Assembly: GCF_900460245.1 (NCBI RefSeq)
Contig: NZ_UHIP01000001.1
Span: 930,001-994,000, forward strand
Direction of reading: 5' to 3'
Length of the DNA stretch: 64,000 nt
Source of the DNA: Vibrio fluvialis
GTDB lineage: Bacteria > Pseudomonadota > Gammaproteobacteria > Enterobacterales > Vibrionaceae
Shown: positions 1-64,000 of the stretch, one piece after another
How the letters are laid out: the number at the start of each line of letters is the position of its first letter
Numbering within the stretch: the first letter of the stretch is position 1
Made by a program: the position numbers and the translations under genes
The notes under the pieces: model-generated
Seen by the model: the letters and a program-made list of their open reading frames with translations, nothing else
Databases searched by the model: none
What the model was told of the DNA's origin: nothing

Positions 1-786
1 GGGCACCATTTTGTCGATGCGGCGACGGGCGAACTGCTGCTGAATCTGGCGAATACGCTGTTTGATTTCCGGGCGGCCTTCGTTGTTTTTGTATTCCTCT
101 TTCAGCTCTTGCTTGGTCATTTTGAGCTCTTTGAGGTGTTCCCAGCGCTGGTAAGGAATGTCAATCACACCAAACACCAACAGGGCAAAGCCCATCAGCA
201 GTAAGCCTTCAAACAGGATTTTCATGATCAGGATAAAGCCCTGATTGAGTGGCAGCCCCTGCATGCCCAGCATGGGTTGCAGATGGTTATCGAGATAGCC
301 GTACAGCACGGCGAAAATGACGCTGACTTTGAGCGTTGATTTCACCAGTTCAACCAGCGAGCGGGTGGAGAAAATGCGGCTGATACCGCTGATCGGATTG
401 AGTTTGCTCAGCTTTGGCAGCAGGTTGGCTGGGCGGAACAGCCAGCCACCGAGAATCATGCTGCTGGCGAGAGTCACCACGATGATGACCAGAAACATCG
501 GCATCAACAGCTCAATCACCATACCGAGGCTGTGACCCAACTGTTCAATCATCTGCATCGGATTGTCGAGATCGGCGCGGGTCAGCGACAGGTTATAGCG
601 AAACACGCCCGCGATGGATTGCCAGATGGCGGGCAGCTGGGCGTAGAAGTAGATGGCCACGGCGAGAAAAATCACCGCGGTGGTGAACTCTTTGGCGCGG
701 GGAATCTGGCCTTGCTCGCGCGCCTTTTTGACTTTCTGCGGCGAGGCCTTCTCGGTTTTGTCCTGAGACGAAGCTTGATCGCTCAT
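1..786 (-). CDS. flhB: Lateral flagellar export gate protein FlhB (3' part outside window)
   Basis: Reading down from the ATG at 786, the protein begins MSDQASSQDKTEKASPQK and continues through the hydrophobic segments of FlhB to a basic stretch ending RRRIDKMVP at the window edge. FlhB is the inner-membrane export-gate subunit that switches substrate class after self-cleavage at an NPTH motif; that motif lies beyond base 1 and cannot be seen. The start overlaps the fliR stop (ATGA), so the two are translationally coupled, in the standard fliPQR-flhB order. The family assignment is firm; the lateral rather than polar identity comes from the gene order around lafK. Confidence 0.93.
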   Translation of the reverse strand, partial: MSDQASSQDKTEKASPQKVKKAREQGQIPRAKEFTTAVIFLAVAIYFYAQLPAIWQSIAGVFRYNLSLTRADLDNPMQMIEQLGHSLGMVIELLMPMFLVIIVVTLASSMILGGWLFRPANLLPKLSKLNPISGISRIFSTRSLVELVKSTLKVSVIFAVLYGYLDNHLQPMLGMQGLPLNQGFILIMKILFEGLLLMGFALLVFGVIDIPYQRWEHLKELKMTKQELKEEYKNNEGRPEIKQRIRQIQQQFARRRIDKMVP

Positions 787-1559
787 GCGCCCCCCGCCAT
801 AAACTGATGGAGAAAGCGCAGCGTGTCATGCACTAGCGAGCCGTAGCGTCCCGGCACACCGGAGACGGAAATCAGCACGCTGAACAGGCCGAGCAACATG
901 GTCATCGGAAAGCCGAGTGCGTAAACGTTCAGGCTGGGGGCGGCGCGGTTCATGACACCAAAACTGATGTTGGCCAGCAGCATCGAGACGATGGCAGGCA
1001 GCGCCAACGCGAGCGCCGCCGAGAACATCCAACTGAAAATGTTGACGATGCCTTGCAGCGACAACATGGTGATCCCGGAGCCGACCGGCCACACGGTAAA
1101 GCTCTGGATCAGTACATCAATCACCACTAAGTGACCTTCCAATGCCAGAAACAGCAGGGTGGTGAACACCAGAAAAATGCGGCCGAGAATGGCGACGGAC
1201 AGGCCGTTCACCGGGTCGTTCATCATCGCCATGCCAAGACCCATTTGCAGCGAAACAATCTGGCCGAGCATGGTAAACACGGTGAACAGCATGTGCAGAA
1301 TCAGGCCGAACATCAGCCCCCACACCGCCTGCTCAAACGCGAGAAACAGCGACGTCATCGACATCAAATCGACCGCGGGCATCGCGGGCATCAAAGGCGC
1401 GGTGATCACGGTGATGGAGAGGGCAAGCAGACTGCGCACCCAAACCGGGATCAGTAGGTCACCGAAAAACGGCATCGAAACAAACACGGCGCCGATACGG
1501 AAAAAGGGCCACCACAGTTGCCCTAACCAGCTGGAAATCTCGGCAAAGCTCAGCTCCAT
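783..1559 (-). CDS. fliR: Flagellar export gate protein FliR (lateral system)
   Basis: This is a 258-residue, very hydrophobic protein starting MELSFAEISSWLGQLWWPFF, the usual length and N-terminus of FliR. FliR joins FliP and FliQ in the core of the flagellar type III export gate in the inner membrane. About six membrane segments are visible. The start codon shares one base with the fliQ stop (1559) and the stop overlaps the flhB start by four bases, so the gene is embedded in a tightly coupled operon. Confidence 0.95.
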   Translation of the reverse strand: MELSFAEISSWLGQLWWPFFRIGAVFVSMPFFGDLLIPVWVRSLLALSITVITAPLMPAMPAVDLMSMTSLFLAFEQAVWGLMFGLILHMLFTVFTMLGQIVSLQMGLGMAMMNDPVNGLSVAILGRIFLVFTTLLFLALEGHLVVIDVLIQSFTVWPVGSGITMLSLQGIVNIFSWMFSAALALALPAIVSMLLANISFGVMNRAAPSLNVYALGFPMTMLLGLFSVLISVSGVPGRYGSLVHDTLRFLHQFMAGGA

Positions 1560-1828
1560 CAGCCAATCATCCCCGGAATGTTATGGAACAGAAAATCAAA
1601 CAGTTCCATGAACTTGCGTAGCATCCAGTGACCGGCAAAGATGACCATCAGCAACGTCACCATCAGGCGTGGCAGAAAGCTCAGCGTCTGTTCGTTGATC
1701 TGGGTGGCGGCCTGAAAAATCGCAATGCCGAGGCCGACAATCAGACCCGGCACCACCAACACACCGACAATCAGGATCACCATCCATACGGCGTTGGAAA
1801 TCAGGGTCACGACAGTTTCTGGAGTCAT
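1559..1828 (-). CDS. fliQ: Flagellar export gate protein FliQ (lateral system)
   Basis: The 89-residue product begins MTPETVVTLISNAVWMVILI and has two long membrane helices separated by a short loop containing QINEQTLSFLPR, a hallmark of FliQ. It is the small subunit of the FliPQR export channel. It lies 29 bp downstream of fliP on the same strand and touches fliR, consistent with one transcript. Length and sequence are typical; nothing is missing. Confidence 0.95.
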   Translation of the reverse strand: MTPETVVTLISNAVWMVILIVGVLVVPGLIVGLGIAIFQAATQINEQTLSFLPRLMVTLLMVIFAGHWMLRKFMELFDFLFHNIPGMIG

Positions 1829-1857
1829 ACAGCGTTCCTTAAATGTGCCGAGTCACG

Positions 1858-2616
1858 CTACTGCGCGAAGCTGGCCGAGAGGGTGCCGACCGTCATCGCC
1901 CAGCCATCGACCAGCACAAACACCACCAGTTTGAACGGCAGCGAGATGATCAGTGGCGAGAGCATCATCATCCCCATCGCCATCAACACACTGGCGACCA
2001 CCAGATCGATGATGAGAAACGGAATGAACAGCATGAAGCCGATTTGAAACGCGGTTTTCAGCTCACTGATGACAAACGCCGGCAGTACCACGGCAAACGA
2101 AATGTCGTCGACGTTCTGATCCAGCGGTTCGTTAGCGATACGCAGCATCTGCTCCAGCGAGCTTTGCTGTGTCTGCGCAAGCATGAAATTGCGCACCGGT
2201 TTTTCCGCGACGGAAAACGCCTGCATCAGCGTAATCTGGCCTTGGTCATACGGTTTGAACGCATGCTCATACACATCGCTCCACACCGGACGCATGATGA
2301 GCAGCGACAGCGCCAGCGCAATGCCGACCAGGACGCGGTTGGGCGGGCTCTGTTGCAGGCCGAGCGCCTGACGCAAAATCGCCAGCACCACGATGATGCG
2401 GGTAAAGCTGGTGGCCATCAGAATGAACGCCGGCAGAAAACTCAGCGCCGTCATCAGCAACAGAATTTGCAGTTTGACGCTGTACTCTTCCTGAGTGCTG
2501 CCGTCGGACACCGTGAAAAGGGTCAGGCCGTTATCGGCCGCCAGTGTCGGCCATGCAAACAGCATCAGCACGAGCGCCAGCGCACCAATCCAGCGCAGGG
2601 AACGCGGTTGAGTCAT
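1858..2616 (-). CDS. fliP: Flagellar export gate protein FliP (lateral system)
   Basis: The 252-residue product starts with a cleavable signal peptide (MTQPRSLRWIGALALVLMLF, then AWPTLAADNG), a feature of FliP. It continues with the conserved central and C-terminal membrane block, including LPAFVISELKTAFQIGF and the DLVVASVLMAMGMMM segment. FliP forms the pentameric part of the export gate. It is 12 bp downstream of fliN. The gene lacks a separate fliO in front, as is common in lateral clusters, although FliO is poorly conserved and could be elsewhere. Confidence 0.95.
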   Translation of the reverse strand: MTQPRSLRWIGALALVLMLFAWPTLAADNGLTLFTVSDGSTQEEYSVKLQILLLMTALSFLPAFILMATSFTRIIVVLAILRQALGLQQSPPNRVLVGIALALSLLIMRPVWSDVYEHAFKPYDQGQITLMQAFSVAEKPVRNFMLAQTQQSSLEQMLRIANEPLDQNVDDISFAVVLPAFVISELKTAFQIGFMLFIPFLIIDLVVASVLMAMGMMMLSPLIISLPFKLVVFVLVDGWAMTVGTLSASFAQ

Positions 2617-2628
2617 GACAAAAACCTG

Positions 2629-2997
2629 TTATTGGCCCACAGCGGTGAGGGCGCTGTCGAGCACGTCAATCAGGCGCAGGCCGTACTTGTCGTTCACCAC
2701 CACCACTTCGGCGTGACCCAGCAGCGAGCCGTTCACTTTCACATCCAGTGGCTCGCCGTTGAGCTTGTCCAGTTCAATCACGCTGCCTTCGCCCGCTTTC
2801 ATCAGATCGCCGAGCGCGATCTCTTTGCTGGCGACTTCCAGCGTGACGGTGACCGGAATATTGCGAAAGAAGCTCAGGTCACGTTCCACTTTTGGCGCTG
2901 CCTCAACCACGGTTTCTGTTTCCAAATCTTCCAGATGAAAATCATCGAAATTGAGCTCTTCGCCATCAAAGCTTGCATTGTCTAGAGCGTCACTCAT
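2629..2997 (-). CDS. fliN: Flagellar motor switch protein FliN (lateral system)
   Basis: The product has 122 residues: an acidic N-terminal tail (about residues 1-45) followed by one SpoA domain with IPVTVTLEVASKEIALGDL, the FliN signature. FliN forms the lower C-ring with FliM and helps dock the export ATPase complex. Its start overlaps the fliM stop by four bases (2994-2997), giving translational coupling of the two switch proteins. Confidence 0.93.
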   Translation of the reverse strand: MSDALDNASFDGEELNFDDFHLEDLETETVVEAAPKVERDLSFFRNIPVTVTLEVASKEIALGDLMKAGEGSVIELDKLNGEPLDVKVNGSLLGHAEVVVVNDKYGLRLIDVLDSALTAVGQ

Positions 2998-3812
2998 CTT
3001 AGGGATTCCTTATCTTGGTTTAAAATCAACACCAGTTGTCCTTCCTGCTCGGCAACCCGGCCTGAAAACAGGCGCTCATTACCGATACTGACCGGAACAG
3101 TGGAGAGTAAGTCGATGGGGAGAATGTCATTGGGTGCCAGATTCAGCACATCGCTGAGTGGCATGGTTTTCTTGCTCAGCAGTACATTGAGACGTACTGG
3201 GGCGTGTTGCAGCGAACGGTGAAATTGCTCACTCAGTTCGGCATTGGGTTGCAGATCCAGTTGGTCAATCAGGGTTTGCACCAACTGGCTTTCAAAAATC
3301 AGCGTCAACACTCCGCGCTGGTCAGCATAACGGAGTGATAGTTCGGCTTTCAGGCCGACGCCGCTGCCGATGTCGCCGTCGTGCAGTTGCCACATCTCTT
3401 GCGGCGCGACCCACTGAGTGGTCACTTTGCCGATGCGTTCTTGCAGGCGACGGTCGCTGCTGGTCAGCACACTTTGGCTGCGTTCAATGTTGGCGCCGTA
3501 AAAGCGATCGGCCAGTTTGATCAGCATGCTGCTTTCAAGGCGCACAAACAGCGCGCCGCCGTCCTGATGACGAAACTGGGTCATACAGCTCTTGTCGATG
3601 TCTGAAGGCTTGAGGCTGTGCAGTTCCACCGATTCCAGCTCCACATCGATATGGTGCGTGGTCAGCCAGTTCTGCAGCTCGCTGGTCAGGCCGTTACAGG
3701 AGTCGGTGATAATGGTGTCCAGTTTTTCCCGAATAACATGAATCGGCTTTCCTAGTAGTTCCACGTTTAAGGTCTTCACCTCGGGAATAGGCGTCTGGAT
3801 TTGATTTTCCAT
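2994..3812 (-). CDS. fliM: Flagellar motor switch protein FliM, short lateral type
   Basis: This 272-residue protein heads the minus-strand operon. The C-terminal SpoA domain (about residues 190-265, with PVRLNVLLSKKTMPLSDVLNLAPNDILPI) and the middle domain resemble FliM. The usual N-terminal CheY-binding peptide (LSQ..IDALL type) is not visible, and the protein is shorter than polar FliM proteins of about 350 residues. That fits lateral-type FliM. The order fliM-N-P-Q-R-flhB facing motY-lafK matches the lateral cluster of V. parahaemolyticus. Whether this motor responds to CheY cannot be settled from sequence. Confidence 0.88.
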   Translation of the reverse strand: MENQIQTPIPEVKTLNVELLGKPIHVIREKLDTIITDSCNGLTSELQNWLTTHHIDVELESVELHSLKPSDIDKSCMTQFRHQDGGALFVRLESSMLIKLADRFYGANIERSQSVLTSSDRRLQERIGKVTTQWVAPQEMWQLHDGDIGSGVGLKAELSLRYADQRGVLTLIFESQLVQTLIDQLDLQPNAELSEQFHRSLQHAPVRLNVLLSKKTMPLSDVLNLAPNDILPIDLLSTVPVSIGNERLFSGRVAEQEGQLVLILNQDKESLR

Positions 3813-4167
3813 TTATATTTTACCGTGCGTTGACAGAGAGTGTTTTCTTTGTGGAGCACAGTCTACACAGAATTTTTTATTTATTTTTAGTGCCTAATTA
3901 TAACTTTGTGACGTTAGTTCATATGTTGATTTGAACCGCCAATTTAGTTCTTCAATAAAAATACGAAAGCGGTTAGGTTGGTCGCTAAATAATTATAGAT
4001 ATAAATGAATAAAAAATGATCAGCCTAATTTATAGGCTGTTTTTTCGTGTTTAAGACGGCGAATGAATCGCTGCAGAAGACGTCACGGAAGATAACTTTT
4101 TGTATTAGTTGGTTGTTTATTCATCAGTCTCAGCACGTTTACTTCTTGATTTACAAAGGCTTGTAAC
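3813..4167. promoter_or_regulatory. Divergent intergenic region between the fliM and motY operons, with a terminator-like hairpin
   Basis: This 355-bp AT-rich gap separates two divergent flagellar operons and must hold both promoters. A hairpin at 4021-4039 (CAGCCTA, loop ATTTA, TAGGCTG) is followed by TTTTTT and reads as a factor-independent terminator on the plus strand. No gene ends upstream of it on that strand, so it may be an attenuator in the motY-lafK leader. I found no convincing sigma-54 site (TGGCAC-N5-TTGC) here. Confidence 0.55.
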
Positions 4168-5202
4168 GTGGTGGACATTGAATCAGATTGGGACATCAAT
4201 ATGAAAATGTATGCCAGTTATGATAATTCGGTGGCATATTTAAATGACAGGAAAGTGTCAATAGAAGGTAAAAAATATTTCTATCACCAAGTGTTAAAAA
4301 TATGTTCAATCACTTCTTGCGCTTTAGGTTTATTTCTAACTATGCCATCTTTTGCTGAGCAAGAGATAAAAGTTCCTATGGATTTGTCATCTTGGATATA
4401 TAAAGGTGATGTATTTAATTGCAATTTGATGCATACGGAAGTTCCGCATGGGAAGTTTTATTTCCGCTCAGTCACAAATAATAAAATATCCTTTGAATTT
4501 CGCTTTAATAATAGCCCGGTAACTTGGCAGCAGGCAGACCTGTCTTTGCTTACTCCGCCGTGGATTGTGCCGCAGCAGGCGACCCCAATTAGTGAGGGGA
4601 TTCGCCACCAAGGCAACCGCTTCTCTTTTTCGACCAATATTGATGCGTTACTGCACGCGATAGACCAAGGGCAGTGGCTACAACTGTCGCTGAGCGGAAG
4701 CACCCCTTCCGAGTCGCAGCGGGTCACGCTGCCTTCCATTCGCGTGCACAACGTCATCACTCAGTTCAAAGCTTGTCAGCAACGGCTGCCGGCGATCACC
4801 TTTACCGAGGCGCGCGATACTTCTCTCCATTTTGCTTCGGGTCAGCAGTCGCTGAGCGCTGCTCAGCAACGCACACTGCGTGACCTGATTTCTTATGTTG
4901 AGCGTGACAAACGGGTGACGTATCTGCTGATTGACGGCCACACCGACAATGTCGGTTCGCGTTTAGCCAACCTGAGTGTATCGCGCAGCCGTGCCGATCA
5001 GGTTGCCGCGGTGCTGGAAACACTCGGGGTCGCGGCTGACAAAATTCAAATTCGCGCTCACGGCTCGCGGTATCCCGTGGCCAGCAACGCGACCGAATCC
5101 GGCCGTGCCCAAAACCGCCGCGTGGTGATCCGCTTAGTCCGTGACGACGAAAGCGTGGTGGCCGCCACTCCTCCAACCAACGACTCAATGAAGGTTCAGT
5201 AA
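4168..5202 (+). CDS. motY: MotY-like OmpA-family protein of the sodium-driven lateral motor
   Basis: The C-terminal third (about residues 215-325) is an OmpA-like peptidoglycan-binding domain with LIDGHTDNVGSRLANLSVSR and the closing AQNRRVVIRL. The N-terminal part matches the MotY layout: a secretion signal (CALGLFLTMPSFAEQ) and a beta-rich domain. MotY forms the T ring that anchors stators in Vibrio. The GTG at 4168 has AAAGG upstream but would put about 50 residues before the signal peptide. ATG 4201, or a later GTG near the signal, may be the real start. The gene abuts lafK, as in the V. parahaemolyticus lateral cluster. Confidence 0.8.
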   Translation: MVDIESDWDINMKMYASYDNSVAYLNDRKVSIEGKKYFYHQVLKICSITSCALGLFLTMPSFAEQEIKVPMDLSSWIYKGDVFNCNLMHTEVPHGKFYFRSVTNNKISFEFRFNNSPVTWQQADLSLLTPPWIVPQQATPISEGIRHQGNRFSFSTNIDALLHAIDQGQWLQLSLSGSTPSESQRVTLPSIRVHNVITQFKACQQRLPAITFTEARDTSLHFASGQQSLSAAQQRTLRDLISYVERDKRVTYLLIDGHTDNVGSRLANLSVSRSRADQVAAVLETLGVAADKIQIRAHGSRYPVASNATESGRAQNRRVVIRLVRDDESVVAATPPTNDSMKVQ

Positions 5203-6533
5203 TGACGAAGTCAGATATTTTGTTGGTTGAGCCAAACGAACTTCTAGCTCAACCCGTCATCGATGTTTTGATCGAAGCCGGCTACCGCGTGCGCCATGCA
5301 CGTACCGGCCGCAGTGCGTTATTACAGGAGGCCGCCGCCATCACGGTGGTGAGTGCCAACTTACCGGACATGGGCGTGCGTGAGTGGGTCGCGTGTCATC
5401 AGAAGCAAGCAGGCGCGGGGGTGGCAATTGCGATTGTCGATCAGGATCAGGGCATTCTGGCGGCAGAAACCATGAAAGCGGGCGCGACCGATTATCTGCT
5501 GCGTCCGTTTGAATCCAATCAGTTATTGAATCTGCTGCGCCGCGTGGAAGCGCTTGGTAAACCGATGGCCAACATCGTCGCTGAATCCTGGCGCAGTAAG
5601 CAGGTGCTGCAACTGGCGCATCGCGCCGCCTGCACCAGCGCCAGCGTACTCATCACCGGCGAGTCCGGCACAGGTAAAGAAGTGCTGGCGCGTTACGTGC
5701 ACCAACAATCTAACCGTGCAGACGGTCCGTTTGTGGCGGTCAACTGCGCCGCCATTCCGGAGTCGATGCTGGAAGCGGTGCTGTTTGGTCACGTCAAAGG
5801 CGCGTTTACCGGCGCACTGGCGTCGCAAAGCGGTAAGTTTGAAGAGGCCAACGGCGGCACCATTCTGCTCGATGAAATCGGCGAAATGTCACCAGCAGTA
5901 CAGGCCAAGTTGCTGCGTGTTTTGCAAGAGCGGGAAGTGGAACGGGTGGGCAGTCACAAAGCGATTCAACTGGATATTCGTGTGATTGCCGCCACCAACA
6001 AAGACTTGCGCGAAGAGGTGCAGAAAGGCCAGTTCCGTGAAGATCTCTATTACCGTCTGGATGTGTTGCCTTTGCACTGGCCACCGCTGCGTGAGCGCAA
6101 AGAGGATATCCTGCCGATCAGTCAGTTTTTTATTACCAAATATCAGGATGGCAGCAGATGCCATCTGTCTCAGGACGCGCGCGTGGCGCTCAGCCAGTAC
6201 CATTGGCCGGGCAACATTCGTGAGCTGGAGAACGTGATTCAGCGTGCTCTGGTGATGCGTCACGGCGACTACATCACTGCGCAGGATCTGATGCTGCCGG
6301 TGGAGTTCCAGTCACCTTCACAGCCTGTGGTATCTGATGCGGCCTTTGGTCACGTCGAAGCAAAGAAACAGGCGGAATACCAATACATTCTGGACAAACT
6401 TCGTCAGTTCGGTGGTAACCGGACGAAAACGGCGAATGCTCTGGGCGTATCGACCCGCGCACTGCGCTACAAATTGGCGGCGATGCGTGAACAGGGCATC
6501 GACCTTCAGTCAGTACTAGGCTCAGCCGCCTAA
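5202..6533 (+). CDS. lafK: LafK-type sigma-54-dependent regulator of lateral flagella
   Basis: This 443-residue enhancer-binding protein has an N-terminal receiver-like domain (1-115), an AAA+ domain with Walker A GESGTGKE (153-160) and the sigma-54 loop GAFTGA (200-205), and a C-terminal Fis-type helix-turn-helix ([20 protein letters not shown]). The receiver lacks the phospho-acceptor Asp: the position reads VVSANLPDM, with Ser51 where Asp is expected, so control by phosphorylation is unlikely. LafK is the known activator of early lateral flagellar genes. The ATG overlaps the motY stop, and fliE follows 13 bp later. Confidence 0.9.
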
Positions 6534-6546
6534 AGGAGAGGTAAAC

Positions 6547-6903
6547 ATGGCAAATCAACCTATCGGTAATGCAATGTCCGCCGAGCAGTTAATGCTCACC
6601 AAAATGGACGCAATGCGCGTACAGGCGACGCCGGATTTCGTCGTCAGTGCTAACCCGCTGGACGTCAAAGCGGTCAATCCGCCTCTGTCGTTTTCATCGG
6701 CCATGACGCAGGTTCTGGATGTGGTGAACCAGCATCAGGCGGTCGCAAGCAGCAAAATGACCGCGGTGGAAACCGGCAAGAGCGACGATCTGGTGGGGGC
6801 GATGATCGCCAGCCAGAAGGCCAGCCTGTCGTTTAACGCGTTGATGCAGGTGCGCAACAAAGTGGTTGCGTCGTTTGAAGACATTATGAAGATGCCGGTG
6901 TAA
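6547..6903 (+). CDS. fliE: Flagellar hook-basal body protein FliE (lateral system)
   Basis: The 118-residue protein ends with the typical FliE C-terminus (SLSFNALMQVRNKVVASFEDIMKMPV). FliE links the MS ring to the rod. A ribosome-binding site (AAAGGAGAGG) stands 5-6 bases before the ATG. It starts 13 bp after lafK and ends three bases before fliF, and opens the fliEFGHIJ block. Confidence 0.93.
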   Translation: MANQPIGNAMSAEQLMLTKMDAMRVQATPDFVVSANPLDVKAVNPPLSFSSAMTQVLDVVNQHQAVASSKMTAVETGKSDDLVGAMIASQKASLSFNALMQVRNKVVASFEDIMKMPV

Positions 6904-6906
6904 ATC

Positions 6907-8646
6907 ATGTCTGAACTTACTACTCAAGTGGCGGGTGCCAGTGGCATCAGCCCGAATGGCTCTTCAGTCAGGGGCATGGACGATATCAGCCGTAAATTGA
7001 AACAGCTGTGGTCAAGCAGTCAGCGCAATCTGGTGCTCTCGGCGGTGCTGGCGGCGATTGTGGCGGCGCTGATTGTGGTCGCGCTGTGGAGTTCTTCGCA
7101 GAGTTTCCGTCCGCTGTATGGTCAGCAAGAGCAGTTTGATGTGGGCGACATCGTCTCGGTGCTGGAAGCGGAAAGCATCAGCTATCGCCTGCAGGAGCAG
7201 AATGGCCAGGTTCTGGTGCCGGAAGGGGAAGTGGCGCGCGTACGCATGCTGCTGGCCGCCAAAGGCATCAAAGCCAAGCTGCCGACCGGGCTTGATTCAC
7301 TGCAAGAAGACAGCTCTCTCGGCACCAGCCAGTTTATGGAAACCGCCCGTTACCGCCACGGTTTGGAAGGTGAGTTAGTGCGCACTATCATCGCGCTTAA
7401 TGCGGTATCGAATGCGCGTGTGCATTTGGCCATTCCTCGTCAAACGTTGTTTGTGCGTCAGAACGGCGAAGCGCCGTCGGCGTCCGTCATGCTGGAACTC
7501 AAAGCGGGTGAAGACCTCAAACCGGAGCAGGTGGAAGCGATCATCAATCTGGTGGTGGGCAGTGTGACGGGCATGAAGCCGGAATTCGTCTCGGTGATTG
7601 ACCAGTATGGCCGCTTGCTGAGCGCCGACGTGGCGTCGGGCGATTCGGGCAAAGTGAACGCCAAATACCTTGATTACCAGAAGAACCTGGAGAAGCAGGT
7701 GATTCAGCGCGCGGCAGACATGCTGACGCCGATTGTCGGTCCAAGCAACTTCCGCGTGCAGGTGGCAGCCGACATGGATTTCAGCCGTGTGGAAGAGACT
7801 CAGGAAATCCTCGACAACACCCCCGTGGTGCAAAACGAGCACACCGTTCAGAACAACTCGATTGACCAGATTGCGCTCGGCATTCCGGGGTCGCTGAGCA
7901 ACCAGCCGCCAGTGACTGGTGAGAAGCCGACTCAGGACAGCCAGAACTCGAACGCGCGTTCTGAAATCAACCGCCAGTACGCCGTGGGCAGCAGCGTGCG
8001 CCGCACGCAGTACCAGCAAGGTCAGGTGAAAAAACTCAACGTTTCTGTGCTGTTGAACTCGGCGGCTGCGCCGAATGGCACCGGGTGGAGCGACCAAGAG
8101 AAGACAGAAATCTCCGCCATGCTGATGGATGCCGTTGGCATCAGCGCCGCGCGCGGTGACAGCCTGAGCCTGATGAGCTTTAACTTTACGCCGATTGAGA
8201 TTGAAGCGCCGCCAAGCATTCCATGGTGGCAGGATCCGACCGTGCAGCAGCCTCTGCGTTATGTGATTGGCGGCATGCTGGGCATGGCGATGATCTTCTT
8301 CGTGTTGCGTCCGCTGATCATGCATCTCACCGGTGCGGATCGCCGCAGCCAAGAGCTGGAGTTTGCGCCGCCGCCAGAAGAGCCTTACTACGAGAATCTT
8401 CAAACCCGCGAAGAGCGTGAACGTGAAGAGGCGCTTAACCGCCGCTTGGAAGAGAAAGGCATCAAAGCATCCAGCGGTCTGGACGTGAGCAGCGACATGT
8501 TGCCACCGCCGGGATCGCCGTTAGAAATTCAACTGAAACATCTGCAGCTGATTGCCAATGAAGAGCCAGAACGCGTCGCAGAAGTCTTGAAACAGTGGGT
8601 AAATGTGAATGAACACAGCACAGTCAACGCAGAACCAAGAGCTTAA
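6907..8646 (+). CDS. fliF: Flagellar MS-ring protein FliF (lateral system)
   Basis: The 579-residue product has an N-terminal membrane helix (about residues 40-62, LVLSAVLAAIVAALIVVALW). The periplasmic ring-building motifs follow (SYRLQEQNGQVLVPEGEV, then DSLQEDSSLGTSQFMETARY). A second membrane helix lies near residue 455, followed by a cytoplasmic tail that binds FliG. This is the full FliF architecture at normal length. The 3' end overlaps fliG by 38 bases. Confidence 0.95.
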   Translation: MSELTTQVAGASGISPNGSSVRGMDDISRKLKQLWSSSQRNLVLSAVLAAIVAALIVVALWSSSQSFRPLYGQQEQFDVGDIVSVLEAESISYRLQEQNGQVLVPEGEVARVRMLLAAKGIKAKLPTGLDSLQEDSSLGTSQFMETARYRHGLEGELVRTIIALNAVSNARVHLAIPRQTLFVRQNGEAPSASVMLELKAGEDLKPEQVEAIINLVVGSVTGMKPEFVSVIDQYGRLLSADVASGDSGKVNAKYLDYQKNLEKQVIQRAADMLTPIVGPSNFRVQVAADMDFSRVEETQEILDNTPVVQNEHTVQNNSIDQIALGIPGSLSNQPPVTGEKPTQDSQNSNARSEINRQYAVGSSVRRTQYQQGQVKKLNVSVLLNSAAAPNGTGWSDQEKTEISAMLMDAVGISAARGDSLSLMSFNFTPIEIEAPPSIPWWQDPTVQQPLRYVIGGMLGMAMIFFVLRPLIMHLTGADRRSQELEFAPPPEEPYYENLQTREEREREEALNRRLEEKGIKASSGLDVSSDMLPPPGSPLEIQLKHLQLIANEEPERVAEVLKQWVNVNEHSTVNAEPRA

Positions 8647-9628
8647 TCATGTCGAGCAGACCGCACTGGTTCTGCTCGGAATGGGCGAAGATGCCGCGGC
8701 GAAAGTGCTGCGCCATTTCAGCCGCGATGAAACGCAGCGCGTGACCAAAGCGATGGCGCGCCTCAGCGGTATTAAAAGCGACAACGCGAAAAACATCATT
8801 CAGCAGTTCTTTGATGATTTTCGTCAGCACAGTGGCATTCGTGGCGCGTCAAAAGAATACTTGTCCAACACGCTGCGCAAAGCGCTGGGCAATGACCTGG
8901 CCAAAGGCCTGCTCAACAATCTGTATGGCGATGAGATTCGCAACAACATGCAGCGTCTGCAATGGGTGGACGCGGAAATGCTGGCGCGTTTTATCAGCAA
9001 CGAACACCCGCAGATGCAGGCGATTTTCCTCGCCTATCTGCCGCCGGACAGCTCTTCAGCGGTGCTGAAATGCCTGCCGCAGGATTATCACGATGAGCTG
9101 CTGTACCGCATCGCGCGTCTGCAGGACATCGACCATCAGGTCGCGAATGATCTCAATGAGCTGATTGAACGTTGCATCGAACAGGTCTCGGTGACGCAAA
9201 GCGCGCCGCTGTCCGGCGTGAAGCAGGTCGCGGATATCATTAACCGCTTTGAAGGCGATCGCGCCACACTGATGGAAATGCTCAAACTGCATGATGAAGA
9301 TGTGGTGAGTGAAATCGAACAGAACATGTTTGACTTTATGGTGCTCGGCCGTCAGCGCGAAGAGACCATGGACCGTCTGGTACAACAGGTACCGATGGAG
9401 CTGTGGGGCATTGCGCTCAAGGGAGCGGAGATCACGTTGCAACAGGCGATCAAACGCTCGATGCCGCAACGTATGGTCAAGGCGCTGGAAGACGATATGC
9501 AGGTGCGTGGTGCGGTGGCCCTCAGCCGGGTTGAGCGCGCGCGTCAGGACATCATGCAGATTGTGCGTGAACTGAGTGAAGCAGGCGAAATCGAACTGCT
9601 GCTTTATCAGGAACCGACGGTGGAGTAA
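8609..9628 (+). CDS. fliG: Flagellar motor switch protein FliG (lateral system)
   Basis: The 339-residue FliG shows N, middle and C domains. The EHPQ motif appears as SNEHPQMQAIFLAYLP, and the C-terminal torque helix region reads VPMELWGIALKGAEITLQQA. FliG transmits torque from the stator to the MS ring. The only in-frame ATG consistent with a complete N-domain is at 8609, inside the end of fliF, implying translational coupling. The stop is three bases before the fliH start. Confidence 0.94.
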   Translation: MNTAQSTQNQELNHVEQTALVLLGMGEDAAAKVLRHFSRDETQRVTKAMARLSGIKSDNAKNIIQQFFDDFRQHSGIRGASKEYLSNTLRKALGNDLAKGLLNNLYGDEIRNNMQRLQWVDAEMLARFISNEHPQMQAIFLAYLPPDSSSAVLKCLPQDYHDELLYRIARLQDIDHQVANDLNELIERCIEQVSVTQSAPLSGVKQVADIINRFEGDRATLMEMLKLHDEDVVSEIEQNMFDFMVLGRQREETMDRLVQQVPMELWGIALKGAEITLQQAIKRSMPQRMVKALEDDMQVRGAVALSRVERARQDIMQIVRELSEAGEIELLLYQEPTVE

Positions 9629-9631
9629 GCC

Positions 9632-10375
9632 ATGTCAGCAGAAAAAATTATGCGTCTGCCTACGGGCAGTTATCGTCTGCACCGTTTCCCGCCACTGGCT
9701 CAGCCAGTGAAGGCGCCGGACGATCGGTTGCTCGATGACGAGTGGCAGGACACGCAGGTGGATATTCAGCAGCAGCTCGAAGCAGGTTTTCAGCAAGGGT
9801 TGCAGCAGGGCTATGACGAAGGTTTGCGTCAGGGGCTGGAACAGGGCAAGCAACAAGGCATTATTGACGGCCAGAAAGAGGGTTTTCAGAAAGGCTTTGT
9901 CTCCGGTGAACAGTCCGGTAAGCAGCACTTTTTGGAAGCCGCCAAGCCGGTCAACGAACTGTATCAAACCCTGTCGCGCTGGCAGGCGGAACGCGAGCAG
10001 CAGCAGCGTCACATCATTTGTGAGCTGGTGCAGAAAGTCGCACAGCAGGTCATTCGCGCCGAACTGACGCTGATGCCACAGCAGATTTTGTCGCTGGTGG
10101 GTGAAACTCTCGATGCGATGCCGGGCAAAGCGGAAAGTGTGACTGTGCATCTGAATCCGCAGGATCTGGACCGCATTCGCGACATCAATGCCGATCTGCC
10201 GAAGAACTGGAAACTGGTGGCGAACAAAGAGCTGCCCGTGGGTGGTTGCCATCTGGTCACGGACGATGCCGAAGCCGATGCCAGCTGTGACTCACGCCTG
10301 CAAGCGTGCATGGACAATGTGAAACAGCATCTGCTGGATGAAGTCACCGCAGGGCAAGAGGTGGCGGATGAGTAA
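9632..10375 (+). CDS. fliH: Flagellar export regulator FliH (lateral system)
   Basis: The 247-residue protein has the glycine-repeat segment characteristic of FliH (about residues 50-92, with GFQQGLQQGYDEGLRQGLEQ and further GxxxG spacing), followed by a coiled region and the FliH/YscL-type C-domain. FliH is the peripheral stalk that tethers and restrains the FliI ATPase. It overlaps fliI by eight bases when fliI is started at 10368. Confidence 0.92.
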   Translation: MSAEKIMRLPTGSYRLHRFPPLAQPVKAPDDRLLDDEWQDTQVDIQQQLEAGFQQGLQQGYDEGLRQGLEQGKQQGIIDGQKEGFQKGFVSGEQSGKQHFLEAAKPVNELYQTLSRWQAEREQQQRHIICELVQKVAQQVIRAELTLMPQQILSLVGETLDAMPGKAESVTVHLNPQDLDRIRDINADLPKNWKLVANKELPVGGCHLVTDDAEADASCDSRLQACMDNVKQHLLDEVTAGQEVADE

Positions 10376-11714
10376 TCCGCACAGCGGCGGAATGCTGACG
10401 GACCGCCTCAACGATGCCATCGCGTCGCTCGATTCTGTGCCGGTGGCGCGGGTGACCGGGCGACTGGTGAAGGTGAACGGCCTGATGCTGCAAGCAGTGG
10501 GCTGCCGCTTCAAACTCGAACAGCGCTGTCTGGTCGAAACAGCTGAAGGTGACATGATCGAAGCACAAGTGGTCGGTTTTGACCACAATGTCGCTTATTT
10601 AATGCCCATTCGCCGCTTGGGCGGTCTGTTTGCGGGGGCGAAAGTGGTGCCGCTGGAAGGCGACAGCACGGTGCAGCTCAGCAGCCAATGGCTCGGCCGG
10701 GTAGTGAACGGGTTAGGCGAAGCACTTGATGACGGCGCGCCGCTGCGTGGTGGCGACCGCGTGTCGCTCGAACCCAAGCCGATTAACCCGCTCAAACGCC
10801 GCCCGGTGGACACGCCGCTCGACGTCGGAGTCCGCACGATTAATGGCCTGCTGACGGTCGGCAAAGGCCAACGCATCGGCCTGATGGCCGGCAGCGGTGT
10901 GGGTAAAAGTGTGCTGATGGGGATGATCACCCAGAACACCGAAGCGGACGTGATTGTGGTCGGGCTGATTGGGGAACGTGGCCGCGAGGTGCGTGAATTT
11001 ATCGAGCGCAACCTGACTGAACAAGCACGCCGCAAAGCGATTATCATTGCCGCTCCGGCGGATGAGTCGCCACTGATGCGACTGCGCGCGACGCTGCTTT
11101 GCCACCGCGTGGCGGAATATTTTCGCGATCAGGGTAAAGACGTTTTGCTGTTGATGGACTCGCTGACCCGCTATGCGATGGCGCAGCGTGAAATTGCCTT
11201 GTCCCTTGGCGAACCGCCTGCATCGCGCGGGTATCCGCCGTCGGTATTCAGCGTGTTGCCGCAACTGCTTGAACGCGCGGGCAACAGCGATAACCCGGAT
11301 GGCAGCCTGAGCGCGATTTATACGGTACTGGCCGAAGGCGACGATCAGCAAGATCCGGTCGCCGATTCAGCGCGCGCGATTCTCGATGGTCACGTGGTGC
11401 TGTCACGTCAGTTGGCCGAACAGGGGCACTATCCGGCGATTGATGTCAACGCCTCGATCAGCCGCTGTATGTCGGCGGTGACACCGGAGGCGCACGTCAC
11501 GGTCGCCAATCAGTTTCGTCAGCTTTACGCCAACTATTTGCAGGTCAAAGAGCTGCTGCCGCTCGGCGGTTACCAGCCGGGGCAGGATGCGGAGCTGGAT
11601 CGCGCCGTCGCTATGTATCCTCATCTCAAAGCATTTCTGCAACAGTCGGCCAAAGAACGTGTCGATTACACCGCAAGCCTGACCCAACTGGCTCAGCTGT
11701 TTCAAATGCCGTGA
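10368..11714 (+). CDS. fliI: Flagellar export ATPase FliI (lateral system)
   Basis: FliI energises unfolding and entry of export substrates. The Walker A motif GLMAGSGVGKSVLMG and the F1-beta-like core (GLIGERGREVREFIE; VLLLMDSLTRYAMAQREIAL; GEPPASRGYPPSVFS) are intact. I prefer the ATG at 10368 (MSNPHSGGMLTDRL) over one at 10338, because an AGAGGTGG ribosome-binding site precedes it and it overlaps the fliH stop. Length (448 residues) is normal. Confidence 0.94.
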   Translation: MSNPHSGGMLTDRLNDAIASLDSVPVARVTGRLVKVNGLMLQAVGCRFKLEQRCLVETAEGDMIEAQVVGFDHNVAYLMPIRRLGGLFAGAKVVPLEGDSTVQLSSQWLGRVVNGLGEALDDGAPLRGGDRVSLEPKPINPLKRRPVDTPLDVGVRTINGLLTVGKGQRIGLMAGSGVGKSVLMGMITQNTEADVIVVGLIGERGREVREFIERNLTEQARRKAIIIAAPADESPLMRLRATLLCHRVAEYFRDQGKDVLLLMDSLTRYAMAQREIALSLGEPPASRGYPPSVFSVLPQLLERAGNSDNPDGSLSAIYTVLAEGDDQQDPVADSARAILDGHVVLSRQLAEQGHYPAIDVNASISRCMSAVTPEAHVTVANQFRQLYANYLQVKELLPLGGYQPGQDAELDRAVAMYPHLKAFLQQSAKERVDYTASLTQLAQLFQMP

Positions 11715-11722
11715 GATAAGCC

Positions 11723-12163
11723 ATGAAAGAGAAGATTCGCGCCGTCGGCAAACTGCAACAGGTCGAAGAGAAAACCCGCGACCGCATCGGGCAGCAGCTC
11801 GATTCGATGCGCCAGCGGCATCAATATCTGCAAGCGCAGCTCGATCAATTGGCGAGTCTTAAATCCAGCGCTGGCGATTCAACGCTGCACGCGCCAACGC
11901 TCAACAGTGCGCTGCTGATGAACCTCAATCGTGTCGACCACATGCTGCAAAAACTGCTGCGTCACCATGAGCAGGAACAAGCGGTGATGGAGGCGCAGTG
12001 TCATTCGGTGCAGCAGGTGCTGGAGAGTAAACACGCGCGGGTCAAAGGGTTGGAACAGGTGCTGGAGCGCTGGCGCAAAAAGCAGGCTTTTGAGCGCGCG
12101 CGCAAAGAGCAGAAGCAGATCGAAGATATCCTCAATGCGCGCCATCGTAAGCGCGCATTGTGA
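11723..12163 (+). CDS. fliJ: Flagellar export chaperone FliJ (lateral system)
   Basis: The 146-residue, highly charged, almost entirely helical protein has two long coiled-coil arms (for example KLQQVEEKTRDRIGQQLDSM and KQAFERARKEQKQIEDIL). This is the FliJ fold that sits in the FliI hexamer like the gamma subunit of F1. It follows fliI by eight bases and is the last gene of this flagellar block; a convergent gene ends 25 bp further on. Confidence 0.88.
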   Translation: MKEKIRAVGKLQQVEEKTRDRIGQQLDSMRQRHQYLQAQLDQLASLKSSAGDSTLHAPTLNSALLMNLNRVDHMLQKLLRHHEQEQAVMEAQCHSVQQVLESKHARVKGLEQVLERWRKKQAFERARKEQKQIEDILNARHRKRAL

Positions 12164-12188
12164 CTCGAACGGGGCGGCGAACGGGAGC

Positions 12189-13256
12189 TTACGCCAGTTC
12201 GCCGGTGGCCTGAAACGTTTCCAGCTTGGCCAGATACGGTGACAGATCGGCGATATTCTCCGCCAGCCAGGCTGGGTTGTAGTAGGTATCCAGATAACGC
12301 TCACCACTGTCGCACAGCAGCGTCACAATAGAGCCGGTTTCTCCGCGGCGTTTCATCTCACTCGCCAGTTGCAGCGCGCCATACAGGTTGGTGCCCGTGG
12401 AGGCGCCTGCTTTACGGCCGAGAATTTTTTCCAGCCATTGAATGGTCGCAATGCTTGCTGCATCCGGCACCACACGCATCTCATCCACCACATTCGGAAT
12501 AAAGCTTGGCTCAACACGAGGGCGGCCAATGCCTTCAATTTTGCTTCCGCACTTGAGTGTCAGGTTCGGATTGCGGGTTTGGTAAAAATCGTAAAACACC
12601 GAATTCTCCGGATCGACCACACACAGCTTGGTGTTGTGCTGCTGATAGCGAATAAAGCGGCCAATGGTTGCTGACGTGCCGCCCGTTCCCGGGCTCATTA
12701 CGATCCAGCTCGGGATCGGGTGATCTTCCATCTTCATCTGATGAAAAATGCTGTCGGCGATATTGCTGTTACCACGCCAGTCGGTGGCGCGCTCGGCGTA
12801 GGTGAATTGGTCCATGTAATGACCATTCAGCTCTTTGGCCAGACGGCGCGACTCGTCATAAATCTGATCGGAGCGGTCGACCAAATGGGCTTTGCCGCCG
12901 TAAAACTCAATCTGCTCAATCTTCTTACGCGCGGTGCATTTAGGCATCACGGCAATAAATGGCAGACCGAGCAGGCGCGCAAAGTACGCTTCAGACACTG
13001 CGGTGCTGCCGGAAGACGATTCGATGATCGGTGTGTCCGGACCAACCCAGCCGTTACAAATGGCGTAGAGAAACAGTGAACGCGCCAAACGGTGTTTGAG
13101 CGAACCGGTCGGGTGGGTACTTTCATCTTTCAGATAGATGTCGAGGCCAGCCACGCACGGCAGGTCGAGTTTAATCAGGTGCGTGTCGGCAGAGCGTTGA
13201 AAGTCGGCTTCAATTTTGCGAATCGCGCTGTTAATCCATTGATGGTCGGTGCACAT
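12189..13256 (-). CDS. PLP-dependent cysteine-synthase-family enzyme
   Basis: Fold-type II PLP enzyme. The lysine that binds PLP sits in the segment [15 protein letters not shown], followed by [19 protein letters not shown] and the phosphate loop [14 protein letters not shown]. Family members make or degrade cysteine (cysteine synthase, cystathionine beta-synthase, cysteine desulfhydrase); this branch cannot be fixed further by eye. The start at 13256 (MCTDHQ) has GGAGAG six bases upstream, better than the ATG at 13268 or the longer reading frame to 13463. It is divergent from an Lrp-type regulator, as in cysteine-detoxification pairs such as DecR with its target; that role is inference. Confidence 0.82.
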
Positions 13257-13426
13257 AGGTCTCTCCATGAGCGTGAATCCCAAACCCAGCGAAAGGTCGC
13301 ACAACGTTTGGGAAAAGTGAATTCGGTATGGGAATAATTTAGCTGTAAGAGGAGAGAAAAACTTTGCTAATTTGCCTGTTGTTTTGTAGGTTTGGAGAAT
13401 AATTTTCTCCCGAATGGGGTTAAAAA

Positions 13427-13885
13427 ATGCAACTCGACAAAATTGATCGTCAGATCTTGGCAATTTTGCAAAAGGACAGCACGGTGTCGCTCAACGATTT
13501 GGCGGAAGCGGTCAATCTCACCACCACGCCTTGCTGGAAGCGACTGAAAAAGCTGGAAGAATCCGGCATTCTCAGCAAACGGGTCGCGCTGCTTGATCCG
13601 GAAAAACTCGACTTGTCCTTTATCGCCTTTGTGATGGTCAAAACCAGCGACCATTCGCACGAGTGGTATCGCCGTTTTGTGGCGACGGTGGATGAATACC
13701 CGGAAGTGATGGAGTTCTACCGTATGGCGGGGGAGTACGATTACATGATGAAAGTGCTGGTCAAAGACATGAAGCACTTTGACCAGTTTTACAAAAAGCT
13801 GGTGAACAGCGTTGGCGGGCTGAATAACGTCACATCGACCTTTGCGATGGAATCGCTCAAGTACACCACCGAGCTACCGCTTTGA
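13427..13885 (+). CDS. Lrp/AsnC-family transcriptional regulator
   Basis: The 152-residue product has the Lrp N-terminal helix-turn-helix ([37 protein letters not shown]) and a C-terminal RAM ligand-binding domain ([19 protein letters not shown]). It most resembles the DecR/YbaO branch that senses cysteine, which fits the divergent PLP enzyme. The 170-bp gap between the two starts would hold their shared operators. The DecR equivalence is an inference from context. Confidence 0.85.
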
Positions 13886-13888
13886 CGC

Positions 13889-13931
13889 TCAACGACCTGA
13901 TACCAGCGGTGAAGCGATATCAGGTCGTTGA
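13889..13931 (+). terminator. Long hairpin downstream of the Lrp-type gene
   Basis: A perfect 14-bp inverted repeat (TCAACGACCTGATA at 13889-13902 and its complement at 13918-13931) with a 15-nt loop begins four bases after the stop codon of the regulator. There is no following T run, so it may be an mRNA-end stabiliser or a bidirectional barrier to the convergent small gene rather than a classical terminator. Confidence 0.55.
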
Positions 13932-13946
13932 AGCTATGGCTGGTGT

Positions 13947-14060
13947 TTAGCCGAACAGCCAAGCGAGCAGCAAAACTAAGGCCAGCAGTACCGCGAATGC
14001 TTTGAGTAGCGGTTTGATGTCCGTGCTGCCGCCATTGGGTGGTTGATTACAGCATCCCAT
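13947..14060 (-). CDS. 37-residue membrane peptide with an N-terminal Cys pair
   Basis: A small gene with a very strong ribosome-binding site (AGGAGGGG, six bases before the ATG at 14060). The product starts MGCCNQPPNGGSTDIKP and then has one predicted membrane helix (LLKAFAVLLALVLLLAWLFG) reaching the C-terminus. A Cys-Cys pair right after Met-Gly could bind metal or be modified. No family is recognised. It lies convergent to the Lrp-type gene and upstream of tesB on the same strand with its own leader. Confidence 0.72.
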   Translation of the reverse strand: MGCCNQPPNGGSTDIKPLLKAFAVLLALVLLLAWLFG

Positions 14061-14139
14061 AATGTCCCCTCCTGAGTGAATGTCGGTAGCACTGTAAAGC
14101 CTGACCTTGGGTGAAGGTAAAGCGTCGCTGCGAAAAAAC

Positions 14140-15003
14140 TCAGGCGTTTTTAAACCGCATCACGCCTTCTTGCACCGCTGTGGCGACCAGGTGGCCTTCA
14201 CGGTTGTAGATTTCCCCGCGCACTAAGCCGCGTGTGTTGCTGGCGGTCGGGCTTTCAATCACATACAGCAACCATTCGTCCATTTTGAACGGACGATGGA
14301 ACCAAATCGAATGGTCGATGGTGGCGACCTGAAAATTGGGCGTCATCAGCGTCACTTCATGCGGGTGCAGCGCCGTTACCAGAAATCCCCAGTCTGAGGC
14401 GTAACCCAGCAGGTATTGGTGAATGAGCTGATTGTCTGGCATCTCGCCGTTGGCGCGGATCCACAGGTACTGTTTCGGTTCGGCCTTTTGTGGTTTGAGC
14501 GGATTGATAACGGTCACCGGACGCATCTCAATCGGCTTTTCACCGCAGAACACTTTCTTCACTTTTTCTGGCAGCAGATGAGCAATTTGCGCCGCCAGTT
14601 CGGATTCTGACGCAAAGTTTTCCGGCCCAGGAACGTCCGGCATGGTTTTTTGATGCTCAAAGCCCGGCGCTTCACCGTGGTAAGACGCGGTGAGGTAGAA
14701 AATAGGGCGGCCGTTTTGAATCGCTTTCACGCGGCGCGTGCTGAAACTGCGGCCATCGCGCAGGTTTTCAACATCGTAGATGATCGGTTTTTCAGGATCG
14801 CCAGGGTAGAGGAAGTAACTGTGAAAAGAGTGCACGGTACGGTCAGATTCAACCGTGTAGCGCGCTGCGGACAGTGCCTGACCGATCACTTGGCCGCCAT
14901 ACACCTGCGGTAAGCCGAGGTTTTCGCTTTCGCCGCGGTAGAGACCCTCTTCCAGTTTTTCTAGCTGCAGCAAGCTCAGCAGCTCTTTTAATGGTTTGCT
15001 CAT
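14140..15003 (-). CDS. tesB: Acyl-CoA thioesterase II
   Basis: The 287-residue double-hotdog thioesterase hydrolyses medium- and long-chain acyl-CoA to free fatty acid and CoA. Motifs of TesB are visible: [20 protein letters not shown] at the N-terminus, the catalytic Asp in [14 protein letters not shown], and the Thr/Gln elements in [14 protein letters not shown] and [10 protein letters not shown]. The neighbours ybaY, atl and ffs keep the order seen around tesB in E. coli. Confidence 0.95.
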
Positions 15004-15141
15004 GGCTCCTCACCTGATTGGTTATGTTCGTTGTTATTTTGTGAGTTACGTCAAATAACTGTCAAGACCAACTGAGGGTCATAGCAGTTTATGAAACGGA
15101 TCTTATAATAGCTGCGATTACCTTAATTCAAGTGAGGCACT

Positions 15142-15588
15142 ATGAAAAAGGCACTACTTCTGGCGTCATCGGTTCTGTTAGGTTCGGTACTGGTGGGTTG
15201 CCAGACTTCTGAGGACTCAACGACCATGACACAAACCACACCCGCAGCCATGAAGACGGTAACGGGTACTCTCGCGTATCGTGAGCGCATTGCGCTGCCA
15301 GAAAATGCGGTGGTGACAGTGACGCTGCAAGACGTTTCTCTGATGGATGCGCCAGCGAAAGTGATCGCGACTCAAACTTTTGAGACGAAAGGCAAGCAAG
15401 TTCCGTTTGCGTTTGAACTGGCATACGACAGCGCCCAAATCGACGCGCGTCATACCTACAGTGTCAGCGCTCGTATCGAGTTGAACGGAAAACTGCGCTT
15501 TATCACCGATACCCATTACGGTGTGATTACTGATGATAATAACACTAACCAGGTTGATTTGAAGCTGGTTGGCGTTAGCGCAAACTAA
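15142..15588 (+). CDS. ybaY: YbaY-family outer-membrane lipoprotein
   Basis: The 148-residue product has a lipoprotein signal peptide ending LLGSVLVGC, with the lipid-modified Cys at residue 20. A single beta-sandwich domain follows (VTGTLAYRERIALPENAVVT through YSVSARIELNGKL). This matches the YbaY family. It is divergent from tesB and convergent with atl, exactly as in enterobacteria. The function of YbaY is not established. A perfect bidirectional terminator follows. Confidence 0.88.
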   Translation: MKKALLLASSVLLGSVLVGCQTSEDSTTMTQTTPAAMKTVTGTLAYRERIALPENAVVTVTLQDVSLMDAPAKVIATQTFETKGKQVPFAFELAYDSAQIDARHTYSVSARIELNGKLRFITDTHYGVITDDNNTNQVDLKLVGVSAN

Positions 15589-15613
15589 TGCTTTGAGAGT
15601 GACGATAAAAAGC

Positions 15614-15636
15614 AATGGCAGCCTAAGGCTGCCATT
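15614..15636. terminator. Bidirectional terminator between ybaY and atl
   Basis: A perfect 10-bp stem AATGGCAGCC / GGCTGCCATT with a TAA loop, flanked by AAAA on one side and TTTG on the other. The atl stop codon (15623-15625) lies inside the stem. It serves the two convergent genes. Confidence 0.85.
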
Positions 15637-15925
15637 TGTATATTCTGAGTGAGATCTTTCCCTGACTGCTCACGGCTATCCCTTCCGCGACCAATCGTTC
15701 CCGCTGCCTGTCCCAATCAGGGCCGGTTAACGAAATCTCCCCTTTACTGTTGATGACCCGAAACCAAGGCAGTTTGCTGTCTTTGGGCAAGTTTCCCAGC
15801 GCTTTGCCAACGTGGCGCGCATAACCGGGATAACCCGCCATACGTGCTATTTCGCCGTAGGTCGAAACTTTCCCGTGTGGGATTTGGTGAATGACAGCAA
15901 AGATCTGTGCCAGAAATTGGTCCAT
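15623..15925 (-). CDS. atl: Alkyltransferase-like protein (Atl/YbaZ)
   Basis: A 100-residue MGMT-family protein. The alkyl-acceptor motif PCHRV of true O6-alkylguanine transferases reads PWFRV here (about residues 53-57), with Trp in place of the reactive Cys. That change defines Atl proteins, which bind O6-alkylguanine in DNA and hand it to nucleotide excision repair. The helix-turn-helix with STYGEIARMAGYPGYARHVG is intact. The tesB-ybaY-atl order supports the assignment. Confidence 0.93.
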   Translation of the reverse strand: MDQFLAQIFAVIHQIPHGKVSTYGEIARMAGYPGYARHVGKALGNLPKDSKLPWFRVINSKGEISLTGPDWDRQRERLVAEGIAVSSQGKISLRIYKWQP

Positions 15926-15978
15926 AATGACAGTGTCCTAGTTCAATTGTTACCACGGATAGGTATAAGGAGCTGGAA

Positions 15979-16716
15979 TTGGTATTCTCCGCTTTTCAAT
16001 TTGTAATCACAACGTTATTGGTGATGGTGTGTGCCCGGGCGCTCGGTCTGAGCGAGGGCGATGTTCCATTCATCACTTTCGTCATCCCTGCTCTGTGGAT
16101 ACTGCCGCGCGGTGGGATCACGGGTTTCGTGTTGCTGGCGGGGATGGCCGCGTACGGCATTACGCTTCCTTATCAGCCAGCCTCGCTCTCGGTCAGTATG
16201 TGGGTACTGTTCCCGATGATGATGGTAGCGTTTTCACGCGGCAGCAATAAAGGCATCATGGCGATCAGCGCGCTTATCGTGATCACGTTGCAAGTCGGCA
16301 TTATGGTGACGCAAGCGGCGGGTAAATTAGACGGTGAACCTTGGATGACGGTTGTGCAGCTTGCGGCGGTGGTCGCTATCTGGTGGGCGGCATCGAGTTG
16401 GAAACCGAGTCATAGCCATAGCTGGTGGGCATTGGGGCTGATTATCCCGTTATGGGTAGCGGGGCTGACGTTTGCTGCAGTGATTGCGCTGTGCCTGACC
16501 GGGCTGGTGGCTGTGATGGAGAGCCTGTCACAAGTTAAATCGTTTAGCTGGAGTAAGCTTTTGTGCTGGACTCTGCCTTCCGTCAGCTTCATGGCGGTGG
16601 TGCTATCGCCAGACATCGACGTGCCCAAACCTGTGTTCGTGGTGTGGATCTGCTTGCTGACGACGGCCTGGATGACCGACTACATTCTCAAAAATACCGA
16701 AGAGCAGCCATTGTAA
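15979..16716 (+). CDS. Polytopic inner-membrane protein of unknown function
   Basis: The 245-residue product has about seven to eight hydrophobic segments (for example FVITTLLVMVCARALGL, WVLFPMMMVAFS and SVSFMAVVLS) and no catalytic motif I can recognise. The TTG at 15979 is chosen because AAGGAG stands six bases upstream and no suitable ATG precedes the first membrane segment. It is divergent from atl. Vibrio-type conserved membrane protein; function unknown. Confidence 0.7.
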   Translation: MVFSAFQFVITTLLVMVCARALGLSEGDVPFITFVIPALWILPRGGITGFVLLAGMAAYGITLPYQPASLSVSMWVLFPMMMVAFSRGSNKGIMAISALIVITLQVGIMVTQAAGKLDGEPWMTVVQLAAVVAIWWAASSWKPSHSHSWWALGLIIPLWVAGLTFAAVIALCLTGLVAVMESLSQVKSFSWSKLLCWTLPSVSFMAVVLSPDIDVPKPVFVVWICLLTTAWMTDYILKNTEEQPL

Positions 16717-16845
16717 ACGTATGCACAGAAAATCGAATCCAGTGCAAACTTATGAAGGTCATTGAAATAAGTCCTTATGCATACGCGCTGAGATTCGCTA
16801 TTATCAGCAATTACTAAAATTACAATTCTATAAAAAACAACGTCA

Positions 16846-18870
16846 ATGTTCAAAATGCTAGCAGTTCGGGGCTGGATGTTGCTGTTACTGTATTGTTTCG
16901 CAGTACCCGCACATGCCGAGCCACCACATAACGAACAACCTTATTTAGTCGCGACTGAAGCGGACGACGTCGTCACACGTGTGTTGTTCGACGCCATTGC
17001 CTACCAATTCAATATCGACATTCAGTACGTCAACTACCCAAGTTTTGATGCGATTTTAAAATCGGTGGAGTCGGGTGAAAGCGATTTTGCCGCCAACGTC
17101 ACCTATACGGAAGCGCGCGCGAAGCGGTTTGATTACTCGGCACCCACCAATATCGAATATACCTATCTCTACAGCTATACCAATGCCACATTGGACGAAA
17201 TCAAGCGTATCGGCGTGCCGAAAGGGACGATTTATGGTGAGCTGATTCGGGAGAACTACCCACACCTCATACAAGTGGAATACGATGGTTTCAGCGAAGC
17301 GAAAGTGCTGCTGGAAAGTGCGCAAGTTGATGGTGTGGTCGATGCGATCAACCAACTCAAACCGATGTTAACGCGCGGCCTCGACGCTCAGCTGCTGAAT
17401 GATCGCATTTCGATTCAACCTGTCTCGCTGATTGTTCCGAAAGGCAAACATGGTGAACTGCTGCATGAGTTCGAGACATTCATTCACTCAGCCAAAGTGC
17501 AAAAATTGCTGCGTGAATCGATTCAGAAATATCAGTTCGACATCCGTAAACAGGCGCTGCGTCAGGCGGTCATCGACAGCGGCGTCAACCAGCAACGTCC
17601 GTTGCAGGTGAAGCTTGAAAACCTGACTCAGTTTGCCAGATACGGCAATGATGGGTCAGTGAAAGGCATCAGTGCAGACGTAGTATTCCAAGCGTGTGAC
17701 ATCTTGCTGCTTAAGTGCGATTTGGTCAGCGCCGCGGATGAAACCTGGGAGAGTATGTTCACTGACATTCAGGACAAGCACATCGATATCATTGCGCCGA
17801 TTTCCATATCTGAGCAGCGTAAAAAAATGGTCTATTTCAGCGAGAGCTATTACCACCCGCAAGCGGTGATGGTGAAATGCGAAGGCTATAAAGACAACGT
17901 GTACAGCAATGTCTCGGAACTGGTCGTGGAGCGCATCGGCGTGATCAAAGATGACTTCTTTGAAGAGCTGATGCAGCGCATGCTGCCTAACAAAGCGCTG
18001 ATCACCTTCTCTAATCAGGAAGAGCAGATTCAGGCATTGCTCGATAAGCAAGTCGACTACATCGTGCTGAGTAAGGCGAACTTTAACCAGATTTTGCGTG
18101 ATGCGGATTCACTGTTGCCAATCGTGGAAGATTCGATGATCGGCAGTTTCTATGCCTACGATATTGCGATTGGTTTCCCTAAGAACCAAGTCGGCGCGGC
18201 GCTGGCACCGCTGTTTACGCGCGCAATCAAAATTATCGATACCCAGAAAATCATCAAAAAATACGATTATCAACCGGACTGGCGTGCAACACTATTGACG
18301 GAAAAGCGCTTCGCTCGTCATAGCCAGTGGCTGTTTATCTTACTGGTGCTGTTTTTGTTGAGCGTGGCGCTGTATCTGAATTTTCAGTCCAACACCGATA
18401 ATCTCACCAAACTGCGTAACCGCCGTTCGTTGTACCGCCGTTTCCGCCGCGGTTTACCGGGTAAAACCACGTTGGTGTATCTGGATATGAATCAGTTCAA
18501 GCCGATTAACGATAACTACGGCCATGAAATTGGCGACAAAGTTCTCAAGCAGTTAGCCGCACGGATCAATCAGGTGTGGAAAGGAAAATCGTACCGCATC
18601 GGGGGCGACGAATTCATTCTGGTTGGTGAAGCGCGCGGGGACGAGTTACAAGCCATTATTGATCAGCTACAAAGCTTCCTGTTTATCTGTACCGAGCGTG
18701 ATGTCAGCTTTGATGTGACGGTGGCTGTGGGGATCTCTACTGAGCGTGAACGCTATATGTCGCTGCAGGAAGTCCTGCATCAAACGGATATCGCTATGTA
18801 TCAGGAGAAACGCAAACGCCCGCTGGCAAAAGCGGAACGTCCGGCTAAAGAGCCGATGGAAGTGAAATAA
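16846..18870 (+). CDS. Membrane diguanylate cyclase with two substrate-binding sensor domains
   Basis: The 674-residue protein has a signal peptide (cleaved near AVPAHAEP), two tandem periplasmic solute-binding-type domains (about 30-245 and 250-475), one membrane helix (about 488-505) and a C-terminal GGDEF domain. The active-site motif is RIGGDEF with the metal-binding YLDMNQF upstream, so synthesis of cyclic di-GMP is expected. The inhibitory-site RxxD is not obvious. Such sensors usually read amino acids or other small ligands. It is followed by ffs on the same strand but is not functionally linked to it. Confidence 0.88.
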   Translation: MFKMLAVRGWMLLLLYCFAVPAHAEPPHNEQPYLVATEADDVVTRVLFDAIAYQFNIDIQYVNYPSFDAILKSVESGESDFAANVTYTEARAKRFDYSAPTNIEYTYLYSYTNATLDEIKRIGVPKGTIYGELIRENYPHLIQVEYDGFSEAKVLLESAQVDGVVDAINQLKPMLTRGLDAQLLNDRISIQPVSLIVPKGKHGELLHEFETFIHSAKVQKLLRESIQKYQFDIRKQALRQAVIDSGVNQQRPLQVKLENLTQFARYGNDGSVKGISADVVFQACDILLLKCDLVSAADETWESMFTDIQDKHIDIIAPISISEQRKKMVYFSESYYHPQAVMVKCEGYKDNVYSNVSELVVERIGVIKDDFFEELMQRMLPNKALITFSNQEEQIQALLDKQVDYIVLSKANFNQILRDADSLLPIVEDSMIGSFYAYDIAIGFPKNQVGAALAPLFTRAIKIIDTQKIIKKYDYQPDWRATLLTEKRFARHSQWLFILLVLFLLSVALYLNFQSNTDNLTKLRNRRSLYRRFRRGLPGKTTLVYLDMNQFKPINDNYGHEIGDKVLKQLAARINQVWKGKSYRIGGDEFILVGEARGDELQAIIDQLQSFLFICTERDVSFDVTVAVGISTERERYMSLQEVLHQTDIAMYQEKRKRPLAKAERPAKEPMEVK

Positions 18871-18930
18871 ACAAATTGCTCAAATGGTGGGCAGTTGAAG
18901 GTAAATCAATGCTTTTCGCCCGATTTGGGG

Positions 18931-18959
18931 TTGCAATAGCGGGGGCGATACCGGATAAT
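18931..18959 (+). promoter_or_regulatory. Promoter of ffs
   Basis: TTGCAA (18931-18936), 17 bp, GATAAT (18954-18959): a near-consensus sigma-70 promoter with a GC-rich stretch in the spacer. It would start a precursor near 18966, about 30 nt before the mature 5' end, consistent with RNase P trimming of 4.5S RNA known in E. coli. Confidence 0.75.
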
Positions 18960-18996
18960 CCTCACCACTCTTCGGCAGCAAGCTGAAGTGACCTAT

Positions 18997-19103
18997 GGGG
19001 GCCCTGGTCCTCCCGCAACACTAGTTCGTGAATCTGGTCAGGTCCGGAAGGAAGCAGCCACAGCGAATGACGTGTGTGCCGGGATGTGGCTGGGGCTTCC
19101 ACC
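18997..19103 (+). ncRNA. ffs: Signal recognition particle 4.5S RNA
   Basis: The universally conserved SRP apical loop GTCAGGTCCGGAAGGAAGCA is present at 19037-19056, with the returning strand GTGTGCCGGGATG downstream. The 5' end GGGGGCCC pairs with GGGGCTTCC near the 3' end using G-U pairs. The RNA binds Ffh to target nascent membrane proteins. The transposon begins five bases beyond its 3' end, so the mature RNA is left intact while its native terminator is displaced. ffs is one of the recognised attachment sites of I-F3 Tn7-like elements. Confidence 0.97.
19040..19059 (+). other. Attachment protospacer in ffs for the element's own guide RNA
   Basis: The sequence AGGTCCGGAAGGAAGCAGCC matches the last spacer of the CRISPR array (34143-34162, AGATCAGGAAGTAAGCAACC) at 16 of 20 positions. 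Mismatches are at 3, 6, 12 and 18; positions 6, 12 and 18 are the bases flipped out in type I crRNA-DNA hybrids. The dinucleotide on the 5' side is TC. Exactly 49 bp (19060-19108) separate the end of the match from the first transposon base, the distance known for I-F3 integration. Confidence 0.88.
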
Positions 19104-19175
19104 CATCTTGTCGCTGAAACCATTAAGCGTCCCAAAAAAACCATAAAATGTCCCAATAAAACCCATAAAGTGTCC
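19104..19175 (+). mobile_element. tnsA-proximal end of the Tn7-like element, with target duplication and three TnsB sites
   Basis: The element starts with TGTCGCTGAA at 19109; the 5 bp before it, CATCT (19104-19108), would be the target duplication. Three TnsB-type repeats follow in direct orientation: ACCATTAAGCGTCCC, ACCATAAAATGTCCC and ACCCATAAAGTGTCC. TGT plus seven bases plus ACCATAAA is the layout of known I-F3 ends. No matching inverted end was found elsewhere in the window, so the full length is unknown. Confidence 0.88.
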
Positions 19176-19220
19176 TAAACTTATTTTGGTTGTTTTTTTA
19201 CAACGAAAAAAGGACAGGTT

Positions 19221-19844
19221 ATGTACGTTCGCAATCTTCGAAAACCTTCAGCAAACAAAAACGTTTATAAGTTTGTTAGTTTAAAAAATGGCTGCACCAT
19301 CATGTGCGAAAGCTCATTGGAATATGATTGTTGCTACTATTTAGAATATTCGGATGATGTTGTTCGTTACCAGTCTCAGCCGAAAGGTTACCGTTTTCCT
19401 TATCGAGGTAAACAACATCCATACACCCCTGATTTTTTAGTCCATAAGAAAGATGGAACGTCTTATCTCCTCGAAGTAAAACCACTATCAAAGACATTTA
19501 GCTCCGAATTCCAAGATATGTTTCACCAAAAACAAATCATGGCAAGTGAATTGGGGGTACCACTATTACTCGTGACAGACCGCCAAATTCGGAACGATGT
19601 GCACCTTAATAATTTAAAACTCGTACATCGTTATAGCGGTTTTATTGAAAATTCTAGCCATTTGGAAAGTGTTTGGTCAGCCGTTAGTCAATCGTCATCG
19701 ATCTGTATTAAGGCGTTACCAGAAATACTGAACTTAACTATTGGTGAAGTCTTTGCGTCAGTGCTACGTCTTATTGGTTTAGGAAAAGCCAAGACAAAAC
19801 TGGACGTTTTACTGGATGAAAACTCTTTAATTTCGGTGGCTTAA
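19221..19844 (+). CDS. tnsA: Tn7-like transposition endonuclease TnsA
   Basis: The 207-residue protein has the TnsA endonuclease core: Glu in CESSLEYD (residue 34), Asp71 in TPDFLV and the Glu85-x-Lys87 of LEVKPL. TnsA cuts the 5' ends of the donor element so that transposition is cut-and-paste. A C-terminal domain that contacts TnsC follows. AGGACAGG precedes the ATG. It begins 112 bp inside the element and is followed one base later by tnsB. Confidence 0.95.
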   Translation: MYVRNLRKPSANKNVYKFVSLKNGCTIMCESSLEYDCCYYLEYSDDVVRYQSQPKGYRFPYRGKQHPYTPDFLVHKKDGTSYLLEVKPLSKTFSSEFQDMFHQKQIMASELGVPLLLVTDRQIRNDVHLNNLKLVHRYSGFIENSSHLESVWSAVSQSSSICIKALPEILNLTIGEVFASVLRLIGLGKAKTKLDVLLDENSLISVA

Positions 19845-19845
19845 T

Positions 19846-21753
19846 ATGTCTTTTGGGCCATTTGAAGATGAGTTCGGTTCAATAACAAATGACGTACAGC
19901 AACAATATGATGCAAGCCCTGAAGCTAAGCTATCTCGCCTGAAGTATTCACCTCTTGAAAGCTCCAAGGTTATTGAGCGAGATCTATCTTCTTTTCCTGA
20001 AGAGCAGAAACTAAAAGCGCTGGAGCGTTACAAATTAATCTCTTTGATCGCTAAGGAAATAAATGGTGGTTGGACACCTAAAAATCTTATCCCCTTGATA
20101 GATAAGCATATAGAAAAACTTTCTATACCGAAGCCAAGTGATCGTACAGTAAAGCGCTGGTATAAAGCTTTTTGTGAAAGCGATGGTGATATTAAGAGTT
20201 TGGTTGATAGTCATCACTTAAAGGGTAACCGGCAGCCCAGAATTGAAGACGATGAACCGCTTTTTATAGAGGCTGTTGAACGTTTTTTAGATGCTGTTCG
20301 TCCTTCTTACTCTAAGGCTTATCAGGTTTACTGTGACCGAATTGAAATTGAAAATAGCAGTATCGTTTCAGGTGAGATAGCGAAAGTCAGCTATGAAGCT
20401 TTCAAGAAACGGATCAAAAAACTCCCTCCATATACCATCGCTCTCAAGCGTCATGGTAAATATTACGCCGACAAACTGTTTAACTACTATGAAGCAGTCA
20501 AGATGCCTACGCGTATACTGGAAAGGGTAGAGATTGACCATACTCCTCTAGATTTAATCTTACTTGATGATGAGTTGCTTGTGCCGTTGGGGAGAGCCTA
20601 TTTAACTTTATTAGTTGATGTGTTTAGTGGTTGTATAATTGGATTTCATCTCGGCTTCAAAGCACCAAGTTATACTGCGGTTTCAAAGGCAATTATCCAT
20701 TCAGTTAAATCAAAGGAATACGTTAATGAATTGCCAATTGGATTGTCGAACCAATGGATTTGTCATGGAAAAATAGAAAATCTTGTTGTTGATAACGGTG
20801 CTGAGTTTTGGTCGAAAAGTTTAGACCAAGCATGTATTGAGGCTGGTATCAACATCATCTATAACAAAGTTCGTAAGCCTTGGTTAAAGCCCTTTGTAGA
20901 GAGAAAATTTGGTGAACTAATTCAAGGTATAGTGGGATGGATTCCTGGCAGAACATTTTCCAATGTTCTTGAGAAAGAAGATTATGACCCTCAAAAAGAT
21001 GCTGTGATGCGTTTTAGTGTTTTCGTTGAAGAGTTACATCGCTGGATTATTGATGTGCATAACGCTTCAGCGGATAGTCGACATACGCGGATACCTAATT
21101 ATCATTGGAAAAAGAGTGAAGAAGTTATGCCACCTCCTGCTTTGACTGAGCGTGACGAGATACAATTCCGTGTAATTATGGGTGTGGTTCATAAAGGGGC
21201 ATTAACCAGTAAAGGGATAAAATTTAAGCACTTAATGTACGACAATGTGGCGTTAGAACACTATCGTAAACAGTATCCGCAATCCAAAGATAGCAGGATA
21301 AAAACGATCAAGATTGACCCTGATGACTTATCTCGTATCTTTGTGTTTCTTGAAGAAAGAGAAGGTTATATAGAAGTCCCTTGTAAGTGTGATCCGCTTG
21401 GTTACACCAAAAAACTTAGCCTTTGTGAGCATTTAAGAACGGTAAAAGTACATCGTGATTTTATAAAAGGGCAAGTTGATTCATTATCACTAGCCAAAGC
21501 ACGTCAGGCCTTGCATGAGAGAATCAAGCAGGAACATGAAAACTTACGTCAGATGTCGTTACCTCAGCGTGCTAAAAAGGCTAAAAACGGTAAGAAAATG
21601 GCTGAACTAGCTGGCGTTAGCAGCGATAGCCCTAAATCCATAACAACCGATTATCCGATAGAAGACATCATACAACCACACGAATCTACACCTGTCGATG
21701 ATCTCCAATCACTTTGGAATAAGCGCAGGGCATTAAGGAAGTCGAGCAAATGA
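19846..21753 (+). CDS. tnsB: Tn7-like DDE transposase TnsB
   Basis: The 635-residue transposase joins the 3' ends of the element to the target. The DDE triad is visible at Asp231 (VEIDHTPLD), Asp316 (VVDNGAEFW) and Glu352 (KPFVERKFGEL), in an RNase H fold typical of TnsB/TniA/MuA. N-terminal helix-turn-helix modules bind the ACCATAAA repeats at the ends. The C-terminal tail contacts TnsC. The stop overlaps the tnsC start by four bases. Confidence 0.95.
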   Translation: MSFGPFEDEFGSITNDVQQQYDASPEAKLSRLKYSPLESSKVIERDLSSFPEEQKLKALERYKLISLIAKEINGGWTPKNLIPLIDKHIEKLSIPKPSDRTVKRWYKAFCESDGDIKSLVDSHHLKGNRQPRIEDDEPLFIEAVERFLDAVRPSYSKAYQVYCDRIEIENSSIVSGEIAKVSYEAFKKRIKKLPPYTIALKRHGKYYADKLFNYYEAVKMPTRILERVEIDHTPLDLILLDDELLVPLGRAYLTLLVDVFSGCIIGFHLGFKAPSYTAVSKAIIHSVKSKEYVNELPIGLSNQWICHGKIENLVVDNGAEFWSKSLDQACIEAGINIIYNKVRKPWLKPFVERKFGELIQGIVGWIPGRTFSNVLEKEDYDPQKDAVMRFSVFVEELHRWIIDVHNASADSRHTRIPNYHWKKSEEVMPPPALTERDEIQFRVIMGVVHKGALTSKGIKFKHLMYDNVALEHYRKQYPQSKDSRIKTIKIDPDDLSRIFVFLEEREGYIEVPCKCDPLGYTKKLSLCEHLRTVKVHRDFIKGQVDSLSLAKARQALHERIKQEHENLRQMSLPQRAKKAKNGKKMAELAGVSSDSPKSITTDYPIEDIIQPHESTPVDDLQSLWNKRRALRKSSK

Positions 21754-22736
21754 CATTGCTTCAACCAACGAATAATGACGTCGATACATTACTAGCTGAT
21801 TTCCATCAGTCATTTGTCGTTTATCCTGATGTTGAAAAGGTTTTTGAAGGTTTAGATTGGATTGTTCGTCGCAGCCAGTTCGGTAAATTTGCGCCTTCTA
21901 TGCTCATTACAGGCGGGACAGGAGCGGGTAAGACTTCAGTGGTTGAAACCTATTTGAACAACCATTTTTCCGCTTCAGAGGTGTTAGTCACAAGAGTCAG
22001 GCCAAGTTTTGTTGAAACATTAGTTTGGGCAATTGAAAAGCTGAATGTTCCTTACAACAGTCGGTCGAAACGCTCTGAGATTGGTCTACAAGATTATTTC
22101 ATTAGTAGCGTTAAAAAATCTAAACTTAAGCTGTTGGTTATAGAAGAAGCTCAAGAACTGTTTGAGTGTGCATCTCCCAAAGAGAGGCAAAAAATACGCG
22201 ACCGACTAAAGATGATCAGTGATGAATGCCGGTTACCTATCGTCTTTATTGGTATTCCTACCGCCAAACTTATCTTGGAGGACTCACAATGGGACAGACG
22301 AATTATGGTGAAGCGAGACTTGCCATATATCCGAATAACGAACGAAGAGTCTTTAGATATCTATATTGCCTTGCTTGAGGGGCTTGAAAAGACCTTATCT
22401 ATTTCAGTCGTTCCGGAACTGTCTGATATGGACATGGCTATGCGTTTATTAGCTGCCAGTAAAGGGATGATCGGTTTAATCAAAGAACTTGTTGGTTATG
22501 CGCTTGAACTGGCTTTACTCGAAGGTAAACGTCAGATTACTCAAAACGAGTTTATTCAGGCATTTAAATCGATCTTTGGCCCCGATATTAGCAACCCATT
22601 TGAGATTGAGCTCGATAAACTACTAATCTCGCAGATTATTGAGTATGAAGGCTATATTTTGGATTCAGATAGTGGGGATATCAAATTTACTCATCAGATA
22701 TTTGAAGATATACCACTAACAGAATTACTACGTTAA
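21750..22736 (+). CDS. tnsC: Tn7-like AAA+ transposition regulator TnsC
   Basis: The 328-residue AAA+ ATPase has Walker A GGTGAGKTS (about residues 55-63) and Walker B KLLVIEEAQELF. TnsC forms a filament or ring on target DNA that links the TniQ-Cascade complex to TnsAB and gives target immunity. The gene overlaps tnsB upstream and, by four bases, the convergent xre gene downstream. Confidence 0.95.
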   Translation: MTLLQPTNNDVDTLLADFHQSFVVYPDVEKVFEGLDWIVRRSQFGKFAPSMLITGGTGAGKTSVVETYLNNHFSASEVLVTRVRPSFVETLVWAIEKLNVPYNSRSKRSEIGLQDYFISSVKKSKLKLLVIEEAQELFECASPKERQKIRDRLKMISDECRLPIVFIGIPTAKLILEDSQWDRRIMVKRDLPYIRITNEESLDIYIALLEGLEKTLSISVVPELSDMDMAMRLLAASKGMIGLIKELVGYALELALLEGKRQITQNEFIQAFKSIFGPDISNPFEIELDKLLISQIIEYEGYILDSDSGDIKFTHQIFEDIPLTELLR

Positions 22737-23041
22737 CTATTTGCTTTAGCTGATAATTTATCTAGTAAACTTTTTTTATCTTCATCACTCAGCTTATCAA
22801 TAAGACAAGCCAATTCAGCCGTCACTTCGTCTTTACAAAAAAAGTAGCTTAGCGGTACATCCAGTTCTTCAGCCATACGGGTTAACGTTCCGATATCGGG
22901 GACATGACGACCTTTTTCGTAATGGTTCATTCGACCACTTGCAGAGCTTTCTTCCATTCCAATTTTTACCCCAAGATCTTTTTGGGTGATTTTGGCTTTT
23001 TTACGCGCTGCTTTGAGCCTCTCTGGGATTGGGTTTTCCAC
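22733..23041 (-). CDS. Xre-family repressor of the CRISPR-associated transposon
   Basis: The 102-residue protein is one N-terminal helix-turn-helix (ITQKDLGVKIGMEESSASGR) plus a helical C-terminal part (LACLIDKLSDEDKKSLLDKL). It is convergent with tnsC and divergent from the winged-helix gene. Two 17-bp palindromes stand just upstream of its start and a third precedes tniQ, so it very probably represses itself, the divergent gene and the tniQ-cas operon. Xre-type regulators controlling guide and tniQ-cas expression have been described for I-F3 elements. Confidence 0.88.
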   Translation of the reverse strand: MENPIPERLKAARKKAKITQKDLGVKIGMEESSASGRMNHYEKGRHVPDIGTLTRMAEELDVPLSYFFCKDEVTAELACLIDKLSDEDKKSLLDKLSAKANS

Positions 23042-23070
23042 TTAGACATTCTTTTTAGTACCTATAGATA

Positions 23071-23121
23071 ACTTAGATTGTCTAAGTTTTACTTATTTTT
23101 GTATACTTAGCAATCCTAAGT
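23071..23121. promoter_or_regulatory. Paired Xre operators O1 and O2
   Basis: O1 is ACTTAGATTGTCTAAGT at 23071-23087; O2 is ACTTAGCAATCCTAAGT at 23105-23121. The arms ACTTAG/CTAAGT are identical and the centres are 34 bp apart, about three helical turns. They fill the gap between xre (start 23041) and the divergent winged-helix gene. The same palindrome recurs at 27652 before tniQ. Confidence 0.85.
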
Positions 23122-23144
23122 TTTTGCGTTGTTTAGAGGTTGCA

Positions 23145-23696
23145 GTGAAAAGAACCAAAAAGCTCAGTCATCCAATTTATAACCTTTTGATAAATAGAGG
23201 CTTGGATCGCTTTACAGTGATACAGGCCCGGGATGAACTGCAGCAATCATCAGATCGGTTTGAAGATGACAATGAAGCGAGAAAGTATATATATCGGCAG
23301 ATCAATCATCTGGTCTCTAACGGCTACTTGAAGACGTTGGGCGAAGGCAGAGCAAAGCTCTATATAAAAACGGAAGCCTTTAATTTAGGTTCTTTTTCCA
23401 AGAAAACGGTTAAAAGATATAAGCGCAGGTCATCGGAAGATGGAAAATGTGTGCAGGGCGTTCAAACGGCCCAATACATAGAAGCGCTAGAAAAAGAACG
23501 ATTTCAGTACAAGACTGAATTGTCTGTCACATATGCTGAAGAGCAGGAATACAGCCGTTTGATGAATCGCTTCCCTGATAAAAAGGAGCTACTGATGCCG
23601 ATCTATGTTCAGGCGAGGGAACGTTCAGAAACAACACTTGGAAGAATAAATGCTTTAACTAGTGCACTTAACGTAATCCAAAACTCAGTTATCTAA
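23145..23696 (+). CDS. Predicted winged-helix DNA-binding protein of the transposon
   Basis: The product is about 183 residues, basic at the N-terminus, with a winged-helix-like segment (DDNEARKYIYRQINHLVSNG then YLKTLGEGRAKLYI) and a C-terminal helical or coiled region. I start it at GTG 23145, which has AGAGG five bases upstream, rather than at TTG 23124. It is divergent from xre and sits directly behind O2. No specific family is recognised; an accessory regulator of the element is the simplest reading. Confidence 0.68.
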   Translation: MKRTKKLSHPIYNLLINRGLDRFTVIQARDELQQSSDRFEDDNEARKYIYRQINHLVSNGYLKTLGEGRAKLYIKTEAFNLGSFSKKTVKRYKRRSSEDGKCVQGVQTAQYIEALEKERFQYKTELSVTYAEEQEYSRLMNRFPDKKELLMPIYVQARERSETTLGRINALTSALNVIQNSVI

Positions 23697-23717
23697 GCAT
23701 GAGTATTTGAGTGTTCC

Positions 23718-23754
23718 AAAACGATTCAGCAAGGAGGCATGCTGAATCGTTTTT
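23718..23754 (+). terminator. Strong terminator after the winged-helix gene
   Basis: A 14-bp perfect stem AAAACGATTCAGCA / TGCTGAATCGTTTT with loop AGGAGGCA and a following T and GG, 20 bases after the stop codon. It can also act on the opposite strand because of the A run. Apart from this hairpin and the one at 24062, I see no feature in 23697-24126. Confidence 0.8.
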
Positions 23755-24061
23755 GGACAAAAATGAGTTACGTAGAATCTAACATTATCACTTCATGAAT
23801 TATCTCAAGTATGAAAAACTCCGATAGGCAAAAGGCACGGCCTAGCCCCACTGCGTTGCACGCCTAACTCACTCCGATATTTGTCGTAAAGTTGGGAGTC
23901 GAGTGTCAATGACAGTTTATGCAACTAAAGAGAAAAAGTTTAAGCTACTCGATACTTTTAAATTTCGTAGAATCCAATTTTGAACCGACTAGTCATCAAT
24001 GTAATCAAGTGTAGACATAAAAACTGTCACTACTTTAAGCTAGGTAATAGCTAAATAGATT

Positions 24062-24087
24062 CATACGCCACAAGTCTATGGCGTATG
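24062..24087 (-). terminator. Hairpin behind the SIR2-STAND gene
   Basis: A 9-bp stem CATACGCCA / TGGCGTATG with an 8-nt loop lies 40 bases past the stop of the minus-strand SIR2 gene. The T tract is weak, so a terminator role is likely but not certain. Confidence 0.55.
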
Positions 24088-24126
24088 ATTGCATTATATT
24101 ATTAGAAAAGTAATTTCTCTCACAAG

Positions 24127-27100
24127 TCATACTTTTGTTACTTGCCGAACCCTTATAACAACATATTGATGCTGATTAATATCTATATCATCAGGCAAAA
24201 ACCTTGCCATCAAATCGGCTATACGTTCACTGTACATCTGCTCACTCTTATAATCATCATATATTCTCCAATATAAAGAGCTTTGCCTGTACAGGTTGAG
24301 CATCGGAACAAAGTCACGATTCTGGTAAAAAGAATGCCAAAGAATTCGATGAGCACTATTAAATAGACCTTGAACTCTCTGTGAAAAACCGTAGATATAG
24401 CATGCCATGACTATACGAAGCTCTTCTTTAGTCAATAGCTCCCCTTCATCTTGATCAATTAAAAGCCGTCCTTTCCTTACAACTGCTCTATACTGGTTGT
24501 ATTCGTCTCCAACACTTCTAATGACTCTGTTCAGCCAGCCAAGCTTTGCTTGATTTGAAACTTCTAAGTCAGCTAGTTTTAAGGCCGTATTATTTGCAGA
24601 AGTAATAGAATTATTATTTCTTGCGTTTAGTTCCAGCTCTTTGAGACCAGATATGTCGTCCACGCCGCTTAGTTCAATCTTAATTAGCCTTGCATTCCTA
24701 TGCTTGGGTTCTAAATCTAGAACTTTATCCACCATAAGATTCGCGTTATCAGAATCGCCCTCATTCTGATAGTACCATGCTAAATTCAAGTACAGCGAAA
24801 CCCTTTGCGCACGATTGAGTTCATCATCTTCTTCCAACGCCAGTTGTAGTTTTTCTCCAGCTCGCTCATCGAGATCAACTAATCGTAACGATTTGCCTTC
24901 CCAGTAGTTGAAATGTGCAAAAGACCCTACTTTGTCAGATTCTTTAGCAATCGCATGGAGCTCTTCACAAAAACTGATTACTTCTTGATGCTTCTTATAT
25001 TTGGATAGTAGATGACAATAAGATTTACAAATTCTAACCGCTGCATTAATGTCCCTTTCTACATCGAGCTCGACAGCACAACGAAGCAAGTGCATTAGAA
25101 TCACTCTTGTACTACCTACGGTTTTCGAGCTTTTCTTCAAAAGCTGTTTAGCAAAAGTACAAAGCTTTAGTCGTCCAACTCTCCATTGATTCCCTAAATG
25201 AATATCCGCTAACCGTTTTACTACTTCATAAACTTCAATTGTTGTTAGCTGGGCATACACATACTGTCTAACGAGAATTGGCAAGGTAATAATCTTGTCT
25301 TCGCCGTTGATCCCACCTTTGCTAAAATAACCACTATCAATAGGCAGTGTTTCAATTAGCTCTAAGCCATTGAGTTCTTTTACGTGAGAAGACTTAAATA
25401 CAGAGCGTTCACTAGCTTTTTTTAAATTTGTGAAACAATCGCCATACTCTAATATGGATAACACCGTAAGAAGCTCTAAACTTAACTTTCCATGAGGATC
25501 ATCGCTGTTTTTGAGGTTTTCGATTCTAGTTACTAATTCGGGTGGAAACCTATTGTCTGTATCCTGCTTGTATGACTCTGGGGTGTAGTGAGACTCATAA
25601 ACTGAATCAATAGAAAAAAGTTTTAGTTCATCAATATATTTATCTAAAAGGCTTGGTACTCCGTGAGAAAGCTTCACTAAGGGCTCCATTACCCTTTCAT
25701 TCGATGTATCCACTCTTTTTTCATGATGCTTAACATAACTTCGAATGTCATATTCTTCTAATCTAGGCACAGTTAAACAACATAACGTAACTATCGGTTG
25801 TTTCGAGCAAACAAGTAATTTAGTTGAAGGGCTATAATCTCTAAACAATGATGCAATAGGCTCAAGGACATCAGCATAACCTTTAGCTCCATTTACGAGC
25901 GAATCAACATTATCAATACACAAGATTGAACGTGAGTTAGGTAAAGAGCTAACAAGTGTCTGAAGTCCGAAACCGTAAATACTCTCAACTCTTGTAAGTA
26001 GCTCCTTCTTGTCCTTTACCCCTTCCAGATCAAGATAGAACGTAGGCACGCCATGATATGGAGAATTGATATCGTATACAAATGATTGGATAAACTCTTC
26101 TTTACCCAAGCCCCAGTCCGCACACACATTTACAACATGGTTAGATTCTAATAATTCAGCTAATCGCTCTTTCTCCACCCCCCGAATATGGAGATGTGCT
26201 TGCTGAAACGGCATTCGCCATATAGGTAGTTCTACACTAACCTGCTCTAAAATTTGCTCTTCTTTCTGTGAGTCCTGTTTTCCTTCTACATTATCACCCT
26301 CTTTAATCTCAATATCATTCTGAGGGACTGTCTCCGATAGCTCCTTTAAAAAAGCGTGACAGTCAATTCCACCATAAGCTCTAAATCTATTTCTTTGTAT
26401 CGCTGGATGCATTGCATCAATAAGAGCTGAGTATTTACTTGTAATAAGCTCACTATCACTTTCAAAAAACGCCCATACAATATCGATATTTGCGCTAGTG
26501 TCGTTCATTAGCTCACAAAGAACTTGAGTAAAAACGTCATTCCAACCACTATACCCTATGACTAGTAGTGTTTTATTCCTTAGAAGATGAGCTAAGGAAT
26601 TTTTTAGCTTAGGGCGGTCGATTGTTAACTGAGCTGGGGTATGAAGAGTATCTGTAACAACCCAGTGTCCATGAAGGTGTACAATATGATGACCTGTAGG
26701 CCTATACTGTTCCAAACTGCTATCGCCGTGCAGTACAGTTTGGCTCGGTTTAAAATCCAACTTTGACAAAGCAACTGCCAACAACGGATCAAAGTTAGGC
26801 GTTAGAACTGTGTTATAAAAACGAGGATTACTAACCAAAAGCCTAGCTAAAGCCGATGTAGCCTCTGGAATACACCAGCTATCTAGCTCTTCCTGAAGCC
26901 CCAATAATTGGTTGGTATCATTCAAATCGATTGAAGATGTATCTCTATTAAAAGCCTTAAGCACAGCCCTTCGAATAATACCATTGACAGTATTTGGGCT
27001 CGTATAATCAGCTAAGAACGTAAAAGCTTGCTGATAGCGCTCCCCATCACGAGAGTGGCCATGTAAATCATTAAACTTATCAAGTAGTTTTTTCTCCTTT

Positions 27101-27258
27101 AGAACACTTTCTACAAGTTCCATTACACCATTGACATTTGGCACTCCGTCACCAGTAGATGAGTCATACGACAATGGAGAACCAAACAAAACAACTATGT
27201 CATTGTCACTATTTTCGATGACGCTCGCTAATGCATCTTTTTCAACAACTCTTAACAT
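24127..27258 (-). CDS. SIR2-STAND (Avs-like) defence protein, transposon cargo
   Basis: A 1043-residue protein in three parts. Residues 1-305 are a SIR2-like NADase domain (LFGSPLSYDSSTGDGVP; LTPNFDPLLA at 152-161; HLHGHW at 194-199; VIGYSGWND). Residues about 345-640 are a STAND/NTPase module whose P-loop reads CADWGLGKEEF (379-389), a degenerate Walker A. The rest is helical TPR-like repeats (YLNLAWYYQNEGDSDNANLM). This layout matches SIR2-bearing antiviral STAND proteins, which deplete NAD on sensing phage proteins. It stands alone between tnsC and tniQ, the usual cargo position, and is AT-rich. The sensed trigger is unknown. Confidence 0.82.
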   Translation of the reverse strand: MLRVVEKDALASVIENSDNDIVVLFGSPLSYDSSTGDGVPNVNGVMELVESVLKEKKLLDKFNDLHGHSRDGERYQQAFTFLADYTSPNTVNGIIRRAVLKAFNRDTSSIDLNDTNQLLGLQEELDSWCIPEATSALARLLVSNPRFYNTVLTPNFDPLLAVALSKLDFKPSQTVLHGDSSLEQYRPTGHHIVHLHGHWVVTDTLHTPAQLTIDRPKLKNSLAHLLRNKTLLVIGYSGWNDVFTQVLCELMNDTSANIDIVWAFFESDSELITSKYSALIDAMHPAIQRNRFRAYGGIDCHAFLKELSETVPQNDIEIKEGDNVEGKQDSQKEEQILEQVSVELPIWRMPFQQAHLHIRGVEKERLAELLESNHVVNVCADWGLGKEEFIQSFVYDINSPYHGVPTFYLDLEGVKDKKELLTRVESIYGFGLQTLVSSLPNSRSILCIDNVDSLVNGAKGYADVLEPIASLFRDYSPSTKLLVCSKQPIVTLCCLTVPRLEEYDIRSYVKHHEKRVDTSNERVMEPLVKLSHGVPSLLDKYIDELKLFSIDSVYESHYTPESYKQDTDNRFPPELVTRIENLKNSDDPHGKLSLELLTVLSILEYGDCFTNLKKASERSVFKSSHVKELNGLELIETLPIDSGYFSKGGINGEDKIITLPILVRQYVYAQLTTIEVYEVVKRLADIHLGNQWRVGRLKLCTFAKQLLKKSSKTVGSTRVILMHLLRCAVELDVERDINAAVRICKSYCHLLSKYKKHQEVISFCEELHAIAKESDKVGSFAHFNYWEGKSLRLVDLDERAGEKLQLALEEDDELNRAQRVSLYLNLAWYYQNEGDSDNANLMVDKVLDLEPKHRNARLIKIELSGVDDISGLKELELNARNNNSITSANNTALKLADLEVSNQAKLGWLNRVIRSVGDEYNQYRAVVRKGRLLIDQDEGELLTKEELRIVMACYIYGFSQRVQGLFNSAHRILWHSFYQNRDFVPMLNLYRQSSLYWRIYDDYKSEQMYSERIADLMARFLPDDIDINQHQYVVIRVRQVTKV

Positions 27259-27651
27259 GCCACACTCTGCAAAAACTAGGGGGGAGAGTTTTATGTTATA
27301 TAGATGAATAGTTAAAGTTCAACTAAAAACAAACAAAATCACTGTAAAACAAGATTACTATCAAACACATAACAAACACACCATCCAGAGAAGCAGGTAT
27401 TGATTCTCGTGTTTATAGCTTTTGCTCCAGCACATAATGGGGCAGAAGTGCTTCATAGTGATTTTTGCAACAGCCTGTTGGACATTCGATGAAGCAGGCA
27501 ATTTCCTAATTGTGCAGCAGCTTGTTGCACAAATAAATCTCATGTTGGTTTCATGCGCTCTAAACACGTCTTGGGGCATAAATGATTTGGGAGCACTTTC
27601 AATTTTCAAATATGCACATTTGAAATCTGCTAAGTCAGAGTTCATACTAAA
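27259..27651. other. Intergenic region before tniQ, no gene supported
   Basis: About 390 bp of AT-rich sequence between the start of the SIR2 gene and the tniQ operator. Short reading frames exist on both strands, but none has a good ribosome-binding site or recognisable product. It should contain the promoter of the SIR2 gene and that of tniQ-cas. Confidence 0.5.
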
Positions 27652-27668
27652 ACTTAGACTATCTAAGT
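27652..27668. promoter_or_regulatory. Xre operator O3 in front of tniQ-cas
   Basis: ACTTAGACTATCTAAGT, sharing the arms ACTTAGA/TCTAAGT with O1 at 23071 more than 4.5 kb away. It ends 12 bases before the tniQ ATG, so a repressor bound here would block transcription start or early elongation of the tniQ-cas8-cas7-cas6 operon. Confidence 0.85.
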
Positions 27669-27680
27669 TTTTGGTTGCCC

Positions 27681-28892
27681 ATGGATACGGAAATTGAAGT
27701 TTACCCTGATGAATCTCTCGAAAGCTTCTTACTACGCTTAAGTAAGTATCAAGGCTATGAGCGATTCTCTCATTTTGCTGAAGATATCTGGCAGAGTACG
27801 ATACAACAACATCAAGCTATTTCTGGCGCTTTCCCTTTCGAACTCAGTCGAATCAACATTTATAAGGCTCAAACAACGAGCCAAATGCGGGTTCGAGTAC
27901 TTATAGATTTAGAAAGGCGATTGAAACTTAGTGATTTTGGTATTTTGCGATTAGCGCTTGCTCATTCCAATGCGAATTTCTCTTCTGATTACAAAGCTGT
28001 GCATCGCTATGGGGTCGATTATCCCCAAGCCTTTCTAAGAAAACGTTTCATACCTGTTTGCCCCAAATGCTTAGATGAAGCACCTTATATTCGTCAACTG
28101 TGGCATTTTGTTCCCTACCAAGCTTGTCATAAACACCATGGTCAACTCGTTCAGCGATGCCCTGAATGCGGTAAGCTGTTTGATTACCAATCATCAGAAT
28201 TGATAGAACATTGTGAATGCGGACTATCTTTGACGAATATTGAACCAGAGCAGGAAAGTGACTCTACGTTTATTGTTGCGCGATGGTTAGCGGGCGAAAA
28301 GTACATAGAACCTGGTTTAATGAGTCAGCAACTGACTCTATCGAGTCGGTATGGTTTTCTGCTTTGGTATATAAACCGATATAGTGAACTTGATGAGATT
28401 AGTTTCGACAACTTTGTTGAGTGTTGTAAAACTTGGCCGCAAAAACTTGATGCTGATTTAGACTCAATTGTGCTAAAGGCTGACATAGTGCGAACCCGGA
28501 CTTGGAGTAAAACCTACTTTGGTGAAGTATTTGGTCCTTTACTTAAAGAGTGCAGAAATCTTCCGAGTCGTGAGCTAAGCAAGAATCCGGTTTTGCAGAG
28601 CATAGTTCAGTATTTCAGTAGGTTGGTCGCTAATTATCCCAGAGACAGGACAGCTAACATCGGTGATGTGTTAGTAAGTCCGTTAGAAGCGTCTACACTA
28701 GTTTCATGCAGCACGGATGAAATATATCGCCTTTACCAGTTTGGAGAGCTTAAAGCGCAGCTCACGCCCAAATTACACACTAAAATTGAAAACCATCATT
28801 CAGTTTTCACTCTTCGTAGCATTATCGAGCTTAAGTTTTCCAGAATGTGCAGTGAAACCGATGGCCTAAACCATTATTTGCCAGAGTGGTAA
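27681..28892 (+). CDS. tniQ: TniQ target-selection protein of the I-F3 transposon
   Basis: The 403-residue protein starts MDTEIEVYPDESLESFLLRL, the standard TniQ N-terminus. Two zinc-binding groups are visible (CPKCLDE with ACHKHHGQ, and CPECGKLF with CECGLSL). A helical C-terminal half with a helix-turn-helix near residues 325-345 follows. TniQ dimers bind Cascade at Cas6 and recruit TnsC to the RNA-specified site. ATG 27681 is preferred over the upstream TTG 27675. cas8 starts four bases after the stop. Confidence 0.93.
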   Translation: MDTEIEVYPDESLESFLLRLSKYQGYERFSHFAEDIWQSTIQQHQAISGAFPFELSRINIYKAQTTSQMRVRVLIDLERRLKLSDFGILRLALAHSNANFSSDYKAVHRYGVDYPQAFLRKRFIPVCPKCLDEAPYIRQLWHFVPYQACHKHHGQLVQRCPECGKLFDYQSSELIEHCECGLSLTNIEPEQESDSTFIVARWLAGEKYIEPGLMSQQLTLSSRYGFLLWYINRYSELDEISFDNFVECCKTWPQKLDADLDSIVLKADIVRTRTWSKTYFGEVFGPLLKECRNLPSRELSKNPVLQSIVQYFSRLVANYPRDRTANIGDVLVSPLEASTLVSCSTDEIYRLYQFGELKAQLTPKLHTKIENHHSVFTLRSIIELKFSRMCSETDGLNHYLPEW

Positions 28893-29633
28893 GCTATGTC
28901 GACTTTGCAAGATTTAATCGATATTGAAGACTCAAAGCTCCGATTTATAGCAATCAAAAAGGCATTCATGCCTTATACACAACCAGTCGAAATTGATGGG
29001 AATGAAAAACAGGCATTAATTGTGCTACTCAATTTGTCATTGAGTAAACCAGAAGCTCAAGACTGGCTCGATCTATCTCGGGCTATGGGCTATTTCGTCA
29101 ATTCAGATAATCTAACAACGGCTAAGCACGAAATTAAGTGGTTTCATACTCACAACCTTAAGTTTCCTGATTGCAGAGTTTCTGAGCAACGAATTATAGC
29201 GATGCCACTGTATAGCGAGATACCAACACTCACTAGTCAGTCATTAAACAGAGTTTATGGCTGGGCGCACAATTCCGCCGTTTATAAACATACTATTTGG
29301 TTATTAAATGAGTTCCGGTGGCGTGGAAGAGTGGAGAATCTGCTTAACCTCATTCGTGTTGGTGAGCATTTTTGGCTGGAGCTTTTAGCTGATATAGGAT
29401 TAAAACCCGAAGTACAACTGCAGATTAAAGAACTAATTGAACGTCAGCTACCGTCTGCGTATTTCCCTGACGAAGTGAATCGCTATAGTAAGCAGCTCCG
29501 TTTCCCTTGGAAGGGTGAGTACTTATCAGTAACCCCTGTGGTTAGCCATGCCATACAGCAGCAATGACCTGCTCCCCTTAATCTAGTCCAGTCTACACTT
29601 AGTAATGTTCATCCAACCAAGGAGATGATGAAC

Positions 29634-29897
29634 ATGAAAAAGCGATTCAATGAACAACAAATCATTGCCATTTTAAAGGAAGCGGAAGCAGGTATCCCCG
29701 CCAGAGAGCTTTGCCGCAAGCATGGGATATCGGATGCGACGTTTTACACATGGCGCAAAAAATACTCAGGACTGGATGTCTCTGAAGCCCGTCGCCTTAA
29801 GGCACTGGAAGACGAGAACGCTCGGCTCAAAAAGCTGCTGGCTGAGACACTGCTGGATGCAGAAGCACTTAAAATCGCTCTTAGCCAAAAGTACTGA
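29634..29897 (+). CDS. IS3-family transposase OrfA
   Basis: The 87-residue protein has a helix-turn-helix (RFNEQQIIAILKEAEAGIPA, then HGISDATFYTWRKKYSG) and a C-terminal leucine-zipper region (LKALEDENARLKKLLAETLL). OrfA binds the IS ends and regulates OrfAB. I start at ATG 29634, nine bases after AAGGAG; ATGs at 29625 and 29628 are too close. The frame ends in CAA AAG TAC TGA, where a -1 slip to CCA AAA would enter orfB. Confidence 0.88.
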   Translation: MKKRFNEQQIIAILKEAEAGIPARELCRKHGISDATFYTWRKKYSGLDVSEARRLKALEDENARLKKLLAETLLDAEALKIALSQKY

Positions 29898-30766
29898 CCG
29901 TCGAGGACAAGCGCAAGGCTGTTAAAGTCATTCAGAAAAGCACCCAGCTTTCAGAACGCAGAGCCTGTCTACTCGTCGGTATTCAACGCGCGTCACTGCG
30001 ATATCAACCTCAAGCTAATCGCGAGGATGATAAGCTTCAGGCTCGTATAAAAGAGCTGGCATTGGAACGACGTCGATTCGGTTATCGTCGGATCCATCGC
30101 CTTCTGAGGCGAGAAGGTTTTGATGTTAACCATAAGCGAGTTTATCGCTTGTACTGCGAATTAGGCTTAACGGTCAGCAAACGGAGACGTAGAAAATCAC
30201 AGTGTGTTGAGCGAGAGCCTCTCTTGCTTCCTTCAGTACCAAATCACACTTGGTCGATGGACTTTGTGATGGATGCGCTCAGTAACGGCAGACGGATTAA
30301 ATGCCTGACGATTGTGGATGATTACACAAAGGAGTGCCTAGATATTCCTGTTGCTACGGGGATCTCGGGAGATGAAGTCGTGATCACGCTGGAGTCTATC
30401 GCTGCGTTTCGCGGTTATCCAGCATCGATACGAACGGATCAAGGCCCAGAATTTACAGGGAAAGCGCTCGACCAATGGGCTTATCAGCATGGTGTGATTT
30501 TAAAAGTAATCCAGGCAGGAAAACCGACACAAAATGCTTATATTGAAAGTTTTAATGGTAAGTTCAGAGATGAATGTTTAAACGAGCACTGGTTTAGGGA
30601 TTTGAGTCATGCTCGTGACCTAATCAGCCTCTGGCGAATGGATTACAATGAAAATCGCCCCCACTCAGCTCTAGGTTACTTAACTCCTTCTGAGTTTGCA
30701 GCGACAACAAGAACGGCACGAAACAGTGGTAATTTAACAAGCATTACTAATGAAGTTTTGGATTAG
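29888..30766 (+). CDS. IS3-family transposase OrfB catalytic part
   Basis: This frame is open from the frameshift region near 29888 to 30766. It encodes a charged linker (TVEDKRKAVKVIQKSTQLSE), an HTH_21-type segment (RRRFGYRRIHRLLRREGF) and an rve integrase core with the DDE residues in SMDFVMDA, RTDQGPEF and NAYIESFNGKFRDE. It is normally made as an OrfAB fusion by -1 frameshifting; an internal ATG exists at 30062. The catalytic core is intact, so the IS is probably still active. Confidence 0.88.
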   Translation, partial: KVLTVEDKRKAVKVIQKSTQLSERRACLLVGIQRASLRYQPQANREDDKLQARIKELALERRRFGYRRIHRLLRREGFDVNHKRVYRLYCELGLTVSKRRRRKSQCVEREPLLLPSVPNHTWSMDFVMDALSNGRRIKCLTIVDDYTKECLDIPVATGISGDEVVITLESIAAFRGYPASIRTDQGPEFTGKALDQWAYQHGVILKVIQAGKPTQNAYIESFNGKFRDECLNEHWFRDLSHARDLISLWRMDYNENRPHSALGYLTPSEFAATTRTARNSGNLTSITNEVLD

Positions 30767-32211
30767 TTCTCGGGGGCAGGTCAGCAACTCTCTGTCTTGT
30801 CTCGTCAACATTCATGTTCACTTCACTTTAAGACTATGAATTTCCCGCATTCAGCTAGTATCGGGAACTTATGCGGTGCGCTGGGTGGGGACATGGACGT
30901 GCTCAACTATCCGATTGATGTAACAGCGAATCGACATCAAACACTCAGTGCAAGCCGCAGTAGAACCAACCGCTACTTTGATGATTTTCAATTAACCTCA
31001 AAAAGAACCTGTAATGTATTGGCTCATCTGACAGGTTTTGAACAACCGCAAACCCGCAAAGCGCAAATACATGTTCGCCAATATCAACTGAAAATCATAC
31101 GTAAACAAATCGCCCGGTGGTTACTACCGCTCATCGAACTACGTGACAGTTCAGTCACAGAACAAATAAGCATTGTTGATGGGCCAGATGATGAACTGGT
31201 GAAGCGGTTCTTATCAATCAATGAGTTCGATTTTTTAGATCTTACAACGAGCTTAAATCAGCGTTTGCACTTTGCTTTACAGAATAATCGCTTTGCTTCT
31301 CGTTTTGCCTACCATCCAAAACTGATGCGAGTGTTAAAGACGGAGCTCATATGGGTGCTAACTCAGCTAAGTCGTCCTGAACCTGCGTGTTCTGCCACTT
31401 CCGATAGTACCGTGCAGTACCTTTACCTTCCATCGATGAGGGTATTTGATGCCGCAGCGTTGAGTTGTCCATATTTATCAGGTGCACCGTCATTAACAGC
31501 GGTGTTTGGATTTGTTCATCGCTACCAACGAGAATTAAGAGATCTACTACCTGATAAGGAAGGAAAGTTAAAGTTTAAAGATTTTGCTATTTTTATTCGT
31601 GATGAATCAGTTCAAACCAGCGCAAAACTGACCGAACCCAGTGTAATAGCTAAAGCGCGGAGTATTTCACCAGTTAAGAGAACCACGATCATTCGTGAAG
31701 ACCGTTCTGATTTGGTATTTGATATTGTGATTACAATAGAAAGTGACCAACGTCTCTCTGATTATTTAAACCAGTTAAGAGCCGCATTACCAACTAACTT
31801 TGCCGGTGGTACTTTGTTTCAACCGGAGACTTCTTTAGGGATTGATTGGTTAAGAGTTTTCGTAAGTAAGTCAGATCTGTTCCAAGCGGTGAAAGGTTTA
31901 CCGGGCTATGGTACTTGGCTATCACCATATTCTTTTCAGCCTCAAAATCTGATGGAGCTACAAGAACGTTTGTCTAATGACGGTTCGTTGATTCCTGTAG
32001 CAAATGGCTTTCATTTTCTTGAGCTACCCCAGGAACGAGAGGGAGCATTGACGAACTTGCATTGTTATGCGGAAAACAACATTGCGTTAGCGAAACGGGT
32101 TAGTCCAATCGAAGTAAGAATTGCCGGAAGAGATCACTTTTTTGAACAGGTGTTTTGGTCGTTGGAAGTGACAGAGCAGACTATCCTTATAAAAAAAGGA
32201 TCTAACCGCTT

Positions 32212-33252
32212 ATGGAACTCTGCAGTCAGTTAAATTATCTTCGCTCGTTATCACCAGGCAAAGCATATTTTTATTATCTTGATGAGGATAATAAGATGCG
32301 GCCACTCCAGATAGACCGGACTCACTTACGAGCACCCAAAAGTGGCTATTCAGAAGCTTTCTCGGGTAATTTCAAATCCAAAAATATTGCCCCTCAAGAT
32401 CTTTCCTATTCAAACCCACAATTCATTGAAGAGTGTTACGTGCCACCCGGAGTAGATGATATCTATTGTGCTTTCTCGTTAAGAGTTCGAGCTAATTCGT
32501 TATCACCAGAAGTATGTGTTGATAATGAGGTCAGAGATACTCTCAGTGACCTTGCTATGGTTTATAAGGAATTGGGTGGATATCAGGAACTGGCAAGGCG
32601 TTACGCTAAAAATATTTTGATGGCGACGTGGGTTTGGGAGCGTAATAGAGATTGCCGGAACATTGAGGTACAAGTCATTACAGAAGCTCAAAAATGGAAA
32701 ATTGCTGATGTTAGATTTCTAGACTGGTATGGAGATTGGGATATTGCTTCTCAAACAGCCTTAGATGAGCTTACCGATTATCTAACTAAAGCTTTATCAG
32801 ATCGTTCGGGCTACTTTAACATGGATATTAAAGCCAAATTGTCTGTTGGTTGGGGTGATGAGGTATACCCAAGCCAAGAATTCTTAGATGTGAAGGAAGC
32901 AGGTAAACCAACTAAACAGTTGGCCAAGGTAACTGTCAATGGCGAAGAGTCAGCAGCCTTTCATTCGCAGAAAGTTGGAGCCGCGATTCAACGAATCGAT
33001 GATTGGTGGGATGAAAATGCCGATAAACCGCTACGAGTTAACGAATATGGTGCAGACAAAGAATATGTAATCGCAAGGCGGCATAGTTCACTGAAACGTG
33101 ACTTTTACTCATTGGTTGTAAAAACTGAAAGCTACGTTGAATCGATGCGAGAAACGAATCTGATTCCAGATGACGTGCACTTTATCATGGCAGTATTAGC
33201 TAAAGGCGGTGTGTTCAGTGGTGCAAGCAAGAAAGGCAAGAAGGATGAGTAA
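32212..33252 (+). CDS. cas7f: Cascade backbone protein Cas7f (Csy3)
   Basis: The 346-residue protein matches Csy3 in length and sequence character (LNYLRSLSPGKAYFYYLDED; IEVQVITEAQKWKIADVRFL). Several copies coat the crRNA spacer, one per 6 nt. The ATG lies 22 bases inside the end of cas8f and the stop shares one base with the cas6f start, so translation is coupled. It is intact, but downstream of the IS in cas8f and possibly affected by polarity. Confidence 0.9.
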   Translation: MELCSQLNYLRSLSPGKAYFYYLDEDNKMRPLQIDRTHLRAPKSGYSEAFSGNFKSKNIAPQDLSYSNPQFIEECYVPPGVDDIYCAFSLRVRANSLSPEVCVDNEVRDTLSDLAMVYKELGGYQELARRYAKNILMATWVWERNRDCRNIEVQVITEAQKWKIADVRFLDWYGDWDIASQTALDELTDYLTKALSDRSGYFNMDIKAKLSVGWGDEVYPSQEFLDVKEAGKPTKQLAKVTVNGEESAAFHSQKVGAAIQRIDDWWDENADKPLRVNEYGADKEYVIARRHSSLKRDFYSLVVKTESYVESMRETNLIPDDVHFIMAVLAKGGVFSGASKKGKKDE

Positions 33253-33863
33253 TGGGATCACGATATTATTTCTCTATTAGATATGTTCCTGATTATGCTG
33301 ATAATGAGCTCTTGGCAGGTCGGTGTATTTCAAATATGCATGGCTTTCTTTCTCATGAACGCAATAAGCCATTCAAAAATAGTGTCGGTATTTGCTTTCC
33401 TGTGTGGAATGAACAAACCGTTGGCAATGTGATTACTTTTGTATCGACCAATGAAAGTATCCTCACTGGCTTATCGTACCAGCCTTACTTTTCTAGAATG
33501 GTGAATGAAAATCTCTTTGAAATTTCGGATATTAAGGCTGTCCCTGATGACGCAGAGGAAGTTCGATTTGTATTCAATAAAACAATTCAAAAAATCTTCA
33601 ATGGTTCGAAAAAACGAAGAATTAAACGAGCAATGAAACGTGCTGAAGAGTTTGGACATGCTTTCACACCTATCTCAGTTGAAGAACGGGAGTTTGAGTT
33701 GTTCCACGAAATACCTATCAGCAGTAAATCATCAGGACATGACTTCGTTTTACATATACAACGGCAATATCCAGTGGTAGCAGAAATAGAGCAGCATTTT
33801 AATGGCTATGGCTTTGCGTCAAATCAGCAATGGAGAGGAACTGTCCCGCTTGCCACTATTTGA
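33252..33863 (+). CDS. cas6f: CRISPR RNA endonuclease Cas6f (Csy4)
   Basis: The 203-residue Cas6f cleaves pre-crRNA at the repeat hairpin and stays on the 3' stem-loop. His30 in SNMHGFLS is placed like the catalytic His29 of Csy4. A basic helix (KKRRIKRAMKRAEEFG) fits the RNA-binding arginine helix. The C-terminus has the ferredoxin-like FVLHIQRQYPV. It is the last gene of the tniQ-cas operon, 131 bp before the array. Confidence 0.88.
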   Translation: MGSRYYFSIRYVPDYADNELLAGRCISNMHGFLSHERNKPFKNSVGICFPVWNEQTVGNVITFVSTNESILTGLSYQPYFSRMVNENLFEISDIKAVPDDAEEVRFVFNKTIQKIFNGSKKRRIKRAMKRAEEFGHAFTPISVEEREFELFHEIPISSKSSGHDFVLHIQRQYPVVAEIEQHFNGYGFASNQQWRGTVPLATI

Positions 33864-33994
33864 CCTTATTTTTATTGAAAGACAACTAGTTTAATTAAAT
33901 CAGATGGTTATGAAAGGTATGAGAAAGAAAGGATATTTTGTATGAAAGTAGTAGATAGTGAGTAACTTCAGTCAGTTATAGCCTATTATTTATA

Positions 33995-34190
33995 GTGTTC
34001 CGCCGAGTAGGCGGCTAAGAATTTGGAGCTTTTTTGCCGCAAAACTGGCAGCTTGTGTTCCGCCGAGTAGGCGGCTAAGAATAAAAGAGATAGTCAGAAC
34101 CAGAATCACTATCAGTGTTCCGCCGAGTAGGCGGCCAAGAATAGATCAGGAAGTAAGCAACCCATATCCGCTGGGCTAGCGGTAAATAAG
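33995..34190 (+). CRISPR. Type I-F3 CRISPR array ending in a 20-nt ffs-targeting spacer and an atypical repeat
   Basis: There are three 28-bp repeats at 33995, 34055 and 34115 (GTGTTCCGCCGAGTAGGCGG plus CTAAGAAT). Repeats 1 and 2 are identical; repeat 3 has CCAAGAAT. The first two spacers are 32 nt. The third is AGATCAGGAAGTAAGCAACC, 20 nt (34143-34162). A fourth, atypical repeat occupies 34163-34190: it aligns without gaps at 15 of 28 positions and keeps the Cas6 hairpin as CCGCT-GGGCT-AGCGG against CCGCC-GAGTA-GGCGG, with one compensatory C-G to T-A change. The last spacer matches ffs; the targets of the first two are unknown. Confidence 0.92.
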
Positions 34191-34481
34191 CCAACTTCAA
34201 TCGTCTTACTTATATTGTTGTAGCATAGTGAACATGCTCACTAGGTTAGAGTTATTTTCAATACGCCCTGTAATACATTAAATACTAAATTAGATATGCA
34301 TGTAATTCAGAGATCTCCAAAAGCGACCTGCTCGATACGTGGCAGCTTGCGTGTCTCCGGGTTAACTTCACTTCTATTTACACATCTCATAGAATGCCCA
34401 ACTTATTGCTCAACAAATCTGTAAACTTTCTTAAATCACAATTATATGATGTGCTAAGTTTGCTAATGTAATCATTATCTT
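34191..34481. other. Intergenic region after the CRISPR array
   Basis: About 290 bp of AT-rich sequence without a supported gene. This is where a distal transposon end might be expected, but no ACCATAAA-type TnsB repeats are visible in either orientation. The string ACACATCT at 34380-34387 imitates an end plus target duplication but lacks the repeats. Confidence 0.5.
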
Positions 34482-35555
34482 ATGTTCATAAAAAACGAAA
34501 TTAGACAAATTCTATCATTGATTCTGCCAGTTTTATTAACGGCATCTATCGTTTCATACCTTGCGACCCTAATGCACCACCTGCCCACAACGCCATTGAT
34601 GATCGCTTCGATAGGCGCTTCCATTACAATCGTATTCGTTGTGCCAAGTAGTCCAATGGGGAGAACTTGGCCTGTTTTGGCAGGCCATCTGCTGCCGGCA
34701 TTAGTTGGTGTATGTCTTACATCTTTGATAGACGATGCGACAATACTTTGCTTAACGACGATAACGCTGAGCATTATTACGATGGTTATTTTCAAGTGCG
34801 TTCATCCGCCAGGTGTGGCCACAGCACTGGTGCCAGCAATAAGCCAAAGTACGCAGCCAGCAATGGGACTCTCATTTCTTCTAGACCCGGTATTATTCAA
34901 TATTATCCCGCTTATCATCTGTGGCTATTTTTACCGTTGGTACCTCAACCACAGGGCATCTAAAAAAGAGTCATCAGGCTCAACATCAACACTCGCTCAC
35001 AACAAAAGCTCTATCTTTTTTAGTGAGTTACATGAAACCATTGCAACGAGGAATGAGTGGCTCGATATCGACGAGAGAACGCTAGACGATATTTTCAAAC
35101 AGACTCATTTACTTGCGCTGGAACATCGGCATCAAAAATTGACTTGTGAACATGTAATGACGAGCCGGTTGATAACATTGCAGCCGAATGACACTATCCA
35201 TAAAGCATTGGAACTACTTCAGCAGAATCAATATACGGCTTTACCTGTGGTTGATGATGAGCATGAGCTTGTGGGGATATTTTCCTTGGTTGACTTTCTA
35301 AGAAGTGTTGAGAATAGAAAGTTTGACTCATTTATCGCGCTTTACCTGCACGCAAAGAAAAAAGCCAAGAAAGAGGTAAGCCAATTTATGAATGCAGCGC
35401 CAGTGTTTATGCGTACGGATACCCATATCGCGCGAACGATTCCTCTTCTAACATCAGGGTATCACCATATACCTATTGTCGATAATAGAAACCGACTTAA
35501 AGGTATGGTGACTCAATCAGACCTCATTGAATTCCTTTACAATATCAAGGCATGA
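34482..35555 (+). CDS. HPP-family membrane protein with C-terminal CBS pair
   Basis: The 357-residue protein has an N-terminal HPP membrane domain with four to five helices (PVLLTASIVSYLATLMHHLP; MIASIGASITIVFVVPSSPM; the name-giving HPP in KCVHPPGVATAL). A cytoplasmic linker follows, and then two CBS motifs (EHVMTSRLITLQPNDTIHKA; NAAPVFMRTDTHIARTIPLL). HPP proteins have been linked to nitrite transport in plastids; bacterial roles are unclear. CBS pairs usually sense adenine nucleotides. No partner gene is adjacent. Confidence 0.85.
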   Translation: MFIKNEIRQILSLILPVLLTASIVSYLATLMHHLPTTPLMIASIGASITIVFVVPSSPMGRTWPVLAGHLLPALVGVCLTSLIDDATILCLTTITLSIITMVIFKCVHPPGVATALVPAISQSTQPAMGLSFLLDPVLFNIIPLIICGYFYRWYLNHRASKKESSGSTSTLAHNKSSIFFSELHETIATRNEWLDIDERTLDDIFKQTHLLALEHRHQKLTCEHVMTSRLITLQPNDTIHKALELLQQNQYTALPVVDDEHELVGIFSLVDFLRSVENRKFDSFIALYLHAKKKAKKEVSQFMNAAPVFMRTDTHIARTIPLLTSGYHHIPIVDNRNRLKGMVTQSDLIEFLYNIKA

Positions 35556-35624
35556 CGATGCGTTTTTATAGTGTAAAAGCCACTTAAAACCTATTCTTGA
35601 CGCCGTGAAAGGGCGTTCGATGTT

Positions 35625-36302
35625 TCAAGTTATCCTGTCATCGAAGGGGACATCCAGCCCTAAACTATCTTTTGCCCAAATGACGGCCTGAACCCGGTTC
35701 TTCGCGTTGATTTTTTTGAAGAGGTTGTGCAGATGGGATTTTACGGTATTCAGACTTACGCCAAAATGCTCAGCGATTTCAGGGTTCGTTTGTCCTTTCA
35801 CTAATAGTTTAACGACCTCATGCTCACGTTTGGTCAGCACGGCGCCTAGCATTCGGCTGGAGAGCACAGGGATATTGCTGCGAAAATGTAGGATGTAGTC
35901 CTGAGAGAGTTGCCTGGACAGCCACATCTCACCTTGCATGATTTTATGGGTACCTTGCAAAATCTTGTCAATATAGTCATCGGCATAAAACACCCCATAC
36001 AAATTGGGCCACTTGAATAAGTACGCCACGCTGATGTCTCTCGGGCAGTTAATCAGTATTTCTTTGGCGTGTAATCCTATCTGATATTTGATGTTGTAGT
36101 AGTTGTTCTCGAACTCATCCGTAATGTGGGCAAAATCAATAAAAATGTATTTTGCGCAGGTACTTTTCTCGATGCTCAACTGGCTGAAACGTTGTAACTC
36201 AACCGACAAAGGAAGGTTTCGCTCCAGAGTTTCTTTGAGCATGGTCGACGTAAGGCTTTCTTCTGAAAAAAGCAGGGCGTTCTGGATGCCTGGATAGTTC
36301 AT
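35625..36302 (-). CDS. VpsT/CsgD-like LuxR-type regulator with a cyclic di-GMP motif
   Basis: The 225-residue protein has the length and layout of VpsT: an atypical receiver domain (1-120) and a LuxR helix-turn-helix (LTKREHEVVKLLVKGQTNPE, GVSLNTVKSHLHNLFKKINA). Residues 127-130 read WLSR, matching the W-[FLM]-[TS]-R motif with which VpsT binds cyclic di-GMP. It probably controls matrix or motility genes. It sits a few kb from an EAL-domain gene and the GGDEF gene at 16.8 kb. No matrix operon is visible next to it. Confidence 0.85.
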   Translation of the reverse strand: MNYPGIQNALLFSEESLTSTMLKETLERNLPLSVELQRFSQLSIEKSTCAKYIFIDFAHITDEFENNYYNIKYQIGLHAKEILINCPRDISVAYLFKWPNLYGVFYADDYIDKILQGTHKIMQGEMWLSRQLSQDYILHFRSNIPVLSSRMLGAVLTKREHEVVKLLVKGQTNPEIAEHFGVSLNTVKSHLHNLFKKINAKNRVQAVIWAKDSLGLDVPFDDRIT

Positions 36303-36471
36303 GGGTACCTTTCGATATAGGCAATACGTTGTCTATTACTCTAACGCGATGATTTTGTGTCTCAAGAGGGATGTGGCGAATTGTGATAACCGTCAACGTA
36401 GCAATAAAACACTCACCCATGGAAAGAGGGGGCGTCCGTGTTGTCATCGCCTGGTTATGGCATTCACGGCC

Positions 36472-36705
36472 TTAATCGCACGTTAAACTCGCCCGACACT
36501 CCCTTTGAAAGGCGCGGTCCAAATCAGGACAATACTGCGTTAACGATATCTCCATGGCTTTAAGAAGAGCAATGTAGATGTCTTCCGCTTGCTCGTAACT
36601 GATAGCGTTGCTGTCGATGGAGAGTATGGTTTCACCCCTCAGAGAGAAATGGTACTGAAGACCATCGAGGCTGAAGGTCGGGGCCAACTGATTCTTTGTG
36701 TTCAT
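36472..36705 (-). CDS. Small protein of unknown function
   Basis: A 77-residue reading frame with an ATG at 36705. A weak GAAGA ribosome-binding site precedes it. The product starts MNTKNQLAPTFSLDGLQYHF and has mixed alpha/beta character with a long amphipathic helix (EQAEDIYIALLKAMEISLTQ). No family is recognised. Codon use is similar to its neighbours, which supports a real gene only moderately. Confidence 0.5.
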   Translation of the reverse strand: MNTKNQLAPTFSLDGLQYHFSLRGETILSIDSNAISYEQAEDIYIALLKAMEISLTQYCPDLDRAFQRECRASLTCD

Positions 36706-36903
36706 CGCGAATCTTCACATAGTCGCTGTATACCTTAACTTTAGTATTAGAAATAACAATACGCCACATTATGCTTATCAGCTTCAGGACAAAGAGTGAG
36801 AGCAGCCGTCACGTCACGCGGTCTGAAAGCCAGCGGCATGGTGCATTGTTATTGCGAGTAAAAGGGGGTTAAATGAGGGCTTCTTTGGCTCTTACGAACG
36901 CGT

Positions 36904-37485
36904 ATGAAACACGATAGCGATTACTACTCACAACTGGCAGCGTTAGTGTGCCATGCATTGCTTCATCTTTTTATGGAAGTCTCCGCGACACCTCGGTTTG
37001 TGCCTGTCTCAAAGCGAAACGACATATTGGTTCGTTATCTCAAGCACAAGTTGAACGCGCGGCACGGTCATCAGTTCAAAAAGGACATCAAAGCCATGAT
37101 TCAGTTAGGGCGCAGTTCTAACGGCAATTTAGAAGCCAAGCTTTTAGGTCTACATGACAGCATGACTATGACGAATACGACCGATATGGCTAAGTTGCAT
37201 GCTTTATTGTTGTATCTGAATGAGAGGTTGGGAGTAGAGTCCGAAGTCTTTCTTGAAGGACAAGAACCGAGTCCGGACATCCTCTATATGCTGGAAGAGC
37301 AAATCCAACACGGCTTCAACGACCACAAGCAGCAAGTGGCACCGCTGTCGATGTTGCTTCAATCGGACCAAGCGCACCGACTTGAGTCTGTGGTGAATGA
37401 ACATGGTGGCTTTATTGCGGAAACCAAGGAATGGAACGCTGACACTCAGCAGCTTCATCTGTTGCTGCATCCTTTGAGAGGTTGA
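36904..37485 (+). CDS. DUF2913-family protein
   Basis: The 193-residue protein begins MKHDSDYYSQLAALVCHALL and contains RFVPVSKRNDILVRYLKHKL, the pattern of the DUF2913 family common in Vibrio and related genera. These proteins are mostly helical and soluble; their function is unknown. It is a single gene with opposite-strand neighbours on both sides, typical of a genomic-island setting. Confidence 0.75.
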   Translation: MKHDSDYYSQLAALVCHALLHLFMEVSATPRFVPVSKRNDILVRYLKHKLNARHGHQFKKDIKAMIQLGRSSNGNLEAKLLGLHDSMTMTNTTDMAKLHALLLYLNERLGVESEVFLEGQEPSPDILYMLEEQIQHGFNDHKQQVAPLSMLLQSDQAHRLESVVNEHGGFIAETKEWNADTQQLHLLLHPLRG

Positions 37486-37512
37486 CGCTAAAGGCGCAAA
37501 AACGTCTTCAGG

Positions 37513-37776
37513 CTAAATCGCATAGTCTGGTGAAATATCTTCAATTTTCACCAAATGAACATCGACTTCCGAGAGTCGAGCAAAAGTGGGCTCATCTGAG
37601 GGTTGTTCGACAATATGGACGATATTGGCCACCCGATAACACCCAGCGCTGGGTGCCTTGAAGAAAACCGTTTCATCCAGTTTCGGCAATAGCGGAGTGG
37701 TATTGTCGACAGACGTAATTCGATTTCGGATAGATAGCGAGCCATCGGGCGCCACTTCATAAAAGTTAACAATCAT
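37513..37776 (-). CDS. Small protein of unknown function
   Basis: An 87-residue frame from ATG 37776 (GAGAAGCGC upstream). The product begins MIVNFYEVAPDGSLSIRNRI and is probably all-beta, with a C-terminal VDVHLVKIEDISPDYAI. It is convergent with the DUF2913 gene, 27 bp apart. No family recognised. The coding case rests on length and amino-acid composition. Confidence 0.5.
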   Translation of the reverse strand: MIVNFYEVAPDGSLSIRNRITSVDNTTPLLPKLDETVFFKAPSAGCYRVANIVHIVEQPSDEPTFARLSEVDVHLVKIEDISPDYAI

Positions 37777-37977
37777 GCGCTTCTCTGGGGTTGTTCAGTG
37801 AATGTCCTGTACTAAAACAAAGTTGCAGAATAATCAACGCCATGATTGTAAAACTGACAAGTAGGTCCTCTCGAACTACCCTTAAGTGGGTATCCTGCCT
37901 CTATTGTCCACCTCAGTATTACGGCCAACGTTGCGGTGGGTTTTTAAAAAGTGCTCATGCAATGTGAGAGATTTGAG

Positions 37978-38226
37978 ATGAAAGAAAGAGTCTACCATGA
38001 AGCGCTGCTGGTTATTCAGGCGCTGGTTGCGCCTGACACTCGGTATCCCGCGGCTTTTTGCACGAGAGACTTTATCCAGCAATGCCAGCTTTGTGGGATG
38101 TCCGGGAGCGTTAGCCTGTCCGGCGCGAATCGGTTGTTGCGCGAACTGACTCAAAGGTGCGATGCGGTGTGGCAAGGCTGCCAATTTAATCCTGACTGCA
38201 ACTTAAGTTGGTACTATCGCCGTTGA
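37978..38226 (+). CDS. Small Cys-containing protein of unknown function
   Basis: About 82 residues from ATG 37978 (MKERVYHEALLVIQALVAPD); an upstream ATG at 37951 would add nine residues. It has a helical N-terminal part, Cys pairs in FIQQCQLCGMSGS and a C-terminal CQFNPDCNLSWYYRR. The Cys spacing could bind metal, but this is speculation. A strong terminator follows 170 bp later. Confidence 0.5.
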   Translation: MKERVYHEALLVIQALVAPDTRYPAAFCTRDFIQQCQLCGMSGSVSLSGANRLLRELTQRCDAVWQGCQFNPDCNLSWYYRR

Positions 38227-38394
38227 ACCAATTAACGAACCCATGTTCCGCGCGGTTTGTATCACCAGAGTCATTAGGACATGAGTCACATTTCCGCATC
38301 TCCGTTCATCGTGTCATGCACGTTTGCCTATACTGAGGGAATAGAGGCCCTACCCAACCTCTATTCACTACCACGATTGATAAAACCTCAAAGC

Positions 38395-38420
38395 AGCCGC
38401 CGTTTGGCGGCTCTTTTTTT
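38395..38420 (+). terminator. Factor-independent terminator
   Basis: A 7-bp GC-rich stem AGCCGCC / GGCGGCT with loop GTTT followed by CTTTTTTT. It ends plus-strand transcription ahead of the gene at 38539. Confidence 0.88.
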
Positions 38421-38538
38421 CAATGACCAAGCGCACAGTTCTCTCGCCATTCTTCCAAAATTGATTTACGAACAGAATGCCGTTCGTTTACAGTCATGCA
38501 TAACCACTCACGACCGACATGGATGTAAGAGGTGAACC

Positions 38539-38751
38539 ATGATGCACAGCCATGCTGACAGTTGGGACCGATACCATGCTGCCTGCGAACGCCTGGCACT
38601 GCTCGAAGCCAGCTATAACCATACGCAGCACCGTTATCTTCAAGGTCAGGTTTCTCAGGAAGTGTACGAACTGGCGTGGAGTTTGAAACTCTCGGCAGAG
38701 CGACAAGTCCGAATTTTACGTCACCAGCTCGCGATGGAAGTTTGCGGCTGA
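38539..38751 (+). CDS. Small helical protein upstream of the EAL gene
   Basis: A 70-residue frame from ATG 38539 with AAGAGGTG nine bases upstream. It is strongly helical (RYHAACERLALLEASYNHTQ; WSLKLSAERQVRILRHQLAM). It stands 22 bp before the EAL-CBS gene on the same strand, so they are probably co-transcribed. No family is recognised. Confidence 0.55.
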   Translation: MMHSHADSWDRYHAACERLALLEASYNHTQHRYLQGQVSQEVYELAWSLKLSAERQVRILRHQLAMEVCG

Positions 38752-38773
38752 GAGCAGAACGAAGGAGTCACTG

Positions 38774-40519
38774 ATGGCCCCCGTATCAACGTCAACTCAA
38801 TCCGAATCGTCACGCACCATGGGCCAGGCTGCCTTTATCTCGGCGGCGGAGTCCAAAATGCACACCGCACGATATCAGAACATCTCGCTGGTGCTTGCCA
38901 TCAAGCCCGCCAGTCTGGATCCCAGAGCGTTTGACGTTTTCCACAAAGTCATGCAAACCGTGAAAAGTGCTCAGGTGGTCGGGAATCTGAATCAGAGTTT
39001 CCTGTTGGTCTACGTGTGCGAACCGATATGCATTAGCCAGAACCAGGCCCGCGCGATTCATTTCAGCATTCGTCATTTCTTTTCTGAAGTGAAGCAGGCC
39101 GATGAGCGCATGTATCGGTTTTTAATTTCCGGGAAAGTTGGTGTATCGGTGTTGGGGAAGGACACCCACTCCATGAAAAGGGCCGTCGTGCATGCTTCTC
39201 AGGCGACATTGGCTCAGCAAGCCGGGCACAAAAGCCGTATACAGTTCTACGATACCGATTTGCAACTGACGATTAAGCGCTACGTGCTGTTAGAGGACCT
39301 TGTACGAGATGCCATCGAGAAAGGCGCGATAGGCGTTCAGTACCAACCTATTATACATTGTCAGGACTGGGCGGTGGCAGGCTATGAGGCGCTGTGCCGT
39401 TTTAACCTGGACGCAGCGCTTAACGCAACAACCACGGAGCTGATTGGGCTGGCTGAGGATTTAAATCTCATCTCAGAGTTGGATTTACTGACGTACCAGA
39501 ATGCGTTTTCCCAGTGTGCACCGTGGCTGAAAAAGTCCGGCCGTTTCCTGAATCTCAATCTTTCGCCGAATACCCAACAGAGTTTGTCCGAAGTCCTGGA
39601 ATGCATGGTGCTGCTTGCGAAGCAGGAGCAGGTCGAGCCACGGCACATTGTCATCGACATGAATGAAGTCAAAAGCCCTGCGGCAACGCTCGATGTCTCA
39701 ACGCTACTCCCGGAGTTTCGTCAGCGGGGCGTACAGTTTGCGCTGGACGACTTGTCCGAGGGATTCCGACTGGCTGACTTATTGAGCCAAGGGCAATTTC
39801 AGTACCTCAGAGTCAGCCGCGAGCTGATTGAACGCAGCCATGAGCGCGGGGAATACTACCAGGTCATTAAGCTGTTGGTCAGACTATGCCACCGCCTGGA
39901 CGTTGAGGTGATTGCTGAAGGTATCGAAACGCCGGACGAAGCCCGTTTGCTGTCTTACCTGGGGGTGGATTATATGCAAGGGTACCTGTTTGCTAAGCCG
40001 GTTGATTATGGCGACCTGCAGGAGGCAGAGAAACAGCTTGAGACGATACTTCGACAGCTGCATGCCGATGGCCTGACGGATAGCTCGGATGCGGATGAAG
40101 AAGCCATCACCTTACTCAATATTGCCAGCAAAAGCCTGCCTCGTTTAGACCCCGGTGAGCCGCTCATCCTGGCTAACGAATACTTAAAACCCGACGCCAT
40201 TAATGTGATCCCCGTTATCAACAAAGGGGAATGTGTCGGATTGGTGGACAAAGCTCAGCTCAATCTTCATCTGACTCCGGCCATGGGAACTGAACATGAA
40301 ACCATGAAAGAAGCGGGCATCTGGAATAAGCCTGTTGCCAGTATGATGAACACGCAGTTGACCATCATGGACGCACAGGCGCTGCTCACGGATGTGCTCC
40401 CGTTACTCAAAGAGAGCGCGCTTTCTCTGCCCATCGTCTTGGTCACCGATAATCGCTATAAAGGCTTGGTGACGGAAACGGACATTACACACTATCTCTT
40501 AAAGCGGCTAAAATTGTAG
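38774..40519 (+). CDS. Degenerate GGDEF-EAL protein with C-terminal CBS pair
   Basis: The 581-residue soluble protein has a degenerate GGDEF-like N-domain (about 20-165, no GGDEF motif), an EAL domain (about 175-435) and a CBS pair (about 465-580). Several EAL active-site residues are changed. GYEALCRF keeps the Glu, and NLNLSPN the Asn. The first Glu of the LEITE motif appears as Asp in IVIDMNEV, and the Lys of LKID is Arg in YLRVSR. DDLS replaces DDFG, and AEGIET is kept. Weak or no phosphodiesterase activity, or a cyclic di-GMP-binding role, is likely. The CBS part may sense nucleotides. Confidence 0.82.
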   Translation: MAPVSTSTQSESSRTMGQAAFISAAESKMHTARYQNISLVLAIKPASLDPRAFDVFHKVMQTVKSAQVVGNLNQSFLLVYVCEPICISQNQARAIHFSIRHFFSEVKQADERMYRFLISGKVGVSVLGKDTHSMKRAVVHASQATLAQQAGHKSRIQFYDTDLQLTIKRYVLLEDLVRDAIEKGAIGVQYQPIIHCQDWAVAGYEALCRFNLDAALNATTTELIGLAEDLNLISELDLLTYQNAFSQCAPWLKKSGRFLNLNLSPNTQQSLSEVLECMVLLAKQEQVEPRHIVIDMNEVKSPAATLDVSTLLPEFRQRGVQFALDDLSEGFRLADLLSQGQFQYLRVSRELIERSHERGEYYQVIKLLVRLCHRLDVEVIAEGIETPDEARLLSYLGVDYMQGYLFAKPVDYGDLQEAEKQLETILRQLHADGLTDSSDADEEAITLLNIASKSLPRLDPGEPLILANEYLKPDAINVIPVINKGECVGLVDKAQLNLHLTPAMGTEHETMKEAGIWNKPVASMMNTQLTIMDAQALLTDVLPLLKESALSLPIVLVTDNRYKGLVTETDITHYLLKRLKL

Positions 40520-40555
40520 CGTTGTCTTTCGTTTGCGTTGTGCTGGAAGTCAGGG

Positions 40556-40771
40556 ATGAATCGATATTACGTAAATAAATGTGTGAATTCACAAGGGCAC
40601 CATGAGGTTCACCGATTGGGCTGTGCTCTGCAGGCTGAAATAGAAAGCCGAATCTATTTGGGCGTATTCCCATCAGGGACGATGGCCTTGGTGTTTGCGC
40701 GTCGATTGTATGGTGATTCGCAGTACTGCGTACTTTGCAGAAACGCCGATAGCAGTGAACCTGCCACATAG
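40556..40771 (+). CDS. Small conserved MNRYYVNK-type protein of unknown function
   Basis: A 71-residue protein from ATG 40556, starting MNRYYVNKCVNSQGHHEVHR and ending with CVLCRN. It resembles a small, widely spread family of about 60-70 residues with conserved YYVNK, a HEVH motif and two or three Cys near the C-terminus, which could bind a metal ion. Its function is unknown. It follows the EAL-CBS gene by 36 bp and may be in the same transcript. Confidence 0.62.
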   Translation: MNRYYVNKCVNSQGHHEVHRLGCALQAEIESRIYLGVFPSGTMALVFARRLYGDSQYCVLCRNADSSEPAT

Positions 40772-40913
40772 CCGCTCTCCTAAATGAGAACTCCACCTGA
40801 GGAGGGTTGAAAATAACGTTGAGCAAATAGACCCTGACAGGCCATAAGCAATTCTTCGGTTCGTTGACTACTCTTTTTCTAGCACTCACGGTTTAGAATG
40901 GAGAAAGAGTGTG

Positions 40914-41201
40914 ATGCTCATTTGTGACGATACCAGACAGTTTATCATCGCGACGATTGACGATATGCAGACTCGTCTCAGTGACGATAAGCCGGTCTGC
41001 GCTCGCTTACAGTTGACGAATGACTGGCTCAAGCTTTGGATTGACTATCAATACTGGGATATGGTTTTTCATCTCGAGCGACCGGTTGAAGGGATGCTAG
41101 CAACATCAGAGCTGAATATCTTCGCGTTTACGGCTGAGCATATTGCTGATGCATTAATCAGAGACCTGGAAGAGAAAGTCGATGTGACTGAAGATGAATG
41201 A
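40914..41201 (+). CDS. Small acidic protein of unknown function
   Basis: A 95-residue frame; ATG 40914 with GGAGAAAG upstream is chosen over GTG 40911. It starts MLICDDTRQFIIATIDDMQT and ends with the acidic DLEEKVDVTEDE. Mixed alpha/beta character. No family recognised; the ribosome-binding site gives moderate support. Confidence 0.52.
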   Translation: MLICDDTRQFIIATIDDMQTRLSDDKPVCARLQLTNDWLKLWIDYQYWDMVFHLERPVEGMLATSELNIFAFTAEHIADALIRDLEEKVDVTEDE

Positions 41202-41420
41202 TGTCACCATCACCGTGGTACTGCTATGGTTAGCGTGTTTCCGTTAACGTACTTCTCTGGCCCGAGTTAACATAAATGCCGAGTGCCACAGAGGTCATAT
41301 TACTGCTCTGTAGGGGGAGGAGTCGCGTAATGAGTCGTCCCCGTTGCTGCGAACGCGTATCGTCAACCGGGAAAGCCCGTATTCTTTGCTGTGTGCAACC
41401 AGCGCAGAAACTAAAATATA

Positions 41421-41455
41421 CAGCACAGCACAGCACAGCACAGCACAGCACAGCA
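41421..41455. repeat. Pentanucleotide tandem repeat (CAGCA)7
   Basis: Seven perfect copies of CAGCA in a 35-bp run. It lies within short overlapping reading frames on both strands that I do not regard as proven genes, between the genes at 40914 and 41571. The copy number is liable to change by slipped-strand mispairing, which would shift a frame or promoter spacing by five bases. Confidence 0.92.
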
Positions 41456-41570
41456 CGTGAGTGTCACCATCTTGAACGCAGACTCTGGGCTTTACTGCGA
41501 TGGACGATGACACTCACGCTGTTGTCATTGTAGCGCATCATTCTATGAAATTTTCAAGGAAGAGTTAGGT

Positions 41571-41834
41571 ATGGACAGGAAACAGCGACAAGAGTGGTTG
41601 TTACAAAGACGCAACGGTTTTCTTCACTATGTTTACACTAAGGGGCTGGCTTGCGCATTTGCATTCGTGTTTGGGTTGGAGTTTCTAAACAATGACTTTT
41701 ATCTGGATGTCATCTCACCAGGCTCAGTGCATTTATACATGACCACGCTCTTGGTTGCCTTTATTTGCTCTGCGATAAATTGGACGTGCAATGAATGCAG
41801 TTTAAAGCGCTCAAAAGTAAATCCTCCAACCTAA
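41571..41834 (+). CDS. Small membrane protein with two helices
   Basis: The 87-residue product has a charged N-terminus (MDRKQRQEWLLQRRNGF), two membrane helices (LACAFAFVFGLEFL and HLYMTTLLVAFICSAINWTC) and a basic tail with a Cys pair (CNECSLKRSK). GGAAG stands eight to nine bases before the ATG. No family recognised. It lies about 115 bp downstream of the CAGCA repeat, so the repeat could affect its expression. Confidence 0.6.
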   Translation: MDRKQRQEWLLQRRNGFLHYVYTKGLACAFAFVFGLEFLNNDFYLDVISPGSVHLYMTTLLVAFICSAINWTCNECSLKRSKVNPPT

Positions 41835-41973
41835 AATCGATAAAATAATGGAGGACAATGGTTATTCTCAACAATACGCCTACATGCATTTCCTGCCGCA
41901 ACTCATGAAGCATAGTAAAACTACCTCAGAAATCGAAATTAGTAACAAGGCGCCCAATCGAGCGCCCTTGAGT

Positions 41974-43392
41974 TCAGTGAGTTGTTCTGCATCTGCCTTG
42001 GTAAGGTAGATTGCATCGATACTGATGCAAATTCTTAGTGATGACCGAAGGTACCTGGTAGAGATTAGCGACGTCTTCATCGTAGTTTTCCAAACCAAGG
42101 TCACAGGCGTGAACCACACCATCTTTAAAATCCCACTTTCTCAGTGCATTTGGGTAATCACAACCGACTAACTCCATAGCTTTCGGGAGAGTGGTCGCAA
42201 CTAATGTTTTTTGGATGGGGCCGTGGCAGAACCAAATGTCCTTTTGGCCACTCTTCGGCTCTTTGAGCGTCCAGCAGTAGGCAATCGCCTCTTTGAAGTC
42301 TTTAGTTCGTGCTGTACTTATAGGTTTAGCATTCGCACCGGTTTGTTGAGTTGGGTTAGCCTGAACGGTTGTCCCGTTGGTTAACGATTGACTTGAAGCA
42401 GCAGACGCGACAGATGGTGCCGTCGTTGTTTTATTTCCGGCTTGGGTAGCATTTTTCATCGTAGCCAGAGCCTGCTCTCTCTTTTCCATGCGATCCATGT
42501 AAGTCGGTTGGATTTGCGCGTACTGCTTACTCAGGTTCGGTCGGGGAACATAGTTGTTAGTATTCGATTGGCTGTATGTAGGCAGCGTTTTAACGCTAGT
42601 ATCGAAGTTTGCCAACCCTTGGCGGATACCTGCGCTGACCGCTTCACTATCTCGTTTCTTCTGTTCTGCAACCATCTGGTTGTAGGTTTTAGATGCTTCG
42701 GAACTCTTATCTCCTTTGGCTGCCAGATAAGCGAGTGAGGTATTAACGCGCTTAATAGACGCGGCTGTTCGGGATAAATCCGCTTCCTGAAACTGTTCTG
42801 GTGTTTTGTGCAGTGAGTCCATAAAGCCCTCACACTTTCTCATCGAAAGGTAGGATGATGACTTAAGGCATGGGTGACTCGATTCAAACCCGATGACAAA
42901 GGTAATCTGCTCTTCAACGATTGCGGTTTCAACTTCGTTGGGAAGGTTTTTCCACGTTCTGTCGATCGTCAATATCGTTGAGCCATCACCAAGGACATAT
43001 CGCCAAGAGCGAGTTTGAGTGCTGTCCCAACCTCTTCTAAAGTAGTAACTCACCACGTGTCCACCCGCGACGATAGGGTAGTGCTCCTTAAGAACTTGAT
43101 CGAACGTACCGATACCGCGTGTCATTGCTTCAAACCAATCTCCTGAACGCCCCCAGAAATCCCATTGTGTGTTGAACGTAAAGCGGCATGAATTACCTTT
43201 CCACGCTTTGGTGGAATCTAGGCAGTACTGTTCCATACGGTTGATAACGTATTGAGAGGATTTGGTCATCTCTTCAGGCGTTTCAGTGGGTTCATCACTG
43301 TGCCCCCAAATTGCCTGGTGCATCCCATAGGTGCAGCCCGTTAACATTGCGGTGAGCAATAGTAACGCTGGAAATAGAACCTTATTGGTCAT
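41974..43392 (-). CDS. Large lipoprotein of unknown function
   Basis: A 472-residue protein with a lipoprotein signal (MTNKVLFPALLLLTAMLTGC; Cys20). The N-terminal half has several Cys and aromatic residues (CRFTFNTQWDFWGRSGDWFE). The middle is low-complexity and rich in Ser, Thr, Gln and Ala (about 300-360). A Cys-rich C-terminal domain follows (AIAYCWTL, IWFCHGP, VGCDYPNALRKWDF). It should be attached to an outer or inner membrane leaflet. No family recognised; single gene. Confidence 0.68.
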   Translation of the reverse strand: MTNKVLFPALLLLTAMLTGCTYGMHQAIWGHSDEPTETPEEMTKSSQYVINRMEQYCLDSTKAWKGNSCRFTFNTQWDFWGRSGDWFEAMTRGIGTFDQVLKEHYPIVAGGHVVSYYFRRGWDSTQTRSWRYVLGDGSTILTIDRTWKNLPNEVETAIVEEQITFVIGFESSHPCLKSSSYLSMRKCEGFMDSLHKTPEQFQEADLSRTAASIKRVNTSLAYLAAKGDKSSEASKTYNQMVAEQKKRDSEAVSAGIRQGLANFDTSVKTLPTYSQSNTNNYVPRPNLSKQYAQIQPTYMDRMEKREQALATMKNATQAGNKTTTAPSVASAASSQSLTNGTTVQANPTQQTGANAKPISTARTKDFKEAIAYCWTLKEPKSGQKDIWFCHGPIQKTLVATTLPKAMELVGCDYPNALRKWDFKDGVVHACDLGLENYDEDVANLYQVPSVITKNLHQYRCNLPYQGRCRTTH

Positions 43393-43877
43393 CTTGTGAG
43401 CTCATCATGTCATTGTTGTTATTGATAGAAATTATAAATCAGGCAAATCAATAAACAATTATGCATTGGTTTGAGTCGGAGATGATTTCTGTAGGCCGCA
43501 GCCAAACCAGAGACTCCTGAAGGTGGTGAATTTGAAAAGTTAGCTGTATTAGTTGAAGAGTATGAGGAAAAACATTTCCCATTTAATAACTGTAATCCAC
43601 TTTTGCCCCATTCCTTACCAGTAACCTTCTACCTCACAAATCACAGTGAGGTGGTTTGACCTACTTCTTCTAATCAGCATAGTGTCTATGAAAGTGGGGT
43701 CTTACCAACTTAGCCAACTAGTTCGAATAGGCCGTCTTATTTCTATTTTTAACCTACCGAAGAAACGTGTTCTCTGTTAGAGTCACCGTCAACTACGCTA
43801 TTGAATAAAGACACTCACAGATCGCATGTCATTGATGGATTTTTATTCACCCTTAGAACTCATTTTAGGAATCCCTA

Positions 43878-44357
43878 GTGACTAACAACGAAATTTTACG
43901 TCGTATCCAACACGCGTTAAACCTTAAAAACGCGCAGATAATGAAAGCTTTCGGGCAGGCCGAAGTCACTGTGGCTCACGATAAAGTGGCAAATTGGTTA
44001 AAAGATGAAAGTGACAAATCTTGCGTTAAGATGAAGGATCAAGAGTTAGCGGTATTCTTAAATGGCTTTATTAACCTCAAGCGAGGAAAAAAAGACGGCG
44101 AGCAACCTAAGCCAGAAGTCACGTTGACCAACAACATGATTCTCATGAAGCTGCGCATTGCGCTAGACATGAAAGCAGAAGATGTGTTGGACGTATTAGA
44201 AGTGGTTGGTACTAGTTTAAGTAAATACGAAATTGGTGCGTATTTCCGCAAGCCAAACAACAAAAACTACAAACAGTGTGAAGACCAACTGCTGTGCGAC
44301 TTCTTAAATGGTGTGCAGTTTACCAATCGTCCCGATTCTGAAGAGTTTACTGGGTAA
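43878..44357 (+). CDS. DUF1456-family protein (YehS-like)
   Basis: The 159-residue protein consists of two similar helical halves. Each begins with a TNN.IL/M...L motif (TNNEILRRIQHALNLKNAQI and TNNMILMKLRIALDMKAEDV) and ends with FLNGF or FLNGV. This internal duplication defines DUF1456. The start is GTG 43878. The function is unknown. A factor-independent terminator follows. Confidence 0.85.
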   Translation: MTNNEILRRIQHALNLKNAQIMKAFGQAEVTVAHDKVANWLKDESDKSCVKMKDQELAVFLNGFINLKRGKKDGEQPKPEVTLTNNMILMKLRIALDMKAEDVLDVLEVVGTSLSKYEIGAYFRKPNNKNYKQCEDQLLCDFLNGVQFTNRPDSEEFTG

Positions 44358-44391
44358 TTTTTATCTCGAATCGAACGTCGTAATTGATTAA

Positions 44392-44427
44392 AAAAGCGAG
44401 ATCCATTTTATTTGGCTACTCGCTTTT
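44392..44427 (+). terminator. Terminator after the DUF1456 gene
   Basis: A 9-bp stem AAAAGCGAG / CTCGCTTTT with an 18-nt loop, 35 bases after the stop codon. The A and T runs at its edges would allow action on both strands. Confidence 0.75.
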
Positions 44428-45050
44428 ATCATGCTAAAGACCGATATTAGAGCTTCACAATCACGTCTACTCTTTGTCTTTTTTCAGTAGATAGCTATCA
44501 AACCACGCTGAAATCTGGTCGGCTTTTAGAATCAAAACACACACCGCCCCCTATGACCCTACCAAGATAAACCCAAGCTAAAACCTTAAGCCAGTTAGGG
44601 GCCACAATTCTGGTCAAGATGTTCCAGACATCTTGTAGTGATTAATTAAAACTGGCCACGTATATAGAGTTTTTCCATGCTTTTGGTCATGCGTACAGAG
44701 TTACGGCTGACGCCATTGGTAACACGAATTTGCCCCAAAGTGAGTTTGTACCAATGTAAGATCAAGCCGATAGATAAGTATTTTTTGATACCAAATTTAA
44801 TGAATGAGCACTTTGTGGAAAGTTGGTTTTCTTAGGGCGTGAATGGAATTCGTTTAAATATTTACTCAAAGCCTTAAAGTTTGCGACTGAACCAGTTTTG
44901 ACTGATAAACAACACTAGAAAATATTATTTTTATTCTTAGATTACCTGTGGAACAACAGCAATCTTGATGTTTTTGTATAATAAAATTCGAATTTTTTTA
45001 GATAAAACTTAATCTTTCAATAATCTTGTTGCTTTTTTGTATGAATAATG
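44428..45050. other. AT-rich intergenic stretch before the methanobactin-like operon
   Basis: About 620 bp with no supported gene. A short perfect hairpin (CAAGATGT / ACATCTTG, loop TCCAG) lies at 44615-44635. A minus-strand frame at about 44646-44826 reads like a truncated protein end (LGQIRVTNGVSRNSVRMTKS) without a start, and may be a gene remnant. Confidence 0.45.
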
Positions 45051-45108
45051 TTGACAAAAAATCCTGAGAAACTTAATTTTAATTCACCTTATTAGGAAGG
45101 TAAATTAA
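45051..45108 (+). promoter_or_regulatory. Promoter and overlapping operator of the methanobactin-like operon
   Basis: TTGACA (45051-45056), 17 bp, TAATTT (45074-45079): a strong sigma-70 promoter. An imperfect dyad begins at the last base of the -10 element: TTAATTCACCTT (45079-45090), six bases, AAGGTAAATTAA (45097-45108), with 11 of 12 arm positions matching. It covers the transcription start, so a repressor is the natural reading. A ribosome-binding site (AAAGGA, 45113-45118) follows before the precursor gene. Confidence 0.75.
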
Positions 45109-45127
45109 ACAATAAAGGATTAATATC

Positions 45128-45199
45128 ATGAAAAACGAAAAGAAAGTAGTAGTTAAAGTTAAAGATAAAGAAATGACTTGCGGTAGCTACAACAAGTAA
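45128..45199 (+). CDS. mbnA: Methanobactin-type precursor peptide (MbnA-like), 23 residues
   Basis: A very short gene with a good ribosome-binding site (AAAGGA, nine bases upstream). The peptide has a basic, Lys/Val-rich leader (MKNEKKVVVKVKD) and a C-terminal core KEMTCGSYNK with a single Cys. In methanobactin biosynthesis MbnB and MbnC oxidise such Cys residues to oxazolone-thioamide groups that bind Cu(I). It resembles, from memory, the single-Cys MbnA of Vibrio caribbenthicus. It directly precedes two MNIO genes, an MbnC-like gene and a MATE exporter, which supports the call strongly. Confidence 0.85.
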   Translation: MKNEKKVVVKVKDKEMTCGSYNK

Positions 45200-45207
45200 T
45201 TTTATAT

Positions 45208-45229
45208 GGCCCTTTAGAAATAAAGGGCC
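45208..45229 (+). promoter_or_regulatory. GAAA-tetraloop hairpin between precursor and enzyme genes
   Basis: A perfect 9-bp stem GGCCCTTTA / TAAAGGGCC closed by a GAAA tetraloop, nine bases after the mbnA stop. No T run follows, so it probably acts as a partial terminator or protects the precursor mRNA from 3' decay, giving more precursor than enzyme. The ribosome-binding site of the next gene (AAAGG) lies just downstream. Confidence 0.75.
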
Positions 45230-45243
45230 TTAAAGGTATCTTT

Positions 45244-46329
45244 ATGAATTTTGCTTGTAGCTATAATCATCACTTTTCCACAGGAAAACTCTATCCTTCA
45301 GACGAAGTTAAACTTATCGAACTTGGTTTCAAGGCTTATCGTAGTTTATTTGTTGAAAATACTCCACCAGAGAAAGTTAAACACACTCCAATATCACTAC
45401 ATATATCAAGATCACCAATAACCGAAAATGAGATATACCAAGATCGTTTCATCAATGAAAAACTAATTGATACACAATATGATAATAGAATTATCAGCCT
45501 TGGTTTTCATTTATGTGGTGATAGAAATGATAATATAGGAAAGCTTGGGTTTTCCTCGCACTATAATCATGATCATGGCAGTGAAGACAATGCGATTCGT
45601 TTTTTGACTAAAGTGCGTCAAGTGACAAAAAAACCGGTATGGTTGGAAAATGCGAATTTTTACTCCTCTTCAGTAAATGAAATCATAACGAATTGGAAGA
45701 GCTTTAATCGTGTAGTTAAAGAGTCCGGATCTGGTGCTATCATCGACCTATCTCATTTAATTATTGACTGTAAGAACAATGATATAAATCCAACTTCCAT
45801 GATTGGCTTCATTGATTGGGACTCCGTTATAGAAATCCACTTATCTGGGATTATCGAGGGTAAAGATGGAGCTTTGCATGATGGTCACGGCACTCAAGTC
45901 CATCCTTCTGTATGGGAATTACTCCGACAGATCTTAAAGTTAAAGTTAGTGGATAAAAATGTCTTTATCAATATAGAGCACAGCGATGATGTTTGGGCGG
46001 AAAAAACAGATCTTTACAAAAGTGATTTCGATATACTTAAAAAACTACTAAGTGAACCACTGAGTGAAATCAGCAAAGCAGAATATGCTCGAGTGTATGC
46101 CGAATCTTATCTAAAAAAGTTATTAAACCAAGAGGTAGAGAATATCAAAGATATATCCGATTTCTTTAATATTACACCCTCAGAGCTTTTGAATGAGTGG
46201 ATGGATTACGTCGTTAGTGTAGATAAGAGAGTTGCACTCTCAATTGACGACATGGATTCACTAATTGAGAAAAATTCAATACACTTTATTCAATCATTTA
46301 CAGATTTCGTAGATTATAAACAACAATGA
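45244..46329 (+). CDS. MNIO-superfamily (DUF692-like) protein of the methanobactin-like operon
   Basis: The 361-residue protein has a TIM-barrel N-terminal part (1-270) with the metal-ligand pattern of multinuclear non-heme iron oxidases: SLHIS, FHLCGDR, WLENANFY, IIDLSHLI, EIHLSGIIEGKDGALHDGHG and NIEHSD. An 85-residue helical C-terminal extension follows, possibly a peptide-binding domain. It is the first of two MNIO paralogues in the operon. An extra gene called mbnX occurs in some published methanobactin operons and may be its counterpart, which I could not check. Its ATG is 14 bases after the hairpin, and its stop overlaps the next start by four bases. Confidence 0.75.
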   Translation: MNFACSYNHHFSTGKLYPSDEVKLIELGFKAYRSLFVENTPPEKVKHTPISLHISRSPITENEIYQDRFINEKLIDTQYDNRIISLGFHLCGDRNDNIGKLGFSSHYNHDHGSEDNAIRFLTKVRQVTKKPVWLENANFYSSSVNEIITNWKSFNRVVKESGSGAIIDLSHLIIDCKNNDINPTSMIGFIDWDSVIEIHLSGIIEGKDGALHDGHGTQVHPSVWELLRQILKLKLVDKNVFINIEHSDDVWAEKTDLYKSDFDILKKLLSEPLSEISKAEYARVYAESYLKKLLNQEVENIKDISDFFNITPSELLNEWMDYVVSVDKRVALSIDDMDSLIEKNSIHFIQSFTDFVDYKQQ

Positions 46330-47114
46330 AAGTAGGCATTAACTGGTCAGGACAAAGAGAACTGACTTGTATAAAAGAATTATTCGAGAATAGAGATATA
46401 GAGTTTGTTGAGTTATTAATAGATAACTTTTTAACGACAGATGTTAACTCAATCAAAGAGATCCTTAAAGGGCGTCCCTGTGCGTTTCATATCATGAACT
46501 CTCAGTTTCTTCACAGAGATGAACTTGAGTTAAAAAACATGGCACAAATAATAAATACCTTAATAGCAGACCTAAAACCTATATATATATCTGATCATAT
46601 CGGTAAGTTCTATCATAACGAGCAAGCACTGCCCCAAATGCTAGAGGTTAACTACGTAAAAGATACTGAGTGGGTCCTAGAAAAACTAACATACTGGTCT
46701 AGTCTTTTACATGGTCAATTATTATTAGAAAACTATCCATCGATAATACCGCAATCCACAACGCAGGTGAGCTTTTTCAAAGAAATCCTGTCTAAAACTC
46801 AATGTGGTCTTCTTTTTGATCTTTCTAACGCATTTATAGCTGAAAAAAATACAGGTCAAAAAAAAGAGGCTTGGCATGAGTTAACCAAAGAATGCCAACA
46901 CTTTCATATCGCAGGTTTTGAAGATGGGCCGGAGGGTGAGTTTTTAGTAGATACACATAATCAATGTATTAACGAGTTAGTACTCGACTACCTTGTGCAA
47001 TTCGCGCGAGAGCATGACATCCAGACTATCTCAGTTGAAAGAGATGACAACTTCAACGCTCGTGAATGGATGAGAGACGTCGATAATGTTAGAGGTTGTC
47101 AAATTCATGGATAA
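46326..47114 (+). CDS. mbnB: Methanobactin biosynthesis iron oxygenase MbnB-like (DUF692)
   Basis: The 262-residue DUF692/MNIO protein shows FVELLIDNF, AFHIMNSQF, YISDHIGKFY, LLLENYPS, LLFDLSNAF, FHIAGFEDGPEGEFLVDTHN and ISVERD. These provide the His, Asp, Glu and Asn residues that hold two or three iron ions in MbnB. With MbnC it would convert the core Cys of the precursor to an oxazolone and thioamide using O2. Length and position (directly before mbnC) fit MbnB better than the longer paralogue upstream. Confidence 0.85.
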   Translation: MKVGINWSGQRELTCIKELFENRDIEFVELLIDNFLTTDVNSIKEILKGRPCAFHIMNSQFLHRDELELKNMAQIINTLIADLKPIYISDHIGKFYHNEQALPQMLEVNYVKDTEWVLEKLTYWSSLLHGQLLLENYPSIIPQSTTQVSFFKEILSKTQCGLLFDLSNAFIAEKNTGQKKEAWHELTKECQHFHIAGFEDGPEGEFLVDTHNQCINELVLDYLVQFAREHDIQTISVERDDNFNAREWMRDVDNVRGCQIHG

Positions 47115-47652
47115 CATCTTAAATTCTGTCGTTGCCCCCTTCTTTAGCGAGCATCTTAACCACAAAGAAGCTTTGTATAGCTCTCTCATCATCGATGCAT
47201 CATCCAACCAAATCTTAAGCGGGTGTCCGAGTTTAAAGGAAAATAAAGTATTATGCTCAGATCACTTGTATGCTGGATTCGTTAATTGGTGCTACGTAAA
47301 TCACAAAAAGATGGACTGGAGACTCTCGCTCTCGTTCTACGATTATCTAATTGATTCAAATGAACTTGTCACTGAGGAAGCGCATAAGGAGCTGATTTTC
47401 TTAGCTTGCTCTCAGTGGACATACAATGACAAGAGCGCCAATCAAACCTTCGTGTTGTGTCACACCTCATTACCTTCATGTGTATTTGGCAGTAATAAGT
47501 CTCTACGAGCCGAAAACTTTCGTGAAGTCTTTTACTTCGAAACCAATCAACTTGACGCGTTTCTAAGAACCAGTCAACGTCAACAGGCTTTTATGTACTG
47601 GATACTTGAAAATGATAACGACTTCCCTACGTCACTAGGAACTTTAATATGA
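47107..47652 (+). CDS. mbnC: Methanobactin biosynthesis partner protein MbnC-like
   Basis: About 181 residues starting at ATG 47107 (MDNILNSVVAPFFSEHLNHK), overlapping the mbnB stop by eight bases; AGAGGT lies upstream. The N-terminal frame extension to 47086 is less likely. MbnC-type proteins form a heterodimer with MbnB and bind the leader peptide. The sequence itself is poorly conserved (several Cys, LCSDHLYAGFVNWCYVNHKK), so the call rests on length, overlap with mbnB and the gene order B-C-M. Confidence 0.75.
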   Translation: MDNILNSVVAPFFSEHLNHKEALYSSLIIDASSNQILSGCPSLKENKVLCSDHLYAGFVNWCYVNHKKMDWRLSLSFYDYLIDSNELVTEEAHKELIFLACSQWTYNDKSANQTFVLCHTSLPSCVFGSNKSLRAENFREVFYFETNQLDAFLRTSQRQQAFMYWILENDNDFPTSLGTLI

Positions 47653-48887
47653 TCGCAACTTTCTTAAAGCGGGCTCTCGTCATCTCAACAACAAGGTTTG
47701 TTGCACTGTCTCTCGCTATGGTCGACATGGTCATGCTAGGGCACACAAACATGATGGCAGTCGAAGATTACACCTTGGCGTCGCAAGTTATACAGGTTTT
47801 CGTCATATTGGCTGTTGTACTAAGCATTGGTATTAATATCGTCATTGGACAGAACAAAGACACAGCTCGTCAAACTGCTCAAGAAATACTTGGTTATTCA
47901 GTCTGCCTGGGTGGTGTTTTACTATTTATCAGCCTTATCGTCGGCCAGTTTTTTGACGCTTCAAACCACGCGACTCAGAGTTATTTTTTACTTTCTGCCA
48001 GTATTTTCCCTTTAGCTATCTATATCGGGGTATGCAATATACTAGAAACACAAGGTTTAGAAAAAAAAGTACTCGGTGTTACGATTGCTAGCGCAATAGC
48101 AAATGTTGTTTTTAACTATATCGCGATATCCAACATAGAAAATGCTTCTGTAGCTGTATCGATGTCAACTCTGGCTATACGTATTTTAATCTTGGTACCA
48201 GTTATATATTTAGGCCTAAAACATGCCCTCATTGCTCAACCAAAAATCAACAAGGAAAAGATTGGAATGCTGGTTAATTTTGGCCGCACAGAAGCATTAA
48301 CTAGTGTCTTCTTCACCGGTGGCATTTCAATTCTAGTGCTCACATTTTCCAATCTTTACAGCCAAGAGCAAACGGCTTACCTCGGCTTCGCTCTTAACTT
48401 TATGAACAGCTTTTCTGTACTCTACGTTGGGTTGGTAATATCTCTATCCATTTCGTTGTCTCAAATGGATAAAACTGATGATGAACCATACTCGATGCTC
48501 ACACTTACGCTAAGTTATATTCTCGTGAGTGCATTAGGGCTGGTCGTGCTTGCAGACACTATCTCTCAGATATACACGCCCAATGCGACAAATGAGTTGG
48601 TAGAAGCATTAAAGCTCTCAGTTGCTGTGATCGCGATTGATGGCATTGCCCTAGTGTTTATTTCTTGGTTAAGAGTCAGGGGCTTTTCTCAACTCCCACC
48701 GCTATTTAGACTCGCGATGATCTTTATTGGTTTACCTGGGGCTTTATTTATCACCACTTTCGATCATCCCGTTCTTAATGTGGTCTTTTTTATGGGGCTC
48801 GGCAACCTAATCGCGGCTTTGGCCTCAATGCTCTACTTTATGTTTCGTATCAAACATAAATCTGGAACTCTCTTAAGAGCCCAATAG
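47649..48887 (+). CDS. mbnM: MATE-family exporter, MbnM-like
   Basis: A 412-residue polytopic protein with twelve predicted membrane segments and the MATE pattern (LSLAMVDMVMLGHTNMMAVE near the N-terminus; GLEKKVLGVTIASAIANVVF midway). MATE exporters named MbnM export apo-methanobactin in known operons. The ATG overlaps the mbnC stop (ATGA). It is the last gene of the operon; no TonB-dependent importer, MbnT or MbnP/H homologue follows. Confidence 0.83.
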   Translation: MIATFLKRALVISTTRFVALSLAMVDMVMLGHTNMMAVEDYTLASQVIQVFVILAVVLSIGINIVIGQNKDTARQTAQEILGYSVCLGGVLLFISLIVGQFFDASNHATQSYFLLSASIFPLAIYIGVCNILETQGLEKKVLGVTIASAIANVVFNYIAISNIENASVAVSMSTLAIRILILVPVIYLGLKHALIAQPKINKEKIGMLVNFGRTEALTSVFFTGGISILVLTFSNLYSQEQTAYLGFALNFMNSFSVLYVGLVISLSISLSQMDKTDDEPYSMLTLTLSYILVSALGLVVLADTISQIYTPNATNELVEALKLSVAVIAIDGIALVFISWLRVRGFSQLPPLFRLAMIFIGLPGALFITTFDHPVLNVVFFMGLGNLIAALASMLYFMFRIKHKSGTLLRAQ

Positions 48888-48919
48888 CCAGAAATCATCA
48901 GAAAGTTTATCGGTATATT

Positions 48920-49013
48920 ATTTAACAAGTGATTATATCTAACATCGTAAATTAACTCGGATGAAAAATTGCTGCTGCACATATTTTTCGTCCGGTTATT
49001 TGGGGCGTTAATC
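48920..49013. repeat. Possible integron attC site downstream of the mbn-like operon
   Basis: The segment starts with ATTTAAC (fits the inverse core RYYYAAC) and ends with GCGTTAATC. Its centre is an 11-of-12 palindrome CGGATGAAAAAT / ATTTTTCGTCCG. Length 94 bp is within the attC range. The core site after G-TT does not fit RRRY, and the inner hairpin could instead be the terminator of the mbn-like operon. Confidence 0.45.
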
Positions 49014-49462
49014 CATAAAATCTAAATCCTATCAATTAGGCTTGAAAGTCTAACTTGGAATCGTCCAGAACCTTCACAGTTGGCACTTCATAACACAGAA
49101 GTGCCCCAAAAAGAGTTAACTCGTTGTTTGTGGCGCAGTCAAACGCATACTTTCTTGCCTACAAATTGTCATCCATTTAACACAAATATTGCCATTCTCT
49201 TTGCAATGCCTAAAAGCTGGGCACGTATACAGTCATATTGAAATCAAGACGATTTCTATCCCAACTTCGTGCGCGTTTTCACATTCCGATATGAATAAAT
49301 GTTCTTAAAGTCATACAATTATAAAACCTATGGGTTAGATAATAGGTTTGGGAAACGCGCATGCGCGTTTTTCCAGATGGTGAATTTAGCAAAATTCTGA
49401 TAAGTTCATTATATACAAGTAGTTAACTGTGCACGTTTTTACTGGTCTAATGAGATAAGCGC

Positions 49463-49759
49463 ATGCGCAATAATAAAACGTTAAGTTTCTCTATGAAATG
49501 TACAAATTGCCACAAGCTGAAGCCTTTTGAATGTGGTGGCTTTCCCACACATGATGATTTCTTGAGGGCTCAAGCAAAAATTGAAGAAATGAAGGCATCT
49601 GGTGAACTTAAGTCGTTGAATTTATATGACTTCCAGTGCGCGGCATGTCCTGCTCGTTGGGAGTTGGCGTATCCTGATAATGCATATAGGGGTTTTTTAA
49701 GGGTGGTTTCGGAGAGAGCGCAAAAAATTGAATCGCTCCGAAAGAAATATAAAACTTAA
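49463..49759 (+). CDS. Integron cassette protein with zinc-ribbon-like Cys pairs
   Basis: A 98-residue protein (from ATG 49463) with KCTNCHKL and FQCAACPARWEL, two CxxC pairs that suggest a zinc ribbon, and an aromatic C-terminal part. No specific family recognised. Its stop codon TAA lies inside the inverse core ACTTAAC of the attC at 49754, as is usual for integron cassettes. No integrase gene is in the window. The start codon lies inside a GCGCATGCGC palindrome. Confidence 0.72.
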   Translation: MRNNKTLSFSMKCTNCHKLKPFECGGFPTHDDFLRAQAKIEEMKASGELKSLNLYDFQCAACPARWELAYPDNAYRGFLRVVSERAQKIESLRKKYKT

Positions 49760-49889
49760 CAAGCGGCTGTAGTCGATATGCAAAAAGGCGTATTTCTGGG
49801 GCGGCCTTTCCGTTGTTTGCTTTTGTGCTTATAGCTACGCTAGCACAACACAAACAACTCCAAGTCCGCCGCTAAGCCGGGCGTTACCC
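49754..49889 (+). repeat. Integron attC recombination site
   Basis: The site runs from ACTTAAC (inverse core, fits RYYYAAC) to GCGTTACCC. AGCGGC near the left edge pairs with GCCGCT near the right, and the centre has GTTGTTTG...GTGCT / AGCAC...CAAACAAC. The right edge CGCTAAGCCGGGCGTTA closely resembles the end of the Vibrio cholerae repeat (VCR). Length 136 bp is at the long end for VCR-like sites. The base pattern after GTT is off consensus, as expected when a cassette has entered a secondary site. Confidence 0.8.
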
Positions 49890-50257
49890 CATAGAAATCT
49901 CTATCCGAAATTCTTCTGATAATGCCGACGCCCTAACTTGGATATGTCCAAAACGCGTTTAGAGAGCAGAAAATCACCATGAGATTAATTTATGCAACAA
50001 GCTGCTACACAATTGCAAAACACGTTGTTTGGTAGATCATCTCTGCCCCTTTTTCTCAATGCTAATACCCATTATTAGGCTGTTAATTGAGCTTTCAATA
50101 CAGAGCTAATACGAAGACGCGCAGGGTACTATGCTCACTTTATCCCAATACTGTACATCCACTAATTTGGATAATGTTAAGCAGGTTGTATGACTATGCA
50201 GCTACAAACTGAACAAGAAGCACCTGTTTGGGGCAGATGCTTTCTGTATGACAGTCG
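49890..50257. other. Intergenic stretch, no gene supported
   Basis: About 370 bp between the attC site and the end of the minus-strand reductase gene. A short dyad TTGGA-TATG-TCCAA (49929-49942), preceded by CCTAAC, is similar to TTGGA-ATCG-TCCAG on the other side of the cassette near 49055. Otherwise nothing is recognised. Confidence 0.4.
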
Positions 50258-50851
50258 CTACATTCCATAGCGAAACGTTTTACCTATATTGACCATATCA
50301 CGATGTACAGGAGCTAATGCGCTGGCGTAAGCAGCAAGCAGCTTCATGGTATATTCGCTGCGAGCATGCAGATGCTGGTCGGTACATTTATGTTCTGCTG
50401 TCAGAATCTCTTCGCAGTCACGAAAAATAAGATGATCCGGCAGAAAACACGCATGATTGTTTTTGTTACCCGTCATGCGTAATTCACTGATCGGATAGAC
50501 ACCATTCACGCTGGCTGAAACGCTCACCAGCAGAGCGGCTTTGTGCGCTAATTCTTCGTCGGTAGTCAGCATCAAAAAGTTCTTCAATGCAGGCGTCGCC
50601 ATGCCGTGCCATTCAGGGGTAATAAAAATAAATGCATCCGATCGCTGAAGAATTTCAGCAACTGGTTTCCATTGTTGCCATTCTTCACTGTCCTGCCATA
50701 CCCCCTCATTCCACAGCGGTAGATCCAATTGGTGTAAGTCGAGAACAGTTGCCTCGTCAAAATGGGGCTCAGCCAGTGTTTGTAGGTAATAGGCGACATT
50801 TAGGCTTTGAGAATGCGCTCTTTGACTTCCTGATACGATAGTAATGTTCAT
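50258..50851 (-). CDS. NAD(P)H-dependent FMN reductase family protein
   Basis: The 197-residue flavodoxin-fold protein has the N-terminal phosphate loop ITIVSGSQRAHSQSLNVAYY and the flavin-contact motif FITPEWHGMATPALKNFLML of NADPH-dependent FMN or azo/quinone reductases. It lies one base after the EamA gene on the same strand and shares its promoter, which faces a MarR regulator. Substrate unknown. Confidence 0.85.
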   Translation of the reverse strand: MNITIVSGSQRAHSQSLNVAYYLQTLAEPHFDEATVLDLHQLDLPLWNEGVWQDSEEWQQWKPVAEILQRSDAFIFITPEWHGMATPALKNFLMLTTDEELAHKAALLVSVSASVNGVYPISELRMTGNKNNHACFLPDHLIFRDCEEILTAEHKCTDQHLHARSEYTMKLLAAYASALAPVHRDMVNIGKTFRYGM

Positions 50852-50852
50852 A

Positions 50853-51758
50853 TTAATTCCTTTTTACGGTCTGAAGTTGTAGTCGATGATCGGTTTGTGC
50901 GGATGAGCGAGGCGTAGCCAGCACAATTGAAAACAAAATGGCTAACGCTCCAAGTAATTGGGGCCAAGTCAGGGTTTGATTTAGGACTAGATATCCAAGA
51001 AAACAGGCAGAAACACTGCTTAGAAAACCGAGAAAAGAGACGGTCACAGGAGGCAGTTTTTCGATTCCGCGAAACCAGAGAAAGTAACCCAAAATGGCAC
51101 CAATCAAGCTCAAATATCCATAGCCTAGGTAATTGATAGACGTAAGTTGGGTTGGAATGCCTTCCAGCCAAAGCGAGACAGGCAACAAAATGATGCCGCC
51201 AAATAACAGCTGCCAACCTGTAAATCCGATCATTGTCATGCCCGTTGGACGTCCCCATTTTTTTGTCAGTACCACACCTAAAGCCATGCTCAGCGTTCCG
51301 AGTATGGCGGTCAACATACCTTCGATATTGAGTTCGGCTGAACTGTTAAGCACCAGCAGACCTACGCCGAGAATTCCTAATCCACTGGCGATCAGTTGTT
51401 GTGAAGAGAAGTTGGCACTCAAAAGGTACCAACTCATGATCATGACAATCAGCGGCTGGATAGACATCACCATCGATGCCATGCCTCCCGGTAGGTAGGT
51501 TGCCGCGAAAAATAAGCAGTAGAAAAATAGCCCGATGTTCAGAAAACCTAGCACTGCCATACGAAGCCACCACAATCCAGTTGGCCACGCTCGGCTAATA
51601 AGTACCAGCAATACACCAGCTGGCAGCGAACGAATTGTTGAAGCAATAAGCGGACTTTCTGGTGGCAGCGCTTCCGTTGTCACTATATAGGTACTGCCCC
51701 AGACAATAGGTGCAATTGCGGTTAACGCTATTGTTTTAATTTGCTGAATCCTGTTCAT
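50853..51758 (-). CDS. EamA/DMT-family transporter
   Basis: A 301-residue protein with ten membrane segments and two EamA halves (IVWGSTYIVTTEALPPESPL; GFTGWQLLFGGIILLPVSLW). Members export amino acids, drugs or metabolites. It is the first gene of a two-gene operon with the flavin reductase and is divergent from a MarR-type regulator, the common layout of inducible efflux units. Two matching palindromic operators sit in the divergent promoter region. Confidence 0.87.
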   Translation of the reverse strand: MNRIQQIKTIALTAIAPIVWGSTYIVTTEALPPESPLIASTIRSLPAGVLLVLISRAWPTGLWWLRMAVLGFLNIGLFFYCLFFAATYLPGGMASMVMSIQPLIVMIMSWYLLSANFSSQQLIASGLGILGVGLLVLNSSAELNIEGMLTAILGTLSMALGVVLTKKWGRPTGMTMIGFTGWQLLFGGIILLPVSLWLEGIPTQLTSINYLGYGYLSLIGAILGYFLWFRGIEKLPPVTVSFLGFLSSVSACFLGYLVLNQTLTWPQLLGALAILFSIVLATPRSSAQTDHRLQLQTVKRN

Positions 51759-51792
51759 AACTCACCTTGACTGAATCGTTAATCATCCCCAA

Positions 51793-51872
51793 AAGTATCT
51801 CTTAAAAAAGATACTTTTTAGAAAGTAATGGAGTTATGATTTTTTATCAAGTATCTTTTTTGAAAGATATTT
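51793..51872. promoter_or_regulatory. Two inverted copies of a 24-bp operator between eamA and marR
   Basis: One site (51793-51816, read on the minus strand) and a second (51849-51872, plus strand) share the pattern AAGTATCTTTTTT followed by RARAGATAYTT, itself a near palindrome with GTATCT/AGATAY arms. One copy serves each divergent promoter; the centres are 56 bp apart. They are the likely binding sites of the adjacent MarR protein. Confidence 0.78.
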
Positions 51873-51887
51873 ATTGGAGAGATAAAC

Positions 51888-52370
51888 ATGTCATCAGACA
51901 CAGTCGATAAAATTCTTGCTCAATGGCTCGCTGTCAGGCCGGATCTGGATTGCTCAGCTATGGGGGTTGTCGGGCGATTGCGTCGAACCAGTGCTGTATG
52001 GAAGAAGAAGTTGGATTCGGTTTTTCAAGAGTACGGGCTGAGCAGCATTGAGTTTGATATTTTGGCCACCATGCGCCGCAGTGATACTGCAGTCACTCCT
52101 ACTGAGTTGTATCAGACTCTGATGCTTTCCTCTGGAGCGGTCAGTACGCGTATTGAACACTTGGTGAAAAGTGGCTTTGTCCAACGTATTGCCAGTGAAG
52201 AGGACAGACGCAGCTGTAAAGTTATTCTGACTCAAAAGGGGATTGAGTTGGTGGACACTACACTGAATGCACACGTTGCCAATATGGATAATATGCTGAG
52301 CGTACTTAGTAGCCAAGAACAAGAACAGTTGGCAAATTTGTTAAGAAAGATACTGTTAGCAGAGCAATGA
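51888..52370 (+). CDS. MarR-family transcriptional regulator
   Basis: The 160-residue protein has the MarR winged helix (TPTELYQTLMLSSGAVSTRI, EHLVKSGFVQRIASEEDRRS) and flanking dimerisation helices. The DR motif of the wing (EEDRRSCKVILT) is intact. GGAGAG lies upstream of the ATG. It probably represses itself and the divergent eamA-reductase operon through the two palindromes between them, with release by an aromatic or oxidising effector. Confidence 0.9.
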   Translation: MSSDTVDKILAQWLAVRPDLDCSAMGVVGRLRRTSAVWKKKLDSVFQEYGLSSIEFDILATMRRSDTAVTPTELYQTLMLSSGAVSTRIEHLVKSGFVQRIASEEDRRSCKVILTQKGIELVDTTLNAHVANMDNMLSVLSSQEQEQLANLLRKILLAEQ

Positions 52371-52795
52371 CGAACAGTTGCTTCAATATTCCTTTATTCA
52401 TTCACTGGCTGTTAATGCCGGTTTGCGATACTAAAAAACTATTCGAAACGATGTGAGTTAAGCTGAAGGTCTGGTAAGGTTCTGTCCAAACTCTAACTAA
52501 AATGTGGCGATCAGGTCAGTGGCTGGTCATATCCACTTGGTCGAAATTCGTCCTGATTCTGGAAACTTACCATGTTTAACGGGCTCAAAATTCGCAATTA
52601 AACGGTCATTTATCCCAATTTACGCAATTGGCCGACTTTTATTGAACGTCGCCCTTGCTCATTTGCGAAATCTAACCAATGATTAGTCGTGATGCTTTCT
52701 ACTATACTTCGTAGAGCGTTGATAACTCGGGCTATTCTTGCCGATATGGCGGCTCGAATTGCTGTTTATTTAGTCCCCAGATGAAGATTGGAAAA
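52371..52795. other. Intergenic region upstream of the cold-shock gene
   Basis: About 425 bp. It should contain the promoter and long 5' leader typical of cold-shock genes. A 60-codon open frame (52504-52686) lacks a ribosome-binding site and recognisable product. No cold-box motif could be assigned with confidence. Confidence 0.45.
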
Positions 52796-52999
52796 ATGAG
52801 TACAGGTAAAGTTAAGTGGTTTAATAGTGACAAAGGTTTTGGTTTCATTACACCGGATGACGGTAGCAAAGACCTATTTGTTCATCATTCGGAAATCAAG
52901 ATGGAAGGCTATAAATCACTGAGTGATGGCCAAAAAGTAGAATTTGAAGTTGGCAAAGGCCAGAAAGGACCGTGTGCCACTAACGTTAAGCCTTTATAA
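52796..52999 (+). CDS. CspA-family cold-shock protein
   Basis: A 67-residue single cold-shock domain starting [20 protein letters not shown] and containing DLFVHHSEI, the RNP1 and RNP2 RNA-binding motifs. These act as RNA chaperones. I start at ATG 52796, the family-typical start; an ATG at 52781 would add five residues. A strong terminator follows. Confidence 0.93.
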
Positions 53000-53024
53000 T
53001 CTTGTAAAGGATGAACATTTTCAG

Positions 53025-53064
53025 CAGCAGACCCAGCAGCTTGGCTCTTGGGTCTGCTGTTTTT
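53025..53064 (+). terminator. Terminator of the cold-shock gene
   Basis: An 11-bp stem CAGCAGACCCA / TGGGTCTGCTG with a 13-nt loop and TTTTT, 26 bases after the stop codon. Confidence 0.9.
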
Positions 53065-53146
53065 CAACTTACGCTATGACATCTTACGATGTGTTTGCGG
53101 CGTAAACCGATTCATCGTTTTCGATGATATAAAAATTTAAAGACCC

Positions 53147-53584
53147 CTAGCGCGCCGGTCGAGCGTCCTTCAACAAACACCATTCCCTTCGAATAACACT
53201 CAGTATTGAGACAACAATCATTCCACCGATCACGGTGAGGTGTTCCTCTGATTCTAGCTTGGCGTTGAGTGCTTCAATACCGCTCATATTCCAAAAATCG
53301 TGAACCAGGATAATTGTCAGGAACGTGAACACACTCAGCATTCCTGCGCCTAGCCATACATACCGGTCAAATAGGATGAAGAGGCAGCCAATCAGTTCTA
53401 CCACGATTGTCAGTAGGGCGTAGAGCGTTTCGGGATGAAATCCAAATCCAGCCATCATCGCCTTGGTACCGTTAAAGTTGACGATAAAGCCAGCTGCGTC
53501 ATACCAAAAGACAAAAGTGACGAGCAATCGAGAGAAAAGCCAAAGTGGGTCAGATATCAGTAAGTTTCGAATGACGTTATTCAT
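53147..53584 (-). CDS. DoxX-family membrane protein
   Basis: The 145-residue protein from ATG 53584 (MNNVIRNLLISDPLWLFSRL) has four membrane helices and the DoxX-type AGFGFHPETLYALLTIVVEL segment. The longer frame to 53713 overlaps the upstream gene and is less likely. DoxX proteins are linked to membrane redox and oxidative-stress responses. It is the last gene of a four-gene operon: FMN reductase, XapX, DUF1275, DoxX. Confidence 0.8.
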   Translation of the reverse strand: MNNVIRNLLISDPLWLFSRLLVTFVFWYDAAGFIVNFNGTKAMMAGFGFHPETLYALLTIVVELIGCLFILFDRYVWLGAGMLSVFTFLTIILVHDFWNMSGIEALNAKLESEEHLTVIGGMIVVSILSVIRREWCLLKDARPAR

Positions 53585-53594
53585 ACATACCTTC

Positions 53595-54275
53595 TTAGTC
53601 TGAGTTGTGTAACGGATTTCTTCGTAATAAATAGAGTGTGATAACCGATAAAACAGGCGGTACGACAAAACACCAAATACTAACGAATGAATAGGAAACC
53701 GCAGCAGAAGCACATCCCAGAGCGAAGAAAAATACGCTACTAAGTAGGCCTTTTAACTGCTGTTTTGTTGCTTGTATATTGGATTGCTTACCCATGAGTA
53801 GGTCGGTGAAATCCAGCATTATCTGCGTTGTTGAACCAGTCACTACAGTTGTCGGTGGGCAACCTTTCATATGGATACGATGAATTCCATTTTGGATGGC
53901 CATCGCCATGACCCATAGCATCCCAACGATAAGTAACGGTGACTCATCAGCCTCGATAAATGGGCCGTGATAGAGCGCTAGAAAGGCGCCAAAAGTAAGC
54001 AGCAAAGCTTCAAAGGCAAAGAGAGGCATAAAAGCGCTTCTACCTTCACGTTCATAGACATTTCCCAAAAATCGAGTCGCCAGTAACGTAATGCAGAAAA
54101 TGGGTAAAGCTAATAACTTTCCGATCATCCCTGACGTACCTTGGCTAACAGCGGCTCCTAAAGTGACAAAGTTGCCTGTGACGTGCGCGAGAAAAAGCCC
54201 GTGCAATGCTACAAAGCCCGTAGTATCGGCAAAACCCGCGATAAAGCTCATGAGCTTGGCAATGTCTTTATTCAT
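53595..54275 (-). CDS. DUF1275 (YoaK-family) membrane protein
   Basis: The 226-residue protein has six membrane helices with the family pattern MSFIAGFADTTGFVALHGLF, HVTGNFVTLG and TTVVTGSTTQIMLDFTDLLM. Function is unknown; family members often accompany stress or transport genes. It lies 32 bp behind the XapX gene and 10 bp before the DoxX gene, within the same operon. Confidence 0.85.
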   Translation of the reverse strand: MNKDIAKLMSFIAGFADTTGFVALHGLFLAHVTGNFVTLGAAVSQGTSGMIGKLLALPIFCITLLATRFLGNVYEREGRSAFMPLFAFEALLLTFGAFLALYHGPFIEADESPLLIVGMLWVMAMAIQNGIHRIHMKGCPPTTVVTGSTTQIMLDFTDLLMGKQSNIQATKQQLKGLLSSVFFFALGCASAAVSYSFVSIWCFVVPPVLSVITLYLLRRNPLHNSD

Positions 54276-54307
54276 AATCGCGACCTTTGAATAATTTACT
54301 TAAATGA

Positions 54308-54460
54308 CTATTTGAACAGTTGAAGAAGTACCGGCCCCAAAAATATGCCAATAGCACCAAGAATGCCTTGAAGCCCTTGGGGGGCGGGTATGGGCAATTT
54401 AAGAAGTGCAAATACAAGCCCTACGGCTATTCCGGTACCGAGAGAAATCAAATAGTTCAT
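54308..54460 (-). CDS. XapX-domain small membrane protein
   Basis: A 50-residue protein (MNYLISLGTGIAVGLVFALL, then KLPIPAPQGLQGILGAIGIF). The motif KLPIPAPQGLQG between two short helices is the XapX (DUF1427) signature. The ATG overlaps the stop of the upstream FMN reductase by four bases, so it is translationally coupled. Function unknown. Confidence 0.85.
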   Translation of the reverse strand: MNYLISLGTGIAVGLVFALLKLPIPAPQGLQGILGAIGIFLGPVLLQLFK

Positions 54461-55014
54461 ACATGCATCACTTGCTGAGTGATGAGTAAAAATTCATTGA
54501 GTTGATGTGAAATGAAACTTAGCGAGGCGCTATCCACCAGCCGACTATTTGAGATTTTGGTTTCCACGTGGGTTACCGCAATTTCTGCGAGCGGAGGAAG
54601 AATACAAAGCATAGACGCTAAGTTTTCTCTGAGATGGTGTTGCGCTCTTACGCCGCCAAGCGCACCAGAAGACTGAGTAATAAAGAAAACAGGTTTGTCC
54701 TTCATACAACTTTGGTGAACGGGGCGAGAATACCAATCAAGTGCGTTTTTAAGGGCGCCAGGTATCCCGTGGTTATACTCGGCCGTTACAATGATCACCG
54801 CATCCGAAGCACTAATTCTATCTCTATCATTTTGAACGGAATGAGGAACCAATGCTTGCTCTTCGTCAACATTATAGAGGGGATAGTCACCTATGGAGAG
54901 CTGCCACGCTGATGTATTTGCTGGTAGCAGTTCAATGACGCTATTGAGTATGGCTTGAGAATTTGAGTGGCTTCGTAAGCTACCAGAGATACAAACAACA
55001 TTTGCTTTTTTCAT
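54457..55014 (-). CDS. NAD(P)H-dependent FMN reductase family protein
   Basis: About 185 residues from ATG 55014 (MKKANVVCISGSLRSHSNSQ), with AAGGT upstream; the frame reaching 55152 is an N-terminal overrun. The flavin motif VTAEYNHGIPGALKNALDWY is typical of quinone and chromate/FMN reductases. It is the first gene of the operon with XapX, DUF1275 and DoxX, divergent from an AraC regulator. A role in reductive detoxification is inferred. Confidence 0.87.
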   Translation of the reverse strand: MKKANVVCISGSLRSHSNSQAILNSVIELLPANTSAWQLSIGDYPLYNVDEEQALVPHSVQNDRDRISASDAVIIVTAEYNHGIPGALKNALDWYSRPVHQSCMKDKPVFFITQSSGALGGVRAQHHLRENLASMLCILPPLAEIAVTHVETKISNSRLVDSASLSFISHQLNEFLLITQQVMHV

Positions 55015-55109
55015 GATCCAAATACCTTTTATATTTTTATCTGTGAACTTGGTTTGTAATATGAGATAAATTTCAACTAATAACTTTACGTAAACTGACA
55101 AGGTATTTC

Positions 55110-55883
55110 GTGAAAACGCCAGCCCAAATCCAAAGAGAACAAGATTACTCAATTACCAGGCTTCACCCGGCAGGTAGAAAGGTAACGCGGCATGTCCACG
55201 GAGAGGGTCAATTAGCCTATGTTGTCAAAGGGACAATGTGGCTCAGGGTAGAGAGTGGTTGGTGGTTAGCGACGCCACATTGTGCATTGTGGGTCGCTCC
55301 CGATATTGAACATGAAGCGCGTTATAGTGAAGATTCCGAAGTGTTGACGCTATACCTAAAAGAAAGTGCTGACCTTATCGAGCGTGACATCTCGCTTATA
55401 CATTGCACTTCACTGATGAGCGAACTAATACGTGAGTATGCGCAAACAAATACTCAATTGAAATCAATGAATCAGCCCGAAAATGATCTCATTAGAGCCC
55501 TGATACTTCGTTACTTGAACAAAGATACTATTTACAAGGACCTTCATCTTCCTAGCGGTTCTGACGCGAGATTAAAAGCGGTCACTGAGAAAATGCAATC
55601 TGCGCCGGGCGAGGACCACACTCTTAAAGAGCTCGCATCGCGAGCGGGGTTAAGTGAACGCACTCTGGCTAGGCTGTTCGAAAAAGAAACAGGCATGAAA
55701 TTCACTCGCTGGAAAGAGCTACTGAGAATCAACGTGGCCATTGAAATGTTGATATCTGGTCGAAGTATCACCGCTGTCGCCTTTGACGTTGGCTACCAAA
55801 GTACGAGCAGTTTTACGACAGCATTTACCCGAATAAAAGGAACATCACCTAAGCAATATATAAAGAAACTATTGCAGAAATAA
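55110..55883 (+). CDS. AraC-family regulator with cupin N-domain
   Basis: The 257-residue protein starts at GTG 55110. Residues 15-100 are a cupin-like sensor (KVTRHVHGEGQLAYVVKGTM) and the C-terminal 100 residues hold two AraC helix-turn-helices (TLKELASRAGLSERTLARLF; SITAVAFDVGYQSTSSFTTA). It is divergent from the reductase-XapX-DUF1275-DoxX operon across about 95 bp and is its probable regulator. Confidence 0.88.
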   Translation: MKTPAQIQREQDYSITRLHPAGRKVTRHVHGEGQLAYVVKGTMWLRVESGWWLATPHCALWVAPDIEHEARYSEDSEVLTLYLKESADLIERDISLIHCTSLMSELIREYAQTNTQLKSMNQPENDLIRALILRYLNKDTIYKDLHLPSGSDARLKAVTEKMQSAPGEDHTLKELASRAGLSERTLARLFEKETGMKFTRWKELLRINVAIEMLISGRSITAVAFDVGYQSTSSFTTAFTRIKGTSPKQYIKKLLQK

Positions 55884-56131
55884 AATGGTCAACTCAACGA
55901 CTAGCTTTGCAGATTGGTTAAAATGAATGATGACTTCCTCTTTGATGCCAACTCAGTCAATGTCTCACGCGATGCTAGTGGAAATAAACCACTTTATTCC
56001 AATGCAATAATTAAGTTTAGTTTCCTGTAACCAAGATAACGCGTTATGCTTCCAGCGACACATTCGGCGGTGATTAAATTATTACCCAAGTACATGCTAT
56101 GCTTTTAAACATCAATAAATGTCCATCCTAT

Positions 56132-57535
56132 TTATTTTACGATGGTTCTAATTCGTGAAAATGCCTTCTCTATTTTTTCCGTCGATATTCTGCCAAATCC
56201 AAACAGCAATGCATTGCTTTGGCTTTGGTTGGAAAAGTGTGAAGAGGGATAGACACCGATATCCGACAAAGCCAGTTTATTCGCTAATGTAAGCGCACTT
56301 CCTGAAACATTCGCAGCCACATGTAACCCGCCCTGACTTGGAATACGATTTAAACCATCGATGCTATCAATAAGTGCCGTTAGCTTGTGATATCTTTCGG
56401 AATAAACCTTATTCATATTGAGTAAGTGATGGCTAAAATGACCATCTCGCATAAATTCATCCAATAGAATTTGAGAGACAACAGAGGTATTTCTTCCTAA
56501 ATGCCACAATATATTGGTCATGGGTTTAAGGAGTGATTCAGGTGGAATAATGTATCCAATGCGTATTCCAGGAAAAAGTATTTTCGAAAAACTACCTATC
56601 ATTACGACGCAGTCCTTTTTGTCTTGGGACTTTAAAGCCTGTCTGTTGGTTTTTAGGTAGTGATATTCCGCGTCGTAATCATCTTCAATAATGATGGCTT
56701 GGTTGCTCTCAGCCCAACGAAGTAGCGCTGATTTTCTTTTTTTGGTGTAGGCAAACCCGAGCGGAAATTGGTGACTGGGTGTGGTGTACAGTATTTTCGC
56801 ATTGGCAGCGATGGATTCAAGAATTACGCCTTGCTCATCCATGGGGACGTCTGCGACATGTGCGCCAAGCATATTGGCTTGATGCCGGAATACCGGATAT
56901 CCAGGATCTTCCATCGCGACCACTTCACCCGGCGAGAGTAGTGTCATCAACGTTATCATTAATGCCTGCTGGCACCCTTGAGTAATAATGATATTGTCAG
57001 GTGTGCAATGGACTCCGCGAGAGTGCCTGACGTATTCGCATATCGATTCTCTGAGACAAGCCAAGCCTCGTACGTCGCTATTCAGCGCGAACTCCGGAGT
57101 TAATCGGTTTAATCTGCTCAGACGTGAATGGCGCCAAATATGATTCGCGATATGTTGATGTTCAGGTACTCCCAACGCAAAGTCGTAAGCCAAACCTTTG
57201 GCGTCTAGAATGTTAGGGTTGTCAGTGAGGCGCTTGGCGAACGCGCCGACCGGGTGTTTCTTGGTGACTTCTTTCGCTGCATGCAATCGATTTTGCTCAG
57301 TTTCGGCTACATAAGTGCCAGAACCCATTTTTTGAATCACCCAACCTTCATGGTGCATCCTTTCATATACCGATATGACGGTATTTCTTGCGATACCCAG
57401 TTGTTTAGAGAGTTGACGGGTCGAAGGCAGCTTCTCATTGGGTTGCAGCCTACCGTCGGCTATCCCTTGGCGTATGGCCGCGTAGAGGCTTTTGCTGGTG
57501 ATCTTTCCAGGCTTAAGGTTGAGCGATAGTGACAT
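56132..57535 (-). CDS. MocR-type GntR/aminotransferase regulator
   Basis: The 467-residue protein has an N-terminal GntR winged helix (LQPNEKLPSTRQLSKQLGIA, RNTVISVYERM) fused to a fold-type I aminotransferase domain. PLP-site segments include ITQGCQQALMITLMTLLSPG, EDDYDAEYHY and the lysine in IGSFSKILFPGIRIGY. MocR regulators sense PLP or an amino-compound adduct. It is divergent from korAB, and a 45-bp nested palindrome lies 28 bp upstream of its start. Its target is probably the kor pair. Confidence 0.9.
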   Translation of the reverse strand: MSLSLNLKPGKITSKSLYAAIRQGIADGRLQPNEKLPSTRQLSKQLGIARNTVISVYERMHHEGWVIQKMGSGTYVAETEQNRLHAAKEVTKKHPVGAFAKRLTDNPNILDAKGLAYDFALGVPEHQHIANHIWRHSRLSRLNRLTPEFALNSDVRGLACLRESICEYVRHSRGVHCTPDNIIITQGCQQALMITLMTLLSPGEVVAMEDPGYPVFRHQANMLGAHVADVPMDEQGVILESIAANAKILYTTPSHQFPLGFAYTKKRKSALLRWAESNQAIIIEDDYDAEYHYLKTNRQALKSQDKKDCVVMIGSFSKILFPGIRIGYIIPPESLLKPMTNILWHLGRNTSVVSQILLDEFMRDGHFSHHLLNMNKVYSERYHKLTALIDSIDGLNRIPSQGGLHVAANVSGSALTLANKLALSDIGVYPSSHFSNQSQSNALLFGFGRISTEKIEKAFSRIRTIVK

Positions 57536-57562
57536 TCTCTATCCAAATCAAAGTGAAAAGTG

Positions 57563-57607
57563 GTTCTAAATTTATGACAAAGATTGGATCTGTCATGTGA
57601 GTAGAAC
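57563..57607. promoter_or_regulatory. Nested 45-bp palindrome in the mocR-korA divergent region
   Basis: The layout is GTTCTA, 5 bp, ATGACA, 11 bp, TGTCAT, 5 bp, TAGAAC: two concentric perfect inverted repeats with equal spacers. It lies 28-72 bp upstream of mocR. A dimer of MocR dimers, or two proteins, could bind. The remaining 400 bp to korA hold no gene. Confidence 0.78.
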
Positions 57608-58008
57608 AGACATTAACATACAAATCACCTTCTGCGGTGAAATATTAGATAGGATGATCATCGATTAAAAGTTTCCCATTTTTTATGGTTATTTATTCTC
57701 AGTGCTATGCGATTTTATTCAGGGTAAATAACGGGGTGCGAACTCTATGAACTGAAATTGTCATGACGATGCTGGGTTTTAATTATTTGTATTGCTTTAT
57801 CTAAATTAATTCAATGGGAAATAAATAAAGTAACCTAGTGCCTATGTAAATATCAGCGATTAGTTCGCAATTGATATTATCTAAATGAAAAATAAAACAA
57901 CAGATTACCTCTGGTGTGAATATAACGCATCGCACCCATTTAAATACTCTATTACGAATGATGACACAATGACATGCAGGATTGATCTCCGCATAATCAG
58001 AGGTTCTT

Positions 58009-59853
58009 ATGACTGTAATTCAACTTGAACATGAAGTAATTTGTTTTGCTGGCGATTCTGGAGATGGTATTCAATTGTTGGGAGAGCGATTTTCCGATAA
58101 TTCTTCGAAACAGGGTAACGATGTGATGACTTTACCCGATTATCCAGCCGAGATTCGAGCACCTTCTGGGACTACCTCGGGTGTGTCTGCCTTCCAACTG
58201 CAATTTTCGTCTTCCGAAATATTCACCCCAGGAGATGAGTTTTCTGTACTCATTGCTTTAAATGCAGCAGCACTAAAGAGCAAGCTGGCTCAACTCGCAC
58301 AAGGAGGCTTAGTGTTGATTGATCTCGATGGTTTTAGCCAGAAGAATCTGGAGCTTGCGGGTTATCAATCGGATCCCTTGACGGATAATAGTCTGTCTCC
58401 TTATCGGGTCATTGCCGATAATTTCACTCGCTTGACGGTTCAAGCACTCGCGGAACTCACGATTTCCTCTAAGTTAGTCAAACGAAGCAAAAACTTCTTT
58501 ATGCTGGGTATTGTGTTTTGGATATACAGCCGTTCGCTAGAGTCGACTCTGCTTTGGATTCGAGAGAAATTTGCCAGCAATTCGGTGGTGATGGAAGCGA
58601 ATATTCTCGCACTTAAATCAGGTTTTAATTACGCCGAAACAACAGAAATATTCAGCGATTGTTTTCAAGTGGCGGCGGTTGCTGAAAAAAGTGGTTTGTA
58701 TCGCACGGTATCAGGGAATGAAGCGTTGTCTTTGGGTTTAGTCTGCGCGGCAGACAAGCTAAAACGTCCGCTTTTTTTAGGTTCCTATCCCATTACACCG
58801 GCATCGGATATTTTGCATACGTTGGCTCAGTACCAACGTTTTGGGGTAACAACATTTCAGGCGGAAGATGAGATAGCGGCGGCATGCTCCGCGCTGGGCG
58901 CATCGTACGCTGGCGCTTTGGGAGCAACCTCAACCTCTGGGCCTGGACTGTGCCTAAAGACTGAGACCATCAACCTTGCAGTCATGGCTGAACTTCCTTT
59001 AGTCGTGATCAATGTGCAACGTGGCGGCCCATCAACAGGGTTACCGACCAAAACAGAACAGTCCGATCTACTGCTTTCCATGTACGGCAGGAACGGCGAC
59101 TCTCCACTACCTGTCTTAGCGGCGGCCTCTCCGGCCGATTGTTTCGATATGGCTTTGGAAGCCTGTCGCCTTGCAACAACGTTTATGACGCCTGTGATTT
59201 TACTCAGTGATGGGTACCTTGCGAATGGTTCTGAATCTTGGCAAGTCCCTAACCCTGACGAGATGGATTTCGCTTTGAAATCCGTAGAAGTGAAGGCCGG
59301 GCCTTTCCACCCGTATCAACGTGACGAAAGTTATAAGAGCCGCTCTTGGGTCATACCGGGCACAAAAGACAAAATGCACCGCATTGGCGGACTCGAAAAG
59401 CAGTCTGTAACGGGGGAACCTTCTCATGATCCTGAGAATCATCAGCGTATGACGGAGGAAAGAGCAGAAAAAATTAACAATATTCGCCACTTCATTCCGA
59501 AGCAGACCTTAACAGGCAATTGTGACGACTCGGTATTGGTGATGAGCTGGGGAGGGACGCTTGGTTCCGTGGCGACAGCGATAGCACACCTGCGCGAAAG
59601 AGGGGCGGCAGTGGCTCACGTCCACTTACGGTATCTGAATCCTTTCCCCGCAAACTTAGAGACGATCATTAAGCACTTTGATCACGTTTTGGTATTTGAA
59701 CTCAACAACCAACAGCTTGTTAAAGTCATCCGCTCACAATTTGGCATATCAGCGCGCAGTGTTACCCAAGTGAATGGACTGCCATTCAAAGTTCGCGATG
59801 TCGCAGATGCCATCGAACACTACTTAGAGGAGATTAACCGTGGTGAAGAATGA
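58009..59853 (+). CDS. korA: 2-oxoacid:acceptor oxidoreductase, fused gamma-alpha subunit
   Basis: The 614-residue subunit contains a POR gamma domain (about 10-190; CFAGDSGDGIQLLGERFSDN) followed by the alpha or pyrimidine-binding domain (about 230-600; GSYPITPASDILHTLAQYQR, FQAEDEIAAACSALGASYAG, TSGPGLCLKTETINLAVMAE). With KorB it oxidises a 2-oxoacid, most often 2-oxoglutarate, to the acyl-CoA, passing electrons to ferredoxin. The gene overlaps korB by 14 bases. The substrate cannot be fixed from sequence alone. Confidence 0.9.
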   Translation: MTVIQLEHEVICFAGDSGDGIQLLGERFSDNSSKQGNDVMTLPDYPAEIRAPSGTTSGVSAFQLQFSSSEIFTPGDEFSVLIALNAAALKSKLAQLAQGGLVLIDLDGFSQKNLELAGYQSDPLTDNSLSPYRVIADNFTRLTVQALAELTISSKLVKRSKNFFMLGIVFWIYSRSLESTLLWIREKFASNSVVMEANILALKSGFNYAETTEIFSDCFQVAAVAEKSGLYRTVSGNEALSLGLVCAADKLKRPLFLGSYPITPASDILHTLAQYQRFGVTTFQAEDEIAAACSALGASYAGALGATSTSGPGLCLKTETINLAVMAELPLVVINVQRGGPSTGLPTKTEQSDLLLSMYGRNGDSPLPVLAAASPADCFDMALEACRLATTFMTPVILLSDGYLANGSESWQVPNPDEMDFALKSVEVKAGPFHPYQRDESYKSRSWVIPGTKDKMHRIGGLEKQSVTGEPSHDPENHQRMTEERAEKINNIRHFIPKQTLTGNCDDSVLVMSWGGTLGSVATAIAHLRERGAAVAHVHLRYLNPFPANLETIIKHFDHVLVFELNNQQLVKVIRSQFGISARSVTQVNGLPFKVRDVADAIEHYLEEINRGEE

Positions 59854-60838
59854 ATTGAACCGGAAAGATTTCGCATCGGATGTCGAGGTTAAGTGGTGCC
59901 GGGGCTGTGGGGATTTCAACGTATTGAAAACAATGCAATCTGTGCTCGCTAAATTGGGGCGAACACGAGAAAACACGGTGTTTATCTCGGGGATAGGGTG
60001 TTCCTCACGATTTCCGTATTACTTGAACACTTATGGTTTCCATACCATTCACGGCCGTGCACCCGCTATTGCAACAGGCGTAAAAGCCGCTAATCCTGAG
60101 CTTGATGTCTGGGTTGTAACAGGTGATGGTGATGCCTTAAGCATTGGCGGTAATCACTTTATGCACGCGATTAGACGCAATCAAGACATCAAGATTTTGC
60201 TGTTTAATAATGCTGTCTATGGGCTTACGAAAGGCCAGTTTTCACCAACGAGTCAGCAGGGGTTTATCTCAAAATCAAGCCCTGAAGGCTCGCCAGATCA
60301 TGCCCTACAACCTCTGGCAATAGCGGCCGCATCGGGTGCTACTTTCATTGCGCGAACCTCAGACAATGATCCCGGCCATATGACAATGGTATTGGAAGCG
60401 GCGGCTGAGCATTCAGGAACGGCAGTGGTCGAGATTCTGCAAAACTGTGTCATTTTTAACGACAAAGTTCATGAGCCTTATAACGGGCCGACCAATAGAA
60501 ATGAACATCTTATTTACCTCAAGCAGAATGAACCTCTTTTGTTTGGTAAAAATCATGCCAAGGCACTGACGAACAAGGGATTTGGTTTTCAAGTCGTGAC
60601 AGCAGAAACACCAAGTTTGATCACACATGCACCTCATGAAGACAACCCTCAGTACGCATACGCGCTGGCCAATTTATGTTATCCAGAGTTTCCGGTGCCA
60701 GTCGGTATATTTCGCCAAATCATTCGGCCGACATTTGATCAGATCATGAATGAGCAGAAGGCGCGTAGCATTGAGAACTATGGCCGTGGTGATATTTACG
60801 CCTTGCTCAAACAAGGCAGCTACCAGCGCGTGTGCTGA
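59840..60838 (+). CDS. korB: 2-oxoacid:acceptor oxidoreductase, beta subunit
   Basis: The 332-residue TPP-binding subunit has WCRGCGDFNVLKTMQSVLAK, the GDGD...NN thiamine-diphosphate motif (VTGDGDALSIGGNHFMHAIR, LLFNNAVYGLTKGQ) and GIGCSSRFPYYLNTYGFHTI, which help hold the [4Fe-4S] cluster. The start is GTG 59840 inside the end of korA. Together they form a two-subunit ferredoxin oxidoreductase of the KorAB type, unusual as a secondary-locus operon under MocR control. Confidence 0.9.
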   Translation: MVKNELNRKDFASDVEVKWCRGCGDFNVLKTMQSVLAKLGRTRENTVFISGIGCSSRFPYYLNTYGFHTIHGRAPAIATGVKAANPELDVWVVTGDGDALSIGGNHFMHAIRRNQDIKILLFNNAVYGLTKGQFSPTSQQGFISKSSPEGSPDHALQPLAIAAASGATFIARTSDNDPGHMTMVLEAAAEHSGTAVVEILQNCVIFNDKVHEPYNGPTNRNEHLIYLKQNEPLLFGKNHAKALTNKGFGFQVVTAETPSLITHAPHEDNPQYAYALANLCYPEFPVPVGIFRQIIRPTFDQIMNEQKARSIENYGRGDIYALLKQGSYQRVC

Positions 60839-60876
60839 CAATGATGTTATGGAGATAAAGGTCATCATTGCTTTTT
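60839..60876 (+). terminator. Terminator of the korAB operon
   Basis: An 8-bp stem CAATGATG / CATCATTG with a 16-nt loop followed by CTTTTTG, starting directly after the korB stop codon. Confidence 0.75.
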
Positions 60877-60883
60877 GACTAAT

Positions 60884-60924
60884 AAGTATCAAATTAAGAC
60901 ATAATTCCTGTTAATTTGATACTT
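60884..60924. promoter_or_regulatory. Perfect 14-bp inverted repeat upstream of the PEBP gene
   Basis: AAGTATCAAATTAA (60884-60897) and its exact complement (60911-60924) are separated by 13 bp, 62 bases before the PEBP start. There is no T run, so an operator is more likely than a terminator. The regulator is unknown; the AraC gene at 61541 is a candidate. Confidence 0.65.
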
Positions 60925-60986
60925 TATGGTCGGTCTTATTCGAGAAGCTTGCTTACACTTAGTCAGACCAACTAAGGAGAACAGCA

Positions 60987-61523
60987 ATGAGATTTTTCAT
61001 CAACAGCATCATGACGGTCAGTTTACTGGCAGCAGGTTCCGCTCAAGCCTTTCAATTAACCAGCAACGACATTCAGGAAGGCCACCCGATGGCAAAAACC
61101 TTTGAGTATGCCGGGTGGGGATGCGATGGCGGCAACCTGTCACCACAACTGATGTGGAAAGATGCTCCAGCAGGCACTCAAAGCTTTGCCATTACAGCGT
61201 ATGATCCTGATGCACCGACAGAAAGTGGCTTCTGGCACTGGATTGCGTTTGATATTCCTGCATCGGTCAATGCCGTGCCGCGCGGTGCCAATATCGAAAA
61301 ACTGGGCGGTAAAGAAGCGCGTATCGATTACGGAGTAGCAAGCTTTGGTGGCGCTTGTCCGCCAGTCAACGACGGCATGCACCGTTATCAATTTACGGTT
61401 TGGGCGCTACCGCAAGCATCACTGCAATTGGATGCCAACACGCCGCCTGCCGTATTTGGTTTTACCCTCAACAGCATGGCGCTGGGCAAAGCCAGACTGA
61501 CCGCCACGTATACGCGTCAATAA
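60987..61523 (+). CDS. YbhB/YbcL-family (PEBP) periplasmic protein
   Basis: The 178-residue protein has a signal peptide (MRFFINSIMTVSLLAAGSAQ, AF) and the PEBP core: the ligand-site motif ITAYDPDAPTESGFWHWIAF and the later GACPPVNDGMHRYQFTVWAL. PEBP proteins bind phospholipid headgroups or small phosphates; bacterial roles are unclear. AAGGAG stands eight bases before the ATG. An AraC regulator follows 17 bp later on the same strand. Confidence 0.9.
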   Translation: MRFFINSIMTVSLLAAGSAQAFQLTSNDIQEGHPMAKTFEYAGWGCDGGNLSPQLMWKDAPAGTQSFAITAYDPDAPTESGFWHWIAFDIPASVNAVPRGANIEKLGGKEARIDYGVASFGGACPPVNDGMHRYQFTVWALPQASLQLDANTPPAVFGFTLNSMALGKARLTATYTRQ

Positions 61524-61540
61524 ATTCAGCGAGGGAATGG

Positions 61541-62353
61541 ATGAATCATCAGTATCAAGTCACCGTGTTTCGGGCCGGACAGCAGCAGCCGCTGCGTAAT
61601 GTTCGAATCCATTCCCCGAGTCTGATTCAGATCACGGCAGGCAGTAAACGACTCTTTTGGCAGGATGAAACGAGTGAACTGGGCGCGACTCAGATCTTGC
61701 TGTGCAGCTCAGGCATGTCGCTGAGTTTTGAAAACATGCCACACAAAGGGCGGTTTTCATCGCGCATGTTCAGTTTTTTCTGCACGCCGCCGCCCGCCAT
61801 GCTTGAACTGAGTCTGCACAATGCCGAGCAAGGCACCTCGTTCATGCTTTTTCACGATACTGCATTGCGCGACACGCTTAATGCGCTCTATGCGTTTGAC
61901 CGCCAAGCGTTGAGCGCTGAAACCCAGCACTATTGGGTGCTGGGCTTGTATCAGCAACTGGCGGAGCGGGGTGTATTGCATCACCTCTTTGCCACGTCGC
62001 AGGATTCACTGACTCAAAAACTCAGTCGCTATCTGTCGCATTCGCCCAGCCACGACCATCTGCTGGATGATGTGGCCCGCCGCTTTGCCATGAGTCGCGC
62101 TACCATGATTCGAAAACTGCGCCAGGAGGGCGTTCAGTATCGTGAAGTGCTGGCTGAAGTGCGTTTGAATCACGCCCTTCGTTTAATGCAAGAAGGGCAC
62201 AGCAACGTGGCGATGATCGCAAGCCTGTGTGGGTATCAGTCGGAAGGCCGCTTTAGCCAGCGCTTTAAAGATAAGTTTGGTATTTCGCCCAAAGGGTATG
62301 TCAAAACCTTGGATGGCAATGAAACGAGTGCCGTCACCAGCCGATTGCAGTAA
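61541..62353 (+). CDS. AraC-family transcriptional regulator
   Basis: A 270-residue protein from ATG 61541 (MNHQYQVTVFRAGQQQPLRN), with GAGGGA upstream; the frame reaching 61355 is an overrun into the PEBP gene. The C-terminal AraC domain reads LLDDVARRFAMSRATMIRKL and NVAMIASLCGYQSEGRFSQR. The N-domain resembles the ToxT/EutR-like regulators without a clear cupin. It is co-oriented with the PEBP gene and may regulate it. Confidence 0.85.
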   Translation: MNHQYQVTVFRAGQQQPLRNVRIHSPSLIQITAGSKRLFWQDETSELGATQILLCSSGMSLSFENMPHKGRFSSRMFSFFCTPPPAMLELSLHNAEQGTSFMLFHDTALRDTLNALYAFDRQALSAETQHYWVLGLYQQLAERGVLHHLFATSQDSLTQKLSRYLSHSPSHDHLLDDVARRFAMSRATMIRKLRQEGVQYREVLAEVRLNHALRLMQEGHSNVAMIASLCGYQSEGRFSQRFKDKFGISPKGYVKTLDGNETSAVTSRLQ

Positions 62354-62425
62354 AGTGTGAGATTCACGCCGCTGCATATGCTCGCGGTCGGGTACTTTTC
62401 CTGTCGACCATTGACTTGAGGCCAC

Positions 62426-62875
62426 ATGCATTACTTACGTGTTGAACCTGATGACATTCCGATGTCACTGCTGTTGGAAGCTGATCCGTCGCCGCAAAAC
62501 ATCGCAACGTATTTGCAGGACGCGTGGTGTTTTGCCGTCACGCTTCACGGCGCCGTGATTGGCGCTTGCGTGGTGAAAGCGTTGGATGAGATTACCGCTG
62601 AGATTTTTAATGTGTCGGTCGCTGCACCATTTCAGCAGCGGGGGATTGGTTCTGAGCTGCTGCGGTTTGCGTTGCATGAGCTGAAAGATAGCAACGTGCA
62701 GCGTGTTGAGCTGGGCACGGGCACTTTTGGTTATCAACTGACCTATTATCAACGGCTCGGTTTTCGGGTGGACGGCGTGCTGAAAGATCACTTTCTCAAG
62801 CACTATCCGGAGCCGATTTTCGAGCAGGGCATTCAGCATCAGGATATGCTGCGTTTGTCCTTGAATTTAAACTGA
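62426..62875 (+). CDS. GNAT-family N-acetyltransferase
   Basis: The 149-residue protein has the acetyl-CoA-binding motif A (VSVAAPFQQRGIGSELLRFA) and the family motif B region (ELGTGTFGYQLTYYQRLGFR). The acceptor substrate is unknown. It is a single gene between the AraC gene and the next small gene, all in the same direction. Confidence 0.88.
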   Translation: MHYLRVEPDDIPMSLLLEADPSPQNIATYLQDAWCFAVTLHGAVIGACVVKALDEITAEIFNVSVAAPFQQRGIGSELLRFALHELKDSNVQRVELGTGTFGYQLTYYQRLGFRVDGVLKDHFLKHYPEPIFEQGIQHQDMLRLSLNLN

Positions 62876-62931
62876 CTTTGAACCGTCCTTCTATTTACTG
62901 AATCTGCGCGATTTTAACTGGAGAACAAGAC

Positions 62932-63288
62932 GTGATTTTTACTCCCTCATCTCAACCGATGGAAAATGGCCCTGCGCTGTGCGACGCGCTGAAAGACTTC
63001 CTCATCGCCCATAAAAGTACCTTTCAGGACAAGTTGATCCCCGATCTCTCCTACATCGATGACATGGCGCACAACGTCAATGGCATCGAGATTCAGTCGG
63101 TGCATCATTTGGCGGATAACCGCTATCAAATTGAATACAGCTACGATTGGGAGCTGTTTCTGGGGTGTTCGGACATCAATCAGTCTGGCATCGGGCACGA
63201 CCACATTCGCTTTACCCTCAGCCCCGAAGGCCAAATCAACATGGAATACCTGTTCCCTGATGAACTCGACACTAGCGATGAGCTGTGA
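62932..63288 (+). CDS. Small conserved-looking protein of unknown function
   Basis: A 118-residue frame from GTG 62932 (GGAGAAC upstream), acidic, with YQIEYSYDWELFLGCSDINQ and GHDHIRFTLSPEGQINMEYL. The pattern suggests a soluble alpha/beta fold. No family recognised. The stop overlaps the methyltransferase start (ATGA-like TGATG), so the two are co-translated. Confidence 0.65.
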   Translation: MIFTPSSQPMENGPALCDALKDFLIAHKSTFQDKLIPDLSYIDDMAHNVNGIEIQSVHHLADNRYQIEYSYDWELFLGCSDINQSGIGHDHIRFTLSPEGQINMEYLFPDELDTSDEL

Positions 63289-63890
63289 TGGAAGACAACA
63301 CTAAGATTTGGCGGGAATATTACGAACAGGCCATTTCACGTCCGCATCTCCAGCGAACAGAGTTGGCGGTCAAACTTAATCAGTCCCGCACACGTGTTGC
63401 GGTGGATTGCGGATGCGGCACCGGGAGCGATATCCAGTATCTGGCGCAGCAGGGATATCAGGTGCACGGTTTCGATGTGAATTCCGATGCAACAGCGCTA
63501 TGCAAAGCAAGGTTTGCAGAAAATGCGTTGGTTGAAATTGAGCAGGCCGCTTTTGAGTCTTTCGACTACCCCAAAGCGGGCATCGTGATTGCCAACTCCA
63601 GTTTGTTCTTTGCCAACCCTGACCAGTTTCAGGAGGCTTGGTATAAGATCGAAGCGTGTTTGGAGGCTGGCGGCGTATTTGCTGGTGATTTCATGGGTGA
63701 AAAAGACAGTTGGGCGAACAACTATCGCGGCCCGACGACACCCCTCACCGAATCGCAAGTGACGTCTCTATTTACCCATTTCGATGTCGTCCGATTCTTT
63801 GAACGTGACGAAAGCGCCAAAACCGCATTGGGCAGAATGAAACACTGGCATACCTATTCCGTGGTGGCGGTGAAGCGTTCTCTCGCATGA
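63288..63890 (+). CDS. Class I SAM-dependent methyltransferase
   Basis: About 200 residues from ATG 63288 (MEDNTKIWREYYEQAISRPH). SAM-binding motif I is VAVDCGCGTGSDIQYLAQQG and motif II is VHGFDVNSD. The tellurite-resistance (TehB)-like pattern IVIANSSLFFANPDQFQEAW is present. The substrate is unknown. It overlaps the preceding small gene by one base. Confidence 0.85.
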   Translation: MEDNTKIWREYYEQAISRPHLQRTELAVKLNQSRTRVAVDCGCGTGSDIQYLAQQGYQVHGFDVNSDATALCKARFAENALVEIEQAAFESFDYPKAGIVIANSSLFFANPDQFQEAWYKIEACLEAGGVFAGDFMGEKDSWANNYRGPTTPLTESQVTSLFTHFDVVRFFERDESAKTALGRMKHWHTYSVVAVKRSLA

Positions 63891-63950
63891 TTCGAATGCT
63901 AAACAACCCGATTTTCTAGCCACCATGTTACTTTAGAACGAGGAGAAGGG

Positions 63951-64000
63951 ATGACACCTGCACCGATTAAACCTGAGATCAGCTTTGATGATTTTGCCAA
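63951..64000 (+). CDS. Start of a probable CsaA-type tRNA-binding protein (truncated by window end)
   Basis: Only 16 codons are visible (MTPAPIKPEISFDDFA, K) after a strong AGGAG site. The ISFDDFAK start resembles the N-terminus of CsaA/tRNA-binding-domain proteins (ISxxDFxKVD). Too little is present for certainty. Confidence 0.45.
   Translation, partial: MTPAPIKPEISFDDFA

What the first reader, a model, noticed from the sequence alone, without database searches (positions are those of the whole stretch)
34143..34190. A 20-nt homing guide with a diverged repeat, matching the neighbouring ffs gene at 6-nt periodicity
Seen: the last spacer (AGATCAGGAAGTAAGCAACC) is 20 nt, not 32. The repeat behind it is diverged (15 of 28 positions kept) but retains the Cas6 hairpin through a compensatory C-G to T-A change. 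It matches ffs 19040-19059 at 16 of 20 bases, with mismatches at 3, 6, 12 and 18; type I crRNA leaves every sixth base unpaired. The end of this 20-nt match is exactly 49 bp from the transposon end, the known I-F3 integration distance. A 32-nt reading would give 37 bp, and its last 12 positions would all mismatch. Known: I-F3 elements use atypical terminal guides for their att site. Inference: this element homes with a short guide and so with a Cascade carrying two fewer Cas7 subunits.
Basis: partly seen in the sequence, partly recalled or inferred. Interest (0 to 1): 0.95.

Follow-up and report, generated by a model that had tools for sequence, protein, structure and literature searches.

The report
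Short-guide homing in a CRISPR transposon
A CRISPR-guided transposon in Vibrio carries a 20-letter guide for its home site instead of the usual 32, dozens of related transposons carry guides just as short and sit about 15 base pairs closer to the guide's start than relatives with full-length guides, and the likely reason is that the short guide is built into a smaller targeting complex.

Summary
The terminal spacer (34143-34162) is 20 nt, matches ffs 19040-19059 at 16/20 (mismatches 3, 6, 12, 18) beside a TC PAM, and ends 49 bp from the transposon end. It is not a quirk of one array. Of 90 distinct Cas6 loci, 74 have an ffs-like stretch behind cas6; of 72 measured guides, 53 are 18-20 nt, 19 are 31-34 nt, none between. 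In 50 short guides, positions 6, 12 and 18 mismatch their own ffs in 149 of 150 cells, and the match falls to a mean of 25% beyond position 20. Elements with short guides sit 68-75 bp from the PAM (49 junctions), those with long guides 79-84 bp (14). Two contrasts inside the short-guide clade separate guide length from lineage: a plasmid insertion assigned to a 32-nt guide lies at 79 bp, and at a second att site (3' end of an AraC-family gene) a 22-nt guide gives 69 bp and a 32-nt guide 83 bp. A shortened Cascade with about four Cas7 is the best explanation; the Cas7 count is inferred. This copy's cas8/5 is split by an IS3-family insertion, so it is probably inactive now. Priority in print could not be fully checked.

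The parts
19002..19098 (+). ffs gene (4.5S / bacterial small SRP RNA), the attachment site
   Evidence: Rfam RF00169, 76 bits
19038..19039 (+). PAM, TC
   Evidence: sequence; TC in 50 of 50 short-guide and 11 of 15 long-guide ffs sites, CC in the other 4
19040..19059 (+). 20-bp protospacer in ffs
   Evidence: 16/20 to the guide, mismatches 3, 6, 12, 18
19060..19108 (+). 49-bp spacing to the transposon end; last 5 bp (CATCT, 19104-19108) are the expected target-site duplication
   Evidence: sequence; second copy of the duplication not proven
19109..19175 (+). tnsA-proximal transposon end with repeated CCATAAARTGTCC-like boxes (TnsB-type by position)
   Evidence: homology to relatives ends at 19105-19106
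19221..19844 (+). tnsA
   Evidence: Pfam PF08722
19846..21753 (+). tnsB
   Evidence: Pfam PF09299 above cut-off, rve below cut-off
21750..22736 (+). tnsC
   Evidence: Pfam TniB/AAA
27675..28892 (+). tniQ
   Evidence: Pfam PF06527
28896..29567 (+). first part of the cas8/5 fusion gene, interrupted
   Evidence: open frame ends at the IS; no Pfam hit, assigned by position
29564..30783 (+). IS3-family insertion inside cas8/5 (transposase frames 29625-29897 and 30062-30766)
   Evidence: 97.3% to an IS3-family element on a Vibrio plasmid; Pfam
30797..32233 (+). second part of cas8/5 (Csy2/Cas5 region)
   Evidence: Pfam PF09614
32212..33252 (+). cas7 (csy3)
   Evidence: Pfam PF09615
33252..33863 (+). 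cas6 (csy4)
   Evidence: Pfam PF09618
33995..34142 (+). typical array: three 28-nt repeats and two 32-nt spacers (34023-34054, 34083-34114)
   Evidence: first spacer is 32/32 to a Vibrio fluvialis plasmid gene with a CC PAM
34143..34162 (+). 20-nt homing guide against ffs
34163..34190 (+). atypical terminal repeat; hairpin CCGCT-GGGCT-AGCGG at 34168-34182
   Evidence: 15/28 kept, compensatory stem change
34380..34387 (+). possible far transposon end: ACA followed by CATCT
   Evidence: matches the expected duplication, but no clear end boxes seen there; unproven

Best explanation
The last spacer of this type I-F3b CRISPR-associated transposon is a 20-nt guide matching the ffs gene beside which the element sits, and it likely works as a homing crRNA in a shortened Cascade, predicted to hold four Cas7 subunits instead of six, that would place the transposase about 69 bp from the PAM instead of about 81. 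Shown from sequence: the short spacer, its position-specific match, the atypical hairpin whose stem follows the typical repeat's stem, the conservation of 18-20 nt in one clade, and the shift of insertion sites with guide length. Inferred: that Cas6 cleaves the terminal repeat to give a roughly 48-nt crRNA (8 + 20 + 20), that fewer Cas7 assemble on it, and that TniQ, TnsC and TnsB then stack at their usual spacing from the end of the shorter R-loop. Also inferred: a reason to keep it short is that a resident type I-F1 effector should not turn a 20-bp R-loop into Cas2/3 cleavage of the essential ffs locus. The same array holds 32-nt spacers, one of which matches a plasmid, so one set of Cas proteins would build two sizes of complex. 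In this copy the machine is probably broken by the IS3-family insertion in cas8/5.
For: Guide lengths are bimodal: 53 of 72 measured ffs guides 18-20 nt, 19 of 72 31-34 nt, none between (4 of the 72 lengths were set by eye and are good to about 1 nt). PAM-to-end distances: 49 short-guide junctions 68 (34), 69 (7), 70 (1), 71 (3), 72 (3), 75 (1), median 68; 14 long-guide junctions 79 (4), 80 (1), 81 (1), 83 (5), 84 (3), median 83; no overlap. Only pairs with ffs and cas6 on one contig and strand: 44 short (43 with a clean end, 68-75) and 9 long (79-84). Within the short clade: Vibrio sp. THAF190c plasmid element, 32-nt guide 23/32 to a dcm gene piece at the element's edge, PAM CC, end at 79 bp, duplication AAAAG at a matching far end, while the same left-end sequence lies 68-69 bp from the PAM at ffs in relatives. 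At an AraC-family att site (Pfam), a 22-nt guide goes with an end at 69 bp and a 32-nt guide with an end at 83 bp, PAM CC in both. Match to own ffs in 50 short guides: 98-100% at 13 of the 17 other positions of 1-20 (84, 82, 68 and 96% at 3, 4, 13, 15), 0, 0 and 2% at 6, 12, 18, mean 25% over 21-32; 15 long guides match 69% over 21-32. Hairpin: the 5 short elements with a CCGCC typical stem all have CCGCT- or TCGCT-/AGCGG at the end; of 44 with CTGCC/GGCAG, 37 have CTGCT/AGCAG, 4 a one-sided G-U variant and 3 a 4-nt-loop form of it (68 loci). Type I-F1 Cascade assembles on 20-nt spacers, L = 6N - 4, and even a 26-nt spacer gives no interference (PMC7296934, section 7 read). VchCAST inserts at 82 bp = 32 + 21 + 14 + 15 (PMC13345079, passages).
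Against: No crRNA or complex was observed. In VpCAST mismatches at 25-29 abolish transposition and at the last two nucleotides cut it 56-fold (PMC12774636, passages); a 20-nt guide has no positions 25-32. A review says spacers shortened in 6-nt steps 'showed little or no effect' in VchCAST (PMC10188703, passages); my recollection of the original is little or no transposition. PseCAST's TnsC ring bridges TniQ and Cas8 across the complex (PMC13228271, passages), a geometry that a four-Cas7 complex would change. The commonest length by repeat frame is 18, which does not fit 6N - 4 unless two repeat-side bases act as guide. The observed shift is 11 (plasmid), 14 (AraC-family site) or 15 bp (ffs medians), not exactly 12. 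Short ffs guides form one clade, so the ffs contrast alone is confounded with lineage. The THAF190c assignment rests on a 23/32 match with the last three bases mismatched. One short-clade junction lies at 75 bp (L005).
Confidence: 0.85

Rival explanations
1. The shorter PAM-to-end distance is set by clade-specific TniQ, TnsC or TnsB footprints, and the guide length is incidental.
For: All 52 short-guide rows in the Cas6 tree lie in one supported set of 59 (midpoint root), so length and lineage go together at ffs.
Against: Inside that set, insertions assigned to 32-nt guides lie at 79 bp (plasmid dcm) and 83 bp (AraC-family site), while short guides give 68-75 bp and, at the same AraC-family site, 69 bp.
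Confidence: 0.07
2. The mature homing crRNA has a 32-nt spacer that runs into the diverged repeat; the terminal hairpin is not a Cas6 site.
For: The terminal repeat keeps only 15/28 positions, and no RNA data exist.
Against: The hairpin stem follows the typical repeat's stem; positions 21-32 match ffs at a mean of 25% in 50 guides against 69% in 15 long guides; a 32-nt spacer would end 37 bp from this element's end. A terminator-like stem with a T run lies in the stretch scanned behind the terminal hairpin in 49 of 68 loci, leaving little room for a later processing site there.
Confidence: 0.03
3. The short guide is loaded into a normal six-Cas7 Cascade, with part of the 3' handle lying in the backbone and only 20 bp paired.
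For: Cas7 counts are not measured, and an 18-nt frame does not fit 6N - 4.
Against: TniQ would then sit where it does on a 32-nt guide and insertion should be near 81 bp, not 68-72.
Confidence: 0.04
4. The homing guide acts with another system in the cell (the resident I-F1 or the second I-F3-type effector) rather than with the element's own Cascade.
For: This genome holds an I-F1 locus with cas1, cas2/3, csy1 and csy3 and a second I-F3-type cas6, and the element's own cas8/5 is split.
Against: An uninterrupted cas8/5 frame of 684-709 aa was found in 25 of 26 short-guide loci with enough upstream DNA, none in L003, and the terminal stem follows the element's own repeat.
Confidence: 0.02
5. The match is chance or a vestige without function.
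For: This copy carries an IS insertion in cas8/5.
Against: About 0.05 such matches expected in the window; 53 loci carry such a guide, with mismatches concentrated at positions 6, 12 and 18.
Confidence: 0.01

Closest known systems
Type I-F3b CRISPR-associated transposons at ffs, e.g. Tn6900 of Aeromonas salmonicida S44 (the name Tn6900 for this plasmid element is recalled)
   Same: tnsABC, tniQ, cas8/5-cas7-cas6, ffs guide behind an atypical repeat, same first base of the guide; TC PAM at most ffs sites
   Different: the S44 plasmid element's own ffs guide is 32 nt (L107) and its plasmid insertion is 80 bp from the PAM; the short-guide clade has 18-20 nt and 68-75 bp
Type V-K CAST homing guides (truncated repeat-spacer units)
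   Same: a shortened, separate homing guide for the att site (PMC11406308, passages)
   Different: single-protein Cas12k effector; no Cas7 backbone whose size could follow the guide
Laboratory type I Cascades with shortened spacers (Aggregatibacter I-F1, PMC7296934)
   Same: a 20-nt spacer assembles a smaller complex and a shorter R-loop
   Different: engineered and inactive in interference; here the short guide is natural, conserved and tied to real insertions
VchCAST / VpCAST / PseCAST structures
   Same: the same order of parts; about 50 bp beyond the spacer accounts for the insertion site (PMC13345079, passages)
   Different: studied with 32-nt guides; VpCAST needs matches at the PAM-distal positions, which a 20-nt guide lacks

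Membership tests
Type I-F3b CAST | tnsA, tnsB, tnsC, tniQ with cas8/5, cas7, cas6 | tested here: met
   cas8/5 is present in two pieces
Type I-F3b CAST | no cas1, cas2/3 in the element | tested here: met
   none among the larger ORFs scanned between 19221 and 33863; small ORFs not scanned
Type I-F3b CAST | insertion downstream of ffs with TC PAM | tested here: met
   literature value 96.6% TC (PMC12774636, passages)
Type I-F3b CAST | homing guide behind an atypical repeat | tested here: met
   15/28 positions kept, hairpin kept
Type I-F3b CAST | insertion about 48-50 bp beyond the protospacer end | tested here: met
   49 bp with a 20-nt protospacer; 37 bp with a 32-nt one
Type I-F3b CAST | 32-nt homing spacer as in the S44 plasmid element | tested here: not met
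   20 nt here, 18-20 nt in its clade
Type I-F3b CAST | RtbC-type Xre regulator | not tested
   the stretch after tnsC resembles a helix-turn-helix gene on related plasmids; not pursued
Type I-F3b CAST | intact effector in this copy | tested here: not met
   IS3-family insertion in cas8/5
Type I-F3b CAST | target-site duplication at both ends | tested here: inconclusive
   CATCT at 19104-19108 and after ACA at 34383-34387, far end lacks recognisable boxes; AAAAG found at both ends of the THAF190c relative, the far end being the end-like one of three candidates
Four-Cas7 Cascade | four Cas7 on the homing crRNA | not testable with these tools
   inferred from length and insertion shift
Type V-K CAST | Cas12k effector | tested here: not met
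   class 1 cas genes
Type I-F1 adaptive CRISPR | cas1 and cas2/3 with the array | tested here: not met
   not found in the element's scanned ORFs; a separate I-F1 locus is on the second contig

The most novel reading that the evidence does not exclude
A whole clade of transposons has evolved a variable-size Cascade: the same Cas proteins build a six-Cas7 complex on 32-nt guides to reach plasmids and a four-Cas7 complex on 18-22-nt guides to reach the home site, and the short form is kept because its R-loop is too short for the host's own I-F1 system to license Cas2/3 cutting of the essential ffs locus. Guide length would then be a second privacy lock beside the atypical repeat, and a natural ruler that sets where the transposon lands.
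Probability: 0.45. Interest if true: 0.9.

Novelty: new variant of a known kind. Interest (0 to 1): 0.77.

Why it matters
Present accounts of I-F3 transposition rest on a 32-nt guide, and in VpCAST pairing at the PAM-distal positions is needed. A clade that homes with 18-20 nt would show that licensing can work without those positions, giving a natural handle on which Cas8, TniQ and TnsC contacts are really needed, and a smaller guide format for programmable insertion. It also makes testable why homing guides differ from plasmid-targeting ones: safety from the host's own I-F1 nuclease.

Tried and rejected
Finding the far end of the window's element: TnsB-type boxes searched on both strands, flanks of three relatives compared with the window plus 15 kb and one of them with the whole genome; the matching flank lies elsewhere (C1:635663), so the end stays unproven. 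RNA folding of the presumed 48-nt crRNA gave no signal above shuffles (-6.4 kcal/mol, z 0.77). Cas8/5 or Cas7 length as a marker of the short clade: no clear difference. Spacer 2 of the window: one weak plasmid match, 87.5%, E 0.02.

Rows dropped or odd. Of 81 ffs places in hand (80, plus the window), 69 went into; left out were 4 without an element end (L093, L095, L192, L198), 2 second ffs copies (L106, L201), 3 at cut contigs (L105, L157, L182) and 3 duplicates (L190, L194, L200). Of the 69, 66 have an array with a stretch of at least 13/20 (L008, L009, L124 do not) and 65 a measured length (L142 does not). One search drops two of these whose end lacks a clean TG: L117 (by the 12-nt spacing rule, read by eye, 68 bp; the script's 71 is not used) and L123 (by that rule 84 bp; the script's 72 is spurious). 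L142 was misread because an ffs copy lies downstream of its array; by eye it has a short guide, and its junction is at 68 bp. L124 has a long ffs guide seen by eye and 81 bp, not in the counts. L031, L044, L042 and L129 lengths were set by eye and may be 1 nt low. L026, L146 and L148 have a 4-nt loop, so 19 is as good as 20. L128 (broken cas6) was too short for the tree. Of the 65 paired junctions, 12 could not be shown to be one element with their array: 11 have cas6 on another contig and one (L073) has it on the other strand (for several genome-collection loci the contigs were equated by number or coordinates). L128 and L132 have cas6 only 256 and 2956 bp from ffs, likely internal deletions. 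Of the 16 loci without a stretch of 13/20, L008 and L013 end at contig edges, L009 has other DNA there, L007, L145 and L150 carry the AraC-family guide, L124 is told above, and the other 9 were not assigned. The mean of 25% over guide positions 21-32 hides 60, 84 and 60% at 26, 31 and 32, where fixed hairpin bases agree with ffs.

Print search: (74, 75 and 84 list only the first 20 papers) and term finds showed no report of short I-F3 homing guides. Section 3.3.2 of the 2024 review (read) mentions none, and the passages seen use 'truncated' for V-K guides. Petassi 2020 and Klompe 2022 are not held, so I cannot say it is unpublished.

Full report
What is there. The window holds a type I-F3b CRISPR-associated transposon next to ffs, the gene for 4.5S RNA (Rfam hit 19002-19098). 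From the ffs side: transposon end at 19109, tnsA, tnsB, tnsC (19221-22736), cargo including a 1043-aa SIR2-domain protein, tniQ (27675-28892), cas8/5 in two pieces, cas7, cas6 (to 33863), then the array. The array has three typical 28-nt repeats and two 32-nt spacers, then a 20-nt spacer and a diverged repeat. The first 32-nt spacer matches a Vibrio fluvialis plasmid gene at 32/32 with a CC PAM; the second has only a weak plasmid match.

16/20 match to ffs 19040-19059, mismatches at 3, 6, 12 and 18, TC PAM, 49 bp from protospacer end to transposon end, and no match in positions 21-32. About 0.05 such matches are expected by chance in the window. The terminal hairpin changes one stem pair on both sides (CCGCC/GGCGG to CCGCT/AGCGG). 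Homology with three relatives stops at 19105-19106.

Comparison with relatives. Cas6 homologues (51 proteins) were found and 27 sequences aligned; the alignment fetched 45 loci from a genome collection and was searched in 227 genomes of the genus (68 with a match) and 394 drawn from the order (21 with a match at E 1e-30). Of 90 distinct loci (29 duplicates set aside), 74 have a stretch of at least 13/20 match to the ffs core downstream of cas6; 72 of these have a measured guide length. Lengths fall in two groups: 53 at 18-20 nt, 19 at 31-34 nt. Both groups start at the same base of ffs. The window and its nearest kin (L002, L003, L004, L051) read 20; most Vibrio elements read 18 by the repeat frame, because the hairpin starts 3 rather than 5 nt after the 20 matching bases. 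The long group includes the Aeromonas salmonicida S44 plasmid element (L107, recalled as Tn6900) and Pseudoalteromonas, Photobacterium and Marinobacter elements.

Match pattern. Each guide was compared with the ffs of its own genome. In 50 short guides positions 6, 12 and 18 mismatch in 149 of 150 cells; other positions within 1-20 mismatch in 4.7%, mostly at 3, 4 and 13; positions 21-32 match at a mean of 25%, though 26, 31 and 32 match at 60-84% because fixed hairpin bases agree. In 23 distinct guide-target pairs the mismatch counts at 6, 12 and 18 are 23, 23 and 22. In 15 long guides positions 21-32 match at 69%. The last two bases of the short guide, 19 and 20, match in 100% and 98%, and positions 31 and 32 of the long guides in 93% and 87%. 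So the short guide's match really ends at about position 20.

Insertion distance. The element end was read 12 nt before the first CATAAG-like box, beginning TGT or TGA. Short guides: 49 junctions, 68 bp from the PAM in 34, 69 in 7, 70 in 1, 71 in 3, 72 in 3, 75 in 1. Long guides: 14 junctions, 79 in 4, 80 and 81 in one each, 83 in 5, 84 in 3. The ranges do not overlap; medians 68 and 83. The rank test gives p = 6.6e-10, but the rows are related, so this is descriptive. Restricting to pairs with ffs and cas6 on one contig and strand leaves 44 short (43 of them with a clean end, 68-75 bp) and 9 long (79-84 bp).

Lineage or guide? In a Cas6 tree of 89 of the 90 loci, all 52 short rows sit in one set of 59 (support 100/99, midpoint root); the other 7 rows have cut arrays, other DNA or other guides, or, for L142, a guide the script misread. 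Lineage and length are therefore confounded at ffs. Two contrasts inside the set separate them. First, Vibrio sp. THAF190c: its element has the short ffs guide but sits in a plasmid, with dcm-annotated pieces on both sides; its 32-nt guide matches the piece at the tnsA side at 23/32 with a CC PAM, the end is 79 bp from the PAM, and the 5-bp duplication AAAAG recurs at an end-like far sequence, one of three candidates. The match has mismatches 3, 6, 9, 12, 15, 21 and 30-32, so that this guide placed the element is an inference, though about 0.003 such matches are expected in the 100 kb of strands searched. The same left-end sequence lies 68-69 bp from the PAM at ffs in relatives. Second, a different att site, the 3' end of an AraC-family regulator gene (Pfam): L007 (genome G189) has a 22-nt guide, 17/20 over the first 20, and its element end is 69 bp from the PAM; genome G021 has a 32-nt guide, 26/32, to the same place and its end is 83 bp away. 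PAM is CC in both. The S44 plasmid element, 32/32, gives 80 bp. The V. penaeicida plasmid element (L145) has a 32-nt AraC-family guide too, but none of its three spacers matched the 50 kb around it at 66% or better, apart from the array itself, so it gives no distance.

Mechanism. VchCAST inserts about 82 bp from the PAM, accounted for as 32 nt of guide plus 21, 14 and 15 bp for TniQ, TnsC and TnsB (PMC13345079, passages). Replacing 32 by 20 gives 70, within the range that short guides show. In a type I-F1 Cascade the number of Cas7 follows L = 6N - 4, a 20-nt spacer assembles, and even a 26-nt spacer supports no interference (PMC7296934, section 7). The simplest reading is a shortened Cascade with about four Cas7 that carries TniQ nearer the PAM; 12 bp is predicted, 11, 14 and 15 bp are seen in the three contrasts. 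The Cas7 number, the crRNA ends and the complex are all inferred. The weak points are the reported need for PAM-distal pairing in VpCAST (PMC12774636, passages), the Cas8-TnsC bridge in PseCAST (PMC13228271, passages), and the 18-nt frame.

Why short? One idea: this genome also holds an I-F1 locus with cas1, cas2/3, csy1, csy3 and a long array. A 32-nt ffs guide taken up by I-F1 could cut an essential gene; a 20-nt one should not license Cas2/3. Known privacy comes from atypical repeats, PAM and mismatch tolerance (PMC11406308, section 22); length would be an extra lock. This is untested, and long-guide elements do without it.

State of this copy. cas8/5 is split by an IS3-family insertion (29564-30783; 97.3% to an element on a Vibrio plasmid). 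The position next to ffs records a past homing event; present activity is doubtful. An uninterrupted cas8/5 frame of 684-709 aa was found in 25 of 26 short-guide loci with enough upstream DNA.

Novelty. ffs-inserted Tn7-like I-F elements, atypical repeats and TC PAMs are known (PMC12774636, PMC11406308, PMC6360697, passages). I found no report of short I-F3 homing guides or of the distance shift in the held library, but the key papers, Petassi 2020 and Klompe 2022, could not be read. I file it as a new variant of a known kind.

Noticed in passing
window 29564-30783: IS3-family insertion splits cas8/5; flanking 4 bp GCAA, read by eye, may be its target duplication. The element is probably inactive now.
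   Followed up: partly
G000:C2:1474489-1482725 (L218, L250) and G000:C2:268221-268802 (L217): The same genome carries an I-F1 locus with cas1, cas2/3 and a long array, and a second I-F3-type cas6 whose last guide, by eye, is about 31 nt.
   Followed up: partly
ffs guides of 50 short-guide elements, positions 6, 12, 18: The sixth positions are almost never the ffs base (149 of 150 mismatched) and are mostly A; unconstrained drift would leave about a quarter matching. Shared descent may explain it, or a base preference at flipped positions.
   Followed up: partly
L238/L248 (G021), L007/L232 (G189), L145: A further att site used by this clade: the 3' end of an AraC-family regulator gene, with guides of 32, 22 and 32 nt.
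   Followed up: yes
L142 (G210) and L104/L106 (G233): Extra ffs copies: one lies just beyond the array of an element, another about 5 kb from the ffs next to an element. Possibly duplicated att sites.
   Followed up: no
L005: Photobacterium aquae element with a short ffs guide behind an odd repeat (CTACT/AGTAG stem) and a 75-bp distance, the outlier of the short group.
   Followed up: no
window 24127-27258: Cargo gene for a 1043-aa SIR2-domain protein on the minus strand, possibly a defence gene.
   Followed up: no
window 45244-47114: Two adjacent genes with MbnB/TglH/ChrH domains, a RiPP-type modification locus well beyond the array.
   Followed up: no
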